The notes beneath the pieces are model-generated. The model ran no database searches. It saw only the letters and a list, made by a program, of their open reading frames with translations, and had not been told where the DNA came from. A stretch of DNA of 64,000 nt from Thelonectria olida (Eukaryota > Ascomycota > Sordariomycetes > Hypocreales > Nectriaceae), in contig JAGPYM010000020.1 in NCBI GenBank assembly GCA_020736575.1, forward strand, positions 434,001 through 498,000, given 5' to 3'. A program made the translations under genes and the position numbers. Shown piece after piece: positions 1-64,000 of the stretch; the first letter of the stretch is position 1, and every line of letters starts with the position of its first letter.

Positions 1-800
1 GAGATGAGAATCAGGGCTTTCAACGGCTGCAAGCAAGTTTATTCGCCATGCTGAGATCTCTTTTTCTGTTGGATGCCGGCAGCCGTTATTCGTTCGTCTC
101 GTGGTCTGGTGGTGGTGAGAACGGCTGCAAGATTGCAATGCAAAGCGCCGCCTCAACAACGGTCATGGACTGGTTTAATGGCAACTCCAATCCAATCTAG
201 CCGTAAAATCGCATTAAATGGGCCTCATGGAATACTCTCCGATGACTGACGAGAATCGTGGTGGAGGAACCAGATCTGCGTCCCCTCATCAGTCCGCAAA
301 CGTGGGATGATGGCGGTGACGTCAACAACCCCTCAACACCATGCATTGATGCATCTCACACATGTCACGATGAGCTATAATTGCAATAGAAAATATGTTT
401 AATAGTCATAATCATAAGTCATTGAATGTATCTCATCAGGCTAACTATGTGTTTCGCCCATATGTATATGTAAAATCACCCACCCACCAACCCTGTAATT
501 CCCCAACCAGTTGGGTACAACAAGTGCTGGTGAGATACAACTTCCTCCATACACAACAAAAGAAGTCGAAAACGTTGGGGATATCTTCGTCTCCCCGATA
601 GTATCCCATTTGGCCTTTCCAAGCACCGACAGGACAAAGGAATCATTAAAATGCGCTGAGCTGTGTGTGTCGTGACGTTGACGTGAACGGGTTAGGCTTC
701 GAAGCCAGAAATCATCCTCTTTCCACCATTGCAATACCAACAGAGAGAAATTCCACAGAATAAAGACACAGAGGAAGAGAGAGAGGGGAGGAGGGGGAGC
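1..800. other. Gene-free flank, left edge
   Basis: No open frame here has coding character, splice structure or recognisable protein similarity. The stretch next to 801 should hold the 3' untranslated region of the minus-strand gene that ends there. I see no tRNA or repeat. Confidence 0.6.
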
Positions 801-3800
801 TTAGTGCACCCTCTCCTGAATGTCCAAAATCCCAGACACGCCGGGACAGCACTTGGTGCTCATCTGGTGGTCGCACCACGAGCACTTGACCGTCATGCAA
901 ACACGGTCCTCAAACCCGCCGCTGCCGAACACGCCGCCCGGGTTGAGCATCGTCTTGTACAGCTGCACGGGGATGTCGTGGTACCGCTTGCACTCGCAGC
1001 ACACGACAAACATCTTGCCCACGCGGTCGCCGCGCTGCGGGTTCGCCCGGTTGCTCTTGGGCATCTCGGGCACCGGCGGCTGCTGCGACTTGCGCACGTC
1101 GAGGTTGGGCGTGCTGCGCGTCGCCTTGATGCCGTTGGCGCTTTGCGAGAGCTTCAGCGTCTGCAGCTGCGAGTTGCGCAGGCGGCTCTTGCTCTTCTCC
1201 CGGTGGCGCAGGCGCTGCGGCTGCGGCTCGGGCTCAGGCGACGAGAGCACCAACGAGCTGTCGCCTGATGAATCGGTGTCCTTACCACTGTCCATAGGGC
1301 TGACGAGGTTGGCGTGCGAGAAGGCCTCCATGACTCTGCGGGCGGCGGCCTCGATGGGGTCGAGGTCGGACTCGGGCGAGTGCGGCGAGTCGGAGAGCTG
1401 GAAGCGGTCGCCGGGGGAGATGTTGGGCGAGCTGTTGACGGACGAGTATGGGCTGTACTGGATAGGCTGGATCTTGCCGCTCACAGTGCGCGGGTGGTAG
1501 CAGCCCGAGTCGGATTGCGGAGGCGATGTGTCGGGCGTGCCTGGGCCGGAGGATTGCAGGCCGTCCGAGTAGGAAGAGTCGTCCGAGGAGCTCGTCGTGG
1601 GTCGCCACGTACTGGAGGGTTGCTTCTTCGGGGCGAGGTAGTATTCAGGAGACGGTCGAATCGGTCTCGAATATGAAGTGGCGACGGGTCTTGCCTCGGG
1701 CTGCTGCTGCTGCTGAGCCGCTGGCTGTGGTGTCACGTACGTCTCGTTCTTGAGGGGACTCGGGGGTAGAACAGGCGATGTTCCACCCGAAATGGGAGAA
1801 AGGGAGGCCTGCGACGAGCTTCCGCTTCCACCGCGCGCAAAGGCAGACTTGGCCGTGTCCTTGAAGTTGAACTTGGCAGTCGACGTCGTTGGCGACTCGG
1901 CCGGATACGGCGTGGGACGGACACCAGCCAGCGTCGTCTCGTAGCGAATGCTCGGCGGCGTAGGGTTCCGCATCTTCGAGGACGTAACCAACTTGGTCAC
2001 AATCGGCGTCTTCTTCTCAACGCGCAAGTTTTCCTTGGAAGGGCTCGACGGGTTCTCCTTCGAGGACCGCGGTGGCTGTTCCTCCTTGGGGGGCTCCACC
2101 GGCGCAGTCTGTGAACGGGCGAGGAAGACGATGGAGTTGCGTTTGGAGCTCTTCCTGGGAGGCGCGGGAGGGCTAGATACGGTGGATGCGGTTGATTCGC
2201 GCCTTGGTCGGGTCTTCACCGTTGTTGGGGGGTATGAGGGCTTCTCCTTCTGTTCGATGACGGGGGTCTTTGCGACTGGCTGAGGTTCGAGAACGGGTAG
2301 TGGCTCAACGGCGGGTTCTGGAGTCGTCTCCTTGGAGCTCATCTTGGCGATGTGGAGGGGCTCGATGTCTTCATCGCCGTCCACCAGGGTCTCGTTCTCG
2401 TCCTCATCTTCGGTCGAAAACTTGGACGTCAGAGACGCGCGTGGACCATTCTTGATGTGAAGACCACCCCGTCTCGTCAAACCAGCCTCCTTGGGTGGAG
2501 TATCGGTGAGAGTAATACGCTCTAGCTCTTGAGCTGCCTCGCCGTCTTCTTCATCATCCACAGCACACTCATCGTCGATCGGCTCAGACGTCCGCTTCTT
2601 CGCACGCGCACTCCACAAGTAGATATTCGCAGACCCAGACGAACCTCGTCTGGCTGGCACCACCTGAGCTGGAGGGGCACCTTGGCCCATGACTCCAGAC
2701 GTCTGCAGAGAAATCGGAGGGTATGCTCGACGTCTCTTCTCGGGCTCTTCGTTATCACGCACCGGCGATGATGAACCATCGGTCTGCAGGGGCGTGAAAG
2801 AGCCGTATCCGAGAAAAGATTTCCGCAGTGCAGGGTGGACTTTGCTGGTATTCTTGGACTGGTCTTCAATGACCTGCTGTGTGAAGTCCTGCTTCTTGTG
2901 CTCCAGCTTGACGCCGCCGAGAAAGCCCGAGGCGCTGGTCTGGTCATATGAGCCCCGTCGGATTTCGAATGAGCCTCGAATAGCAGATGTTATTGAGCCA
3001 GAGCGCCCCCGCCTGGGCTTCTCAGCGGGCTCATTTCTGCTCGTATCGGCTGTGTCTCTCCTTGAGATGGGAATGCCCATCACGCTCGAGGAGCGCTTAT
3101 CTTTTGGAGGGCTCACAGGCTCGGTGTTGCTTCGAATCAAGTTGTGATTTGGAGGCGGCGGCTTGCTCAAGCGTCTTCCTCGCGGCTTCTTCTCGACAGT
3201 GCGTTCTCGTCCCCTTGACTCTTCTCGTCGCTCCTCTCGCCTCTCCTCCTTTCTGTCTCTCTTATCTTGTTTGCGTTGGCCATACGCCTCCCACGTGGGA
3301 GACACGCAGACAGATCTTTGCTCCTCAAAATCTGGAGGGAAAGCAAAAGCGACTGTCTTCTGAGTGCCCCTATCCGTCATTCCGATCGGGGCAGAATTGG
3401 TCCTTGAGTGGCCCTTGGCGGCGACCAGCTGTTGATGCACGACGGCATTTGACGCGCCGTCGGGCGCGGAGTAGCTGGTAAATAGCGGAGGTGGCACAGG
3501 GCCGTAGTTACGAACCGGTGGAGGAGGTGCCTTTTTGCCGTCCTTGGGAACCAGCTCGAAGCGACGAGGTTGAGGGTGAATAATTGGGCTGGGGGCGATG
3601 GAGCCGGCGGGTGATGATTGATATGAGTTGCTCGTCAAGCTCTGAGTTCGTTGGAACTGTTTTCACGCCAAACAGATGAGTATAAGACAGCAACAATAGA
3701 GGTAAAAAGGAAAGTCTTACCATCATCTTCTTTTCGAGCTCGAGCATGCGCTGCAAGCTATCCGACCGCTGACGGCCTTGATGCTGGACTGGCTCATACA

Positions 3801-3801
3801 T
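801..3801 (-). CDS. Fungal disordered protein with C-terminal Cys-pair (zinc-ribbon-like) domain
   Basis: Two exons, complement(801..3656, 3721..3801), give 978 aa. The 64-nt intron has a GTAAGA donor and a CAG acceptor and joins in phase 0. The first exon encodes MYEPVQHQGRQ to ELEKKMM, and its ATG at 3801 is the first ATG in frame. The open frame of the second exon continues upstream of its first apparent start, which supports splicing. Most of the protein is Ser/Pro/Arg-rich low complexity, with many SP and RR motifs suggesting phosphorylation. The last about 75 residues are different: a compact domain with a CCEC pair, a CSWC pair and a nearby CC, ending in GILDIQERVH, consistent with a structural zinc site. 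I do not recognise a characterised family. The domain looks like a conserved fungal C-terminus, but its function is unknown. Confidence 0.8.
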
Positions 3802-4876
3802 TGTTGTGTTGGTGACGGAGATTTTTCGAATGTGAGCTACCACTCAGGTGCCTGGAAAGGGCGAAGCCACCGAGGCATACGAAAGCAATGCTTCGTTTTT
3901 GTTGGCCAAGGACGTCGAATTGTGAGGCGTCAAGCAGATTGGTGAAAGTGAGGGTGTGAGGAATAAGCGGGAGATGGATGATGAATGACTTTGTCTGTGC
4001 TACACCAAAACGGAGCTTTCCATGAGGTTGGGAGGCGGTTGTCGAATAGCTATCGTTCTGTGTCACTTGGGAAATTGTTGCATCGGAATCTCTTGTTATG
4101 GTTGTCCTTCTTTTCCTTCTGGTCGTGTGTGTTGTATAGGATAGGGCAACAACAACAAGAACAAGAGAAGTTCGTGGTGAGAAGGACCTTGATTCGATCA
4201 CAACAAAGAAAGCAGTGGCAATTGAGTTAAAAAAAAAAGGTGAGCGAGTGCTACACTGTCGAGTGGGAGGGACGGGAGGAAAAGAAAAAGGCGGAGAGGC
4301 AGAAGAGTCTGTGTGTTGTGTTACGAGGCACAGAGAGGGATGAACGAGAATAGATTTGATCTTGTTGGGCAATGGATGAAGAGTGGAAAACGTGACAACC
4401 AGGGATCAAGCCTGAAGAAGGGGGATGGATTGATGAGGAGGAGGGGGGAGGAAGAGAAGAAAAAGAAGTAAATGTGACCAGTGACTTTTTGTTGTTCTTG
4501 CACCAGCAACAAACTCGTAGTCCATGTTACCTGACTTGCGATGTCGTAGCAACAACGATTATCCCCGGCGCGCATCGAGTCGACTGGCAATGCCGGATGC
4601 GATCTCTTTTCGCTTACAGGGCAGCACAAATAGGCTTAGAGGCCTCGTACCCCCACCGGATTGATGCCATCGATATGTTCGAGGTTGCCCAGCATGGAGT
4701 GATTTGGGATGGCCTCTTGTCCGTTTCCAGGCTGGGTCCGCATGCCTAGAAGCTGCAGCTAGCTTTAGGGCAACCTCGTGCAAAGCTGGAGAAAGCTTTG
4801 GTTCAGCTGAATCGGCCGAAGCAAACATTGGCAGCGCAGCACAATACGAACTGACAAGGTGGGCGACCGTCATCGT

Positions 4877-4896
4877 CATGGCATGGCATGGCATGG
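4877..4896. repeat. CATGG pentanucleotide repeat, four units
   Basis: Four perfect tandem copies of CATGG lie inside the gene-free region. This is a simple sequence repeat with no evident role. Confidence 0.8.
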
Positions 4897-7800
4897 GCTG
4901 TCCCGGGATCCACAGCCATTGGGCATCTCTGCTCCGTCGCCAATGAATTGCTTGATGGCACCATTTTTTCTCCAATCTACACGGGACGGGGGAGTGCAAG
5001 AACTTTTTGTCTCGTCCACTAAAATAAAAGTCCGACAACCAGATTTAGAAGAGAGGGAGCGTGGCCAAAAATAGCACCCTCGAGTCTTGGGCAAAGATGG
5101 GCATCACGTCGGTGGCTTTTGACTGTATTAGACGCGGGACCTCGCAGAAATCATCAGTTTCTGACTCCTCGCCTCCGAGGAAGTATCTACGTAAATCCAA
5201 GACGACAGGAAGAGTCTGAGACCCGTCGCCAACTCCGAGCGGCAACTCCCATCAGTCCGTGTCCGTCTCCATCACGGCTACGGCCGCCGTCAAGACCACG
5301 GCCGACCAGGTGGCGCCTCCAATTAGTTTATTGCCCTCCGTCGATGGGAAGACGACGGGGTGATGCCATGTACTGCTTCAGAGAAACGGTATTGGGTAGG
5401 TAGATGGACGCAGCATGGGAAAAACAAGTGACAAGGTGGATGCTCGAATACTCGATATTAATTCGGCCTCTTTCGCTGCAGGCTGCACACACACAGGCCC
5501 TGCGTTGTTCCATCATCTGTACCTATGTATGTAAGTTTGCGTCGCGATGTGTTCCATGACTTACAACGGGCCCCTTGTCACACACCATTTCCAACTGTCA
5601 ATATCTCCCTCTCTTTCTCTCCAGTTCTGACGAAATCCGGTTTTCGCCACCCCAGCAACCACAGCCGCCGAGAGCCAAAAGGCCAGGGCTCCCCTAGGAC
5701 GAATCCAATCTAGGCGCGACCCTGCAGGGCGAATGCGAGGTGATGCGATGCTTGTGGTGTTGTGCTGTTCGTGTTGGCCTTGACGCTTGCGCCTAGTCTC
5801 CATCCGGGCTGTGGGCGGCAGCGGGGGAGGGGGGCCTGTTGCCGATGCGGTGAAAAGCTGTTGGCTGGTGCTGGGACGCGGTCATGGCGGTTCTTGTGCA
5901 GCTGCCAGAGGGGACTGGAGAAGCAGGATGCGTCTCCCAGTAGCTCCTTAATTAGAGAGAAACGCGGACCATGACGACAACTCTGGTCACTATCCTTGCT
6001 CAAACGCAGCGTCGTCGTCAGTGCGAGAAGCACATACTATATCTACTCGCAGATCCAGAGTTCATTGTTTCACCTTCCACGGGACGAGTCCCTCATCGTA
6101 TTGACTCCCCAACAAACATCTCATTGATACTTATACGGATCGCATCCGACCTAGCTCGCATTAGCAGTCCCTCAGCTTGGGAAATACGACCTCTCGGCTC
6201 TGCAAGCGGGTGCGGTGCCTGATCCTCCTCGTCTTGACTCTTCCGAGACGGTCGTGATCGGCGGTCCGGCCGGTCGGGTGGGGTGGAAGAGTCCATCAAC
6301 ATTCTGATCTGGGTACGGGCGGGCCTCGTATTTCACCAACACCCGGATGCTGAACCCTGCAGCACATGGACAAGACGCCTCGTGGGTGCATGGCTCTACC
6401 GGTACTACAATTAGAACATGGCAAACGTTTGGCCACCACTGCTCGTGAGTGCCACCCAACCTGCGTACATATTCGCAGCCAACATGAATGGCTAAGACAT
6501 GCTTCTCTCGTCGTCAACCTTGACCAGCTGATCGAGGTCGCCCGCTTCCAAGGTGCAGATCGACGTCTCCACCTCGACAAGTCGGAGACATTTGCGAAGC
6601 CGCTGTCATTGGGTTTCTCGTGGCGGTCGCGGCCTCGTGGGCTGCAATGACAGGTTGACAGCGCTGAACTGACAGACCAGGCTTCTGTTGAGAACCCCTC
6701 CACTGCGCCCACTCTGGCTTGGTGTTTATGGTGGGTGGCTTGCTGGTTGCTGGTCAACCTACCCTAAACTGTCGTGCGGCCTCTCTTGCGGCCGACCAAA
6801 ACGGCCATAAAAACGACCATTATCTGATGCTATCATTGTTTGTGACATGTTTTCACAGGCCTAGAATCTCTGGCAGAATTTTCCATTACCGAATTCCGGT
6901 TGTCGTGGCAGCCAACTACGTAACTTTTGGTGGCTTTGTCTGGCTTACACGCCGATTCCATTTGGGAAACGAGCAGCACGAGAAGGGCATGTAAATCAAC
7001 TTCTACATAAACTGCGGGAAGCTTTAACCGATTATCGGCCAAGGGAAGAGGTTTCTTTGCTTTAGCTGAGTTGAAAAGAGAGCTATCAACTTGAAACCCT
7101 CGTAATGTGCCAAAGACTGCACATCGAAAACGCTCTCTGTTCCTGCATCGACGCTCCCAGGGTACCCAGGGAAACACGGCGTTTACTTGTATTTCTTCGG
7201 TCGCGTCCGGGAGTTACACTCACTTTCTTCCGGCCTTGCAGAGGATCAACGGCTACAGACGATGCAGGGGAAAGGTGCTGATGAGGAAGCGTGGCAGCGT
7301 GTCATTGCCACCAGTGTCGACGAATATTCGGATACCGGCAATGAGGAGGGGCGACTCATGTTGTGGGACAACACGAACATTTTTCGCTTTAAAGCTGTGG
7401 CCTTGAGGAAGGTTATGACCATGATGGTAATTGACATAAACAAGATCACTCTAGATCCCATGCTGTGAGAGGTTCATGTCCAGATGACCCGCGGAGTTGC
7501 CCCCTCAACTCTTGAAACTGGCTGCGGCCCGCGATGGCGTACCCGACGTAGTGTTACATCCCGGTTCCTTCTTTTTGTTCCTAAGCACTAAGTAAGAGGA
7601 TAGAATGCCCCGTATGTGAAAGGAAGTCTCTCAAACTTCCAAGAAATCTGCATCTTGATTGGTCAATGGCACGTTGGCAACACCACATTGCCGTTGGAAG
7701 CCAATTGTGCAACGCCTGAAGTTGAGAATAAGACGTGAAGAAATCAAAATCAAAACCCCAGCCTTGTGCAAAAAACCTTGTTCTTATCTGTCATCAACCT

Positions 7801-7965
7801 CAAACATCTTGGCGAGAATATCATGCAATCAACCACCCGACTTGTTCAACTCGAAAACGGCAGAAGGCAAAGCGGCCCGTCGAGCCATCTAGCGTTACAT
7901 AAGCCGGTGGCCAAAAGCGGTAGGGCGGGATCAATTTATCCGACAGGGCACGCGGTGTCCCCGCT

Positions 7966-7971
7966 CACGTG
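7966..7971. promoter_or_regulatory. CACGTG site upstream of eS30
   Basis: A CACGTG hexamer lies about 124 bp upstream of the eS30 start codon. CACGTG is the core site for bHLH factors such as Cbf1-type proteins in fungi. The same core also sits upstream of the next gene (Y14). Its use here is inferred from position only. Confidence 0.35.
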
Positions 7972-8094
7972 ATGCAAGGCTCCCACTCCAAGCCCACAAC
8001 CATTTGTCAAATTCCCCAAAAATCTTTGGTGTGCGCCTCCCGCTACGAATCGTCGACTCATCATCCACATCAACCACCAAGCAAATCTATCACC

Positions 8095-8479
8095 ATGGGT
8101 AAAGTTCACGGTTCTCTTGCCCGTGCCGGTACGTCGTCGCCCTCGTTTCCCCGATTATCCTCTCAAATGTGCTGACAATCTCTCTAGGCAAGGTCAAGTC
8201 GCAGACCCCCAAAGTACGATTCCCTCGAGCCCTCGCTTCCCTTCCCCGACGATCCCGAAACTGACCAACATTTTGTCCCACAGGTTGAGAAGCAGGAGAA
8301 GACCAAGGTCCCCAAGGGCCGTGCTCTCAAGCGCCTCAAGTACACTCGACGATTCGTCAACGTCACGATGACCGGTGGCAAGCGAAAGGTGAGCAGAAAC
8401 TCGAATCGAAAACCGATACCCCTCTCAGGAAACAGGAGCGCTGACTCCTATACAGATGAACCCCAACCCCGGCTCCTAA
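8095..8479 (+). CDS. RPS30: 40S ribosomal protein eS30
   Basis: Four exons, join(8095..8128, 8188..8213, 8284..8388, 8456..8479), encode a 62-aa basic protein. The start [20 protein letters not shown], the central [11 protein letters not shown] and the C-terminus MNPNPGS match eS30 throughout. All three introns are GT-AG and the phases agree (1, 0, 0). eS30 is a small-subunit ribosomal protein near the decoding/A-site region. No N-terminal ubiquitin-like fusion is present, unlike the animal FAU gene and as is usual in fungi. Being split into exons of 24-105 nt, it is easily missed by ORF calling. Confidence 0.97.
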
Positions 8480-9202
8480 ACGAGATGGCTAGACGGCTAT
8501 GTGCGACGGAACACGGTATTGGGAGGTTGGCTTTGCGGAAACCGTTCATCGACGAAAGCTTGAATTCAGTTATGGCAAGATGGACTAGGTTGGGTCGCTT
8601 GGTAGGCTGAGCCCCCCTCAAAAAATGAATAAACGAGAGGTGCGAAGAAGCACTTACGGCTCTACGCGGCGTCACGGTGTCGGTTGTCAATACAACACAC
8701 ATTTAGTTCGCAATTCCAACGCAATTCCACTGTGATGGCACTTGAGATATCCCACGGACCGGTGATACAGCAGGCTCGGGCACGTAGAGGGAGCTGCTTC
8801 GTGCTGAACTTTTGCCCCCTTGGACGATGACGGACGTTCGGCCAGTGACTCACGCCGGTCGGGCCAGTCTGACGATCTCGAGTTCGGACTTAAGCTGACC
8901 GAGGCCTGTCAAATTGCGAGCCTGAGGCACGCTGCCCCTTCAATCATCTCAATTAGACATTCCATTTCAACGCGACAATGAGAAGCGCGTCCGTAACTTT
9001 CGCGAACATGTGCCAATGCGCATCACACCTTTGATTGTCACACAGAGAGCCTCTCCAATGCACCCAATTGCCATGTCACGTGACATCTATCCCAACCTCC
9101 ACCGGCCGCTTTCTGCCCCGCGAAGAGCTTCACCATCACCGTCTCCATCCCAGCAACGCCTACCAATTCTCCTCGACGCAAACCCTCCTAACACTTAAAA
9201 AG
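8480..9202. other. Intergenic region between eS30 and Y14
   Basis: This holds the eS30 3' region and the Y14 promoter. Apart from the CACGTG palindrome listed separately, no gene or repeat is visible. Confidence 0.6.
9073..9086. promoter_or_regulatory. 14-bp perfect palindrome centred on CACGTG
   Basis: ATGTCACGTGACAT is a perfect palindrome about 117 bp upstream of the Y14 ATG. The core is an E-box/Cbf1-type site, and the flanks extend the dyad. Function is inferred from location and symmetry. Confidence 0.4.
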
Positions 9203-9762
9203 ATGGCCGACGAAAACATGGACATGGACGTCGACAACGCGTCGCCGCCTCCCCCGGTGCGCAACGAATCCGACATGCAAACCCACACCAAAGCCACCGC
9301 CGTGCGCTCTATCGAGGGCTGGATCGTCATCGTAACAAACGTCCACGAAGAAGCCGACGAGGAAGCCCTGCAGGACATGTTTGGCGAGTTTGGAGAGATC
9401 AAGAACATGCACTTGAACCTCGATCGCCGAAGCGGTTACGTTAAGGTACTTTACTCAATTCCCCAGCCGAGCCTGACGTGTCCACACATGCAGAAAGGCT
9501 TGGAGGTATGCAATGATAGCTAACACGAACTCAGGGCTATGCGCTGATCGAGTACACGACGCTTGAAGAAGCCCGCGCCGCCATCGACGGAGCCCACGAG
9601 ACGAAACTCCTCGACCAGACGGTCCAAGTCGACTTTGCCTTCGTGCGTCCCCCGCCTGGCGGCAAGGGCGGTCGTGGAGCCGGTGGCCGTGGAGGACGCA
9701 GGGGAGCAGGGCGAAGTCGAAGTCGCAGTCCGGAGGCCAAGCAGCGCGAGGAGCGTGATTGA
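9203..9762 (+). CDS. Exon-junction-complex RNA-binding protein Y14 (RBM8A)
   Basis: Two exons, join(9203..9445, 9535..9762), give 156 aa. The intron is GT-AG, phase 0, and interrupts the RRM. Residues 1-40 are acidic ([12 protein letters not shown]). A single RRM follows with RNP2-like IVIVTNV and RNP1-like GYALIEYT, then [11 protein letters not shown] and a Gly/Arg-rich RGAGGRGG and RSRSRS tail. This order is diagnostic of Y14, which pairs with Mago nashi in the exon junction complex placed upstream of spliced exon junctions. Its presence fits an intron-rich fungal genome. Its 3' end converges on the beta-glucosidase gene. Confidence 0.95.
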
Positions 9763-10380
9763 ACAGGAGGAAGATCTTGCGATGACACCTAAAAAAAAGA
9801 AAGACGTATCGTGAAAGGGGGTGATGCGTCAAAATGGAAGGATCGGGGAAGAATAAAAGGAGAAAATGCCGACGTGTCCCTCCGAAATGGTCGAGGGCAC
9901 GTCGGCACGTTTAATATTGATGTACAAGGTATGTTTCACTGATGCGCCAACTGCTTGTTTTCCGTTTCTGATTAGGAGTAGGCTAGACACAGCCATTCTC
10001 ACACCTGGCGAACTCTAAAATCCGACATGAGCCGACATCACGCTCTGGTCGGAGCAATAGTATACTGTGAGATCTGATTATGCCTTACCACACCACGACC
10101 CATACGAGCCTGTTTGGCATCCCAAGCCTGGTCTGGGCCGCTGAAGCTGAGAAAGGGGTCACGATACTCAATGTTGAAAAAATGACAACACGCGATGTGG
10201 CTTTGACCTTGAATGTCAAAATATCTCAATATCCTTCGATCCTGATATGCTTGGATCTTGATCAATAACAATATGAAAGGAGTGATAAGAGGTACAACCA
10301 CCACCGGTTCATCGGCCAACTTGCAAACATCTAGGCGCATAATCTGTGTGCACTCGACTCTCGGCGCAAATGCTTCATCT
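9763..10380. other. Convergent intergenic region, Y14 / beta-glucosidase
   Basis: This is the 3'-to-3' gap. Short open frames are present but none has coding character. Confidence 0.6.
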
Positions 10381-13264
10381 TCAGAACACCCAAGTAAAAG
10401 GGTCCTTCACCTGGAATCTCGTCGTGCGTCTGTTCTGGTCAGCATTTTTATCTTCGTTCAGACCGTCTAAAAACTCACCTGATATCTGCACTCGATGATC
10501 CAATCAGCACCTCGAATGCGCCCTCCTCGGCAATCCATCCTGGGACGGCCTCATCGTAGTATCCCACCGCATACTTATCCAGACTAATTGTGATATGTCT
10601 CGTCTCATCTGCGTTGAGGAATACCTTCTCAAACGCCACAAGCTCCTTTTCTGGACGTGGCAACCGGCTCTTTTCGTCATGAACGTAAACCTGAACCGTT
10701 TCGGCGCCAGCTCGTGGTCCAACGTTGGAGATGGCAAGAGTAATTTTGATGGCGCCGTTGGGCGTCAATGTGCGAGGTGAGATTTCCGGACGACCATACT
10801 CAAACGTCGTGTACGAGAGGCCGTGACCGAAGGGGAACAGAGGAGGAATTTTCGTGTGCTCATAGTGTTTGTAGCCGATGTAGAGGCCTTCGCCGTAGAG
10901 AACCTTGAGATTCTCGCCAGGCCAATTGTGCCATGCTGGAGTATGCTCAATGCGCTGCGGGAACGTGGCCTAGGTACCTGTGAGCAGATATCCCCCTTCG
11001 ACGATTCAATGGCTAACTTACTGGTAGCTTTCCACTGGGATTTGCAATACCGAATAGTACGTCAGCTAGGGCATTGCCTGCTTCTTGGCCCTGATACCAC
11101 CCTTGGATAATGACGGGTACCCGACTGGCCCAAGGCATGTGAACCGGACTGCCCGACTGGTTGACAACAATAGTGCGCGGGTTTGCTTTGACTACTGCTT
11201 CGATGAGGCGATCTTGACTTCCGTCGACGGGGAGGTCCATTGTCTGACGGTCGTAGCCCTCCGATTCCCACTCGGCATCTACACCCACAATGACGACGGC
11301 CACGTCAGCGGCGCGAGCCGTATCGACGGCTTCCTGGATGTAATCGACCCGATCCTGCTCTTTGAAACCGATACGACACCCACCATACTTGTGCGTCATG
11401 CCGAACTGCTTCTGCTTCGCAAATGGGCGCAACTCATTGGTCATGTCGACTTTTAGCTCAACGGCTTTGCCAGCTTCCATATCGACATCAACAAGGTAAT
11501 CGATGGAACCGTCAAACATGGCCTCTCCCTCTTCGGTCCAGTCCCAGAGGTCAAGAACAAGCTTTCCGTCCACGTAGAACCTTCCGGGTCCCACGGTCAT
11601 GAAGCTGATGGTGTGTTTGCCTGTTGTCGATGGAGTCAGGTATGTTGTTGCAATAGCTGACCACTCAGGGCCAACTTGGCTAAGAGGCGCGGAATCCCAT
11701 AGGAAGAGATCGGTATTGGTTCTTCGTTGAATAACCACGGGGTCTCCTTGAAACTTGTCGCCGGCGAACCAGTCGATGGTGACACCCATCTTGCCAGACT
11801 TGTCGGCACAGTACTTGGATGCCACAGGTAGCCATTTGTAAATATAGCACCCCTGGGCAAAAGCAACTTCCATCTCTGCAATCTTTCGGATACTCTCAAG
11901 AGGAATAGTGGTGTAATAAGGGTTGAGACTGGCGCTACCGCCACCCCCTGCGATAGGACGATTAGCATTGGGCCCGATGACTGCCACCTTGGTAGACTCA
12001 GGGCACAAAGGAAGGATTCCATCCTCATTCTTGAGGAGTGTCAGCCCTTCATGTCCCGCTGTGCGAATGAGTCTTCTCGTCTCCTCACGGTCATCCATCC
12101 ACTCGGGTTCCTCTGGCGCCATGTTGCCTTCTTTCAGACGTTCTATCAGAGTGAGGACATTTTCAGCGGCTTGATCAATGTCTTCCAACTTGATTTTTCC
12201 TTCGTTGGCGGCAGCCACGAGCTTCTCGAAGCGCCATTTGGTAGAGTGTGGGAACTCGATATCGCACCCGGCCTCAATAGACTCAATAGTCGAATTGACA
12301 CCGCCCCAATCAGAAACGACGGTACTGAATAAATGGAAGTTAGCAATAAAGTCTGATGGATTATACGTGATTTTCTGACCCATCATAGCCCCATTCCCCA
12401 CGTAGAATGTCCTTAAGAGTGTGCGTATTCCGGTCGCAGTGAACTCCGTTGACGAGATTGTATGAGGTCATGAGAGCCCATGGATTGGCTTCGCGAATGG
12501 CAATCTCGAAGGGTCGGAGGTACAGCTCGCGTAGAACCCGCTCGGTAATGAGCGAGTCTATGGTCAATCGATGAGTTTCTTGCTCGTTGCCGACAAAATC
12601 TGGTCCTCTATTAGCATCTCTTAGGGATAGATCCAGTTCAACTCACGCTTAATAGTTGCCGCTACTCCGTTATCTTGAAGACCCTTGATGTACTGTGCTG
12701 CTAGCTTGCCAGTAAGAAGGGGATCCTCGGAGAAGGACTCAAAGTTTCTGCCCCCAAGGGGATGACGATGCAGACAGACAGTAGGGGCGAGGAGCATCTC
12801 AGCAGACCTTGCCTTGGTCTCTGCAGCTAGGTGTTGCCCAACCTCATAGAGGAGTTTCTTATTCCACGTGGATGCCAACGAGATGCCACAAGGGAAAAGA
12901 GCAGCCTGGCATATTAGCATCGTTAGCGTGGGGGCAGGTAGGATAGCAAACCTTAGTTCCGCCAACAAAGGTACTTCCTCGAGCACCATTTGGACCATCG
13001 GATGTCTTGACGGCCGGGATCCCCTTTTCAGGAATTGCCTTGGTCCTCCAAAAGTCCGCGGCAGTGAGTAAAGAAACCTGTGAGGTTAGCTGGGCCGTAT
13101 CATTCGCGTAAGGCGTTCATATATACCTTCTCCTTCAGGCTCAAGCCTGCTAACTTCTGTCGAGCTGCTGAGCGAGTGTCTTTAAGCAGCTGGTTTTTCT
13201 GCGTCGGGCTGCATGGGGGAGAATACTCCGTGTCTGGAGTCGTGGGCAAATTTGTGTCGTCCAT
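10381..13264 (-). CDS. Beta-glucosidase, GH3 with PA14 domain, intracellular type
   Basis: Seven exons, complement(10381..10429, 10479..10969, 11022..12324, 12380..12599, 12647..12905, 12952..13077, 13127..13264), give 861 aa with all phases agreeing. The N-terminus (MDDTNLPTTPD) has no signal peptide, so the enzyme is probably cytoplasmic. The GH3 N-domain includes GGRNFESFSEDP, KHFVGNEQE and the active-site signature around GTVVSDWGG, with the predicted nucleophile D253. A PA14 insert follows at about residues 390-540 (WFAGDK, GPGRFYVDGK). The GH3 C-domain has GGGGSASLNPYY, and a fibronectin III-like end closes with DPFTWVF. It should release glucose from cellobiose or aryl beta-glucosides. 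The last exon has only 49 nt and is needed for the canonical C-terminus; without it the frame stops just after DIR. Confidence 0.95.
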
Positions 13265-15713
13265 CCCGAATGTGTATATAGAGTATTTTCAGGATTCGGT
13301 AGATGTAGGGGAAGGCCCGAAGTTGTGTTGTCTTATTGCGTGAGACTCGTGTAAGTGGTCTTGTGTCTAGCTCTTCAGTGCGTGTAATCGCAACATCAAG
13401 GTACCAGAATCAGGGAATGAGCACGAGAAAATATGGTGGAGGAAAGAGTAAAGAAAACAGGCTTTCATCCGGACCATACAAGTATCATGGAGGCTGCCAG
13501 TCGGGTATGTATGGATGCAAGTGCCTTGATAGAGGGAGGCAGGTCGAGAAATCGAAGACAGCGGTTTCTAGGCGGCGGCTAACTTATACGGGCAATCTGA
13601 GGCTCGGATGGCAGGCATCCGCCTCCTTCAATAATGTCATCCGTTATTTCTCCGTATGCAAAGAAACTCATGCATGTATGTCAGGACTTGGCCGAGGAAA
13701 GGAGAATTCCAGGATGGCTAGAGAAGCCTCCATGTTGGCTGAAGCCGGGGTGGGAGCTAGGCTCCGAGCCTGCCGCTTGGGTCATGGTGAGTTTTGGAAT
13801 GGTGCTAATGCAACCTCAAATAAGAAACAGAGTGAGTAACCTATGAGAGACAGGCGGGAGTGAAGGGTAGCCGGAATACCGCCGGACAAGAGACGCGGAG
13901 AAGAGGGGATTGGGCAGGGGATCGAGGGACGTCCGGCTGGGATGTGGGAGAAACGCAGCTGACAGGCGGACTAGTGCGTATAGCAACCCGGTATGGACGG
14001 ACCGCATGCGCGGTAGCTCCTCGAAGTTGGACATTCACGTAGTCACTAAATCATCTGACAGATAAGGCGCTGGTGGGTGAGTGCCAGGTATAAGACGGCA
14101 CGGAAGGGTTGAGCGAACGCCTTTTTGTTATTTCGCTAGTTAATTGGCAATCGGAGGCGGCGGATGCACAGTCGAGTATGATCAGCCATCCTTCAACTTT
14201 TTAACGGCTGCCACGTTGCACGGCGGATTGACCAGAATCTGTCGATGTTCTGTATCAATAATGGTGTCAAGTGCAACGCTGGCCAAGGATGTTGGTGCTA
14301 ACAGACGGCTGGATTCGAAGACATCCCGAGAGTTGTTCCTTGAGACGCCGAGGCAGTGACGTCTCAATGGCACCGATGGACTGGACAAGGCGGAGACCAG
14401 GAACATCATCCTGCTAACCCACAGAAACGGTTCAGCATCTTGGACCCCAGATGCTTACTTTGTCGTGTTGGACGTCGATGATGATTTGCAGGTTCGAAGG
14501 TTGAGTCGGCGAATTCGACGTCCGTGATTACAGCATCAACTAACAAGTCGCCACGCACCCTGGCAGGTGCAGAAAGGGCTGTTGAAAGCATTCGATGGAT
14601 CTGGATCGGTGCAGGTAAAAGAAGGTGAGCGGTCCTGCGGGCCGAAGTTCCGTGGGCTCGGCGGCGAAACGGGAACAGACGGGCGACAGCCGTGAACCGT
14701 TATCTCCGTATGACCCAGCCGTTAGCATAAAACGCATCGGCCCCGCCATGTTGGAGTTAGAGATATCGGCAGCCGGAACGAGTAAACGCTTTGCCGTCAT
14801 TGACGAACTTCGGCTGGCGGAGATTTTGTGCTTTCGCGCCGATTCGTGACGGTAGGCTTGACGAGTTACGGTATGATGCCGAGTTTCAATGGCCTGAGTA
14901 GGTAGGTTACCGGTCATGACGAAGACGCAGAGAGCAGCTCAATGTCAGAGAGATTGTTCCGGACCAGGGCGTTGCTTGAGATTCAAGATCTGAGATGGTT
15001 GGTTGTGGAGTTTGAAGCCAAAGCGGTGGAGCAATGGACTTGGAGAGACGCTGAATAAACCAACAAGATGTATGGGGTCAAATTCGGATTCGTTGGACAA
15101 GAGAAAGACGAAGTAGAGGTCAATAGGAAGAAATTTGACGCGTGAAAGAGCAAGAAGAAGTAAGAAAAAAGGTTCTGAGGAAGAGATCGAGTCTTTCATT
15201 TCAGGTAGGTGCTAGCTCATTCCTTCCTCGTTTGAGAACCGCTGCTGATGCCTCAGTGCCAGGGTTTGCACTAACAGTGAAGGGAGAGGGAAGCTTGAAA
15301 ACTCCAATTCTTCATCCTCTTCCTCCAACTTAACATTTCACATCGACGTATATCACCATCGTCGATTTTCGGCCGCCGGCAACTGACCTATTAAACGCTC
15401 GCGGATCTGGATTGACGTAGTGCCAATGCCGCTACCCACCGACATCCGGAAGCCGTCGAAGAACAAGATCAATCAAGACTTGACAATTTTAGTCGCTTTT
15501 GCCAATGAACCGAAATCTCTTTTTGCACCGCCCCTTTCTGAGGCTGAAAACCTGATCGCAGTGCTTCGAAATTATCCACGCCGGATTGCATAAGTTATCT
15601 TGAGCTCCCGTGTGGCGTCGCGGCGTCCTTCACCCAGACCAGAGACGAGACGAATGCCAAAACATTCGCATCATTAGCGGCGCATGCCTAACTTTGGTAC
15701 AGATTAGTGCATC
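13265..15713. other. Gene-free region between divergent genes (2.4 kb)
   Basis: This contains the promoters of the beta-glucosidase (-) and of the DUF202 gene (+). The open frames seen, such as one on the minus strand at 14540-14917, lack motifs and splice support. No repeat or RNA gene was recognised. Confidence 0.5.
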
Positions 15714-16798
15714 ATGCTTACCACCAGCCGGAATCGTTCCAATTCAGCAATCTCTCTGCATGAGCTCGACTCCCAATCCCACGCCCGAGCTTCATCATCC
15801 AGCACCAACTGGAGCAGTCATCTCCCGTCCCAATCCCAGCGAGACAGTCACAGTCAGGATGACTCTGACCATGACCCTTCGGAGCCACGTGGAGCGGGGA
15901 CCGCCGTGCCGCCGGAAGGTGAATCCGGAGATGAGCCCGAAACATCGTCGAACACGCCCAAACCCGGCTCACGCATCGCCAAGTTCTGGGTATCTCATAT
16001 CAGCTGTGAAGTGGACATGAAGACGGCTCGAGATCATTTAGGTATGCCCATTCCGCCTTTTCTGTGTCACTGGAATGCCGAGTGGCGTGCTCTGTTCGAC
16101 TTAAAACACAACATTTCGATCCCATCCCGGCCAACCAACATACACCAATGCAGACAATGGTCCGCCTATGCTGCCAATGTCGCAATAAACTTTGGTGTAT
16201 ATCCGGCATGCGTTCCGCGACGTCGACCTCCGAGATGGGTGTTGCCCTTCGCATCCCTGGCAAGCAATTGTGCCTGGCAATATCCTTGCCCTTGCGCGCA
16301 CGGGAACGGGAGATAGCACGTCGAGCATCCCATCAAGCATCCCTGAATCGAATTCTACCTACTTGAAACTTGTAGCTAACTTTCCCGCTTCCTTCTAGCA
16401 CTTGAACGAACCTTTCTTGGGTATCTGCGAACTTCGATGATGATGTCAATTCTCGGCACCATGATTGCGCAACTCTTTAATATCACGCATCACGACGCTG
16501 GTTTCGGCTACACGTTAATAGGAAAACCTCTGGCGATGACCTGTTTTGCATTTTCCATCGGAACCATACTTCTTGGAGCTGTTCGCAGTTGGAGACATCA
16601 GGATCATATGAAGAGTGGTAGAGCGTTGAGTGGTGGATTTGAGATACACCTCATTGGCATAGGGACTTTCCTGGTATGTGCTTCTGTTCGTAATATGGGA
16701 TCAAGTTTCTGACAGATTAGCTTGTTATGGTCTTTTTCGGGTTCTTGGTTGCCATCGATGTGGTGAAAGTCGAAGCTTCTGAGGCTGCTGGGACCTGA
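15714..16798 (+). CDS. DUF202 (YidH-like) small membrane protein
   Basis: Three exons, join(15714..16041, 16399..16673, 16721..16798), give 226 aa. About 100 N-terminal residues are Ser/Gln/Asp-rich and disordered. The DUF202 domain then begins with ALERTFLGYLRTS, which fits the family's ER-T-[FL]-L-x-[WY]-LRT motif. Three membrane helices follow: SMMMSILGTMIAQLF, AMTCFAFSIGTILLGAV and a final helix built by exon 3 (LVMVFFGFLVAI). The 357-nt first intron restores the ERTFL motif exactly. The second acceptor is the TTAG at 16717-16720; the earlier CAG would destroy the third helix. DUF202 is also found in the vacuolar transporter chaperone (VTC) complex, but no SPX or VTC catalytic part is present, so the function is open. 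Confidence 0.88.
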
Positions 16799-17351
16799 AG
16801 GGACGCTGAGAGTCGGTTGGTGGCATTGACATGATGTCTTCTGGCGCAACATTACAAATTTCGCAGCTTGCTGATGATATGGCTGGTTGGCAACCGCGCG
16901 CCGAAGCACCCGTTGACAAAGGCTGGGATTCGATGACTCGACAGTGGCCCATGAGGCACCAAGCCTCAGCCGCGAACCCTGCGGTTATCAAAACTAACCA
17001 AGGCGGTAGGTTGGCCAAGAGAAATGGTGGCTCAGACACATACCAGGTGCAGTTCAAGGTTGATACGCGTTGGGTTGGCGAGACTTGGCAAAGGGAGGGT
17101 CCAAACCTGGGCAACAGTCCCAGGAAGGAAGAAGTTGAATGAACGAACTAGGCTATGCGTTCTCCCAGGGAGAATATGCTGGCCAGAAAAAATGCCCAGT
17201 TCGAAACGCCTGGTAAGGCAGACGTCAAGAACAAGGCAGGAAAAGGGTATATCATACAGGGACGGTTCATTGCCGCGTTTTACCTCGAAAAGAATAACCA
17301 ACGATGGCCAAAAAGAAAAGCCAAGAGAATATCCAAAAGACACGCACGTCA
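16799..17351. other. Convergent intergenic region
   Basis: This is the 3'-to-3' gap between the DUF202 gene and the minus-strand gene ending at 17352. Open frames here are short and featureless. Confidence 0.55.
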
Positions 17352-18308
17352 TTAGTCGGAGGCTTCATCATCTGCAGACCTGTCCGAGTAGTCCTTGTGT
17401 ACTCTTCGCCGAATGTCCCTAAAGGTCGCAGAGCGACTCATCGTGGCTCTATCGGCGGCCCTGCATGACTGTTAGAGGACGCCAAAGCGAACGAGTGCGG
17501 GAGCCAATGCGTACCTCATGAATGTTGTGTTCAGAATACTCCGCAAGTCTACTTCCTCTTGCGACTCTTCACTGGCCAGCCGACGGCGACGACGCTTAAT
17601 CGGGCGGCTTGTGGTGGGAGAGAGGTCAGATATGCCTGAGTCTGAGCTTCGCGCACCAAAGTTGGATGAAACGCTGATGTATGTGCCGCCGAGACCGACC
17701 TCAAGAGAATCGCAATTGCCGTCGGGGGTGGTCGGGACTTCTTGGTCATCGGCATCGAAAGCATCAACGCCCTTGCCCTTGTCCAGTGAGGCAGGGTAGG
17801 ATGGCAGGCTCTGTTCGTCTTCACCATACTCGATTGTGGGATACGGAGGAGTGCTCGCGGGCTCAGCCTCACTCTCCACGCCAAAATGTTGATTTCCCTT
17901 CATCAACAGGGCTTCAAGTTTATTGTCATCCCTCAGGTACACATCAATGGGATTGGCGACAGAGGTAACTGAAGGGGACTTGGGGATGGGAGACCTGGAC
18001 GGGCTTGTGTGCCGCGCCAGATTGGAAGATGACAGCTCTTGAGGCGGCTTGGTAGAGTCCCACGGCCTGCCGTCGCTGTTAGACAATTTGTGGCTGTGTG
18101 TGAGCCTGCACGAGCTTCATTAGCATACGGTTGCACTGCTTGACGACGAAAAGATGATCGATGGGGTCACGTACTGTCTCTGGATGGGCGAGTTGGGGTC
18201 TTCGAGGCTGATGCTGCTGTCCCGCCTCGTGAAATGGCGAGAGCTTCTGGGGGTATGCGGCGGGGATGAGCGGGCGGCAGCGATGCCCTTGAGCATTTCG
18301 TGGTCCAT
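17352..18308 (-). CDS. Fungal hypothetical protein, Ser/Pro-rich with basic C-terminus
   Basis: Three exons, complement(17352..17460, 17515..18105, 18175..18308), give 277 aa. It starts MDHEMLKGIAAARSSPPHTP. Intron 1 has a GTACGT donor and a GTGCAG acceptor; an ACACAG acceptor 11 nt further on is also in frame. Intron 2 has a GTACGC donor, a CTAAC branch site and a CATGCAG acceptor. Exon 3 adds a conserved-looking end with FRDIRRRVHKDYSDRSADDE. The middle is disordered and acidic, followed by a cluster PIKRRRRRLASEE that could be a nuclear localisation signal. No known domain is recognised and the function is unknown. The consistent splicing and phases support a real gene. Confidence 0.75.
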
Positions 18309-20644
18309 GGTTGCAACGAGGGTCTCAGGCGACAGAGAGACAAACAGACAACAAAGATTGTCCAGCTTCTGGAAGAAGGTGAAACGAAATGGGATGAAGG
18401 CTGGGCAGGACCTGTCACACACGCTCGTGGCCGTGAGAAGAGGTGGAGCTGGGGACGGGAAGCCCCAAGAGACGAACGCGACCGAGAGGCGCCAGGCTTT
18501 CTATATTTAAGAAAGGAAAGAAACGGGAAATGGGACGGGTTGCTTTTAGTCTCTCCCTGCCCCCCAAGATTCTGACTTTTGGGGGGTGAATGGGGACCTT
18601 TCCCTCAGCTGGGCCCGACGGTCTGGTTTGCGGCAGCGGGACGAGATCCCCCTCCGGCAGGGTAGCGGGACGACTCGTGCTCGGGCTGGCAGGGGTTTGA
18701 GGGGGTCCGAGGCCCTTACTTGCGAACCGTCTTTCTGCGACCAAAGGGCACAGCGATTGGGAGTGTTGAAGGAGAAAAGAGCTGGGGGTGGAAAAGGCAA
18801 CAAGTTGCAAGCAGCAGGATGCCAGGGCCCGACCGCCGGGACAGTGTCACCCTCGTCGTCACGAGCGCCCGTCGCCCTGGGACGGGCTGGGAGGAAGCGA
18901 GCACTGGCTCCAATGGGGGCAACGTGCAATGGCCCGACGGACGGGCTGGGGGTGAGATGTGGGGATGCAGATGAACCGGTTGGACCGGGGAGCCGGCCCA
19001 GGGCTGATTTGCTTCTTCAGTCTCCAAGGGTGGGATTGGAGCATCGGGGGAACACGAAAAATACCGTCCCATTCCCGTGCACTTGGGTCCCTTTGTTGGT
19101 TTCTTTGCATGATGCAGCCCGCAGTATGGAACCGACGTGGTTCGCGCCCTCGAGTCCCAGACCGCCGGGTTTTCGCGTCCATGGCGAGGAGCCTGGAAGA
19201 GAGAGCGGCCATGAGACGAGAGGAGAGAGAACACACCCGACACCTACACCAACGGCCTTAGGGTTCTGCTAAAGCACGGGGAAAGGGGCGCCGGGCGCGG
19301 GAGGACGACGACACCAAGACATTTCTGGGCTGGCTGAGCCGCTGAGCTCTCTCTAGCGCCCAGCGCCGCGAGACAAGTGTCTGAGACCAGAGCAAAGCAA
19401 GAAGACCGGGCAGCTTCGCATTGAACAATTGATGGGACCTCTCTCTTCAAGTCTTGAGTGCTCTCGTTGTCCTCGGGTACTATACCCACGCCCTCAATTC
19501 CAAACCATCACACTTACACGTAATTAATCTAAAATACCTCGAGACATACATGAATAGTCCCCATCAGTCCAGTTTGCCTTGTCGGTGACAAACCCCGTCC
19601 CTCCTATGCCCGACCCCGACACGACAGCGCCTGCTCTGCAGCCGTTGCTTCACGACGTTTACCTTTCCGCAATCTGTTGAATACACATGCAGATCCACGA
19701 CAAAAAAGGCATCGCCCCGAAGGCCTGGTACGCCCCTGTCCCGTCCTGTCCTGTGCCGCAATGCATGGAGGGGGGACGGGGCACCCACCACCCACGAGGC
19801 GGCTTTCCTGGGCCTGAGGAGAAGAAGGGTTTTTGCCAATTTGTTGGTTGTCTCGCAGCTTCCAAACCATTGTCTGCAACTGAAGTCATCACCGAGGTTT
19901 TACAGAGTCACCCCTCACATCGCGCCCACCAAGATGCACAACCTGCATAACCGTCACCCAATCCACCGACCATAGCATGAAAGCCACCGCCATTACGTAT
20001 GGTTTGTTCCATTCCCTCTGCATCCGCCTGCAGCACACCATCACACAGCCAGCAACACCCCGGCCCCGCGCATTCTTCTCCTCACCTTCTTTCTTTTCCC
20101 ACAGCCGCTGGCGAACCACGCAAACCGCCAAACACCACCACACCCCTGCCACCCCTTCCCCTCCCCTCGACGCAAAGAAGAGGACTGCCCAGGGGATCGG
20201 CGATGGGACCTGGGCTCAGCCGTCCCATCGGACCCAACACGGTGGAAAGGCCAGACCGGGGGGGTGTTGTTCTTCTCACCATCCTAGCCATCGTCGCTGA
20301 GACATGCGAAGAAGCGGTGTCTGAACGGGACACTCAATCATGCAACCACCCATAAGCCCTCCACGACTTGATGAATATTCAAAGGAGAAATAGGCACCTC
20401 AGCCACAACTAGTACAGGTAGGTGAGTGCTAAAAGCGTGTATATTTTGCGTCTTTTTCACGAGGCACGCACCTCGTGACTCGTTAAACAAACACTCGCTT
20501 TTTCTATCAACGATATGCAAGCTGTTGAAAATGCTGCGTCCCAACACCTATACTGAAAATGATTACTCGGAAAAAGAACAACGCCAGCCATGCCAATCCC
20601 GTGGAAACAATGTCTCCCTACAATTCCATGTTGTCTTTTGCAGC
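18309..20644. other. Gene-free GC-rich region (2.3 kb)
   Basis: This lies upstream of the minus-strand gene starting at 18308 and downstream of ERO1. It is GC-rich at 18.6-19.3 kb, which produces long spurious open frames in several phases on both strands; none shows motifs or splice structure. Confidence 0.5.
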
Positions 20645-22625
20645 TCAGAGCTCCACGTGCTGCTCCAGATTCGGAAGCGCAATCCTCCACCAACGAGGAG
20701 TGATGGGCACACCCAGCCAGAACTGGTACAGCCGGATGAGTTCTGACCTGATGATGTTGTAACTGCAGGGGGGCGCGGATTGTTAGCATGGTGTGCGGTC
20801 AAGGGCGTGCATCCAACGATAGCGAGGCAGGCAAACTTACATGGTCTTTGGTCCACGGATCCAGCCCTTTACTATTATCTTCATGGCCAGCCGGAACCTC
20901 TCCATTTCATGGGAGAACCGCTCCGAAGTAGACTCGCCTGATGGGCCCTCCCTGTTGAGCGTGATAAAGGCAACCATATCCGGGTCCATTTCCTCCTTGT
21001 CCTTCGCCTTGGCCGCTGCAAGCTGCTCAGCATCCCGCTCCGCCGCCTCTTCTGCCGCCAGCTTCGCCGCCATGCGTTCCCTGAACTTCCCGATGGCGGA
21101 CAAAGAGCTGCTAATACGGGCGTACGTGTTGAAGAGGGCCACGAGCTCCGTGCGCTTGAGAACGGGGGTGTCAACGCTCTTGTCATCCATCTCAAAGAGA
21201 ACTTTCAAGGCTGTGCCGTAGCCGGATGCCTGAAGCTTGCCCCAGAGGCGGCACTTGTCGCAGCCCACACAGTCCATTAGGCGACTGACATTGCGGAATC
21301 GGTTACGGAAATCCTCCTTGAGCGAAGGACCCTCGCCGTTGACAAACATGATCCTCTCGTCAAAGATTTGGGGCTCCACGGACGCCTCGTGTGTCACCGC
21401 TAGGACCCTTTCGCGGGTAAAGTCGTCGCTCTCGGGATCGCCGGTGCAAAAGGTGTAGTCGTCGCTGTCCTGGAGGTAAGGCCCAAGCTTGGCGATGGCG
21501 CGAGTGAGCAGGGCATAGTTAAAGTATATGTTGCTGATGCGATCAGGGAACTTATGAAGACGGAACTCATAGCAAGCCAAGTTTGGCTGCCACTCGCCCG
21601 TGGTCTGGTTCAAAAAGTCCCAACATAGATGAGTGCTGATGCTGGCGTGCATTCCCGACATGACGCGGTAAAACACACGCTTCTCGATACACTCATCGTC
21701 CACCTCAAAGCCGGTGTTGGCGACGAAAGGGGTGTTGGGGTTCGTAGCCCGCTGTTGCTCAAGCTGAGCCTGGCGACCAGCTGCATCCATAACCTGTTTA
21801 AAGTCTTGGGCTGCCGGTCCGGGTTTCCATGACGAGACACCGAGGTTGGCTGTGGCGGGAAACGAGCTTTTCTGGAAGCAGTTCTCCCGGTAAACGGCGT
21901 CCCACACCTGCGTGGCGCCGACACCTGCGTAACCGGTGAAGCGCTCTGGGTTGCGAATCAAACTGACATAGTCTCCCTTGGAGCCAGCGCTCTCATCTTC
22001 GGGAACACAGTAGTCTCGCTCGTCGCACTCGTCGTCGTATTCAAACACGCAGTCCTCGCCGACGTCCTCTCCTAGCATGCCTTGGAGAGGCCTTTTGAGG
22101 TGCTCGCGGGCCTTCTTCCCGGGATGTTGCACTCTAGGCCCTTCAAGCTTACTAAGTTCGTGTGCGCGCCATACTGGGGGTATATCCTCCTCGTTGTCGA
22201 GCGTCTCGACAGCGCAGCCAACGTTGCCGCACATTCCATTTTCGTCGTTCCAGAACGGACAGGTCTTGTGGAAGAGGTTCAATCGGTAATGAGAGAAGAA
22301 GTCGGTTTGAGAAACAAGGGCGTCGACGGCAGGCTTGACGTGTTTGTTGAGGTTGTCGAGGGTCGCATACGAGACGCAGGCATCATTTACGATACTGCTA
22401 GCAACGATCTGGAGCGGAGAGAGTCAGACAATCAATAACTGTTTTGCACAATGTAAAGGGGAGCTGCAAGTGCGTTTGGGGCACAACTCGAAGACGCCGA
22501 TGGGCCGAGTTGGAAGCAGTGGGTAAGTGACGTACACAATCTTTTTCTTTATCGACATCGCAAGAGCCAGGCGTGGCCCAGAGGGCGAAGAGGGAGAGAT
22601 AGAAGAGCCTGCTTGCAGACTTCAT
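20645..22625 (-). CDS. ERO1: Endoplasmic reticulum oxidoreductin 1
   Basis: Three exons, complement(20645..20762, 20841..22408, 22536..22625), give 591 aa. A signal peptide is visible (MKSASRLFYLSLFALWATPGSC). The conserved FHKTCPFWND block leads into the ERO1 fold. The shuttle cysteines lie in the DECDERDYC region (about residues 150-165). The FAD-proximal active site CVGCDKC is at C410/C413/C416, followed by LWGKLQ. The last exon adds YNIIRSELIRLYQFWLG and finishes in NLEQHVEL. Ero1 oxidises protein disulphide isomerase in the ER lumen and passes electrons to oxygen through FAD. Splice phases are 0 and 2, with canonical GTACGT and GTAAGT donors. Confidence 0.97.
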
Positions 22626-25424
22626 GGTCGTTGATGAGACGATGTATCACACAAAAGATCGAGAAAATGCGACGTATAGTGTTGGAGCGGCGTGGAATAA
22701 GCCGTAGGAGCTGAGAAAGACAAGCTGGCTTTACTGTATCGGGAAAGGCATGGGCCCTTCTTTCTTTCTGTTGGGGGAGATTTTCTGCAGGTACGAATAC
22801 GTCACAGCTCTCCGAAAAGAAAGAGCAAAAGAATGAACGAGTAGAAATAGTCAACGAGTTGAAATATGTCGAGAGAATGCACCAAAGTAAAGCCAAATTA
22901 CACCACAATAATAAATGAGGGGGATGCCAGGACTATTAAATCATGGCTCCGTGACCCCATGCTCCGACGCTCCGACGTCCCGTGAGGCTTAGAAATCGCA
23001 GATCAAGCCACGTACCATGTTCGTCCAACGCTTGCGGAGAGTGTCAACAGCTTATTTTAGCCTTTGGACAAAGACGCAGCTGCATAAGAAGAAGACACGC
23101 TGGCCATGCTCTTGTCGATGCATTAACCAACCGAGTATCTGTCGTTGTTGGTACTCTCCGTACATGCCCATGCTTGTAGCTCTACCTTCATAGGTATGTA
23201 TCCCAAAGGATCACGGGCGACTTCAATTGAGTGCGAATAAGACTCCCGTTTCTTTATTCAAACAAAAAATACCCTCCCGCTGAGCAACTAGCCACTACGT
23301 ACCACACAGGGCCGCGTATTAGCCACTGTAAAAAGCCACAACACCATCACTCATCCGTATTTCCGCCCGTTGCAGAGCCTTAACGCCACCACTCACAGCC
23401 ATTTGCCTCTCCAACACCAAACACATCCATTCGCATATGAAATCTGTCCTCAAACTCGAGAAAAACCTTCTCAAACTCCGCCTGCAGGCACCATTTCCCG
23501 CACACTCCAATGCTGTGACTCGCTCCCTCAGCCGGCCGCGCCGATCCCACAAATAAAAATCAGGAGATGCGACGAGGCTATTTAGCGGCTGCTTCCGAAT
23601 CAGCCCAGAACCTTACGAATAAGAACACCTAAGATAATTAGCACGAGAAGGCTGGAAAGTACATGTAATGAGAGAAAGGTAACAGGGATCCGTGTTTGAG
23701 AATGAGGCTGTGAGCCAACTGAGTTTCACCATGGTGCTGAATTAGAACCGCATGACAGGGTGGCTGCTGGGAGATATGTCACCGTGTGTGAAGAGGCCAT
23801 AGGTAGGTATGTTTTTGAAGACGAAGGCGTTCTCAACATCTGTCAATCCATCATCACGGGTCCCATCCTCCTAACCGCCCCCAGAAGACCTTCCTCCGCC
23901 GTCCAATGTCAAACTCGTCAGTGTAATCCCATCATCCCTCCGGCTAGTTAATTCTTCCATACTGATGTGCAAAGTGCCTGACCTTGACCCATGCAGGAAT
24001 GCACGCCTAGGTATTCCCACATCCAAGCCCCAAAACGCAACTGCCCAATGACATCTCGGCAATAACATAATCCTCAGCCTCCAATATATCTTCCTTCGAC
24101 TTCTGCAACAACCTCATTAAATCCGTCTCAAGCCCAAATATCATGATTGTGGAGATCACGGAGCACTTCCTCCAGAACACCTCCTTGCTGAGAGACAAGT
24201 TGACAGGATTCCCTTCAGCTTCCTCCCTTGCGTCAAGCCATCGACACCGTGCCGTATTCGTACCTCTGCATGTCTCGGTCAAATCTTCGCATCCAACTAT
24301 GTGTAACACTGACCTTCGCGACGGACTTCTCTGCTTTTCATCTTCTCAACACCTCAATCAACTCCAAAGGCCGCTCGTTCCGAAATAATACGCACCCGAA
24401 TATGTTCTAAGAGATTGACATTATCTTCGTATTATCATACGTACACTCATTACCCGCATCCGATCAAAATGCCCATGCCAAACGAGGCCAAACTCTCTCC
24501 GAAGCTATTCCCACTTCACCCATGGATTCCTCAGCTTTCCTCAAGGGTTCACCCCAAATCTCCCCCTTCCCGCTGTCATGTCGATCTGGATCCCTCCCTT
24601 GCTGTCCGCGTCAGACTCAGACTGCCATGATTGTTTAGCTGCAGTAGAGCCGTCTCTTCATTGGACCCCTTCGTGCCATGTTGACCCCTCCATTTTCACT
24701 CACGAGTAGAAATCAACACCACAAGCCATCAAATCCACTCGGTGTCAATGTCCAGCTGCTCGACAACAGGTAACAATAACGCACGGATGGGCCTCAATGC
24801 CTGCGCCCAGTGCCAAGCCCGCGCCCATCCAGTTGGGAATCACCACTGAGACATGGGAATATCAGTTGGGAAGATGTAAAGTTCGTATCCACTCGTGGTT
24901 TAGAATACTGTCTCTGCCAGGCGTTGAGTGGAGGAGATCTGTGCCGCTAGACTCTATCTAGCCCACCTGTCTCATCCCCTTCCCGTCCGCGGTACCTGTC
25001 CTGGATGACCGAACCCTATTGACTTGAGGATGTGATAGCCAAATCCAGAATTATCCAGGGGTTTGAAGCAGGAGACAACGGTAGGTCGGTAGCGGAGCAC
25101 CAGTCCAACATGTCGTGGCGATAGCTGCAATAGTACAGAAAAAGTAAACGGTAGGAGAACATGTATCGTATCGAGGCACGGGTGGGCGTGGAACGTGAGG
25201 TGTTTTTGCTTTGAACTACCAAGTCTTTTCTTGTCTTTCTTCTTTTTTTATCTTAACGTATAGACCGTAAAATCGTGAGACGATGTGGGAGCCCAGTCTG
25301 AGCCCCGAGCATTTTCGCTAGTACCGAGGGCGGGAACCCTGTGTAAAGTAAGGAAGGTAGGAGGATGATATGTATTGTATGGTACATGTGTGTGAATCCC
25401 TAAAAGGTTCGAAAGTACGATCGG
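22626..25424. other. Gene-free region (2.8 kb)
   Basis: This holds the ERO1 promoter and the 3' flank of CKS1. A minus-strand open frame near 24007-24309 lacks an upstream ATG and a recognisable domain. I see no RNA gene, repeat or mobile element. Confidence 0.5.
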
Positions 25425-25992
25425 TTACTGCGGTGCTTGGAAGTTGAGTGGCCGCCTAAGATTGATTGTTAGCTGGGACTATCACCTGGTCGCTCCTCGG
25501 AAACCGAGCGTAGATAGAAGTCTTGGCGACGAAGAGGAAAACTTACTTGAACAAGAGAATATGTGGCTCGGGCTCGTGGACCTCGTAGTGCTCCCAGCCT
25601 AGACTCTATTGTTTGCGTTAGCATCTCGACGCGTATAGTTTGGGAGAGGTGGGGTAGTGTACCTGAGTGATGCCTAGGGCTCGCCACTCTTCTTCCCACA
25701 GGAGCTTGAGGGTGCCCTTGGAGCTGTCGTGGTAGTCTTTGGGAATGGCCTTGAGCATGGCCTTGGGGAGCTGGACGTGTCGGTATTCATATTCGCTGTC
25801 AGAGTATCTGGATGCGAAATACGGTCAGTGCAATTGCCCAAGCCAATAGTGGCACGGGAAACGCAGCAAAGAGGCGACGTACCTGGCGGAGTAGTGGATA
25901 GAGTCAATGTACTCCTCGAGTCGGGCTCGCTCCGAGTCGGAGAGAGGACGGGGGGAGAGATTCCGACGGCTCATGTCGATATCCATGCCCAT
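25425..25992 (-). CDS. CKS1: Cyclin-dependent kinase regulatory subunit CKS1/Suc1
   Basis: Four exons, complement(25425..25455, 25547..25605, 25663..25807, 25883..25992), give 114 aa. The sequence [20 protein letters not shown], then [18 protein letters not shown] and [13 protein letters not shown], is the Cks fold and includes the phosphate-binding Arg residues and the HEPEPH hinge. Cks1 binds Cdk1 and docks the kinase on phosphothreonine sites. All three introns are GT-AG, with phases 2, 0 and 2. An in-frame ATG two codons downstream (25986) could also start translation. The gene has no exon longer than 145 nt, so it has no long ORF. Confidence 0.96.
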
Positions 25993-28480
25993 GGCTTGAT
26001 TTTGCTGTGAGAGTAGCTAGGATTTCTCCTCAGAAGATATGGAGAAGTTGGCGGGCTCGAAAGAGAATCGAAGTCCAGTAGGGTATCAGGTTGGGGACGT
26101 TTGATCGTCGAGGGAGGTTGTAGATGTTCGGATCGGCAATAGCAGCGTGGCGCGAAACGGGAGTCGTGGGGGAGGAATTGGTCACGGCGGAGCGATCGAA
26201 ATGGAAGACAGAGGGAAGGCGGGGTAGCAGTCGAGTTCTTGGTTGCTTCTGCTCTCCCAACGCAAGTCACGCGAGGTCGGCGGACTTCTTTTTGTGGACG
26301 AAGGTCGGCGTGCCCAGGATGTGTTGTGTGTAGTGGTGCAAGATTTCGCGGGGGGGCAACGGTTTTGAGGGGTGGTTGGGACCGGCGGACCAGGGCTAGA
26401 TCTGTCGAGGAATGCGGTGATGGGAAAGGTGAGAGAAGAGGAAGTGGGGGCGAGAAAAGAGCGCGATAGACTGAAGAAATCAAAACACCGTCCACGTGAT
26501 TGATGTATGGCACGATTATGATGATAAGAAGCAGAAGCAAGCCGTTGGGGAGTAGCAAGGTTTTGGAGCAATCCGTTTGAAGCACGAGTGAGTATGTTTG
26601 TTGCCTGGAAGCGGGTTGTTTGGTGGTGGTGGGCTATTGTTGATATAAGAATGAGTGACAGGAGGCAGGTGCGAGTGAGGGCGGGGTGGAAATATGGGAT
26701 AATCCAATGTAAACAAAAGAAGGTAAATAGAAGATGGAAGAAGGCACACAAGCACCAGCAACGCAACCCGCAAAAATACACGCTTGTTTTCTTTTTGCTC
26801 TATTAGTTCAATTCTAATCCAAGAGATACTTCCCATCAGTCAATTATTTGCATATCTTCATAATGAACTCATGTCCAAGACTGGAAAATTACGAAGCAAG
26901 GCTACTTCCACCGCCTCGGCGGCACCCCGCCATGGCTCCATCACTGCAGCAGCCAAGTAAATAAGGAGATGTCGGGCGTCCCACGCAATTAATTAATTTC
27001 GAGAGAAATATGCACCTACGGGGCCCGACTTGGCCGTCCTGCCCTTGACCTGCAGTTCCAACTTGGCATCCACGATCAGGGGTGGTTGGACCTGGAGGAT
27101 CTGCGGCAAGACACACCACCAACGGGACGCCGTTGACAACTTGACAAGCGCCAGGAGGAGGCCCGAAGGCGGCCCCTTCTCAAGCCCTGGCCTAATGCTA
27201 AAAAGGCGGCCGGCTCACTCACCCGGCGGGTGGTAGTTAGGGCGCCCGTTGAACCCAATGATGGACGCATCCTTCAGACTTTGGGCGTGTTGTTCCTTTT
27301 CCAGGCGGCTTCGAACTCGATCGAGGCGCAACCGCGGCCAGGTTTTTAGCGTTACGACGTGTCTGTGCGATCCGGACTCCGGTAACGATTCCCGGGTCCA
27401 TTCTCAACCAAAACACGCAAGGACGAAGAAGAAACGAAGAGAATCGGTGGCCCGTTCGTTTTTTTTCTGCTTTTCTTCTCAGTTCTGGATGGGGTGGATC
27501 AGGAACTCAAGTGCTGATCATGCAACGGTTGAGCATCACTCTGCCTGTCTTGATTCTTGAAAGAATCAGACTTGGCAACTGGACAAAAAGCGTCATCTGC
27601 AGCCATATCGTCAGCAGCACTAATACACCAAGACTCGCTCCCTCGTCGTGCGTCGCGCATATATCAAGAGCATGAACAGGTATAAACCGTTAAATAAGAA
27701 CAACAGGGTTCCCACATTACCTATGACCAGGTAAGTCCCGACACAGAGGAAGTTGTTGTCTCAATGGCGTCAAGTTTTCTCTCTCCTCAACCCAAGATCC
27801 TGGAACGATAATTACAATGGATCAAATCAACAAACAAAAACGTCAACACAACAACAAATGCCGATCAAAAAGCCAAACACCTCGTCATCTCTCAACACAC
27901 AAAGGAACCATCTAGGCTCCCATCATGTCATTGCAATGATGTCACTTTTTCGGGGACCTCCCTCGTTCGATTTTGTCAGCTTTCTTTTTCTCTGCTAGGA
28001 TGGCGTATATACTCCATTTCTTGCTTTTTCCTGCGGGGACGTCAACCCAACAGACCCTTTCCCATCGGAGCCCACCGATTTTGACAGATGACCACCACCA
28101 GCTATGATTCCCTTGTGCGACGTACGCTCCCGACATCAACATCTTTTATTTGGCAATTATCGTCTTCGGGAAAAGCCGTCCCTACTTCTCTTTCGCATGA
28201 GCGTCATCATCCCTCGACGTTGGGATGGACGCGGCCACCACCAACAGCCGTTATCCGACACCCGCTCACTCAACCAACCCAACATCAACTAATCTCCCGG
28301 GACATCCGAAAGGTCATTCTGAGAGCCCGAACACGACGGACCCTTAGACGTTACCGGTTGGTTGTGGTATTGTGAGACTAGTTGCATCGCTGGTGCTCTG
28401 ACTGGACTCACTCAGCGTGTGACCTAAGTAAGGACGGGGAGCTCAAGCGTAACTTGGACAAGTATGCCCTCAAAGACGCG
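25993..28480. other. Gene-free region (2.5 kb)
   Basis: The part next to 25993 is the CKS1 leader and promoter, pyrimidine-rich on the coding strand, which opens several spurious frames. The remainder, up to the USB1 stop codon, shows no gene. Confidence 0.5.
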
Positions 28481-29506
28481 TCATGATTCAAAAAGCCTAG
28501 ACTCTGCGCCACCTCTGCCCAACCGGTCCAAAGCAATGTGATTCACCACGTTGCCAATTTTGGCTTTGACACCTGCAACATCAATCTCCCACGCCCGAAT
28601 GGGCTCAAACTTGGCTTGGTTCAAGAGCTTCAGTGTCTCCATCGAGGTGCTGTCGCTGGGATGGTCAAATGTCCACCCGATGGAGATATGAAATGCGTTT
28701 CCAACCAATTCTGTCTGACCTTTCTGGTATAAAGCTGGTAGACTGAACGCCTTGGCAATCTCGTTGCAGCGAGTCAGAAGGCCTAGGAGCTCGGGGTTCA
28801 GGTTCTTCTCGTCTTCCAAGTTGCTACCTACGCGGAGGACAAGAAAGGTACGGTTCGAGTCTGGCGATCTGAACCAAAAGAGGGCTTGTGGCCGGACAGT
28901 GAAGGCGTGTACTGTGCTAGCGCGAAGAGTGTGAGTGATCTTCTCTAGGAACGTATCCTTATCATGGGTAGGGAGGGACAATGGTCGGGAAAGGCTGATG
29001 TGCAAAGGAAGCGGTGCGCCGAGATCGCTAATCAGAAAATTATGCAACTCGACTTCGTCCAGGTGAGCTTGGATGTCGTCTAGAAGGTCACATAACAACC
29101 TATGCTGCATAGCTGTAGGATACCCTGGGCACAAGTCAGCATAGGTAATGTCAAGGCCCAATGGCTATATGGTTGGACTTGGACACCCACATTCCACGTA
29201 AAGATGAGTTGGCCAATTGCCTACTACGTGCGGAGTCTGTCGGCGACGGCCATGGTGAAGAGTTGGATCATCCACGACGCTCTGACGGACGGTAGAGGCG
29301 TACAAGTCGTGAAACTCGGTTGGCAGGGGTGGCATGTCCGAAACGCCGGTGGCAGCGTTCTTGGATCTGGCATCAGTTCCGGAGCTCCCGCCGTCCGCGA
29401 CCTCCGAATGAACAAGGTCGGAAGAGTGGGCCTTCCGGCGTTTTGACGGCGGCGGTTGGCGGTCATCCTCGGCCGAGTCGGAGGATGAGTAGTCGACAAG
29501 CGCCAT
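28481..29506 (-). CDS. USB1: U6 snRNA phosphodiesterase Usb1 (2H family)
   Basis: Two exons, complement(28481..29124, 29191..29506), give 319 aa. A Ser-rich disordered N-terminus with a basic SKRRKAH patch precedes [13 protein letters not shown], which the splice restores exactly (phase 1). The two catalytic HxS motifs of the 2H phosphoesterase fold are present: LHISLS with H147 and FHISIGW with H251. Usb1 is a 3'-5' exonuclease that trims the U6 snRNA oligo(U) tail. The ATG at 29506 is the first in frame. Confidence 0.93.
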
Positions 29507-31900
29507 GTGCACGGGGACGGGGTTCCAGGCGAAGGTTGGGGGGTTGAATAGAGGCAGCCTAGGTGATCAAGACTCAAGGGACGGTTCCAAATGTGGCCGA
29601 GATAACGAGTCGTTCCTGCAGCCGAGTCGACTTGCGTCACACAGGGAAAGCGGGATGAGCAGCCAAACAAAGAACAGCGGTGGGGTTGGATGATGCAGGA
29701 CAATGGAGAGAGACGGGAACTGCTGGTGTGCGGCGAGAGCGCGAGAGCGCGAGAGCAACATGCGGGAGCCTCAGCAGCCGCTCACTAGCGTGTGGGTTCT
29801 TGGTGATGCCATGAACCAACGAAGAGTCTGCTGCAATTCCATTTCTTACATACAAATGCCATCTTCCCGAACTGTGAAATCGGAGTCAAACAGTGAGAAC
29901 TCTGCGTCAAAGGCACACAATCCGAAGCGCCGATAAGAGCGCAGTTCCCATAACGAGTCAGTGAAAGGCTATAGGGTAGATCTGAGCGGTACATGTATGA
30001 TTTGTCGTCTCAATGCAACACAATTTAGCTCGAGATGAGCTGGCAGTCTGTGTTCTAATTTTGGACACTATCGGTCGTGAAGATTAGACATCGATGACAA
30101 GTGTTCAGATTTTGGTGCATCATCCAATCTGTGTTGCCTGATGCCAACCTCTCCAAATGAAGACATGTGAAAGCAGATGAACAAGTCAACTCGGCCTAAT
30201 TGGGAAGTCAACTCGAAGCAGATCCGGATCATAGCTACCTCTCCAATGAACTCTACTGCTGTTGCAAAGCTTAATAAAACAAGAAATGTGTAAGTTTATA
30301 GACGCGTGTGTGGTGGTGCGTGTCCCTGGGCTTAGCTCGAGGCTCAGCGAAGCTGGCAGGACGGGTCCCACAAAGCCAAGAGGAAGCTCAACAGCTTCCA
30401 ATACGCCAGAACGTCTTTGTCGTGATAGAAACAACCAATCACAATCTCGGCTTAGCTGGTTCTAGTTCGACACCAAACACCGATACGCCATCTCGCCGGC
30501 GAATCTTTTGATCAACGTCGGGCCGCGGTGGCCTCAGGGTTCGTTTCCATCGTCGCCATGTGATCAGGTGACGGCGTGCGATTGAATTTTCTTGGCTTGT
30601 GACTTGTGACTCCAGCTGTGGTGGGGTTCGCGGTGCAGAGTTAAGTACTTGCAGGAGCCGCAAAGAAGGCTGATGTAGACCTGAAATCAAGGAAAACATG
30701 GAAAATGGATATCAGCCGATCGTTCCGAAAGGTGTGCATTCCCACAGATCACAGACAAAGATTTGGTGAGATGATCGACAGTTTGGATGGGTGACGAATT
30801 GGCTAGAAACTCTGTCGCTCGTATCGGGTATCTTTGGTATCTCGGGCCCTGTCAACATGTCTCGTACCTGAGCCTAGAAGCGAGTACGCAGTCCGCCCGC
30901 CCGCCCGCCGAAGATGACGAGCAAGCCCCTCCCCCGCGACAGACCACAAGTCGGCGAGGCCATGGGCCTGGATTGGGCTGGACTAGTTGGCTTGGGGGTA
31001 TTGAGGGGCATCGGTCAGGGTCTGGCACGGCGTCGGCGGCGAGCATGCCTTGGGGGACTCTCAGATGTCTCGCGTGTCCTAAGTCGATGCTCGTGTAGGG
31101 CTCGTTCGCTGTACGAGTGGTGTGTATCTCGTAATGCCTTGGAAAAACAGCATTAAAGTTGACGCATGGGACGGAGGTTGAAAAGCGAAGACAGTCACGG
31201 GAAAGTCCCATATTTTGGGGTGCACCCGGGGAACCGAGAAGGAGGGGAGAGAAGGGTTGTACCTGCCGGAACTTCCAGTCCATCCCACCCCATTTGGCAG
31301 TCCCCCCTTCACGCACAGTTGGTACCTTCCGCGAGTATTTTACTCTACCTTTCCGCGGCGCTTCTGCACTTCCGGATGAACAATGCATCACTCATCACTC
31401 TAGACTTTTCTGATTGCAAACTCAGCTCCTGCGTCCTCTCCCATCATAAAACTAGGGCCTCCTCCCATCTCCCTGCTCCGTCCTCCCTTCCACCTGCACA
31501 CCACTCACGCACCTTCACACGCACCAAGATATTCTTTGCGACACTCTGTTTGACCGAATCACGCCTGATTTTCTGCGCCAAACAGCTCGACACGATACCG
31601 AGACTTCTTGAATTGTGCGAAATTGGCCCCGTTGGTTGATTCACCTCAATCTTGTATTTGGATCCAACTGTCGATAGCTACTGTTTGTGGCTCGATTGAA
31701 CGTAACCCCGCCTCAACGACTGCTCCGACGACAAGGGAGAGAGACAGATGCAAACATTATAAAGTCACTCATCGCACCATCCGGACGAGCTGAGAAATTC
31801 CTCAGAAAGGAACCAATTTCGGATCCCACCGATTGATCTTGTTTGCCATATTAGGTCGCCTCAGCTCTGTTTACTCAGCATTTCATCATCCGTCGTCACA
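29507..31900. other. Divergent promoter region, USB1 / PAL1 (2.4 kb)
   Basis: No coding signal was found on either strand. The stretch just before 31901 should contain the PAL1 5' leader. Confidence 0.5.
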
Positions 31901-33617
31901 ATGAAGGAGTCAAGCGGCGATAAGCAGTGGGTAAGTTAGTCGCTTTTGTCTTTGGTCGATCTATCTTCACTCCCTGAACCCAGTCAATCCATCTTCCCAC
32001 GCTTTTTGCTGCCCTCTACGAAGTACACCACGTTTCTTCCCAGTTCAACGTCATCCCATCCAACCCAACTCCTCGATAAACGTCAGGGACCCAAATGGCT
32101 GGTGGACCCTTCTTTTGCGTCGTCGACGTTGCGTCAATGCGTATCCACCGCCATGCCGGGATCCCTAGACCAAGGACGCCTTAACAGCGGGTGTCATTGG
32201 CATGTGCCATCATAGCACCGCTGGATAGCCAAGATGCACTGCCAACTTGTCTATATGATGGGATGGCGGACGCGCAAGCCGACTGGCGTAGTTGGGAGCA
32301 TGACATGTGCCTCGAATCTTCATTGCAACTGTTGTTTTTGTCTTGTTTATAAATACATATGCTGACCCCAACCCCGCTTCAGGCGAAAGCTTACATTCTC
32401 GACCCTTTGACTGCTCCCGAACCAAGTCAAGATACTGGCATAGGATCTGTCGCAGCCAATTTTAAGAAATTCAGCCTTTCCGAATCCACGTTTCCGGCTT
32501 CTTTCAAGGACCCCCGCGACGTCAGAAAGTCTAGCTCTAGCCATCGCCATCGCCATCATCATCAGCGCAGCTATCCTACTCCTCCCACTTCTGCGAGCCC
32601 TTCCCGATCTCATTTTCATCCTTCGAACCCTTTTGCTACGACTGACGGCAACTCTTCTGGAGATTTCGACTCACCACCTCGGACACCTCCAAGATCTTCT
32701 CACGGAGCTCACCATCCGCGCCGATATCCTCCTGTCTCCGCTGTGATTCGTTCATCCAGCTCTCGTTCAACTCAAGACCCTCCGGTGCGACCAGACTACC
32801 AGCACCAACGAAGCTTCAGCGCTGGAAACAACGACCTTGCCCGCAGACGTTCAATCAATCAGCGACATCCTGGCGACATGACCCATCGTCCTCTTGAGAT
32901 CCTCCGGAAGGAAGCGCGTGCAGCCGACCGGGCTCCCCACCTCCGGCGCAAGAATATGCCCCACACTGACACCATTGACGCCCTCGATACGATCGGCGGG
33001 ACTTACCATCATGGTGGACCATTTGATGCTGCTCTCGTGAGCCGAAACCGGAACAAGGCCTACTCGCCAGTTGCCGCCGTCCATGATTCCAACATGGAAG
33101 CTATCCGAGCCACTCCTCGGGAGTATCTCGAAGATTCCCTCCGCAAACACATGCCCCTCCAAGGCACCGCCCTCATCCCCAATGGCGCCGAGGACTTCCA
33201 TGGAAACGTCATGGATTATGAAGAGGGTGCAGATTTGATGAGGGAGCCAGATGCTGCAGGAGGCGCTTACAAGCGCTGGGACGGAATTGTAAGCAACCCA
33301 TTGATCATTCGTAACACGGAGCATGCCCACTAACCACCATTTAGGAATATCACCCAGATGACCTCAAAGGCAAGGGCCCCAACTTTGAGAAGGAAAGGGA
33401 CATGAAGGAGAAGAAGCGTCGTGCCAAAGGCCTACCGGCCGAGTACGAATTACAGTCTCGTCCTCCTTTGAGTACTCGACATCGATCATATGAAGCACCT
33501 GGCACACCCTCTGTGGATGCTGGTCTTGGTCGCTCACACTCCACCAGCAAGCGATTTGGTGACGGTCTCCGACGGCGTTTCGGTAGCATGCGTCGCAAGA
33601 AGGCTGAAGCAGTCTGA
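31901..33617 (+). CDS. Pal1 family cell-morphology protein
   Basis: Three exons, join(31901..31930, 32383..33288, 33345..33617), give 402 aa. The tiny first exon encodes MKESSGDKQW and joins to AKAYILDPLTAPEPSQDTG after a 452-nt intron. An alternative unspliced start at 32359 would give MLTPTPLQ before the same block. The Pal1 core is clear: RPLEILRKEARAADRAPHL, DTIDALDTIGGTYHHGGPFD and NPDDL-like EYHPDDLKGKGPNF. The rest is Ser/Pro/His-rich with a basic end (RRRFGSMRRKK). Pal1 proteins localise to sites of growth and endocytosis and help set cylindrical cell shape in fission yeast. Confidence 0.9.
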
Positions 33618-34121
33618 GCGGGAACCGCATCAGGCGCACAAAAACTACACTGACGATTTATGGGATACTACTTGGAGTTTTATTTTCTACTTTGGACTGG
33701 ACTTTGCACGGGAGCATGTTGGTTTTTGGAATGGATGCACACTTAGAATGGACCAGTCATGGCCATAGCATTGGGAAAACTGATTGATGCGCGTTTGGTC
33801 GAAGAAGATTCCTCATAGCGTTGGGGGAATCAAGGCCTGTTTTGTGTAGACGCGTTGTAGAGAGGGTCGGTCAGCTGTAAAATTGAGTACAATCTTCATC
33901 TGAAGGCAAGAAACCACATTCGCTCGATTTTCGAGAACAGACACGATAAAGAGAATACAGCCTGTGATTCTACCCAGTACGAACATTTTTCATCTATTTG
34001 TGAGTATGATCACCAACCCGCTCAACTGTAGCAACCACCGCTGTATAAGCTCAGTTACGCGCTTTAGAACCCATCCGACATCGACAACCCAACAAAGCCA
34101 GTCAGTCAGTTAATACACGGC
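33618..34121. other. Convergent intergenic region, PAL1 / CFT1
   Basis: This is the 3'-to-3' gap of about 500 bp, with no gene or repeat seen. Confidence 0.6.
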
Positions 34122-37100
34122 TTAGAAATACGCCAATCCACTCCAACCCAGCAACGCGTCGAGTTCCGCTCTCAGCTCGGCGACTCCATCGTAGCCGACC
34201 TTGCTCGCAACCTCTGCGCGCTTCGCGGCTCCCAGCTCCGCCCACCTGGCCAACACGGCACCATCGACAATCGTCCTGCCAGCGGCAGTTTCTACGCCGA
34301 CGGGCCTCGAGACCTCGCTGAGGCGGTAGGCTTTGGCGTTAAGGCCGCCGTGGGGTGTGAGCTGCGGGAGGAGCTGGTTCGTTACGGAGAGGAGGCGGCG
34401 GTAGGTCGTTTCGGGGAGGGAGACGAGCGAGGACATGTGGCCGGAAGGGGAGGTGAGGAGGAGGATGTGGGGAGGGGAGTCTGGGGCGGGATGAGTGGGC
34501 GGGAGAGTGCGAGGGAGGAGGAGGGTTGATGTGGGAGGGTTGGGGGTTACGGAGAAGGATGTGCGGTGGAGGAGGAGGTGGCCCTGAAGGGATTTGGGAT
34601 CTGGTAAGGTCAGTCAGTGAGTGGACGTGAAGAACATGTGTGTGTCGAGGAAGACTTACGTTCAGGGTTAAAGTCGAGAATGTGTAAATCTCCGTCTGCA
34701 TCTGCAGCAACAATGGCAAGATCATCGCCATCCGGCAAGAAATCCGCCATAAGCAGCGGCAACTGGCCATTGCTCTTACCCAGGATCTTGAAGGTATATG
34801 GCTCCTCGGTATAGCCCGCAAACCACACGCCCTTAAACGCATCAGTCATCAGACACAACCCCGTCCGAGGCAACGTGCGCGCACTCGCGACGTGGCAGCT
34901 CATGTCGAGAAACGCGACTGGCAGCAAGGAACCGTCCTCTTTGAGGCCACGGACCATAGTCTTTTGGCCTTGGGCGACGAGCATGAGGCCCTGAGAGCCG
35001 ATTTCAGAGAGGGCGGACACGCCACCGCGAGGAATGTCTTCCCGTGCGATGGGCTTGAGACGCTTGTTGGTCTCTGGCTTGCCGGGTTCGGGGATGACGG
35101 TGACGATATCGAGAACGTGAACACGCCCGCGAATGGGCAAGTCTTCACCCTTTGACAGAGCAGTGCCCACCGCAAGGAGCATACGGCGTTCCCTCGTTTC
35201 TTCTGAGACCTCGAGGTGCAGAGTCTTCATGCACTCGATGGACTCGCATGATTCGAGATCGAATTGGTGAACGACGGTCCAACTTATGGGGCTGATGAGC
35301 TTGAGAACACCCCGGGCCATCGTCGGCGGGAAGGAGAGGGTTTCCTTAGCCCATTCTTTGTGGTAGTCATCATCGCGGGGGAGCTCGAAAGGCTCATATA
35401 CCATGCAGCCCGCGATATAGGTCCCCGTGGGATTATGGAATGCGATTCCACGGACGTCACCATCAAGAGGGACCTTCTTAACAGAGAGGCCGAGCTCGGT
35501 GAAGTTGGTGTTGGTTGGAAGCTGTGTCACGCGGGCGATGCCTTCAGTATCAGCGTAAATGAATCCTCGCTCGCAACCTTCGGTGTGGAATGGGCTCAAG
35601 CCTCTCACGCCGAGACCCTGAAGGCCAACTACGCGAGGAATGCTCTTGCTAGACTTGATGACAAAACTAGGTGACGGGCCGGGCAGAAAGACAGTGCTGT
35701 AGCCATTGATGTTGGCACACGCGGTTAGGGGGAGGAAACGCGATTCCTGGACGGTGTCGTCACCTGTCGTCTCTACGGGAGTTGCTGCCAACGTTGGGTT
35801 GGAGCATTTCTTCAGAGAGAGGGATGCTTTGAGCGAGGCCTCTTCGGACTGGTGGCGAAGAGGTTCGTAGATGGTGAGGTCGTCGCTTGGGTGGCGGAGC
35901 TGCGGCCATCAGTATATGAGTGGGAGAAACAGACTTTACATGCTTACAATGAGATATGGAGACTGTGACACCGAGTCTCCAAGATCAGCAACCATGATCT
36001 CACGAATCACCTCGCGGGCCATTCCTCGACGGGGAATGTGACCACTGGAGAGGAATGGGGGAATATATGTCAAGCCCTCTGCGACATAAACCGGCTTGGA
36101 GAGGTCAGGCAAAGCATAGATCTAGATATCGTCAGTTGAGCTTCACTAATCGAGACCGATCAACCCACGTAAAGAGCCCCAGCAGAGCTCAGCAAAAACA
36201 TCATAATCTTTGACTCGGCCCCAGTGCCCTTGTCGGTTGCAACTTGGAATGCCCCCGTCGAGTCAGTATATAGGCATCCTGCTTGCCACTTGGTGGTTGT
36301 GAGGATGCTGTCCGTCTTTTCAATCTCTTCGAGGTCATTGCTGCTCTCAATTTGGGCGATAAAGACACTACTGTCGTCACGGATGAGAAGGAGGTACGGG
36401 TCTGCGATACTTGAGCTGACAACTCTGGGTTCTGCGCCAGTTTCCTCGTCAAGCATGGGTAGAATCTGAACAAGTCCAAGATCTGTGCATGGTCAGTTTA
36501 GATCAGACTCCTTGAGCGAGCAACCCGAGACATACCTCCATCATAGGACCGAACTTCAGATTTCAGCACCTGAATAATCCTCATCTGCTTCCCCATCGTC
36601 CCAGCATCAACCGTGAACCCAGCAGCCGGGTCAAACTCGGTCCCTCCGAGCGTCTCGAAACCTGCGGCCGTAAGAGCGTACACATCCGACGTCTCATAAC
36701 CGTCGAGGTCGATCTTGGCCACAATCATGAACTTGTCGTACTGTCCAAACGTCTCGTAGTCGCTGTCTGCCGCAACATTGGCGCCTAGCGACTTGGGAAT
36801 TGGCTTTTTGACTGACATGGTCCAGAAGCCTCGCGCTTCGGGGAATTCGAAGCGTCCAATGATCTTGGGCTGGATGTTGCGGTTGATGAGGGCGAGGGAA
36901 CTGGCTTTGCCGCGGCCGACGGCGCACGCGAGTTGCAAGTCGGCTACGACGCCCTGAGAAAGCGTCGCTTCTTCACTGTCGGGGAGGAAGGATGCTTTAC
37001 CTGTGGTAAAGTCCTGGATAGGGGCGATGCTGAGTAGGGTGTCATGGATGCGGAAGCTCAGTTCGCCCGTTTTGCCCGCGCCGTTTGTCGCATGGGAAGG

Positions 37101-38615
37101 CTTGATGGCCGTAGATTCGGTCCCGTACAAATCGTCATCATCATCTTCGTCGTCGTCGAGATCCAAATCGTCCACGTCCAGCGCCAAGTCTGGATCAATG
37201 ACTTTGGCCTTTCGGCGCTTCTCTTGGCCGGCCTTCCTTGACCACCCCAAGACGACCGAGTCGCCAGTCTCGCTCCCGATGAAGATGGACGTCTTGCCCA
37301 ATTTTGACGTGCATGATGCTTGGCTCTTGATGAGGTGTCCCCCATTCTCTGCAGCAAGCATCCGAATGCTGATTCCAGAGACGGTACGACCGTCAATCCG
37401 GAAAGATATTATGCCCAGTCGACCATCGTTAAGGATCAACAGCAGCTCGCCGTTTTCTATATAAAGCTGTCCAATAGCGCAGCCCTCCAACCGAATATCC
37501 AAATCAGCCTGGTCCGCCAAGCTGAACGAAGTCATTTGCTTCGCTAGGGGATTGACTGCGACTCCATTGGCCTTGCCTGATTGATCAACGTGAACCAGCT
37601 CATTCTCGCCCACCAACAAAGCTCCTCCCACGGGCGGAGGTAGCGCAACAACCTGGAATAGGTCCTTCGGGAGGTCCGTGACGGAAAGGATGGCCGTCGA
37701 CGCGCGCTGCTGCAAATCCAGAGTAAACACCTTGTAAGAAAGGTGGTCCTTCTGGCCGAGCGAGTGTGTGCACGATTGGCTTGACGAGAGAATGCCAAAG
37801 GTCGGCTCTCTATACTCATGCAGAAAGGCGAGGTGCACGGGGTGGATCAGGCTGGGATCAAGCAGAGGGAGACGAAGGACGAAAGAAGGTGTATAGGTTG
37901 CTTCTAGACTGCCGCTATCTCCATTGGCGACGGCGGAGGGCTCCTTGACAGGCCGCGGTCCGTCGAGATCCTCATCCCAATCGTCCATCTCCAAGTCTTC
38001 TTCTGACTGCCGGAACGGGAGGATGGCGAGGTTACGCGACCCGAATTTGAAGGCTGCGCATCTACTTCCAGGGTCTGCCTCAAGAAAGTTGGGATACTCG
38101 CCAAAGTGAGACTCCCAAGGCGCGCCGTGCAGCTCCTCTTTTTCATAGTAATGAATCGAGATGGTCTCAAGCGTGTTCTTCTCCGGATCCCACTCGGACA
38201 GGCACATCTTGGCAGCCTTATAAGCCAGCAACAGGGCCTCGCCTCCCGATTTTGTATTCTTAAGCTTCAATCTGGCGAGTCCTATGACGGCTCCAGCTAA
38301 TGGAATCTCTGCCACCAGAACGAGTTTGGTGTTGTTTGTTCGATCGGTTCGTACCAAGATGGACTCCCCACCCAGGAAGGAAGATTCGAGGCCGTCATCG
38401 TCGTTGGCTCGTAGATCGAATTCGGGTTCAGCTTTGACGGCTAGTGAGGACTGATTGTTTTGAGCATCTATCTCGGCGGAGATGGCCTTTGTCGCGAAGA
38501 TTTGAAGCAGCGAACCCTTTGCGACAACGAGGTTGGAGGCGTTGGCGGACGTGAGAGGGAGGCTCAAGGAGTAGGAGACGGCTGAGGGAGCCGCAAGCTC
38601 GGTGTAGGCCTGCAT
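34122..38615 (-). CDS. CFT1: Cleavage and polyadenylation factor subunit CFT1 (CPSF160)
   Basis: Five exons, complement(34122..34600, 34660..35899, 35948..36121, 36169..36482, 36536..38615), give 1428 aa, typical for the family. It starts MQAYTELAAPSAVSYSLSLP with LVVAKGSLLQIF. Three beta-propellers in CPSF-A/DDB1-like architecture follow, with an acidic loop (residues around DLDLDDDEDDDDD). The CPSF-A C-domain includes NPEHPKSLQGHLLLHRTSFS, LPETTYRRLLSVTNQL and the end WSGLAYF. Cft1 recognises RNA near the poly(A) signal and scaffolds the cleavage and polyadenylation factor. The frame stays open for more than 300 nt upstream and has another ATG near 38945, but family similarity begins at 38615, so I chose that start. 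All four introns are GT-AG and in phase. Confidence 0.95.
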
Positions 38616-39354
38616 CGTTGCAAGACCATGCTTTCGCGAGGAGCAGTAGAGAAGGAATTGAGCTTGCGCTCTGGTGAATTCGACACAAAGGCGATGTTCT
38701 TCTTCTGATTGGTTAGTCGCCTTGGCGTCGCGAGAGCTGCATGTTTCGATGCCAAAGGCTCGAGCTTGAAGCGGATCAATAGCTTCCGATGTCCGAAGAC
38801 TCGGCCAGGAACGTGGGTTTCGTTTTGCAATAGGCGCACCCCATGCTGCCCGTATTTGGGGACGCCTCTTGGGGAAATTCAGTGATGAATGGGGCGTGTG
38901 ATCGTAAAGACAGCCGCGTATATAACGACCCCACTCATCCTCCATTCCTTCGGCAAGACCAATCCATTGCGTCACGAACTTCAAGCCTGCTTTTCCAGTG
39001 CTTTTCCAAACAAATCCAAACAGAAGTCCCCAGCCCCCAAAAACAAACCAACAGCCTTGTCCTTATCTCCCAGGGATTGTCTGTGACATGAATTCTTATT
39101 TCTTCCCTTGCACTGTCAATTTCTCTTGATCAGTGCGTTCACTGCGACCGCCGCCAACAGCTCCTTTGCTGCATTGATACTGCGACGTCACCGTCCGGCG
39201 CTTTGCTTGGAGCTCGTGTTTCGGCTCCGTCGTTGCTGGAGAACTCCCCATCTCATCTCGGATCGCGCGCACAAATAAAACAATCGATAAAATATTTCGG
39301 CACTCGTCGGCTTGATTAATATCTACAGCTGGTACTCGACACATTTTCCTCATC
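38616..39354. other. Divergent promoter region, CFT1 / cobalamin transporter
   Basis: This is the shared intergenic promoter region. An open frame running back from CFT1 occupies part of it but shows no family similarity. Confidence 0.6.
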
Positions 39355-41160
39355 ATGGCCAGCGCAGGCCTCGTTCACACCAGCCTAATCTGGGTGGCTT
39401 ATGCCGTTGCTGTTGCTCTCTGCCTAATCGCTGCCATCATCACCACCTTCACTTGGCAGACGCCGCGCGAGCGCTCAGCAATCGTTAGTATCGTCGCCAT
39501 CCTCAGCTTGACTTCTCTCCTTGCGACAGTCCTCCTCCTCCCAGTCGACATCGCCCTCGTTTCCGCGACAAGCTCCGCGACCCTCGGCGCCAAGAAAGAC
39601 TGGGCTACTCCAGAACGCATCGACGATATTCTTTATACCCTCAAGGTTGTCTATTACAGCCTGTACAGCTGGGATGCGCTGCTGTGTCTCGTTGTCATTC
39701 CTTTTGCTTACTTTTGGCACGAGGAGTACGATGAGGTTGAGGTCGAGGAAGGTCGCTCTTTGAGCAGCCGCTTCTTGGCTGCGGCGAAATACACCCTCTT
39801 CTTCGTTGCATTCGTCGTCATCCTTTTCCTGCTCGGTTTCTTCGTCCCTGCTGCTGGTGACGACTCCCAGGCTCACTGGGACCTGGACTATTTCAAGAAG
39901 CTGATCGCCCAAAATCACGGCGAAAAGGCATTGACATTTGCTCTTGGCCTTCTCGTGACACTTGGAACCCTGCTCTATGTCGTCTACACTGGCGCTGGCC
40001 TTGCTTTGCTCCCAATTTCCTTCATCAAGTCTGCGCCCTCTATCTCCGCTCCGCAGCTCTCCGCGACCACCGCGTCTCAGCTCGAGCAGAACCGGGAACG
40101 TCAGCGCCAGCTCGAGATGCGCAATGCCGGTCGTCAGGAGGGCATGTCGCGAAAGGACCAACGTGAGTTGGATGCCTTGGTCCGAGAGGAACAGACATTG
40201 GTGCGACGCGAGAGATTGGCAGCTGAAGCTCAGGGAGAGGGTAAGAGCAAGATTTACCAAGCCTGGTTGAAGCTCTGCGTTCTCTTCCGACCGATCAAGA
40301 TGCTTGGCGGTATTCTGCTGCTCCTGCTTTCTGTCCTCATCTGGGTCTCCATGCTCATCACCGGCATTGACAAGGCCAAGAACTCTGTTTGCAAGCAGCG
40401 CTGTGGCTACATTCTGGGTCGGATCCACGTCTTCCAGCCCATGAACTTCATATTTGTCAAGGCGGCCAAGGCGTTCCCTGTCGATTACATCCTCATGGCC
40501 CTCTTGGTTCTTTTCTTCTTCAGCAGCTCTATCTCAGGCGTCGCAACCGTTGGTATCAGGTTCCTCTGGGTTCGTGTCTTCCAGATCCGCAAGGGCCGAA
40601 CGGCGCCCCAGGCCCTTCTCATCGCTACTGTAATGCTAGGCCTCATCATCCTGGCCACCAACTACGGCATTGCCATGATGGTTGCTCCACAGTACTCCAT
40701 CTATGGAACACAGACGTTTTGCTCGAATGAACCCGAGTACCCCGGAGCTCAGCCAGACTGCCGACAACACAGAAATCTGGTCCAGCCTTGCTCTGAGTTG
40801 TTCAAGTATAAGCACGCAAAGGATGTTTGTACTCCTTCCATGATGTCGACTTTCTTGAACAGGATCACGATTACGTGGCCGTTCTTTGGACTTGTCGATT
40901 TCTGGGCTCAGTTCGCGTTCCTAGGCGTTTTCCTCGTCGTCTTCGTTACGGCTATCTTCCGCACCCCTAAGCTCAACATGTCTGAGATTGATGAGAATGC
41001 TGAGGTCGATGAGGAAGAGAGCCTCCTCGCTTCGACGGGTAGACGGTTCGGCGCAACATGGCAGGATGTTCGTGGAAAGACTGGCTCTCAGAACAACAAC
41101 AGCAACAATAACAATGAGGGGAGCAATGGGAGGAATGGGTCACGATCCGAGGAAGTTTGA
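39355..41160 (+). CDS. Probable lysosomal cobalamin transporter (LIMR/LMBD1 family)
   Basis: An uninterrupted 601-aa frame. About nine hydrophobic segments can be read, starting with [20 protein letters not shown] and [21 protein letters not shown] long charged cytosolic loop at about residues 240-300 ([18 protein letters not shown]) has coiled-coil character. Later helices include [15 protein letters not shown] and [14 protein letters not shown], and the tail is acidic then Asn/Gly-rich. This layout matches fungal LMBR1-domain proteins annotated as lysosomal cobalamin transporters, which would sit in the vacuolar membrane. The transport role in fungi is inferred from homology to human LMBD1. 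Confidence 0.9.
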
Positions 41161-41385
41161 TACGATTACACGAACAAGTGCGAATGTCGGGAATTGTGGG
41201 ATTTAGGTGGTACGTCTGGTTTCCTAGGTTGAGGTTTTGCGATACACGAGTTTGCGAAATAGGAGTCATCTAGCGACGTTCGGGTCTTGTCTCTGGGTAT
41301 CTTTATTTGTATCCAGCATCGCGGAGTATGGGATCGCTTTCAATATCGTTTGGGCTTAACAGATTGGTTACGAAGCATCATGCCT

Positions 41386-42597
41386 TCACGCCCCTATTGC
41401 TACCTTCCTCTTCTCCGTCTTCTTGTCACGCGTGAACTGCACCGCCCTGTGACTTCGCTCATCAAACCCCGCCGCTGGCCCGACGTGCATGTCTCGCCAG
41501 CACCGCGCGCAGTACACGTCGTCGTCACAGCCCAAGCACCGCAGCGTAGCGTCCTCGAGACACACAGTGCACCAGCTGTCCACGTCGTCGTCGGTGTAGT
41601 TTGTTCGTGACGTGAGGCGCTTGAAGCCCGCAGAGCTGGCGGGCTTCTTTTTGGAGGGCAGGCCAGCAGGCACGTCGGGAAGATTGAGGTTGAGAGAGGG
41701 CGAGGAGTGGCGGAGCGCGGCCATGCGGGCCGTGATGGAGTCGAGGTCGGTGCTGGATGCGCGGGTGGATTTGGGAGGAGGCGGGAGGTCGGCGAGGTCG
41801 GGAGGCAGGTCGGGGAGGGAGAAGGAGGCCGGGTCTGATTCGACCGAGGGAAGGGGTTTGTCTGCGTCTGAGGGTTTTGTCTCAGCGTCGGAAGCTCCTT
41901 GCTCTTCTCGCTGCGGCTCTTCCTCATCATCTTGAGCGCCTTCGAGTTCCAGCTCGTCGCGGAAACGCGCGAGGACGTCGTCGACTTCACGCTTCATGCC
42001 CTCGTCTTCGGAATCATCCGAGTCTACAATGTCCTTTTTCTCTCCGTCGTCGCCGTCGTCGGTGTCTTTCGGGATAGATTGAGCTAGCTCTTCTAAGAGG
42101 GCTTTTACTTTCTCATCGTCTTGTTGGTCAATGGAGAAGGCCTCGTCTGGACGGACGTCGCCGAGCAGCTCTTCAAGAGTCTGATCGTCTGTTTGAAAGA
42201 CGGCGTCAATGTCTTGGTCGTCAACTGGGTCGGTCACTGGTCTTCCCATCCGCAGCTGGAGGGCTCACTTGAGCAGCTCTTGTCGGTGCAGGAATTTGGG
42301 TAGACGATCCCGAGACCTTGGGAGGCGGTGGTTTCGTAGATGAAGGCGATGAAGCATCTTGATCACGGAGGGACTTGAGACGGGCAGCCAGAGCCTCCTC
42401 CCTCGTTGGCGTTTTGCGCCGCTCTATGGGATCTATCGATATCCTAAAGACAGGATACGGGTTAGTAAAGGGGACCTATGTAAGTGAGATGAGGGTGAGA
42501 CTCGCTTTGTGGGTGTAGCTCTCACAGCGGCCGAGCTGGCAGTGCCTCGCAGGGCTTGCAGACGATCGAGAAGGGATTTGTCAACGGGGTCCGTCAT
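41386..42597 (-). CDS. ANCHR/ZFYVE19-like abscission checkpoint protein
   Basis: The best model has three exons, complement(41386..42255, 42317..42475, 42526..42597), 366 aa. It starts MTDPVDKSLLDRLQALRG. A TPTREEALAARLKSLR block and DDQTLEELLGDV follow. The C-terminus carries a B-box-like zinc finger, CTVCLEDATLRC-LGC-YCARC, then WRDMH and RSHRAVQF. This matches fungal homologues of the abscission/NoCut regulator ANCHR, although no FYVE finger is seen. Intron 1 is ambiguous: a canonical GTGAGA...ACATAG of 50 nt inserts VPFTNPYPVFR, whereas a GC-AG intron starting at AAAGCGAGT and ending CTTTAG also keeps frame. Intron 2 (GTCTCG donor, 61 nt) is required to switch frame. A role in late cytokinesis is inferred. 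Confidence 0.8.
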
Positions 42598-42930
42598 TTG
42601 CGGGGTGAGCAGTGGATCGCAAAAATATCTTGTGTGTGTATTCTTGTTTCTCTGTCGAGATTTGTTGATGTCGTCGAAGAGCGTGGAGGGTGAGTGTGGG
42701 ATGCAAGTTACAACAGGACGAGGCGGTGCAACAATGACGGCAACTGGGTCGCATGTGGTGCACCCAATTCGGACAAGTTTGTGCGGGGCCGATGACGGGT
42801 GCGGGAGGCCGAGTTAAAAATAAAATTGTAGATACAGAAGGAAACAAAAAAAAAAATGCGATTGAGGTAATTGCGTTATAAAAACTGATATATTATTTGG
42901 AAAAAACTTGCAACGTCTACAATTAATATC
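42598..42930. other. Short gap before NACHT relic
   Basis: This contains the promoter side of the minus-strand ANCHR-like gene. Nothing else was recognised. Confidence 0.5.
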
Positions 42931-43505
42931 GTGGCCAACCTCGATAGACGAGGCGACCAGCAATCATCCGAGACCAGGCGGCGGGTGCATGAAAAAGAGA
43001 GCAAGACCATTCTCCCGTGGCTCTCGTCCACCGACTTCGACTCCGTCCAATCCCACACGTTGTGGAAACGACGGCCTGGGACTGGAAACTGGCTTCTGGA
43101 TCACCGCGACTTCAAACACTGGCTGCCGGGTACCGATGGCGCCCATCTCTTATGGTGTAATTGACCACCAGGTACTCGCAAGTCGGTCCTGAGTCCTGAC
43201 CAGTGTCATCGTCAACCACATTGCCGATCGAGTCAAGACTCGGCCCCATGATTCGCGTCTGGTCTACGCCTACTTTCCCTACCACGGTCTGGAGATTCGC
43301 TCTCACGAAATCATTCCCGATAGAATTGTCAGAAACTTTTAAGATTGTAGTAGGTAGGATCGGAAGCCTACTTTGGAAACTTTAGCAACTGTTTCGCAAA
43401 GTAGCACATTTATCCACCGAGGTTTTTCTAGTGATCGATGTGTTGGACGAGTGTCATGATAAAAATAGGGAGCTCCTGATTGATCGATTCATTTCCAAAG
43501 TATAA
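42931..43505 (+). pseudogene. Degraded NACHT/STAND NTPase fragment
   Basis: The reading frame at 42931-43164 shows the region that precedes the P-loop in fungal NACHT proteins: ILPWLSSTDFDSVQS, RRPGTGNWLLDHRDFKHWL, then LLWC. The P-loop follows but is broken by TGA at 43162 and altered to PPGTRKS (43165-43185). A perfect 7-bp tandem duplication, GTCCTGA at 43186-43192 and 43193-43199, then shifts the frame. In the new frame TSVIVNHIADRVKTRPHDS and LVYAYFPYH continue the NTPase. After further breaks a Walker B segment is readable at 43422-43502: VFLVIDVLDECHDKNRELL. The effector and C-terminal repeat regions are absent. This is a dead gene fragment of the fungal NLR-like class. Confidence 0.82.
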
Positions 43506-44032
43506 TATAGTGTTCTTGATCTGGTGGATAAAATTCGAGTGTTTAAGTTGATCTATTTATACATGCCTTCTATAAATTTGTAAATAGATTCTGTTACAGA
43601 TGTTCTTATTACAACGGTTGATTAGATTTACTAGCACAACTTAACGAGAGATCACGACCACAAGGACACAACCCATAGAGTAGCCGAACAATAAAGGACT
43701 CGAAACAATGCTACAACGTGAGGTGGGGGGCGTCATCAAGTAGCACTGAACAATAACTCGCCGGTCCTATTGATTCATTCCCTTGATTCTCAACACATCT
43801 CCGGAGGCAGCATCAAAAGATGATCCGGAGAACAGCTGTTGAGTCGATGAGTACTAAACTGAGCTCTTCTACCCCCTTAGAACCTATCTTTCTTCTTCAC
43901 TCCCACCCGCACTCCATCCTCGCTGAGCTGCCACAGGCCGACAGTGAAGTCGCACAGAACTTTCAACACCAAGATCACAGCATCCACAGAAACTCTAGCC
44001 GCAGTCAAGTTAACACACAAACCACCGCAGTC
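43506..44032. other. AT-rich gap with possible relic tail
   Basis: The stretch around 43.4-43.7 kb is clearly more AT-rich than the flanks and may be the decayed continuation of the NACHT relic. I cannot read a protein in it. Confidence 0.4.
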
Positions 44033-44296
44033 ATGTGCACGGTCACCAGCTTGTACTACAAACGCGAGGATTGCAGCCGGGTTGGGCGCTTCATTCGCGA
44101 ATCATTCACCGAGTGCTGCCGGGCCCGCCACAGCGGCCGATGATGCCACAAGCCCCATTACCGACCCGGATACCAACGTGATACCTGCAATCGGTGCTTC
44201 GAGGATAATGCAATCAACAACAACTACTACACATGGCAAACACTCACTGAGTGCCAGCAACGATGGAAGTCAGGCAGGAGATCAATGGCTCCATAG
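44033..44296 (+). pseudogene. Small Cys-rich protein gene with an in-frame TGA
   Basis: One frame of 88 codons starts MCTVTSLYYKREDCSR and is open to a TAG at 44294-44296, except for a single TGA at 44141-44143. The composition stays the same on both sides: upstream FTECCRARHSGR, downstream CHKPHYRPGYQRDTCNRCFED and a tail rich in Asn/Tyr/Trp. The eight Cys fall in both halves, so the TGA looks like a recent nonsense change (one base from CGA). No GT-AG pair would remove it neatly. I do not recognise the family; small fungal proteins with several CxxC or CC motifs are common. It could also be expressed as a 36-aa truncated peptide. Confidence 0.5.
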
Positions 44297-44476
44297 TTGA
44301 AGTCGCAGTTCAACTTCACACTGCAGACAACGCATAGATAGGTAGAAAGTGAGACAATAGGATGGTGTGCCACAAGGTGACTATTTGAACCATTACAAGT
44401 GATATAATTACCCTAGGTATTTACCAAGCCTGTCGTCCTAGAACTATCTGTAAACCGTCTTCAAGAACACACTAAG

Positions 44477-46030
44477 TTACGCCGACCAATCTATCAACCC
44501 AAACTTCTCATCAACTTCCTTTGCCACATCAATCGCCTTGCTCAAAATTGATTTTTCATCCTGTGTTAGGTTCTTGGCTACTGTTCCCGTCATGCAGCTC
44601 ATTTCTCGCTTCGAACTGCCCTTGTGCCACTCCTGGTCAATCATCCAGTGTGTCGGCACTTCGAAGGCAGTCTGGTTGACAATTTTGTTCTTCAGTAGAC
44701 CGCCATTATACCAGAGGAGAGTGTCGGTTTGGTCGACGTGTGCAATCACAAAGCTGCAAACACTGAGTTCTTTCTTTTCTTCCCTCTTCTCGCCTTCTTC
44801 ATCCTTGAGCCAGCCGACGATTCCGCCGTAGTGCGGAGAAAAGGCATAGGTGGATTCTGTTGCCTCGAACCCGATCCACCATGTCTCCTTGTCGCCGTAG
44901 GTAATCTTGTATGTCCACTCCTCTCTAACGTCATTGGAATTCTGCCATCCTATGTGCAAGAGCCCAATCAAGACGTCGAGCCGAGTCTTGTCGACCAGGA
45001 CAAGACCTGAGTCGCCTTCTTCCGAGTAGCGTTCGGTCCAGACCAGTGACTTTTCTGTCTCCTTGCTGGGGTGCTTGAGTTGCTCGTGCCACCAATCCTG
45101 TCGCTCTGCGAAGCCGTTCTTCCAAAGAAGTCGGTCGTGGAAAAGCATAACACCCGTTTCTTTGTAGCGATCTTGTTCGAGGAGTTGTGTGGGATCTTGG
45201 AGGAAGACAGTGTCGGCGTCGAGTAAGATGACCTGGTCGTATTGACTAGCTAGCGCGGCAAAGGGTTTAATAGCCCATCCTCCCTCGGCTAGTTTCAGGG
45301 TGCTATCATCGAAAACCGTGAGAACATCGAGGAGCTCAATCTTTCTGCCGTCTCCGGCTTCCTGGAGGGCTCGTCGACCTTTCGCGGACAAGTCCTTGTC
45401 GCCAGCGTAGACGACTTGGATGGGAAGTTGCGTCTTGTGCACCCGCGTCAAAGAGGCGATTAAGTGGCAGGCAAATCGCAAAGTCTTGTCGCCTGTTGGG
45501 ATGACGATCCCAGCGGACGGGGATTTGGAAGAGGTTGTCGTTGTGCCGTTGTTCTTGAGGCCGATTCGGGTTCGTATGTCGGCCAATGGAGGCGGGTATT
45601 GAGGAGATTTCTCGCCGCCTGGCGATTTTAGGTATGGGAAAAGCGATACTGTGACTCGCTCGACGAGTTCGGCGACGGTTTCCCGATCCTTCTCGTTCTT
45701 GCTCTTCGAGTCGTGAATGTCGGCCTCCAGTTCGTCAATCCATGATCGAAGAATTCGTGCTCGCTGGCCAAGTTGGCCAAAAATGTCCCTGTACGGCGGG
45801 GCCAAGGGATAATCGAGGAAATATCGCGCGCCAAGCGCAATGGGTTGCAAGCTCTGCAATTCCGGGTCGGTCTGTCCTTTCACTCGGTCGAATGTGTTGG
45901 AGGCGTCTTTGCGCGGTGGGCCTACGTCCCAGTAGGTAAAGCCGACAAATATGAAGATCCAGATGAAGCCGACGGCTGAGACGGTCTGGAACGACGGAGC
46001 CTTGAGTCGCAAGACTGTTGGCATCGCCAT
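44477..46030 (-). CDS. Alpha-1,3-mannosyltransferase-like, GT71 (Mnn1/Mnt family)
   Basis: An intronless 517-aa type II membrane protein. After a short cytosolic end (MAMPTVLRLKAPS) comes one helix, TVSAVGFIWIFIFVGFTYW. A stem follows, then the catalytic domain with GIVIPTGDKTLRFACHLIAS, LPIQVVYAGDKDL, the DxD motif LLDADTVFLQDP and FHDRLLWK. HYGGIVGW, LLWYNGG and WMIDQEW close the domain. DxD binds the metal and GDP-mannose. The family adds terminal alpha-1,3-mannose to glycans in the Golgi. The open frame extends upstream to 46189, but the ATG at 46030 directly before the helix is the better start. Confidence 0.88.
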   Translation of the reverse strand: MAMPTVLRLKAPSFQTVSAVGFIWIFIFVGFTYWDVGPPRKDASNTFDRVKGQTDPELQSLQPIALGARYFLDYPLAPPYRDIFGQLGQRARILRSWIDELEADIHDSKSKNEKDRETVAELVERVTVSLFPYLKSPGGEKSPQYPPPLADIRTRIGLKNNGTTTTSSKSPSAGIVIPTGDKTLRFACHLIASLTRVHKTQLPIQVVYAGDKDLSAKGRRALQEAGDGRKIELLDVLTVFDDSTLKLAEGGWAIKPFAALASQYDQVILLDADTVFLQDPTQLLEQDRYKETGVMLFHDRLLWKNGFAERQDWWHEQLKHPSKETEKSLVWTERYSEEGDSGLVLVDKTRLDVLIGLLHIGWQNSNDVREEWTYKITYGDKETWWIGFEATESTYAFSPHYGGIVGWLKDEEGEKREEKKELSVCSFVIAHVDQTDTLLWYNGGLLKNKIVNQTAFEVPTHWMIDQEWHKGSSKREMSCMTGTVAKNLTQDEKSILSKAIDVAKEVDEKFGLIDWSA

Positions 46031-47520
46031 CGTGACACGCAGCCCGTGGGGAGCAAAAGGGAGATAACGACTGAGAGATGGACTGGGAAATCGACGTGAA
46101 ACGCCAATGGGCGCCTGTTGGGGACGGTAGGTACTTAAGAGGGCACTTGCCGTTGAATCAATGGCGCTTGGGGCTGACCCGCGCGCCATCGCCCCCTAAA
46201 AACCGGGAGAGGCCAATGGCAGGCCGCTGGCGAAACGGGAACGCGGGAGATGTGGGACCAACGAAGGCGCTATCAGTCTGATGACGCAGCCTTTTCTGCG
46301 CCATCTTCGAATACGTGTACGGACTATTTAATTAGGAGGCGGATGGAGAATGTTGATGAAATGAGACCAACGTATTGAGTAAGCAAGCTAATGTTGAATT
46401 TTTCATTCCAGGTTGCATCGAATCTTTTTCCTCAGTGCCTTTGCATCTAATTACCCATCTATCCCAATCTGGAAACCGCCGGAATAGATAGACTAGGTGC
46501 TCCCCATGTCTTTTATCCTACGGAAGGCTCAAGCTAGGTTGTCAGGTCATAAGGCTGTTACACCTGTTCGTGGACCTCGCATGTCCGTGTATTGCAACGG
46601 GTTACACTCCCCATCAAATTCTCGGCCGAGCTGGGCGCCCCATGGCGTTGGTTGGCTTGTCTCCCCAATGCGTCGCGCATTGTCTGACGCCAGAAGCTTT
46701 CTGATGGTGCCGTTCCGCTGCAGCTAAGATCTCTAACTCCGTCGGAGCTCCAAGCGAGGGCGTTGTGTTTCAGCTAAGAAGAGGACCCGCTCTCTTGGCC
46801 GCAAGTGCCAAGGCGGGTGTGCGGGAGAACGGGAATAACCCAGGATATGTTTTAAGAGGAGAGTGGTGATACACCAAGAATTGCCCGTCAACTCTCTCGG
46901 CGTGTCACTGCTGTATCAACAACAACCGCCTCTCTCACTCAGCAGCATCATCGACCCCGGAGACGTTCTCAACCTGGCCCTCCCATCGTCGATGATCACC
47001 TCGACTGATTCTCCCCCTCATCTTTCTGCCTTGCTTTCCTCGCTCGTGCCACTTCATCGCCCAAAGAGTACTGATCGCCCCCGGACCCCAAATCCTTCAC
47101 CCCACTTGCAACTTGCCTCGAGATGCCTCAACCAACAGCATTTCCCTCCGAACCAACCAGCAATTGCTCTCGAGCCTCGACTCCGTCGGGATGAGCCCCT
47201 AAGCGCTGCGCCAACCTGGCAAACCATCAAATGGCACGGTAATCGCTTGATCCCTGCCACTTGCCATCCCGAGTTGCTATTTTTTTTTATACTACCCTCA
47301 TCTTCCCGCCTCTTGTCTTCTTCTGCCCTCCCAAGTTTCTCGCGGGAACACCCCAAGGCTTGGTTGGGCACCTTAATTTCTGGTCCGAGTACAAATCTTT
47401 GCTCTATCCCATATCCCTGCCTCACACTCGTTTCGAACTTCTCCGTCTCTCACAAAGCTACACTAGACGTCAATCACTGCCCAGTCTTAATCGCGATTCA
47501 CTGTTGATCACCAACTCACC
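46031..47520. other. Divergent promoter region (1.5 kb)
   Basis: This lies between the GT71 gene (-) and the Cys-rich surface protein (+). A 214-codon open frame at 46863-47507 is pyrimidine-rich (Pro/Ser/Leu) and lies immediately upstream of the next gene, as expected of a CT-rich fungal leader; I do not call it a gene. Confidence 0.5.
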
Positions 47521-48422
47521 ATGGAGATCCTATTCCTCGCCTTAGGTCTCCTGCTTACCTGTTCTTTCCCAAGTGCCCATGGCGACAAAGTGATAACTTG
47601 CTACGGCTACAGCGGAATTGCTTATGCAAATAACACTCGCTGCCCTGGCTCCAACGCCTGCTGTGGTGTCGATGCCACTTGTCTATCAAACCGTCTCTGC
47701 CACAAGCCCAACGATGGCGCCGACACCTTTCTGAGAGGACCGTGTGCCGTCGACCCGTACGACTCAGGAACCTGTGCTCAAATATGTCTTTACAGTGAGT
47801 GTACAGCGGTTCAAACTCCCACTTGCACACAATGCTAAGCACGTACGACGTAGACGAAACCACTGGCGTGTTACCTCGCGTGAGACCATGCTCCGACGGC
47901 TCACTGTGCTGCGATGACAATGACCATTGCTGTGATGATGGCAAGGGCATTTTCCTCGACAATGACGGCCAAATCGCCGACAGTGCTCCAAGCACGACAT
48001 ATTCCTACGGCCCTGAACGCACCGCAGCTTCGTTCCGCACCAACAGGGCGTCAACTTCCACGTCTGCCAGCACCGCCAGTGACGCATCGGCAACAACAAC
48101 GGCAGAACCCGCGCTCGCCGACGCGACGACATCGGCGACAGCCGCAGAGACATCCTCGGCCTCGGACGACGACGGCGACAGCTCCAACGGCCTGGCTATT
48201 GGCCTGGGCGTCGGTCTCCCCGTCGCGGCTCTGATCGTTGGCGGGCTGTTCTTCATCTTCTGGTGGAAACGCCGCAGCGCGAGAAAGGCGGACGCGAACA
48301 CTGCCAAGGAGTTGCAAGCTGAGGCAGCGGTGCCCAAGACGGATTATTACGCCCCGGTGCGGAACTATGAGCTGCCCACGAACCGTCCGCCTGTAGAGTT
48401 GGACTCGGGGTACACCAAATAG
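47521..48422 (+). CDS. Cys-rich single-pass surface protein
   Basis: Two exons, join(47521..47794, 47854..48422), give 280 aa. A signal peptide (MEILFLALGLLLTCSFPSAHG) is followed by a Cys-rich ectodomain with TRCPGSNACCG, CLSNRLC and, across the splice, CSDGSLCCDDNDHCCDDG. A Ser/Thr/Ala-rich stalk of about 60 residues precedes one membrane helix (LAIGLGVGLPVAALIVGGLF). The cytosolic tail begins FWWKRRSARK. This architecture (extracellular Cys module, stalk, helix, short tail) is widespread in filamentous ascomycetes and resembles wall sensors, but no function is assigned. The intron is GT-AG, phase 1. Confidence 0.85.
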
Positions 48423-49625
48423 TTCGGTTTATGCGGTCTCGCATTGTGCCAAGGATACCCAAAAGGATGGAAGCAATCCTATCGTTGTCATGTGTTGGCA
48501 CTTGGACATAGGGTTAGGGCGTTCAGATTGTTTGAGCTACCTCTATAGGTATGTATATGCTGGGGCGTGTCGGCGTGGAGTACTGGCCATTTCATTCATA
48601 TTTATTTATTTCATCTTACATTCAAGAGGAAGGAATAAGACAATACGACTTTGCACCCACAGATTTATTGGGTATTTTTGAGCTTGACCTTGGTTGCATA
48701 CAACTTCATCACTTATTATTAACGTTCAACTTGATGCTTGCAACCCCACAAGGGCTATAGCATTCGCACATTATAACATGCGCATGCTAGAATGATAAGT
48801 TAGCTGCTATACAGGTGTTCATCTCAACTCTCGTCTGTGTTACAATAAGTTAAAGCTGTAGTTAGGAAACTCCCACGTGGTAAACAGGATTCCAGTTCGA
48901 CCGATGACCGGGGACAAGACGCCGGATGCTCGAGTCAGAATTATGAAAGATGAATGGGCCCAGCCTAGATAGCTGCACGGCATATCCAAGATCCTAGATG
49001 TCCACGTTGGGTAATGTCTGGCATTCGGCCGACAAGTCACAGGCTGAGGGCCGTCATCGTGGGGTTTCGGTGAACAAATGGCGACTAGAGCCAGCACAAC
49101 GGCAACTCTTTCGACCCTTCAACGGTTCTGAACTCTCCGATAATCAACCTCATCTTTTATCCTACCCATATCTTTCATTACCGTGAAAACGGAGCCGGTT
49201 GTGGAACCTCTCCAACCACATGGCGCTGCATTGACGTTTCATAGGCCGTCTCGGGAATAATTGCCGACCACGACGTATAACCACAGCGACGAGGCATCGA
49301 GCTTTTAATGAGAACGACGATGGATTCCCCCGAAGGAGAATACACCAGACGTGAGGAACGGGAACTCGGCACCGTATAGCTGGTCCCAACGGTTTGGAGA
49401 TGTGGGTTTGGCAGGCCGGGATATCGCCATGGGTGACCATGTGCCATGTGTGTGAAGGGTATAAAGATGGTGAACGCTGCCAAAGATGAAGAAGAGGGTG
49501 GGCAAATAAGATATAAATCCCTTGCTCCTTGTCATATGTTTCATTCCCTCAATTGAGTTGTCTTTTCGTTGCATGTCGGCTTGAACTTGTCCCTTTACAC
49601 CCAGCTACAACTACACCAACTCAAC
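48423..49625. other. Intergenic region (1.2 kb)
   Basis: This holds the 3' flank of the surface protein gene and the promoter of the MFS gene. No gene was recognised; AT-rich around 48.6-48.8 kb. Confidence 0.5.
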
Positions 49626-51074
49626 ATGGCAGAGAAACACTCAAGCACCATCGAGACATCTTCAACCCCCAAATATGAAGCCACTTCGGAATCGAACCCA
49701 ACCGACATCGAGGCCGCTCCAATGGCACCCTCCAGCTCTCGCCAGAGCCTCTCCGACCTGTTCACCATCATATGCGCCGGAGCAGCCCTCATCTCCGACG
49801 GCTATCAAAACAACCTCATGACCATGTCTAACGTCCTCTTCAAGAAAGAATACGCCAAAGAGTACACCGCCACCGTGAGCACCCGCGTCTCGAACGCGCT
49901 TCTCGTCGGCGAAGTCCTCGGCCAAGTCGCCATCGGCCTGACGTGCGACTACATGGGCCGCAAGACAGCCATTGTCCTGACCACCATGTGCATCGTCGTC
50001 GGCGGCATCCTCGCTACTGCCTCACACGGGAACTCGGTTGACGGCATGTTCTGGATGATGACGGTCGCCCGCGGCGTCGTCGGCTTCGGCACAGGCGGTG
50101 AGTACCCGGCGAGCAGCGTCTCTGCGTCCGAGGCGGCCAACGAGCGCACACCTGAGCGACGCGGCCCCATGTTCATCCTCGTCACGAACCTGCCGCTGTC
50201 GTTTGGCGGGCCCTTTGCCGTCATTGTCTTCATGATTGTGCTCTGCGCCGCTGGTTCGGACCATCTCTCGACCGTGTGGCGGGTGTGTTTCGGCATCGGC
50301 ATCATCTGGCCCTTGTCTGTCTTTTACTTTCGCATGCGCATGCTCAACTCGAAGCTCTACCGTCGCGGCGCCATCAAGAAGAACGTTCCGTACAAGCTGG
50401 TGCTGCGGTACTACTGGAAGACGCTGGTGGGCACGTGTGGCGCGTGGTTCCTGTACGACTTCATCACGTTCCCCAACGGAGTCTTCTCGGGCACCATCTT
50501 GGCGAGCGTGGTGCCGGCGGGCGGGAACGCGATTCTTCACACGGCCGAGTGGCAGCTGCTGCTCGGCGTCATCGCTCTACCGGGCGTGTTCCTCGGAGCG
50601 TGGATGTGCGACCGCGTAGGACGCAAGAACACCATGATGATTGGGTTTGGCGGCTACCTAGTCTTTGGCCTGATCATCGGATGCGCCTACGACAAGATCA
50701 TCAAGATTGTGCCGCTGTTCGTCATCTTCTACGGCCTCATGCAGAGCTCTGGGAACATGGGGCCCGGCGACATGCTGGGCCTCTTGTCCTCGGAGAGCTA
50801 CGCGACGAGTGTGCGAGGCACGTGCTACGGCATCAGCGCGGCGCTGGGCAAGACGGGGGCGGCTGTCGGGACGCAGGCGTTTACGCCGATCCAAACGAAC
50901 TTGGGCAAGAAGTGGACGTTTATCATTGCGGCCATCTGTGGTGTTGCTGGGATGCTGGTTACGTACTTTTTTGTACCTGACGTGAGCGGGGAGGATCTTG
51001 GGCGGAACGATGAGAGGTTTAGGAAGTATCTGGTTGAGAATGGGTGGGATGGGGAGATGGGTGAGGAGGAGTAG
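49626..51074 (+). CDS. MFS permease of the phosphate/glycerophosphodiester (Git1-like) group
   Basis: An intronless 482-aa protein with about 12 membrane helices. The N-terminus is hydrophilic (MAEKHSSTIETSS). Family features include LISDGYQNNLMTMSNVLF in helix 1, the loop motif DYMGRKTA, RGVVGFGTGGEYPASSVSA in helix 4, a second DRVGRKNT loop and MGPGDMLGLLSSESYATSVRG. These fit the PHS/Git1 subfamily, which imports phosphate, glycerophosphoinositol or related phosphodiesters with protons. The substrate cannot be fixed from sequence. The start is the ATG at 49626; the open frame begins earlier but is not coding-like. Confidence 0.88.
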   Translation: MAEKHSSTIETSSTPKYEATSESNPTDIEAAPMAPSSSRQSLSDLFTIICAGAALISDGYQNNLMTMSNVLFKKEYAKEYTATVSTRVSNALLVGEVLGQVAIGLTCDYMGRKTAIVLTTMCIVVGGILATASHGNSVDGMFWMMTVARGVVGFGTGGEYPASSVSASEAANERTPERRGPMFILVTNLPLSFGGPFAVIVFMIVLCAAGSDHLSTVWRVCFGIGIIWPLSVFYFRMRMLNSKLYRRGAIKKNVPYKLVLRYYWKTLVGTCGAWFLYDFITFPNGVFSGTILASVVPAGGNAILHTAEWQLLLGVIALPGVFLGAWMCDRVGRKNTMMIGFGGYLVFGLIIGCAYDKIIKIVPLFVIFYGLMQSSGNMGPGDMLGLLSSESYATSVRGTCYGISAALGKTGAAVGTQAFTPIQTNLGKKWTFIIAAICGVAGMLVTYFFVPDVSGEDLGRNDERFRKYLVENGWDGEMGEEE

Positions 51075-51475
51075 AGGGATTCAAGTCAACTGGTCCTCTT
51101 CATACATATTTCAAGCTTCCTACTATCTATCTACTATCCGTTAGACTACCCCGGGTTCTTGTTCTGAATAGAGTTACGAGGCCCGTATTGTGCGGGGAAT
51201 AGAGCTATACCTTGCCTATGCAACAGAGGATCATCAAATGCGCCCCAATCAATCGCATGCGAACCCATGTCGATCAGCATCACTTGAGTTTACCAAGCGA
51301 GGTTCCGTTTGTTCGCTGAGTTTAGCCGCGCCACTCGAAGAGTCGAGTTCAATGGCCTTCGGTGCTTCATACTCCGATTCTCTTTGAGGGAATATGAGCT
51401 GCGAGCTTGATCGTGTATATATCTACGCCACCTCTCATTGACGAAATGCTAGAATTAGCAAGCAGCATCGTAATC
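51075..51475. other. Intergenic gap
   Basis: A short gap between two plus-strand genes holding the 3' flank of the permease and the GH43 promoter. Nothing else was recognised. Confidence 0.55.
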
Positions 51476-52690
51476 ATGAAATCACTTTCCAACCCTTCCC
51501 TCCTGCTCAGTGCACTTTACGCAACGGGCATTCAGGCCTTCCAGAACCCCATCCGCAACCCTGGGCCTGATCCCTCTATGGTGTATGCCGATGGATACTA
51601 TCACCTGTGAGTGTCGTCGACTTCTTCGATTGAGAATTGGCGTTGGAACACAACAACCGGGACTGACTCCTGCCTTAGGACGTACACAACTTACGACCAT
51701 ATTGAGATCACTAAAGCAACAACACTGGCGGGTCTCATTGATGGAGAGACAAAGACAATATGGACCGACTCTAACAAGACCCGAAGTGCCAACATGTGGG
51801 CGCCAGAATTGCATCAGATCGATAAAATCTGGTACATGTTCTACTCGAGTTGCGACGCAAGATTGTCGTGCTGTGACAGCTGTCAGACGCGAGTCCTGAA
51901 AGGTTGCGATGCAGCAGGGCCATCGGATTGCGATTACACTCACTTGGCGGACCTCATCCCTCCAGTAGGGTCGCAGGGAGGTCCGGATTCAGATTTCGCC
52001 TTCAGCATCGACGGCACATACTTGGAGATCCCAGACAAAGGGCGATATCATGTGCTGAGCATTATCAATGAAGATGAGCTGCAGTCTCTTGCAATCACTA
52101 AACTTGACACAACTTCCTGGACAGTCGAGGGCTGGCATGTCATTTCCGTCCCGGATCAAGATTGGGAGAAGAACACGACAAACTCAGCCACAAATAGTAT
52201 CACCGCGGTCAACGAAGCCCCTCATGTGAGTTGATCTCGCTTGAAGACATGCCGGATTCTAACATAGACACAGCCTCTTTACCACGACGGCGAGATCTGG
52301 CTTTCCTATTCAGGCTCTTACTGCGGGACACCCAATTACTCACTGGGCCTCCTGAAGTATCTCGGCGGAGATCCCTTGGAAGCTTCGTCTTGGGAAAAGT
52401 CGGGTCCGGTGTTCTCGCAAGCAAACGGAAACTACGGGACCGGACACAACTGTTTCTTCACTTCGCCCGACGGAAGCCAAATCTGGGTCAGTCCGGGTCT
52501 CCTTGGTAGCTTGGAATTGTGACTAACACGAGTGTAGAATGCCTTTCACGCAACGAAAAACTCGGGCGGATCTTGTGGGAGGGATCGATTTACTCTTGCG
52601 CAGCAGGTGACGTTTGACTCGAGCAACACACCAGCGTTTGGTGTGCCCCAGCCACTTACTGCGATCCTTGATCCTCCCAGCGGAGAGTGA
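51476..52690 (+). CDS. Secreted glycoside hydrolase family 43 enzyme
   Basis: Four exons, join(51476..51606, 51679..52225, 52274..52486, 52538..52690), give 347 aa. The signal peptide is MKSLSNPSLLLSALYATGIQA. The five-bladed GH43 fold is indicated by NPGPDPSMVYADGYYHLTYT (catalytic base Asp in the PDPS motif), MWAPELHQIDKIWYMFYSS, and NEAPHPLYHDGEIWLSYSG with the likely general acid Glu in NEAP. A Cys-rich insert (CDARLSCCDSCQTR through CDYTH) may form extra disulphides. The last exon has NAFHATKNSGGSCGRDRF. GH43 members cleave arabinose or xylose side chains of plant polysaccharides; the substrate is not determinable here. An upstream in-frame ATG would destroy the signal peptide position. 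Confidence 0.9.
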
Positions 52691-52768
52691 GTACGTAGCG
52701 AGAATCATTCTCTATTTGCTACCCCTTATGTAACCTAGGTAGTTATAGTCTACAAATGTCACCTAGAA

Positions 52769-53243
52769 TCAAGAATGCTTTCTATCCCAATCCAACTTGC
52801 CCGCGCCAATAGCATCGCTAAGGGCAATCCTCCCAAACGCGTCGTGTGACTGCAGGTCTCGAGCCTGGAGTTGTTTGTTCTTCATCCGTCGCGCTCGATC
52901 CAAACCTTCCAGGACATTTCCGCCAGCGGGGACGTAATGAGTTAGCATAATAACTCATGGCAAATAAAGTGTAACCCGGATAGGCGACAGCCATATAGAC
53001 ATAGCTGGCAAGATGGCGAGAGTGAGAGAGTGCGAGTCGAAGAGCCAGAGACGGCATCTGTTCCCTCAGTGTGGCAGAGCTTCTAGGCCAGCGCGCTAGC
53101 AATGCTACATCGCCTCTCATCTCTCCCGTGCTCTCATCAACCGCAGTTTCAATACCCTCGCGAACGTTTGATTGCTCATCCAGAGAAGGGGGCTTAAACA
53201 GAACGTCATTAATGAAGAAGGTATTCCTAGAGTTAGAGGCCAT
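52769..53243 (-). CDS. Uncertain small gene with unresolved introns
   Basis: The minus strand opens at 53243 with MASNSRNTFFINDVLFKPPS and reads well to about GEMRGDVALLARW. A different frame near the 3' end (about 52906 down to a TGA at 52769-52771) reads LDRARRMKNKQLQARDLQ, then SHDAFGRIALSDAIGAGKLD, and is also coding-like. A GCTAAC branch-like site lies at about 52942-52947. Together these suggest a short gene of two or more exons whose junctions I cannot fix. No family is recognised. It is transcribed away from the TPR-CHAT gene, about 480 bp apart, so the two may share a promoter region. A relic is equally possible. Confidence 0.35.
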
Positions 53244-53722
53244 GGTCGCATGAATCGTTGAGCATAGTAACGAGACAGTGGGTCGGAAGCTTTGACTTTC
53301 CTTTTAACCGTGGACAACGAAGGCGCCACCAAGTGAAAGACGCAAATGTAGGACAACACCGGCCAGCTTGTGGCACCTGGCACTGGCAGCAACTTCACCT
53401 ACATGGAGGCAAGAAGACTGCGCCATTGTTGTGGAAGTATGCTGGAAGGTCGAAGTTGCAACTATACCGTAGTGGAAGGCAGGTATAGCTGTATACTGCA
53501 GGAAGCTATTCGGTGTTGTTCCGCTGCTGGGTATCTATTGTGTAACTTATCAGGCACCGCCACTTTGCCTTAATAAGCAAATGAGGCATTAAGCGCTCTT
53601 TGAAGTCTAACTAGCTTACCTCACCAAGAGAGAGCGCTAGCTATTCAGTTAAAGGAGATTCTTTTGACATTCATGCCTTTTCAAGCCCGTAATTGCACGG
53701 CAAAGCAACGACATACAAAGTC
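53244..53722. other. Divergent gap upstream of the TPR-CHAT gene
   Basis: An intergenic stretch of about 480 bp. A TAA sits in frame just upstream (53690-53692) of the TPR-CHAT frame, so no unspliced N-terminal extension is possible beyond it. Confidence 0.55.
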
Positions 53723-56272
53723 ATGGAGGTCGTAGATGCTTCCACCCAAAACTCCCAAGATGTCCTCGACATAATGCCAAAGGATCATCCCGATCGCGCT
53801 GACCTGATCTGGGAAGTTGGACTCGAATATTGCAATGGATACCGGAAGACCAAGTCTAAGAAAGATCTGAAGATGGCCATTCGGAGATTTGAGGAAGCTC
53901 TCGACGCAACGCCAGGGAACCATCCTCATCGGACAGCCAGAGTCTGGTATCTGGGAGTCGTATACTTTACCAGGTATCGAGTTGCAGCCGGGAAAATAGT
54001 GACTGACAAAACTTGGCATCGCGGGATCGAACACAACCGCGACCGAGGAAGGAGAATATTGGCAGATTTGGACGCAGCTATCCAACGCTATCAAGAAGCC
54101 CTAAATAGCACACCGGGGGGCCACCCGGACAGGGTAAATCGACTGCAAGCTCTTGGCCTTTCATATGGAAAGAGGTTCGAATGGACCAAAATCATAACAG
54201 ATTCGGACCAATCTGTTCGGTTCTACACGGAGGCCCTCGCGGCAACACCAGACGACCAGCCCGAACGTGCGCTACGACTTGAAAACTTTGGCTTTCTCTA
54301 CTGGGACAGATTCGTCAGAACACAGGTCATAGAAGACTTGGATGAGTCAATTCGTTTTCACCATGACGCCGTCAATGCAACACAAGCAGACGATCCCGAC
54401 CGTATAAAAAGACTGGAAAGGCTTGCCTCGATGCATGAGTCGAGGTTTAGCAAGACAGACTCCATGGCACACTCAGATCAATCGATTCGGTTCTACAAGG
54501 AAGCTCTCGATACGACACCGACAGAGGATCCAGAAAGGACAAAACGACTTCAAAGACTCGGTTATCTATACCAAAGCAGGTTCGAAAGGACAGATGACCC
54601 GGCAGATCGAGACCAGTCTCTCTACTACTTCCAGAGGCTCCTCGACAATGCTCCGTCGTCTGTCGACCTTCGCCTGAGTGCTGGCGGGATCGTCACCAGA
54701 TGGTATACGAAATTACAGAACTGGCCACAGGCTTACCAGGCTGTTGCCAAATCCCTATCACTTGTTCCTTTGCTCAAACATAATTCATCAAACGACCCTG
54801 AAAAGCAAAGGATACTTATCGACATTGCTGGTATTGCTCAAGAAGGGGCGGGGATTGCTTTGATGGCGGGGAAAACACCCTACGAGGCAATCAGGCTTCT
54901 CGAACTCGGCCGTGGCATCATTATCGGTTCATTGGACGAGATTCGAGCGGAAGTCTTCGATCTTCGACAACAATATCCAGACGTTGCGGCAGAATATATG
55001 AGACTTAGGGATGAGCTTGACGCTTCGACACAATTTGATGGCGGCCGACCGGACAAGTATCACGACATAAGCCCAAGATTGGACTCGATCGTCGAGTTTA
55101 TTCGAAGCTTACCTGGCTTTCATGGGTTTCTCATGGCCCCATCCGAGGATGAAATGAAGGCCGCTGCAGCGGGTGGGCCGATTGTTATCCTCCACGCGAG
55201 CGAAACACGCAGCGATGCGTTAATTGTCGAGAAGAGCGACATTAGGGCTTTGAGGCTCCCCCGTCTACACAAGAGCGATGTTCAAGCTTATGCAGCGAGT
55301 TTGGCCGCCTTAGATGGGCCGAATGAGGAACTATTAGAATGGCTCTGGGAAACCATAGCAGAGCCGGTACTCAATGCATTGGGATTTACAGACACACCTG
55401 AGAGCAATACTTGGCCTCGGACCTGGTGGATCACCTCTGGACCTCTCGCCAGCCTTCCTATCCACGCGGCCGGCTATCATTTTCGCGGCTCCTCGAAGAC
55501 AGTGCTCGACCGAGTTGTTTCATCTTATAGCTCTTTTGTAAGGACGCTTGTTCGAAGCCGCCAGGTCCGGGCTGGTGAGGGAGCAGCATCACGAAAGCCA
55601 GAAAAGGCTGTTCTAATTGGAATGGAGGAGCTTCTCCATGCACCGCAAGAAATCATTAGGCTCAAGGATATTTGCCGTTCCATGAAGGTACGGGTTGCTC
55701 GGCCTCAACCTTTGCGAGAAGATGTTCAAGCTGAATTAAGGGATTGCGACATATTCCACTTCGCAGGCCATGGAATGATCAACCCATCAGACCCTCTAAC
55801 CAGTGCATTAATTCTCAAGGACGAGCCGCTGACGTTGGCAAATCTCCTCGAGATGAACCTTCGAAGTCGGATGCCGTTTCTTGCCTATCTTTCTGCCTGT
55901 GGGACTGGGCAGATCAAACATGATGGGCTTATGGACGAAGGACTTCACCTGATCGCAGCCTACCAGCTTGCTGGGTTTAAGCATGTGGTTGGTACCCTGT
56001 GGGAGGTGAACGACGAGCTCTGTGCCGACGTTGCTATCACGACATACGAGTGGATGCGGGAATGTGGGATGGAGGACGAGTCCGTTAGTCGCGGACTCCA
56101 TTGTGCAAGCAGGAGTCTCAGAGACCGATGGGTCTCTGAGAATACTTCAAGGTCAGCAAGTGCGATGGATCGGTCGCGTTCGAGTCAGGGAAAGGAGGCA
56201 CACGTTAGGAATGTTCTGATATATCATGATACACCGCTGTACTGGGTTCCCTTTGTTCATTTTGGCGTTTAG
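53723..56272 (+). CDS. TPR-CHAT caspase-like cysteine protease
   Basis: An intronless 849-aa protein starting MEVVDASTQNSQDVLDIMP. Residues about 15-320 hold degenerate repeats of TPR type with units such as IRRFEEALDATPGNHPHR, VRFYTEALAATPDDQPERAL and IRFYKEALDTTPTEDPERT, each followed by L-x-x-LG-x-x-Y-x-x-RF. A helical linker leads to a C-terminal CHAT domain (about 500-849). The caspase-type dyad is intact: His683 in FHFAGHG and Cys726 in YLSACGTG, followed by DEGLHLIAAYQLAGFKHVVGTLW. CHAT proteins are clan CD proteases related to caspases and separase. In bacteria TPR-CHAT acts with type III-E CRISPR effectors, and fungal CHAT genes have been noted beside gasdermin-like genes. No gasdermin-like neighbour is recognised here; the target is unknown. 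The first in-frame ATG is 53723. Confidence 0.9.
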   Translation: MEVVDASTQNSQDVLDIMPKDHPDRADLIWEVGLEYCNGYRKTKSKKDLKMAIRRFEEALDATPGNHPHRTARVWYLGVVYFTRYRVAAGKIVTDKTWHRGIEHNRDRGRRILADLDAAIQRYQEALNSTPGGHPDRVNRLQALGLSYGKRFEWTKIITDSDQSVRFYTEALAATPDDQPERALRLENFGFLYWDRFVRTQVIEDLDESIRFHHDAVNATQADDPDRIKRLERLASMHESRFSKTDSMAHSDQSIRFYKEALDTTPTEDPERTKRLQRLGYLYQSRFERTDDPADRDQSLYYFQRLLDNAPSSVDLRLSAGGIVTRWYTKLQNWPQAYQAVAKSLSLVPLLKHNSSNDPEKQRILIDIAGIAQEGAGIALMAGKTPYEAIRLLELGRGIIIGSLDEIRAEVFDLRQQYPDVAAEYMRLRDELDASTQFDGGRPDKYHDISPRLDSIVEFIRSLPGFHGFLMAPSEDEMKAAAAGGPIVILHASETRSDALIVEKSDIRALRLPRLHKSDVQAYAASLAALDGPNEELLEWLWETIAEPVLNALGFTDTPESNTWPRTWWITSGPLASLPIHAAGYHFRGSSKTVLDRVVSSYSSFVRTLVRSRQVRAGEGAASRKPEKAVLIGMEELLHAPQEIIRLKDICRSMKVRVARPQPLREDVQAELRDCDIFHFAGHGMINPSDPLTSALILKDEPLTLANLLEMNLRSRMPFLAYLSACGTGQIKHDGLMDEGLHLIAAYQLAGFKHVVGTLWEVNDELCADVAITTYEWMRECGMEDESVSRGLHCASRSLRDRWVSENTSRSASAMDRSRSSQGKEAHVRNVLIYHDTPLYWVPFVHFGV

Positions 56273-57016
56273 GCACATTCTAGCTCCCGAGGCCGGCGTT
56301 TCCTCCATATGATTTCAATTAGGCCCAGTTCTTTGTTTTGTTCAGTACTGGCAGGGATCGATGGATACTCTTTATTGACGAAATTGAGTAGAAGAGAGCT
56401 CACGGAGTACGATGAGCGCGAATATTGTGTGAATAGAGCGGCAATAGTTCTCGCGAATTGGCGAATAGTGCCAAGAGGAAGCCTAGGCATAAGTAGGGGT
56501 GAGAAAGTATTGGCGAAGGATCTGACATGGATGATGCCGAGGTGTCACCACTGCGGGTTCGCGTGAACCCTGCCTCAATGCATTCCTTTCGGTCATCCCG
56601 AGATACTCGAACACAGTGATGATTAAGTTGTCCTCGTGAAATGGGGCGTGGTCATGTAAACCGAACGGCTATGAAATCCGCATCGTTAAACATCGAATAG
56701 ACGCGTACCCTCACTGAGTAAACTAGCGTGGTTCGTCTGGTCATGTTTCATCCCGTCCTTCCACATCAACTGCCTGTTGCTGGTCCTGGAGGATTGGGCC
56801 CAATTTCGACAAATGTCTCACATCCATGCACCGGAGGATCCGCGACATGGGTCATGTTTCAATTGTGGACGCTGAGCCCAGGCGATCCTCATGGATCGCA
56901 CCATTTCCCCGTTCCGCCTGGGATATTATTTCTATAAAACCGCCGACTAGTTCGTCTCCCTGATCTGTCGAGAAACACCTAGTAGTCCATTCCTGCAACT
57001 ACACCCATCAACCATC
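56273..57016. other. Intergenic region with spherulin-4 promoter
   Basis: This holds the 3' flank of the TPR-CHAT gene and the promoter of the next gene (TATA box listed separately). No other gene was seen. Confidence 0.55.
56933..56939 (+). promoter_or_regulatory. TATA box of the spherulin-4 gene
   Basis: TATAAAA lies 84 bp upstream of the ATG, a spacing usual for highly expressed fungal genes encoding secreted proteins. Confidence 0.5.
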
Positions 57017-57856
57017 ATGAGATCCTTCTTTTCCTCGGCTGCTCTCGCCAGCCTCGCCACTTCGGTCTCTGCCACCGGGATCTTGCTGCCCCTCTACGTC
57101 TATCCCTCAGCCGAGTGGAATGATGGCGCTGCCAACTGGAAGCCCGTCTTCACCGCCGTGAGCGCCCACACCGACATCGACTGGACCATTGTCATCAACC
57201 CCTACAACGGCCCCGGCATGTCCGGCCAGCCCGGAAACGACGACGTCAACACCATCAGCGGCATTTCGCAGCTGAATGCCTTTGACAACGTCAACACGGT
57301 TGGTTACGTCCGGACAAACTACGCAAAGTCCCCTATGGCCGAGCTCAAGGCCAACATCACCAACTATGCCAGCTGGGCCTCGTACTCGGGCGCCGACATT
57401 TCCATCCACGGCCTCTTCTTTGACGAGTCGGCTGCCGACCTCGCCTATCTTACCGAGGCCATCACATTTGCCCGCAGCGCTTTCAGCGAGGAAATCACAA
57501 CCATCTGCAACTTTGGCGTCGCGGCCGCCGACGAGTACTACGACATCTGTGACATTGTCGTCGGCTTCGAGAGCTGTCTCAACTGCTCCGGGGGCCCGCA
57601 GTACAAGGGCCAGACGACGCTCGACGCCAACTTCCCCAGCGACGTCAAGGACCAGGGCGCTGTCATCGTGAACACGTTTGCGGGCAGTGACTACCAGGGC
57701 AACGCTGCCTCTGCTAGTTTGCTGACGAGCTATGCCAAGACGATTGCTGCTGATGGCATTGGCTGGATGTACTTTTGCTCTGCGGATTACAACGACATTA
57801 CTACTGGGCCTGCGACTGTGGGACAGAATGCTGATTCTTTGGCTGCTGCAAACTAA
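57017..57856 (+). CDS. Secreted spherulin-4 family protein
   Basis: An intronless 279-aa protein. The signal peptide is MRSFFSSAALASLATSVSA, followed by TGILLPLYVYPSAEWNDGA. The barrel motifs IDWTIVINPYNGPG, NVNTVGYVRTNYAKSP, IHGLFFDESAAD and GIGWMYFCSADYN fit the spherulin-4 family, a TIM-barrel group related to GH135-type galactosaminogalactan hydrolases. The acidic DES in FFDESAAD sits where catalytic acids lie in related barrels. It may act on cell-wall or extracellular galactosaminogalactan, but the activity of this subgroup is not established. Third-position GC is high, with several Gly/Asn-rich turns. Confidence 0.88.
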   Translation: MRSFFSSAALASLATSVSATGILLPLYVYPSAEWNDGAANWKPVFTAVSAHTDIDWTIVINPYNGPGMSGQPGNDDVNTISGISQLNAFDNVNTVGYVRTNYAKSPMAELKANITNYASWASYSGADISIHGLFFDESAADLAYLTEAITFARSAFSEEITTICNFGVAAADEYYDICDIVVGFESCLNCSGGPQYKGQTTLDANFPSDVKDQGAVIVNTFAGSDYQGNAASASLLTSYAKTIAADGIGWMYFCSADYNDITTGPATVGQNADSLAAAN

Positions 57857-58686
57857 CGAGTCTAATGGGTTTGCACTTTGTTAAAAGAGAGATGAGAGAA
57901 AGATGGAGGAAGAAGGATTGCATATGCATTCGTAAATCACAATACAATGGGTCTCTCGGTCAATGGTTTCCTTTCGCAGTGTGGTTCCTGCAAGGTGCAA
58001 CTAGTTTCTCTTGTCGTTCTCTGTGATGGATGCATCGTGCATTAGTTGTGCTAATGTAAGTTTCCGTAGTAGGCAAGACGAACCGCCAGGGTTCCAACGA
58101 GCGGAGTTGCCCGTCATTAGCAGGTTCTTGTTGTTGGTGAGTTTCTGCGATAGAGTTGAGCACAGGTTAATGTCGAGGAGTTTAAGATGGCCATAATTGA
58201 GATAACAGGGTTAATTCAACTTTTCTGTTCTTTTCTTCTCAGAACAAATGTTCAAACCTGAGCCACAAATCTTCCCTTCGTCTGATTTGTAAACCTCGTC
58301 AGCCATCTCACCGCGTCCTACTTTGGTATCTCGATCCACCTCGTCTATCTCTGCTTGATCCACCAAGACCCAGATATCACATCCGCTTGTGAAGACTCTG
58401 CCATGTGCCTCTCGCATCAATTACCTTCGGAGAGAAGCCCAATCACAGATCCTAGGCAAGATATGGATGGATACATTGTCTGAAAAAGATGGCGACCGAT
58501 CCACCTGGAATGTCGTGTCCGCATAGATGCACCACAACCTTATCAGATTTTTGGTTAAAATCTTGAGGGCCTGCAAACCTTGGGCGTTTTTTTTTTTTTT
58601 TTTTTTACAACCTGATAAATCGTTTGAACGACCTGATCCTTTTGATTTCGTCAGAAACGTCTCTTGGTAGAGACCAGCTTGCTACC
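57857..58686. other. Intergenic region
   Basis: This holds the 3' flank of the spherulin gene and the leader/promoter of the sugar transporter. It contains a 20-nt T run (listed). No other gene. Confidence 0.55.
58587..58606 (+). repeat. Poly(T) tract of 20 nt
   Basis: An uninterrupted T20 run lies about 80 bp upstream of the transporter ATG. Long T tracts in fungal promoters exclude nucleosomes; it could alternatively be a remnant poly(A) tail of a retrocopy on the minus strand, but no such copy is visible next to it. Confidence 0.85.
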
Positions 58687-60276
58687 ATGGCGTTCGTTCC
58701 TTTCTACGTGACTGCGAGCATTCTCACATCATGTGTCGCTTTTCTCTTTGGGTATCTTTTCCTCTCACCTTCACACCAACGAACTTCGGATCTCGATATA
58801 CTGATACCGCATAGATACGACACCGGCAGCATTGGCTCCGTGACGACCATGCCAGCTTTCAAAGAGACATTTGGTGAATTTTCAGCAACCGTACACGGCT
58901 TGGTCGTCTCTTCCGCTCTTATCCCAGGCGCCATAACAGCGCTCGTCGCGGGTGCTCTCGCTCATCGGTTCGGCCATACCAGCTTGATCAGCCTAGGGTC
59001 AGTCACGTACGGAATCGGAGCTGGCCTCGAATGCGGATCTCCCAACTTGGGCGTCTTTGTCCTGGGACGGCTGGTCAAGGGTGTCGGAGAAGGGCTTTTC
59101 CTCAGCAATGTCTACGTCCAGGTTTCGGAAATATCTCCATACCGTGTGCGTGGCATCATGACGGCTCTGCCTCAGTTCCTCATCGTCTTGGGTCTAGTGA
59201 CGGGCTATTTCGTGTGTTACGGGACCTCCCGCCTTGGGGAGTCATCGGTAACTTGGCGCCTCCCGCCAGCGATCGCATCATTTCTCGGCCTCATATTGTC
59301 GACGACTTACTTTTTCACGCCTCCATCGCCTCGATGGCTTCTATCCAGGGGAAGGACAGACGAAGCTAGGACAGTCGTAGCTCAGCTCGGCCTTGATGAG
59401 ACGGAGCAGAAGGAACTTCTCGCGCAATCCTATGCCCCGGATGAGAGCATAGACCCAAACACTACCTTTTGGCAAAACATGGTTTATACCTTTAAAGAGT
59501 TTGGACTGGCCTTTTCGGGACCCTATAGGTCTCGAACGACACTGGCTTGCGTCATTATGGGCATCCAGCAGTTCAGCGGCATCGACGGCGTGCTATACTA
59601 CGCGCCCATCTTATTCACGCAGGCCGGCCTCAATAGTGAGCGGGCATCCTTCTTGGCCTCTGGCGTATCTGCTTTAGTGATTATGGGCGCGACCATCCCA
59701 GCAACCATTTTTGCGGACCGCTGGGGGCGACGCACGTCAGGAATCTTGGGCGGCGTGCTCATCACGAGTCTGATGCTCATCATGGGCTCTCTTTACGCCG
59801 CTGAGCAAGTCCACACGGATCGCGGCGCGGGACGATGGATCGTCATTGTTTGCATCTATCTCTTTGCCATTTCGTTTAGCTTTACTTGGGCTATTGGGTT
59901 TCGAACGTGGGTGGTAGAGAGCATGCCGAGGAAGACGAGGAGCAGTGCGTCGAGTCTTGCGCAATGTTCCAACTGGGTGAGTCTCGCTGCGAATAGATTT
60001 CCAAATGAGAAGGGAGTCACTGACTTGTGGTTTTAGTTGACGAATTACATTGTGGCGCTGGTCACACCCATACTCATCTCCAAGTCGACGTTTGCGGCCT
60101 ACTTTTTGTTTGCGGGATGCAGCTTTGTCTTGACTATCATCGTGTGCATCTTCATGTTCGAGACGAGAGGCCACAGCCTTGAAGAGATTGAGAGGCGATA
60201 CGAAGAGAAGCAGTCAAAACATGGCAGCAACAACAGCGTGGGACTGACAGGACTTGAAGGAGGAACATTGCATTGA
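58687..60276 (+). CDS. MFS sugar transporter
   Basis: Three exons, join(58687..58751, 58815..59976, 60037..60276), give 488 aa. The first splice restores FLFGYDTGSIGSV, the canonical helix 1 motif of fungal hexose transporters; unspliced, the frame stays open and inserts about 21 spurious residues. Other sugar-porter features are GRLVKGVGEGLFLSNVYVQ, PPSPRWLLSRGR (in place of PESPRWL), QQFSGIDGVLYYAPILF, ADRWGRRTSG and the C-terminal FETRGHSLEEIE. The QQFSGI and YYAP motifs line the sugar site. It should be a proton-coupled plasma-membrane monosaccharide importer. Its exact sugar is unknown. Confidence 0.92.
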
Positions 60277-60659
60277 GTCGGGGCGAACAGCTCCGGTCGC
60301 CGACATTTTGGCTGGCGTCGGTACTTCGCCAAAGCGAATCCTCCGCCATGACGAACGGGCCCTAATCAAAAAGGACCATACGAATGCAGGATTATGGGAG
60401 CCTGATGCAGGGACTGAAATGTAATTGGCGCTTTTGGGGCGTGTTTCGGGTATGAGTTGAACATTTTGCGGTCGTGGCGGGCATTTTCGGTCCCGGACAA
60501 ATTTGACTTGTCCGGAAAGTCCGTCAGAGTGCTGTAAAGTCAGCTCACGTCATGTTGGGGAGAGTAGATATAAATAAACAAATAAATAAGCTGATTTCTA
60601 TTTTTCAATCAATTGAATCGCCGGAGATCCTATCAATTGCAATTAATCAAAAGGCCAAC
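60277..60659. other. MCR1 promoter region
   Basis: The gap between the transporter stop codon and MCR1. It holds the inverted repeat listed separately and an AT-rich leader (60560-60650). Confidence 0.6.
60493..60515. promoter_or_regulatory. Inverted repeat CCGGACAA-N7-TTGTCCGG
   Basis: A perfect 8-bp inverted repeat with a 7-nt spacer lies about 145 bp upstream of the MCR1 ATG. CCG/CGG half-sites in dyad are the usual target of Zn2Cys6 fungal regulators. Binding is inferred only. Confidence 0.45.
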
Positions 60660-61611
60660 ATGTCTTGGAACCTCTCCTTCCGTCGAGTCCGCCCTTCTCC
60701 CATCATCGCCAGTCTAGCCGCCGGAGGCATTGGCTTTGGTATCCTCACAAAGCTCATCATGGGAAACGCTTCAGCAGAGTCAAGTTCGACCGTCACTCGC
60801 AAGATCTTCAAGGGCGGTCCGGCTTTGCTTTCTCTTCCTCTCGAGAGCTCGGAGTCTGTCAATCACAACACCAAGCGCCTCCGCTTCAAACTACCCCAGG
60901 ACGATGCCATCAGCGGTCTGCCCCTCACCTGTAAGTACTTACAATAACAAGACGCCTCTAGAGATGAACAACGCCTAATTGCATCCAGCCGCGCTTTTGA
61001 CGGTCTCGTTCCCCAAAGGAGGTTGGGTCCCCGTCCCTCGCCCTTACACCCCAGTGAGCCCTTCAGAAGAGCCCGGCTTCTTGGATCTGCTCGTGAAGAA
61101 ATACCCCAACGGAAAGGCCAGCACCCATCTGCACTCCCTACAACCCGGCGACAAGCTCTTCTTCGCCGCCGCCCTCAAAGGCTACTCGTGGAAGGCCAAC
61201 GAGTTCCCGCACATCACGCTCATCGCAGGCGGTGCCGGCATCACGCCCATCTACCAGCTCGCGCAGGGCATCCTCCGCAACCCCGCCGACAAGACGGCCA
61301 TCACTCTCGTCTTTGGCGTGAACGGCGACGAAGACGTGCTCCTGCGAAAGGAGTTTGAGCAATTCTCCAAAGAATTCCCTGGTCGCTTCAACGCCGTCTA
61401 CACGGTCAGCCATCCGGGCGAAGGGTCGCCGTTTCGAAAGGGATACATCACGAAGGCGCTGTTGGAGGAGGTTTTACCGAAGAGCAGACAGGACACAAAG
61501 GTGTTTGTATGTGGTCCACCGGCCATGGAAGAGTCGTTGGTTGGGAAGAAGATGTCGACGGGAGTCCTGGGAGAAATCGGATATCGAAAGCACCAGATCC
61601 ACAAGTTTTGA
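60660..61611 (+). CDS. MCR1: NADH-cytochrome b5 reductase 2, mitochondrial
   Basis: Two exons, join(60660..60930, 60989..61611), give 297 aa. A short basic N-terminus (MSWNLSFRRVRPSP) is followed by one helix, SPIIASLAAGGIGFGILTKLI. VNHNTKRLRFKLP begins the FAD domain, with the flavin motif RPYTPV at about 108-113, and DLLVKKYPNGKASTHLHSL. The NADH lobe has LIAGGAGITPIYQLAQ and the CGPPAM motif at about 265. This is Mcr1, which passes electrons from NADH to cytochrome b5-type acceptors at the mitochondrial outer membrane and intermembrane space. The N-terminus is shorter than in many homologues. The intron is GTAAGT to CCAG, phase 1. Confidence 0.94.
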
Positions 61612-61885
61612 AGCAACGAGATGAGATTAGACCGAATCACCACTCAATGTGCACGGTTCTTATGTTTTTATTGTACCAACGTCTAGAAGAATCCTATAGA
61701 ATAATAATTTCTCAATTATTGAGAGGTCTTTGAATCTTTTCTTCCCGACACGCGTGTTATGCACAGGTAAGTTGAGCCTTGAGTGAAAATCGCCCCGATA
61801 CTCTAGGGTTGGCTCCTTTGCGCAAAGGAAATTCCTGTTCTACATGTTTAGTAAGTAATAGTGACTTGCTTCAACATCAAATCCA

Positions 61886-61892
61886 GCGGGTT

Positions 61893-61933
<41 letters not shown>

Positions 61934-61958
61934 GTGTGTTCAATCCACACAAACCGCA
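61886..61958 (+). tRNA. tRNA-Phe (GAA), copy 1
   Basis: A 73-nt cloverleaf including the discriminator A, with no intron. D-arm GCTC...GAGC, anticodon stem TCAGA/TCTGA with GAA in the loop CTGAAGA, T-arm GTGTG/CACAC with loop TTCAATC. The acceptor stem has one G-A opposition at position 5/68, shared by all three copies. It is followed by a T-rich pol III terminator. Confidence 0.95.
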
Positions 61959-61966
61959 AGCATTTC

Positions 61967-61971
61967 TTTTT
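61967..61971 (+). terminator. Pol III T-tract terminator, copy 1
   Basis: TTTTT begins 9 nt after the tRNA end; a second T6 run follows at 61975-61980 as a backup. Confidence 0.7.
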
Positions 61972-62048
61972 GCATTTTTTCAAATTATTCTGTACTCATG
62001 CAGTAGCACAGACTTGGTGCCTGGGAGCGTCTCCAGCATCATCACACA

Positions 62049-62175
62049 GCGGGTTTAGCTCAGTTGGGGTATGTTCACTACAATACCATTTTCTGAGACT
62101 CACAACTAACCTTCACTGACAGAGAGCGTCAGACTGAAGATCTGAAGGTCATGTGTTCGATCCACATAAACCGCA
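62049..62175 (+). tRNA. tRNA-Phe (GAA), copy 2, interrupted in the D-loop by an mRNA-type intron
   Basis: The tRNA body is in two parts, 62049-62068 and 62123-62175, together exactly 73 nt and nearly identical to copies 1 and 3. The 54-nt insert (62069-62122) lies after nucleotide 20 in the D-loop, not at the usual 37/38 site. It begins GTATGT, ends ACAG, and has a CTAAC branch-like site at 62106-62110, 13 nt before the acceptor. The A-box lies wholly upstream of the insert and the B-box (TGTTCGATCC) is intact, so pol III could still transcribe it. The T-stem is ATGTG/CACAT, and the T-loop TTCGATC differs by one base from the TTCAATC of the neighbours. It may be functional if spliced, or a pseudogene. 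Confidence 0.88.
62069..62122 (+). other. Putative spliceosomal intron inside tRNA-Phe
   Basis: 54 nt with a GTATGT 5' splice site, a CTAAC branch site and a CAG 3' splice site. Its length falls in the range of the protein-gene introns in this window (49-64 nt for many). Removing it restores TTGGG-AGAGC exactly as in copies 1 and 3. The boundary can slide by only one base (a shared G). Confidence 0.75.
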
Positions 62176-62183
62176 CACAATTA

Positions 62184-62189
62184 TTTTTT
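62184..62189 (+). terminator. Pol III T-tract terminator, copy 2
   Basis: TTTTTT begins 9 nt after the tRNA end, the same spacing as for copies 1 and 3. Confidence 0.7.
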
Positions 62190-62270
62190 GCCTGTGAGTG
62201 CTAATTGTTTCCTCGACTTCCTCCGCTGGCGGACTTGGATCGTGAGAGCGGCAGCCAGCAACATCAACCA

Positions 62271-62277
62271 GCGGGTT

Positions 62278-62318
<41 letters not shown>

Positions 62319-62343
62319 ATGTGTTCAATCCACATAAACCGCA
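62271..62343 (+). tRNA. tRNA-Phe (GAA), copy 3
   Basis: 73 nt, no intron, same body as copy 1 except for a compensated T-stem pair: ATGTG/CACAT instead of GTGTG/CACAC. T-loop TTCAATC. Anticodon GAA. Confidence 0.95.
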
Positions 62344-62352
62344 GACGATTCC

Positions 62353-62357
62353 TTTTT
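62353..62357 (+). terminator. Pol III T-tract terminator, copy 3
   Basis: TTTTT begins 10 nt after the tRNA end. Confidence 0.7.
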
Positions 62358-62767
62358 GACGTTGGCCACGATGGTGTCGAGGTGAAGATGATTGTGTTCG
62401 CTCGTTGGAGTGGAGGCTGGCTATCTCGACCCTGGCTCCACCCCACAATCGAGGAATTACTTTTGCCAGATTTATGCGTGAATTGTGACTTGCTCTCGGA
62501 ACTATATAGCTTTTCTGAAGCTTCGGGATACCTCGTCTTGCTCTGTAAGTAAAACCGACTTGGAGTTGAGGTTGTTTGATGTCTCAGTCCATGGACCAAT
62601 CAAGTCTCAAGGGACTCATCCTGTTTTCCACATAGGTGACTGACTACGGTTCAGTTCGCAGCTGTGAGTCAGTCTGTTTGTCCCTTACTGCGGCGTAACG
62701 TAAACATTCGAATATATCATTTAATTCTTGTTTCTTCATGGTTTTGGACCAAGATACCCATCATATC
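62358..62767. other. Gap between tRNA cluster and 5-oxoprolinase
   Basis: This holds the 3' flank of the minus-strand gene. No fourth tRNA copy and no other gene was seen. Confidence 0.6.
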
Positions 62768-64000
62768 TTAACTCTCCATCTTCCCCCACCCCCCTCCGCC
62801 AGGTGTGTTGATCTGCATCCTCTCCCCAGCCCGCAAGTTGACCACTGCCTGTGACCCAAGACTAATCCTATCCAAAACTCCCTCGTCGTTCCATCGAAGA
62901 ACATAGTTCCTCCCAACACTCCCAGGCTCCCCTCCTTCCATGCCGTATGGCGGGAACACGCGACGCTCGCTGAGAATACTCGACTTCAGTGGTATTCTTG
63001 CCTCAATCTCACGAGTGATGCCGTCGCCTCCGCGCCACTTGCCACGCCCTCCAGTGCCCTTGTTGATCTCGTACCGTCGAACGATGACCTGGGTGCGCTT
63101 CTCGATTACTTCGGCGTCTGTGATGCGAGTGTTGGTGGAATGGGCGTGGGTAGCGTGCTCTCCGTTCCAGCCAGGACCGGCTCCCGTGCCTCCGCCGATG
63201 GACTCGCCATAGTTCCAACCGGGCTCAATCTCTCCCGTCTTGGGATTTCGGCCGCCCATGCCCCAGCCAAAGCTGCTCGCACAGCCCTGAAAAGCGGCAA
63301 CCACCTTGTATGCTCGTAGGATCACGTCGATGACGCGCTGGCTTGCGATGGTGCTTCCGCAGATGGCGACCGACGGCGTGGGGTTGAGAACGGAGCCCTT
63401 GGGAACGCGGATATCAATGGGTGCAAGGCAGCCCTGGTTCAATGGGATCTCCAAGTCGATTAGGCATCGAATGGTATAAATGACAGCCGAGTGAGTGATT
63501 GAGATGGGGCAGTTGATGTTGTTCCAACCCTGTGCTTCAGTTCCAGCAAAGTCGTACACTGCCGACCCTGTTTCCGGATCGATAGTAATCTTGAGCTTCA
63601 ACCGAGTTCCGCTGTCAAAGACGTCTTCAGCCTCGAGGCCATTAGGATGCTCTCTTGCAACCTTCTTCAAATACTCGCGCACGGCGACCTCGGCGTTGGC
63701 CTGGATACCCTTCATGTATCTATGCACAACGGGAAGGGTGAACTCGTCGCAGAGCTTCTGGAGCAGCGTGATGCCGCGCTGGTTGGCAGAGGTCTGCGCC
63801 TTGAGGTCGGAAATGTTGTCCTGGATCCGACGTGTGGGACTGCATCCGGGGAAGCTGCCTGCGTGGTTGAAGACTTCGCGGACTTCGTTCTCGAGAAATG
63901 TGCCGCCCCTGACAATCTTCATCGACTTTACGTTGACGCCTTCCTCCCAAAGCTCGGTCGAGTCGGGCATCATGGAGGTAATGCCCTTTCCGCCTGTGGT
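62768..64000 (-). CDS. 5-oxoprolinase (ATP-hydrolysing), C-terminal part; gene runs off the window
   Basis: 411 codons of an open frame reach the right edge, so the start and N-terminal HyuA part are missing. The visible part is a HyuB (hydantoinase B) domain: FPGCSPTRRIQDNISDLKAQ, SGTRLKLKITIDPETGSAVYDF, NQGCLAPIDIRVPKGS, NYGESIGGGTGAGPGWNG and the end INTPGGGGWGK. Eukaryotic 5-oxoprolinase (Oxp1 in yeast) opens 5-oxoproline to glutamate with ATP in glutathione turnover and is a HyuA-HyuB fusion of about 1280 aa; this piece fits its last third. A free-standing HyuB is less likely in a fungus. Confidence 0.9.
   Translation of the reverse strand, partial: TTGGKGITSMMPDSTELWEEGVNVKSMKIVRGGTFLENEVREVFNHAGSFPGCSPTRRIQDNISDLKAQTSANQRGITLLQKLCDEFTLPVVHRYMKGIQANAEVAVREYLKKVAREHPNGLEAEDVFDSGTRLKLKITIDPETGSAVYDFAGTEAQGWNNINCPISITHSAVIYTIRCLIDLEIPLNQGCLAPIDIRVPKGSVLNPTPSVAICGSTIASQRVIDVILRAYKVVAAFQGCASSFGWGMGGRNPKTGEIEPGWNYGESIGGGTGAGPGWNGEHATHAHSTNTRITDAEVIEKRTQVIVRRYEINKGTGGRGKWRGGDGITREIEARIPLKSSILSERRVFPPYGMEGGEPGSVGRNYVLRWNDEGVLDRISLGSQAVVNLRAGERMQINTPGGGGWGKMES

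Follow-up and report, generated by a model that had tools for sequence, protein, structure and literature searches.

Cluster of three tRNA-Phe genes with an interrupted middle copy

Three tRNA-Phe(GAA) genes are clustered at 61886-62343 of the window, by which we mean the whole 64,000-nt stretch of Thelonectria olida DNA analyzed here (G000:C79:434001-498000; assembly of 52.5 Mb in 165 contigs). An earlier note on this DNA had described the middle gene of the cluster (copy 2) as interrupted, and inspection of the sequence confirmed this. When the window was searched with ARAGORN and with Rfam (gathering score), copies 1 and 3 were reported and copy 2 was missed. After excision of the insert, copy 2 was recognized by ARAGORN as tRNA-Phe(GAA). 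The features of the cluster are as follows.

61886..61958, + strand: tRNA-Phe copy 1, uninterrupted (ARAGORN, Rfam)
62049..62068, + strand: 5' exon of copy 2, nt 1-20, identical to nt 1-20 of the six other tRNA-Phe genes
62056..62067, + strand: A box, nt 8-19, intact (from the sequence; matches the A-box search pattern)
62069..62122, + strand: 54-nt D-loop insert, read as a U2-type spliceosomal intron (from sequence, paralogues and shuffles)
62069..62074, + strand: putative 5' splice site GTATGT (GTGAGT, GTACGT and GTACGT in the three paralogues)
62106..62110, + strand: putative branch site CTAAC, branch A at 62109 (CTAAC in all four inserts)
62120..62122, + strand: putative 3' splice site CAG (CAG in all four inserts)
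62123..62175, + strand: 3' exon, nt 21-73, identical in all four interrupted genes
62155..62163, + strand: B box GTTCGATCC, with G57 (A57 in the three uninterrupted genes)
62184..62189, + strand: pol III terminator of six T (the first T run is T6-T7 after all four interrupted genes)
62271..62343, + strand: tRNA-Phe copy 3, uninterrupted, with A49-U65 and A57 (ARAGORN, Rfam, exon comparison)

The insert lies after nt 20 and, as the note had stated, starts with GTATGT, contains CTAAC close to its 3' end (branch A at 13 nt from that end), and ends with CAG. Both promoter boxes, said to have been left intact, were whole in copy 2. The statement that excision restores the sister sequence exactly did not hold, because the excised sequence was identical to copy 3 at 72 of 73 positions (A to G at 57) and to copy 1 at 70 of 73 (differences at 49, 57 and 65). 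An exact match (73/73) was found instead with three further interrupted tRNA-Phe genes of the genome after removal of their inserts. The exon alignment bore out the combination of G57 with the A49-U65 pair in copy 2 and the presence of A57 in copies 1 and 3. The splice junction is ambiguous by one base, and cutting at GT..AG or one base leftward gives the same product.

Elsewhere in the window, a 601-aa protein of the lysosomal cobalamin transporter family was 88% identical to a protein of Mariannaea sp. PMI_226, and the named proteins of Fusarium, Cylindrodendrum, Ilyonectria, Dactylonectria and Neonectria among its best 44 matches were 84-89% identical, which puts the fungus within or close to the Nectriaceae.

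Interrupted and uninterrupted tRNA-Phe genes in the genome

A 27-nt word from the anticodon arm, searched with three mismatches allowed, occurred seven times in the genome, always with 0 mismatches; no degenerate tRNA-Phe copy within three mismatches of this word was found genome-wide. Three of the seven genes are uninterrupted (two in the window and one on contig C75). The other four lie on four contigs and are all interrupted at 20/21 of the D-loop. Their inserts, with the number of times that the loose signal pattern arose in 400,000 shuffles of each, are as follows.

Window: 54 nt, donor GTATGT, loose pattern 1 time
C86: 54 nt, donor GTGAGT, loose pattern 0 times
C111: 58 nt, donor GTACGT, loose pattern 1 time
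C35: 53 nt, donor GTACGT, loose pattern 0 times

All four donors fit GTRNGT. In every insert the branch sequence is CTAAC, which fits CTRAY; its branch A stands 12-13 nt from the end, branch and acceptor have no AG between them, and the acceptor is CAG, in agreement with 3' YAG. The strict signal pattern never arose in any of the four sets of 400,000 shuffles.

The excised exons of the four interrupted genes are identical (73/73) and are set apart from the uninterrupted genes by G57. The A49-U65 pair is common to the four interrupted genes and copy 3, and G49-C65 is present in copy 1 and the C75 gene. The insert interiors resembled each other at the level of shuffles in all six pairs (with 113 to 465 of 500 shuffles matching the observed likeness), with the signals kept, and the last 18 nt are common to three of the four inserts, bar one base. 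The shared G57 and the identical exons indicate that the four interrupted genes have one shared origin, and so do not represent four independent gains. Identical exons together with diverged introns and kept signals are, as judged from the sequences, the footprint of selection for correct splicing. These comparisons also bear on two reservations of the earlier note. The occurrence of different inserts at four loci strongly disfavors a read or assembly error, and a decaying copy is made unlikely by the identical exons, the diverged introns and the kept splice signals.

The A box is whole and the B box reads GTTCGATCC in all four interrupted genes. The first long T run downstream is T6-T7 in these genes and T5 in the three uninterrupted ones, with a T6 further on in copy 1. 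None of the four inserts contains a T run longer than four, so the inserts should not stop pol III early.

The excised tRNA forms six of seven acceptor pairs and all five T-stem pairs, and the plain minimum-energy fold of the unmodified molecule was not a cloverleaf. Given the four interrupted precursors, ARAGORN made no call, whether its intron options were on or off. All seven tRNA-Phe genes share a G5-A68 mismatch in the acceptor stem. None of the seven has an intron at 37/38; tRNA-Phe genes of some other fungi carry one there.

Introns of mRNA, U6 and U3 genes in the same genome

The inserts were compared with mRNA introns of the neighborhood and with inserts in other structured RNA genes, of which the following were read.

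60931..60988, + strand: mRNA intron of a neighboring gene, 58 nt, GTAAGT..CCTAAT..CAG (reading frame and Pfam)
G000:C122:777140-777309, - strand: U6 snRNA gene (L060) with a 71-nt mRNA-type intron
L158 1349-1517: 169-nt insert GTAAGC..GCTAAC..GCAG in a U3 snoRNA gene (L158), absent from its sister (L157)

The mRNA intron beside the cluster has the same anatomy as the tRNA-Phe inserts. Joining across it gave a 297-aa frame up to the stop, with a Pfam FAD_binding_6 match at residues 59-151 that spans the junction near residue 90. It is the one that was checked by reading frame and Pfam among 10 signal-bearing mRNA intron candidates of the window, which were 42-78 nt long (a weak set with preset length limits) compared with 53-58 nt for the tRNA-Phe inserts. 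De novo searches for mRNA introns by codon usage gave a rough picture only: stringent runs yielded two and three clusters, one of the three with full signals; a looser run yielded full signals in 10 of 290 GT-AG clusters, against 0-5 in six decoy donor/acceptor pairs (256-325 clusters; 5 for GT/TG); and a higher coding threshold yielded 4 of 53 against 0-1 in the decoys.

U6 is a pol III gene. The 71-nt insert in the U6 gene of this genome reads GTCAGT..GCTAAC..CACAG, and its removal gives back the conserved ACAGAGAAGAT-TAGCATGGCCCC stretch, which belongs to the catalytic core of U6. The U6 intron also contains a B-box-like word, GTTCGAACC; such words in the U6 introns of Schizosaccharomyces are reportedly the subject of a paper of 1990 cited in PMC10484740. 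There were three U3 matches in the genome, of which the two sister genes were read and the third lies on C88. After joining, the interrupted U3 gene was identical to its sister at 178 of 190 positions. The U6 and U3 inserts indicate that mRNA-type introns recur in structured RNA genes of this genome. Rfam scoring across the genome covered 63 of 1484 tRNA, 47 of 2792 U6 and 48 of 326 U3 candidates, and these figures are no census.

Search for other tRNA genes with D-loop inserts

The earlier note had proposed looking for other tRNAs with such inserts in this genome. A search for D-loop inserts with a GTRNGT donor, using the A-box patterns TAGC, TGGC and TGGT, found convincing cases in the four tRNA-Phe genes only. 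These patterns gave 14, 45 and 52 places, respectively, as compared with 32, 40 and 84 for the reversed-pattern controls, and all the places of these three patterns were checked for a B box and a T stem. Two candidates were dropped by eye because the TTC word of the T loop was absent: L088, with 4 T-stem pairs and 5 of the 7 acceptor pairs, and L127, with 5 and 3, respectively. A fourth pattern, TAGT, gave 20 places (control, 77).

Two side observations were made in the same genome. In another tRNA (L035), an unmodelled stretch of 37 nt lies in the anticodon loop, as expected of a canonical 37/38 intron. Near-identical words, TAGTTTAAAAGGNAGTARGT, occur at G000:C1:3976703, C23:28289, C37:17211 and C53:15126, and are perhaps a repeat.

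Predicted folding of the interrupted precursors

In the predicted precursor folds, the 5' splice site was mostly paired (unpaired, 0.06-0.35), as was the branch A (0.06-0.30), and the 3' splice site lay in or beside a hairpin loop. Because the splice signals are paired in these folds, splicing would need unfolding or co-transcriptional recognition.

A post hoc comparison showed complementarity between the intron tail, from the branch site to the AG, and the anticodon and D arms; it held for all four precursors (62106-62175 in the window and the same stretch in the paralogues). The predicted tail duplexes had energies of -14.0, -12.1, -14.0 and -13.4 kcal/mol (window, C86, C111 and C35, respectively), and 1, 5, 3 and 4 of 300 shuffles were as low; the tails of eleven control introns, from ten mRNA candidates and from U6, ranged from -5.9 to -11.4 kcal/mol. 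The C86 tail uses different letters for its complementarity. Three of the four tails are related by descent, so that no more than two can count as independent.

For the four precursors, the predicted ensembles put the T stem at 0.69-0.76 and the acceptor stem at 0.50-0.54; the values were 0.00-0.05 for the anticodon stem and 0.00 for the D stem. Against a particular effect of the tails, the D stem was at 0.00-0.02 with every one of the eleven control introns placed in the tRNA, and three of these introns left the anticodon stem at no more than 0.07. The excised, unmodified tRNA folded poorly in the same model, with the anticodon and D stems at 0.21 and the T stem at 0.20. The complementarity of the tail may be due to chance, or it may be a lock that keeps the unspliced tRNA inert. 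An intron that acts as such a lock, its tail masking the anticodon up to spliceosomal removal and thereby tying part of the tRNA-Phe supply to splicing capacity, is a speculative and unlikely possibility.

Discussion

The inserts are very probably U2-type (GT-AG) spliceosomal introns in nuclear tRNA-Phe(GAA) genes, carried in a pol III transcript. The spliceosomal-type reading of the earlier note is strengthened because three paralogues carry different inserts at the same nucleotide with the same signals, because the bulge-helix-bulge alternative is weak, and because U6 and U3 genes of this genome have mRNA-type introns. Under our reading, pol III would produce a single precursor whose length, leader and trailer aside, is about 126-131 nt; the nuclear spliceosome would excise the intron from it, and the joined product would be an ordinary 73-nt tRNA-Phe. 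With less weight, we suggest a single gain of the intron, in an ancestral tRNA-Phe gene that was then multiplied to four loci; the gain perhaps proceeded through reverse splicing into RNA, reverse transcription and recombination, as proposed for U6.

A canonical tRNA intron does not fit, the site being 20/21 and not 37/38. An intron of the tRNA endonuclease (SEN) at a non-standard place, recognized through a bulge-helix-bulge, is extremely unlikely, although 20/21 is a known non-standard site of archaeal introns (PMC4090602, available part) and 20/21 and the D-loop are used in Cyanidioschyzon merolae (PMC3978253, available part). In a relaxed search without an intron-side helix, the window copy and C111 reached 9 pairs (28 and 26 of 500 shuffles as good), and with an intron-side helix of 2 bp they reached 8 and 9 pairs, respectively (two of four precursors). 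However, the strict 3-4-3 form (two 3-nt bulges, a 4-bp central helix and at least 2 bp on both sides) was found in none of the four precursors. The longest intron-side helices were 2, 0, 2 and 1 bp (window, C86, C111 and C35, respectively), and the best candidates of C86 and C35 were equalled by 193 and 174 of 500 shuffles. The full listing held 40, 3, 40 and 13 relaxed candidates in the same order, and the bulge-helix-bulge was rejected as the main reading. The 3' half of the D stem begins one base past the junction, so such motifs compete with the D stem, and they leave GTRNGT, CTAAC and CAG unexplained in all four inserts. It could also be held that the inserts are spliced as parts of pol II transcripts (mRNA or long non-coding RNA), with the interrupted genes as their exons. 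The signals are indeed those of pol II introns, and mRNA splicing is coupled to pol II. This possibility is nonetheless highly improbable, given that T6-T7 terminators stand close behind each gene, that the two exons together make exactly one tRNA, and that an intron of this kind also interrupts U6, which is a pol III gene, in the same genome.

Redundancy, with three uninterrupted copies, would allow some tRNA-Phe genes to be dead and to carry inserts that are never removed. We consider this very unlikely for the interrupted copies: at four loci the exons stayed identical over 73 nt and the introns diverged to background, the terminators, both promoter boxes and the splice signals were kept in all four, and the search with the 27-nt word revealed no degenerate copy within three mismatches. 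Gene conversion could be an alternative keeper of exon identity; it would have to work on pieces of 20 nt and 53 nt that flank non-homologous introns, with G57 and A57 still kept separate. With intronless tRNA-Phe genes present, the interrupted ones might be dispensable. As for origin, the earlier note had also considered an introner scar, and the last 18 nt shared by three of four inserts would suit one signal-bearing mobile element inserted repeatedly at a preferred site. This proposal, which overlaps with our explanation, fared poorly: the window and C86 inserts, the two of the four that were searched, each alone, had no second copy in the genome, the interiors are unlike each other, and the tail that three of them share agrees with descent of the genes from one ancestor. 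Repeated insertion is very improbable. No donor intron for the window and C86 inserts was visible in the genome either (60-base queries, very common words skipped).

The spliceosomal introns proposed here have parallels in other RNAs. The U6 introns of Schizosaccharomyces and other fungi likewise lie in a pol III gene and are short GT-AG introns with a branch site, and those of U6 are removed by the spliceosome. Reverse splicing has been proposed as the origin of the U6 introns (PMC10484740, available part). U6 is a component of the spliceosome, which makes reverse splicing into U6 easy to picture, whereas tRNA is not. In this genome, moreover, the U6 gene has its B-box-like word inside the intron, whereas the tRNA-Phe genes have the B box in the 3' exon. 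The U3 introns of fungi, described in the available part of PMC5832005 as normal spliceosomal introns, likewise interrupt a structured small RNA, and in the present genome U3 too has intron-bearing and intronless paralogues. U3 is about 270 nt long, whereas the tRNA has 73 nt. Nuclear rRNA genes of ascomycetes also carry spliceosomal introns, and one paper cited in PMC11782384 reportedly deals with such introns in an 18S gene of deuteromycetes. These too are mRNA-type introns in a non-pol-II RNA, but the transcript is made by pol I and the RNA is large.

Nuclear tRNA introns have a dedicated removal machinery, an endonuclease and a ligase, and we know of no canonical tRNA introns with GT, branch and AG signals. 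The canonical introns also lie in nuclear tRNA genes but differ from the tRNA-Phe inserts in position, signals and, on our reading, enzymes. In eukaryotes they are placed at 37/38 and assigned to the tRNA endonuclease and ligase (PMC4090602, available part). Sites in the D arm or D-loop, 20/21 included, are used by tRNA introns of archaea, C. merolae and nucleomorphs, according to the available parts of the sources; in archaea and C. merolae the D-loop introns are recognized through a bulge-helix-bulge, unlike what we propose for the tRNA-Phe inserts. The nucleomorph tRNA inserts of Guillardia theta are 3-24 nt long (PMC4090602, same part). GT-AG signals are not mentioned for the archaeal, C. 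merolae or nucleomorph introns in the available parts of PMC4090602 and PMC3978253.

By 2017, introns were known as a frequent feature of two small structured RNAs only, U3 and U6 (PMC5832005, available part), and the 2014 review of tRNA introns (PMC4090602) contains no word starting with "spliceosom". We found no earlier report of a spliceosomal intron in a tRNA in the available open-access literature, with most subscription papers and bioRxiv preprints lying outside it. An mRNA-type intron in a pol III gene was already known, and the present one is apparently, to our knowledge, the first case in a tRNA. Two patterns each gave 0 matches in virus and prokaryote contig collections, a result with no bearing on the spread of such introns in fungi. 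tRNA finders can overlook such interrupted genes, as copy 2 of the window escaped both of those used here.

If our reading is true, tRNA can also be processed by a machine unrelated to the endonuclease and ligase, and splicing is possible on a short pol III transcript whose first exon has 20 nt. The interrupted tRNA-Phe genes would then offer a natural test system for how the spliceosome selects RNAs that are not made by pol II, and for whether reverse splicing into abundant RNAs is a source of new introns.
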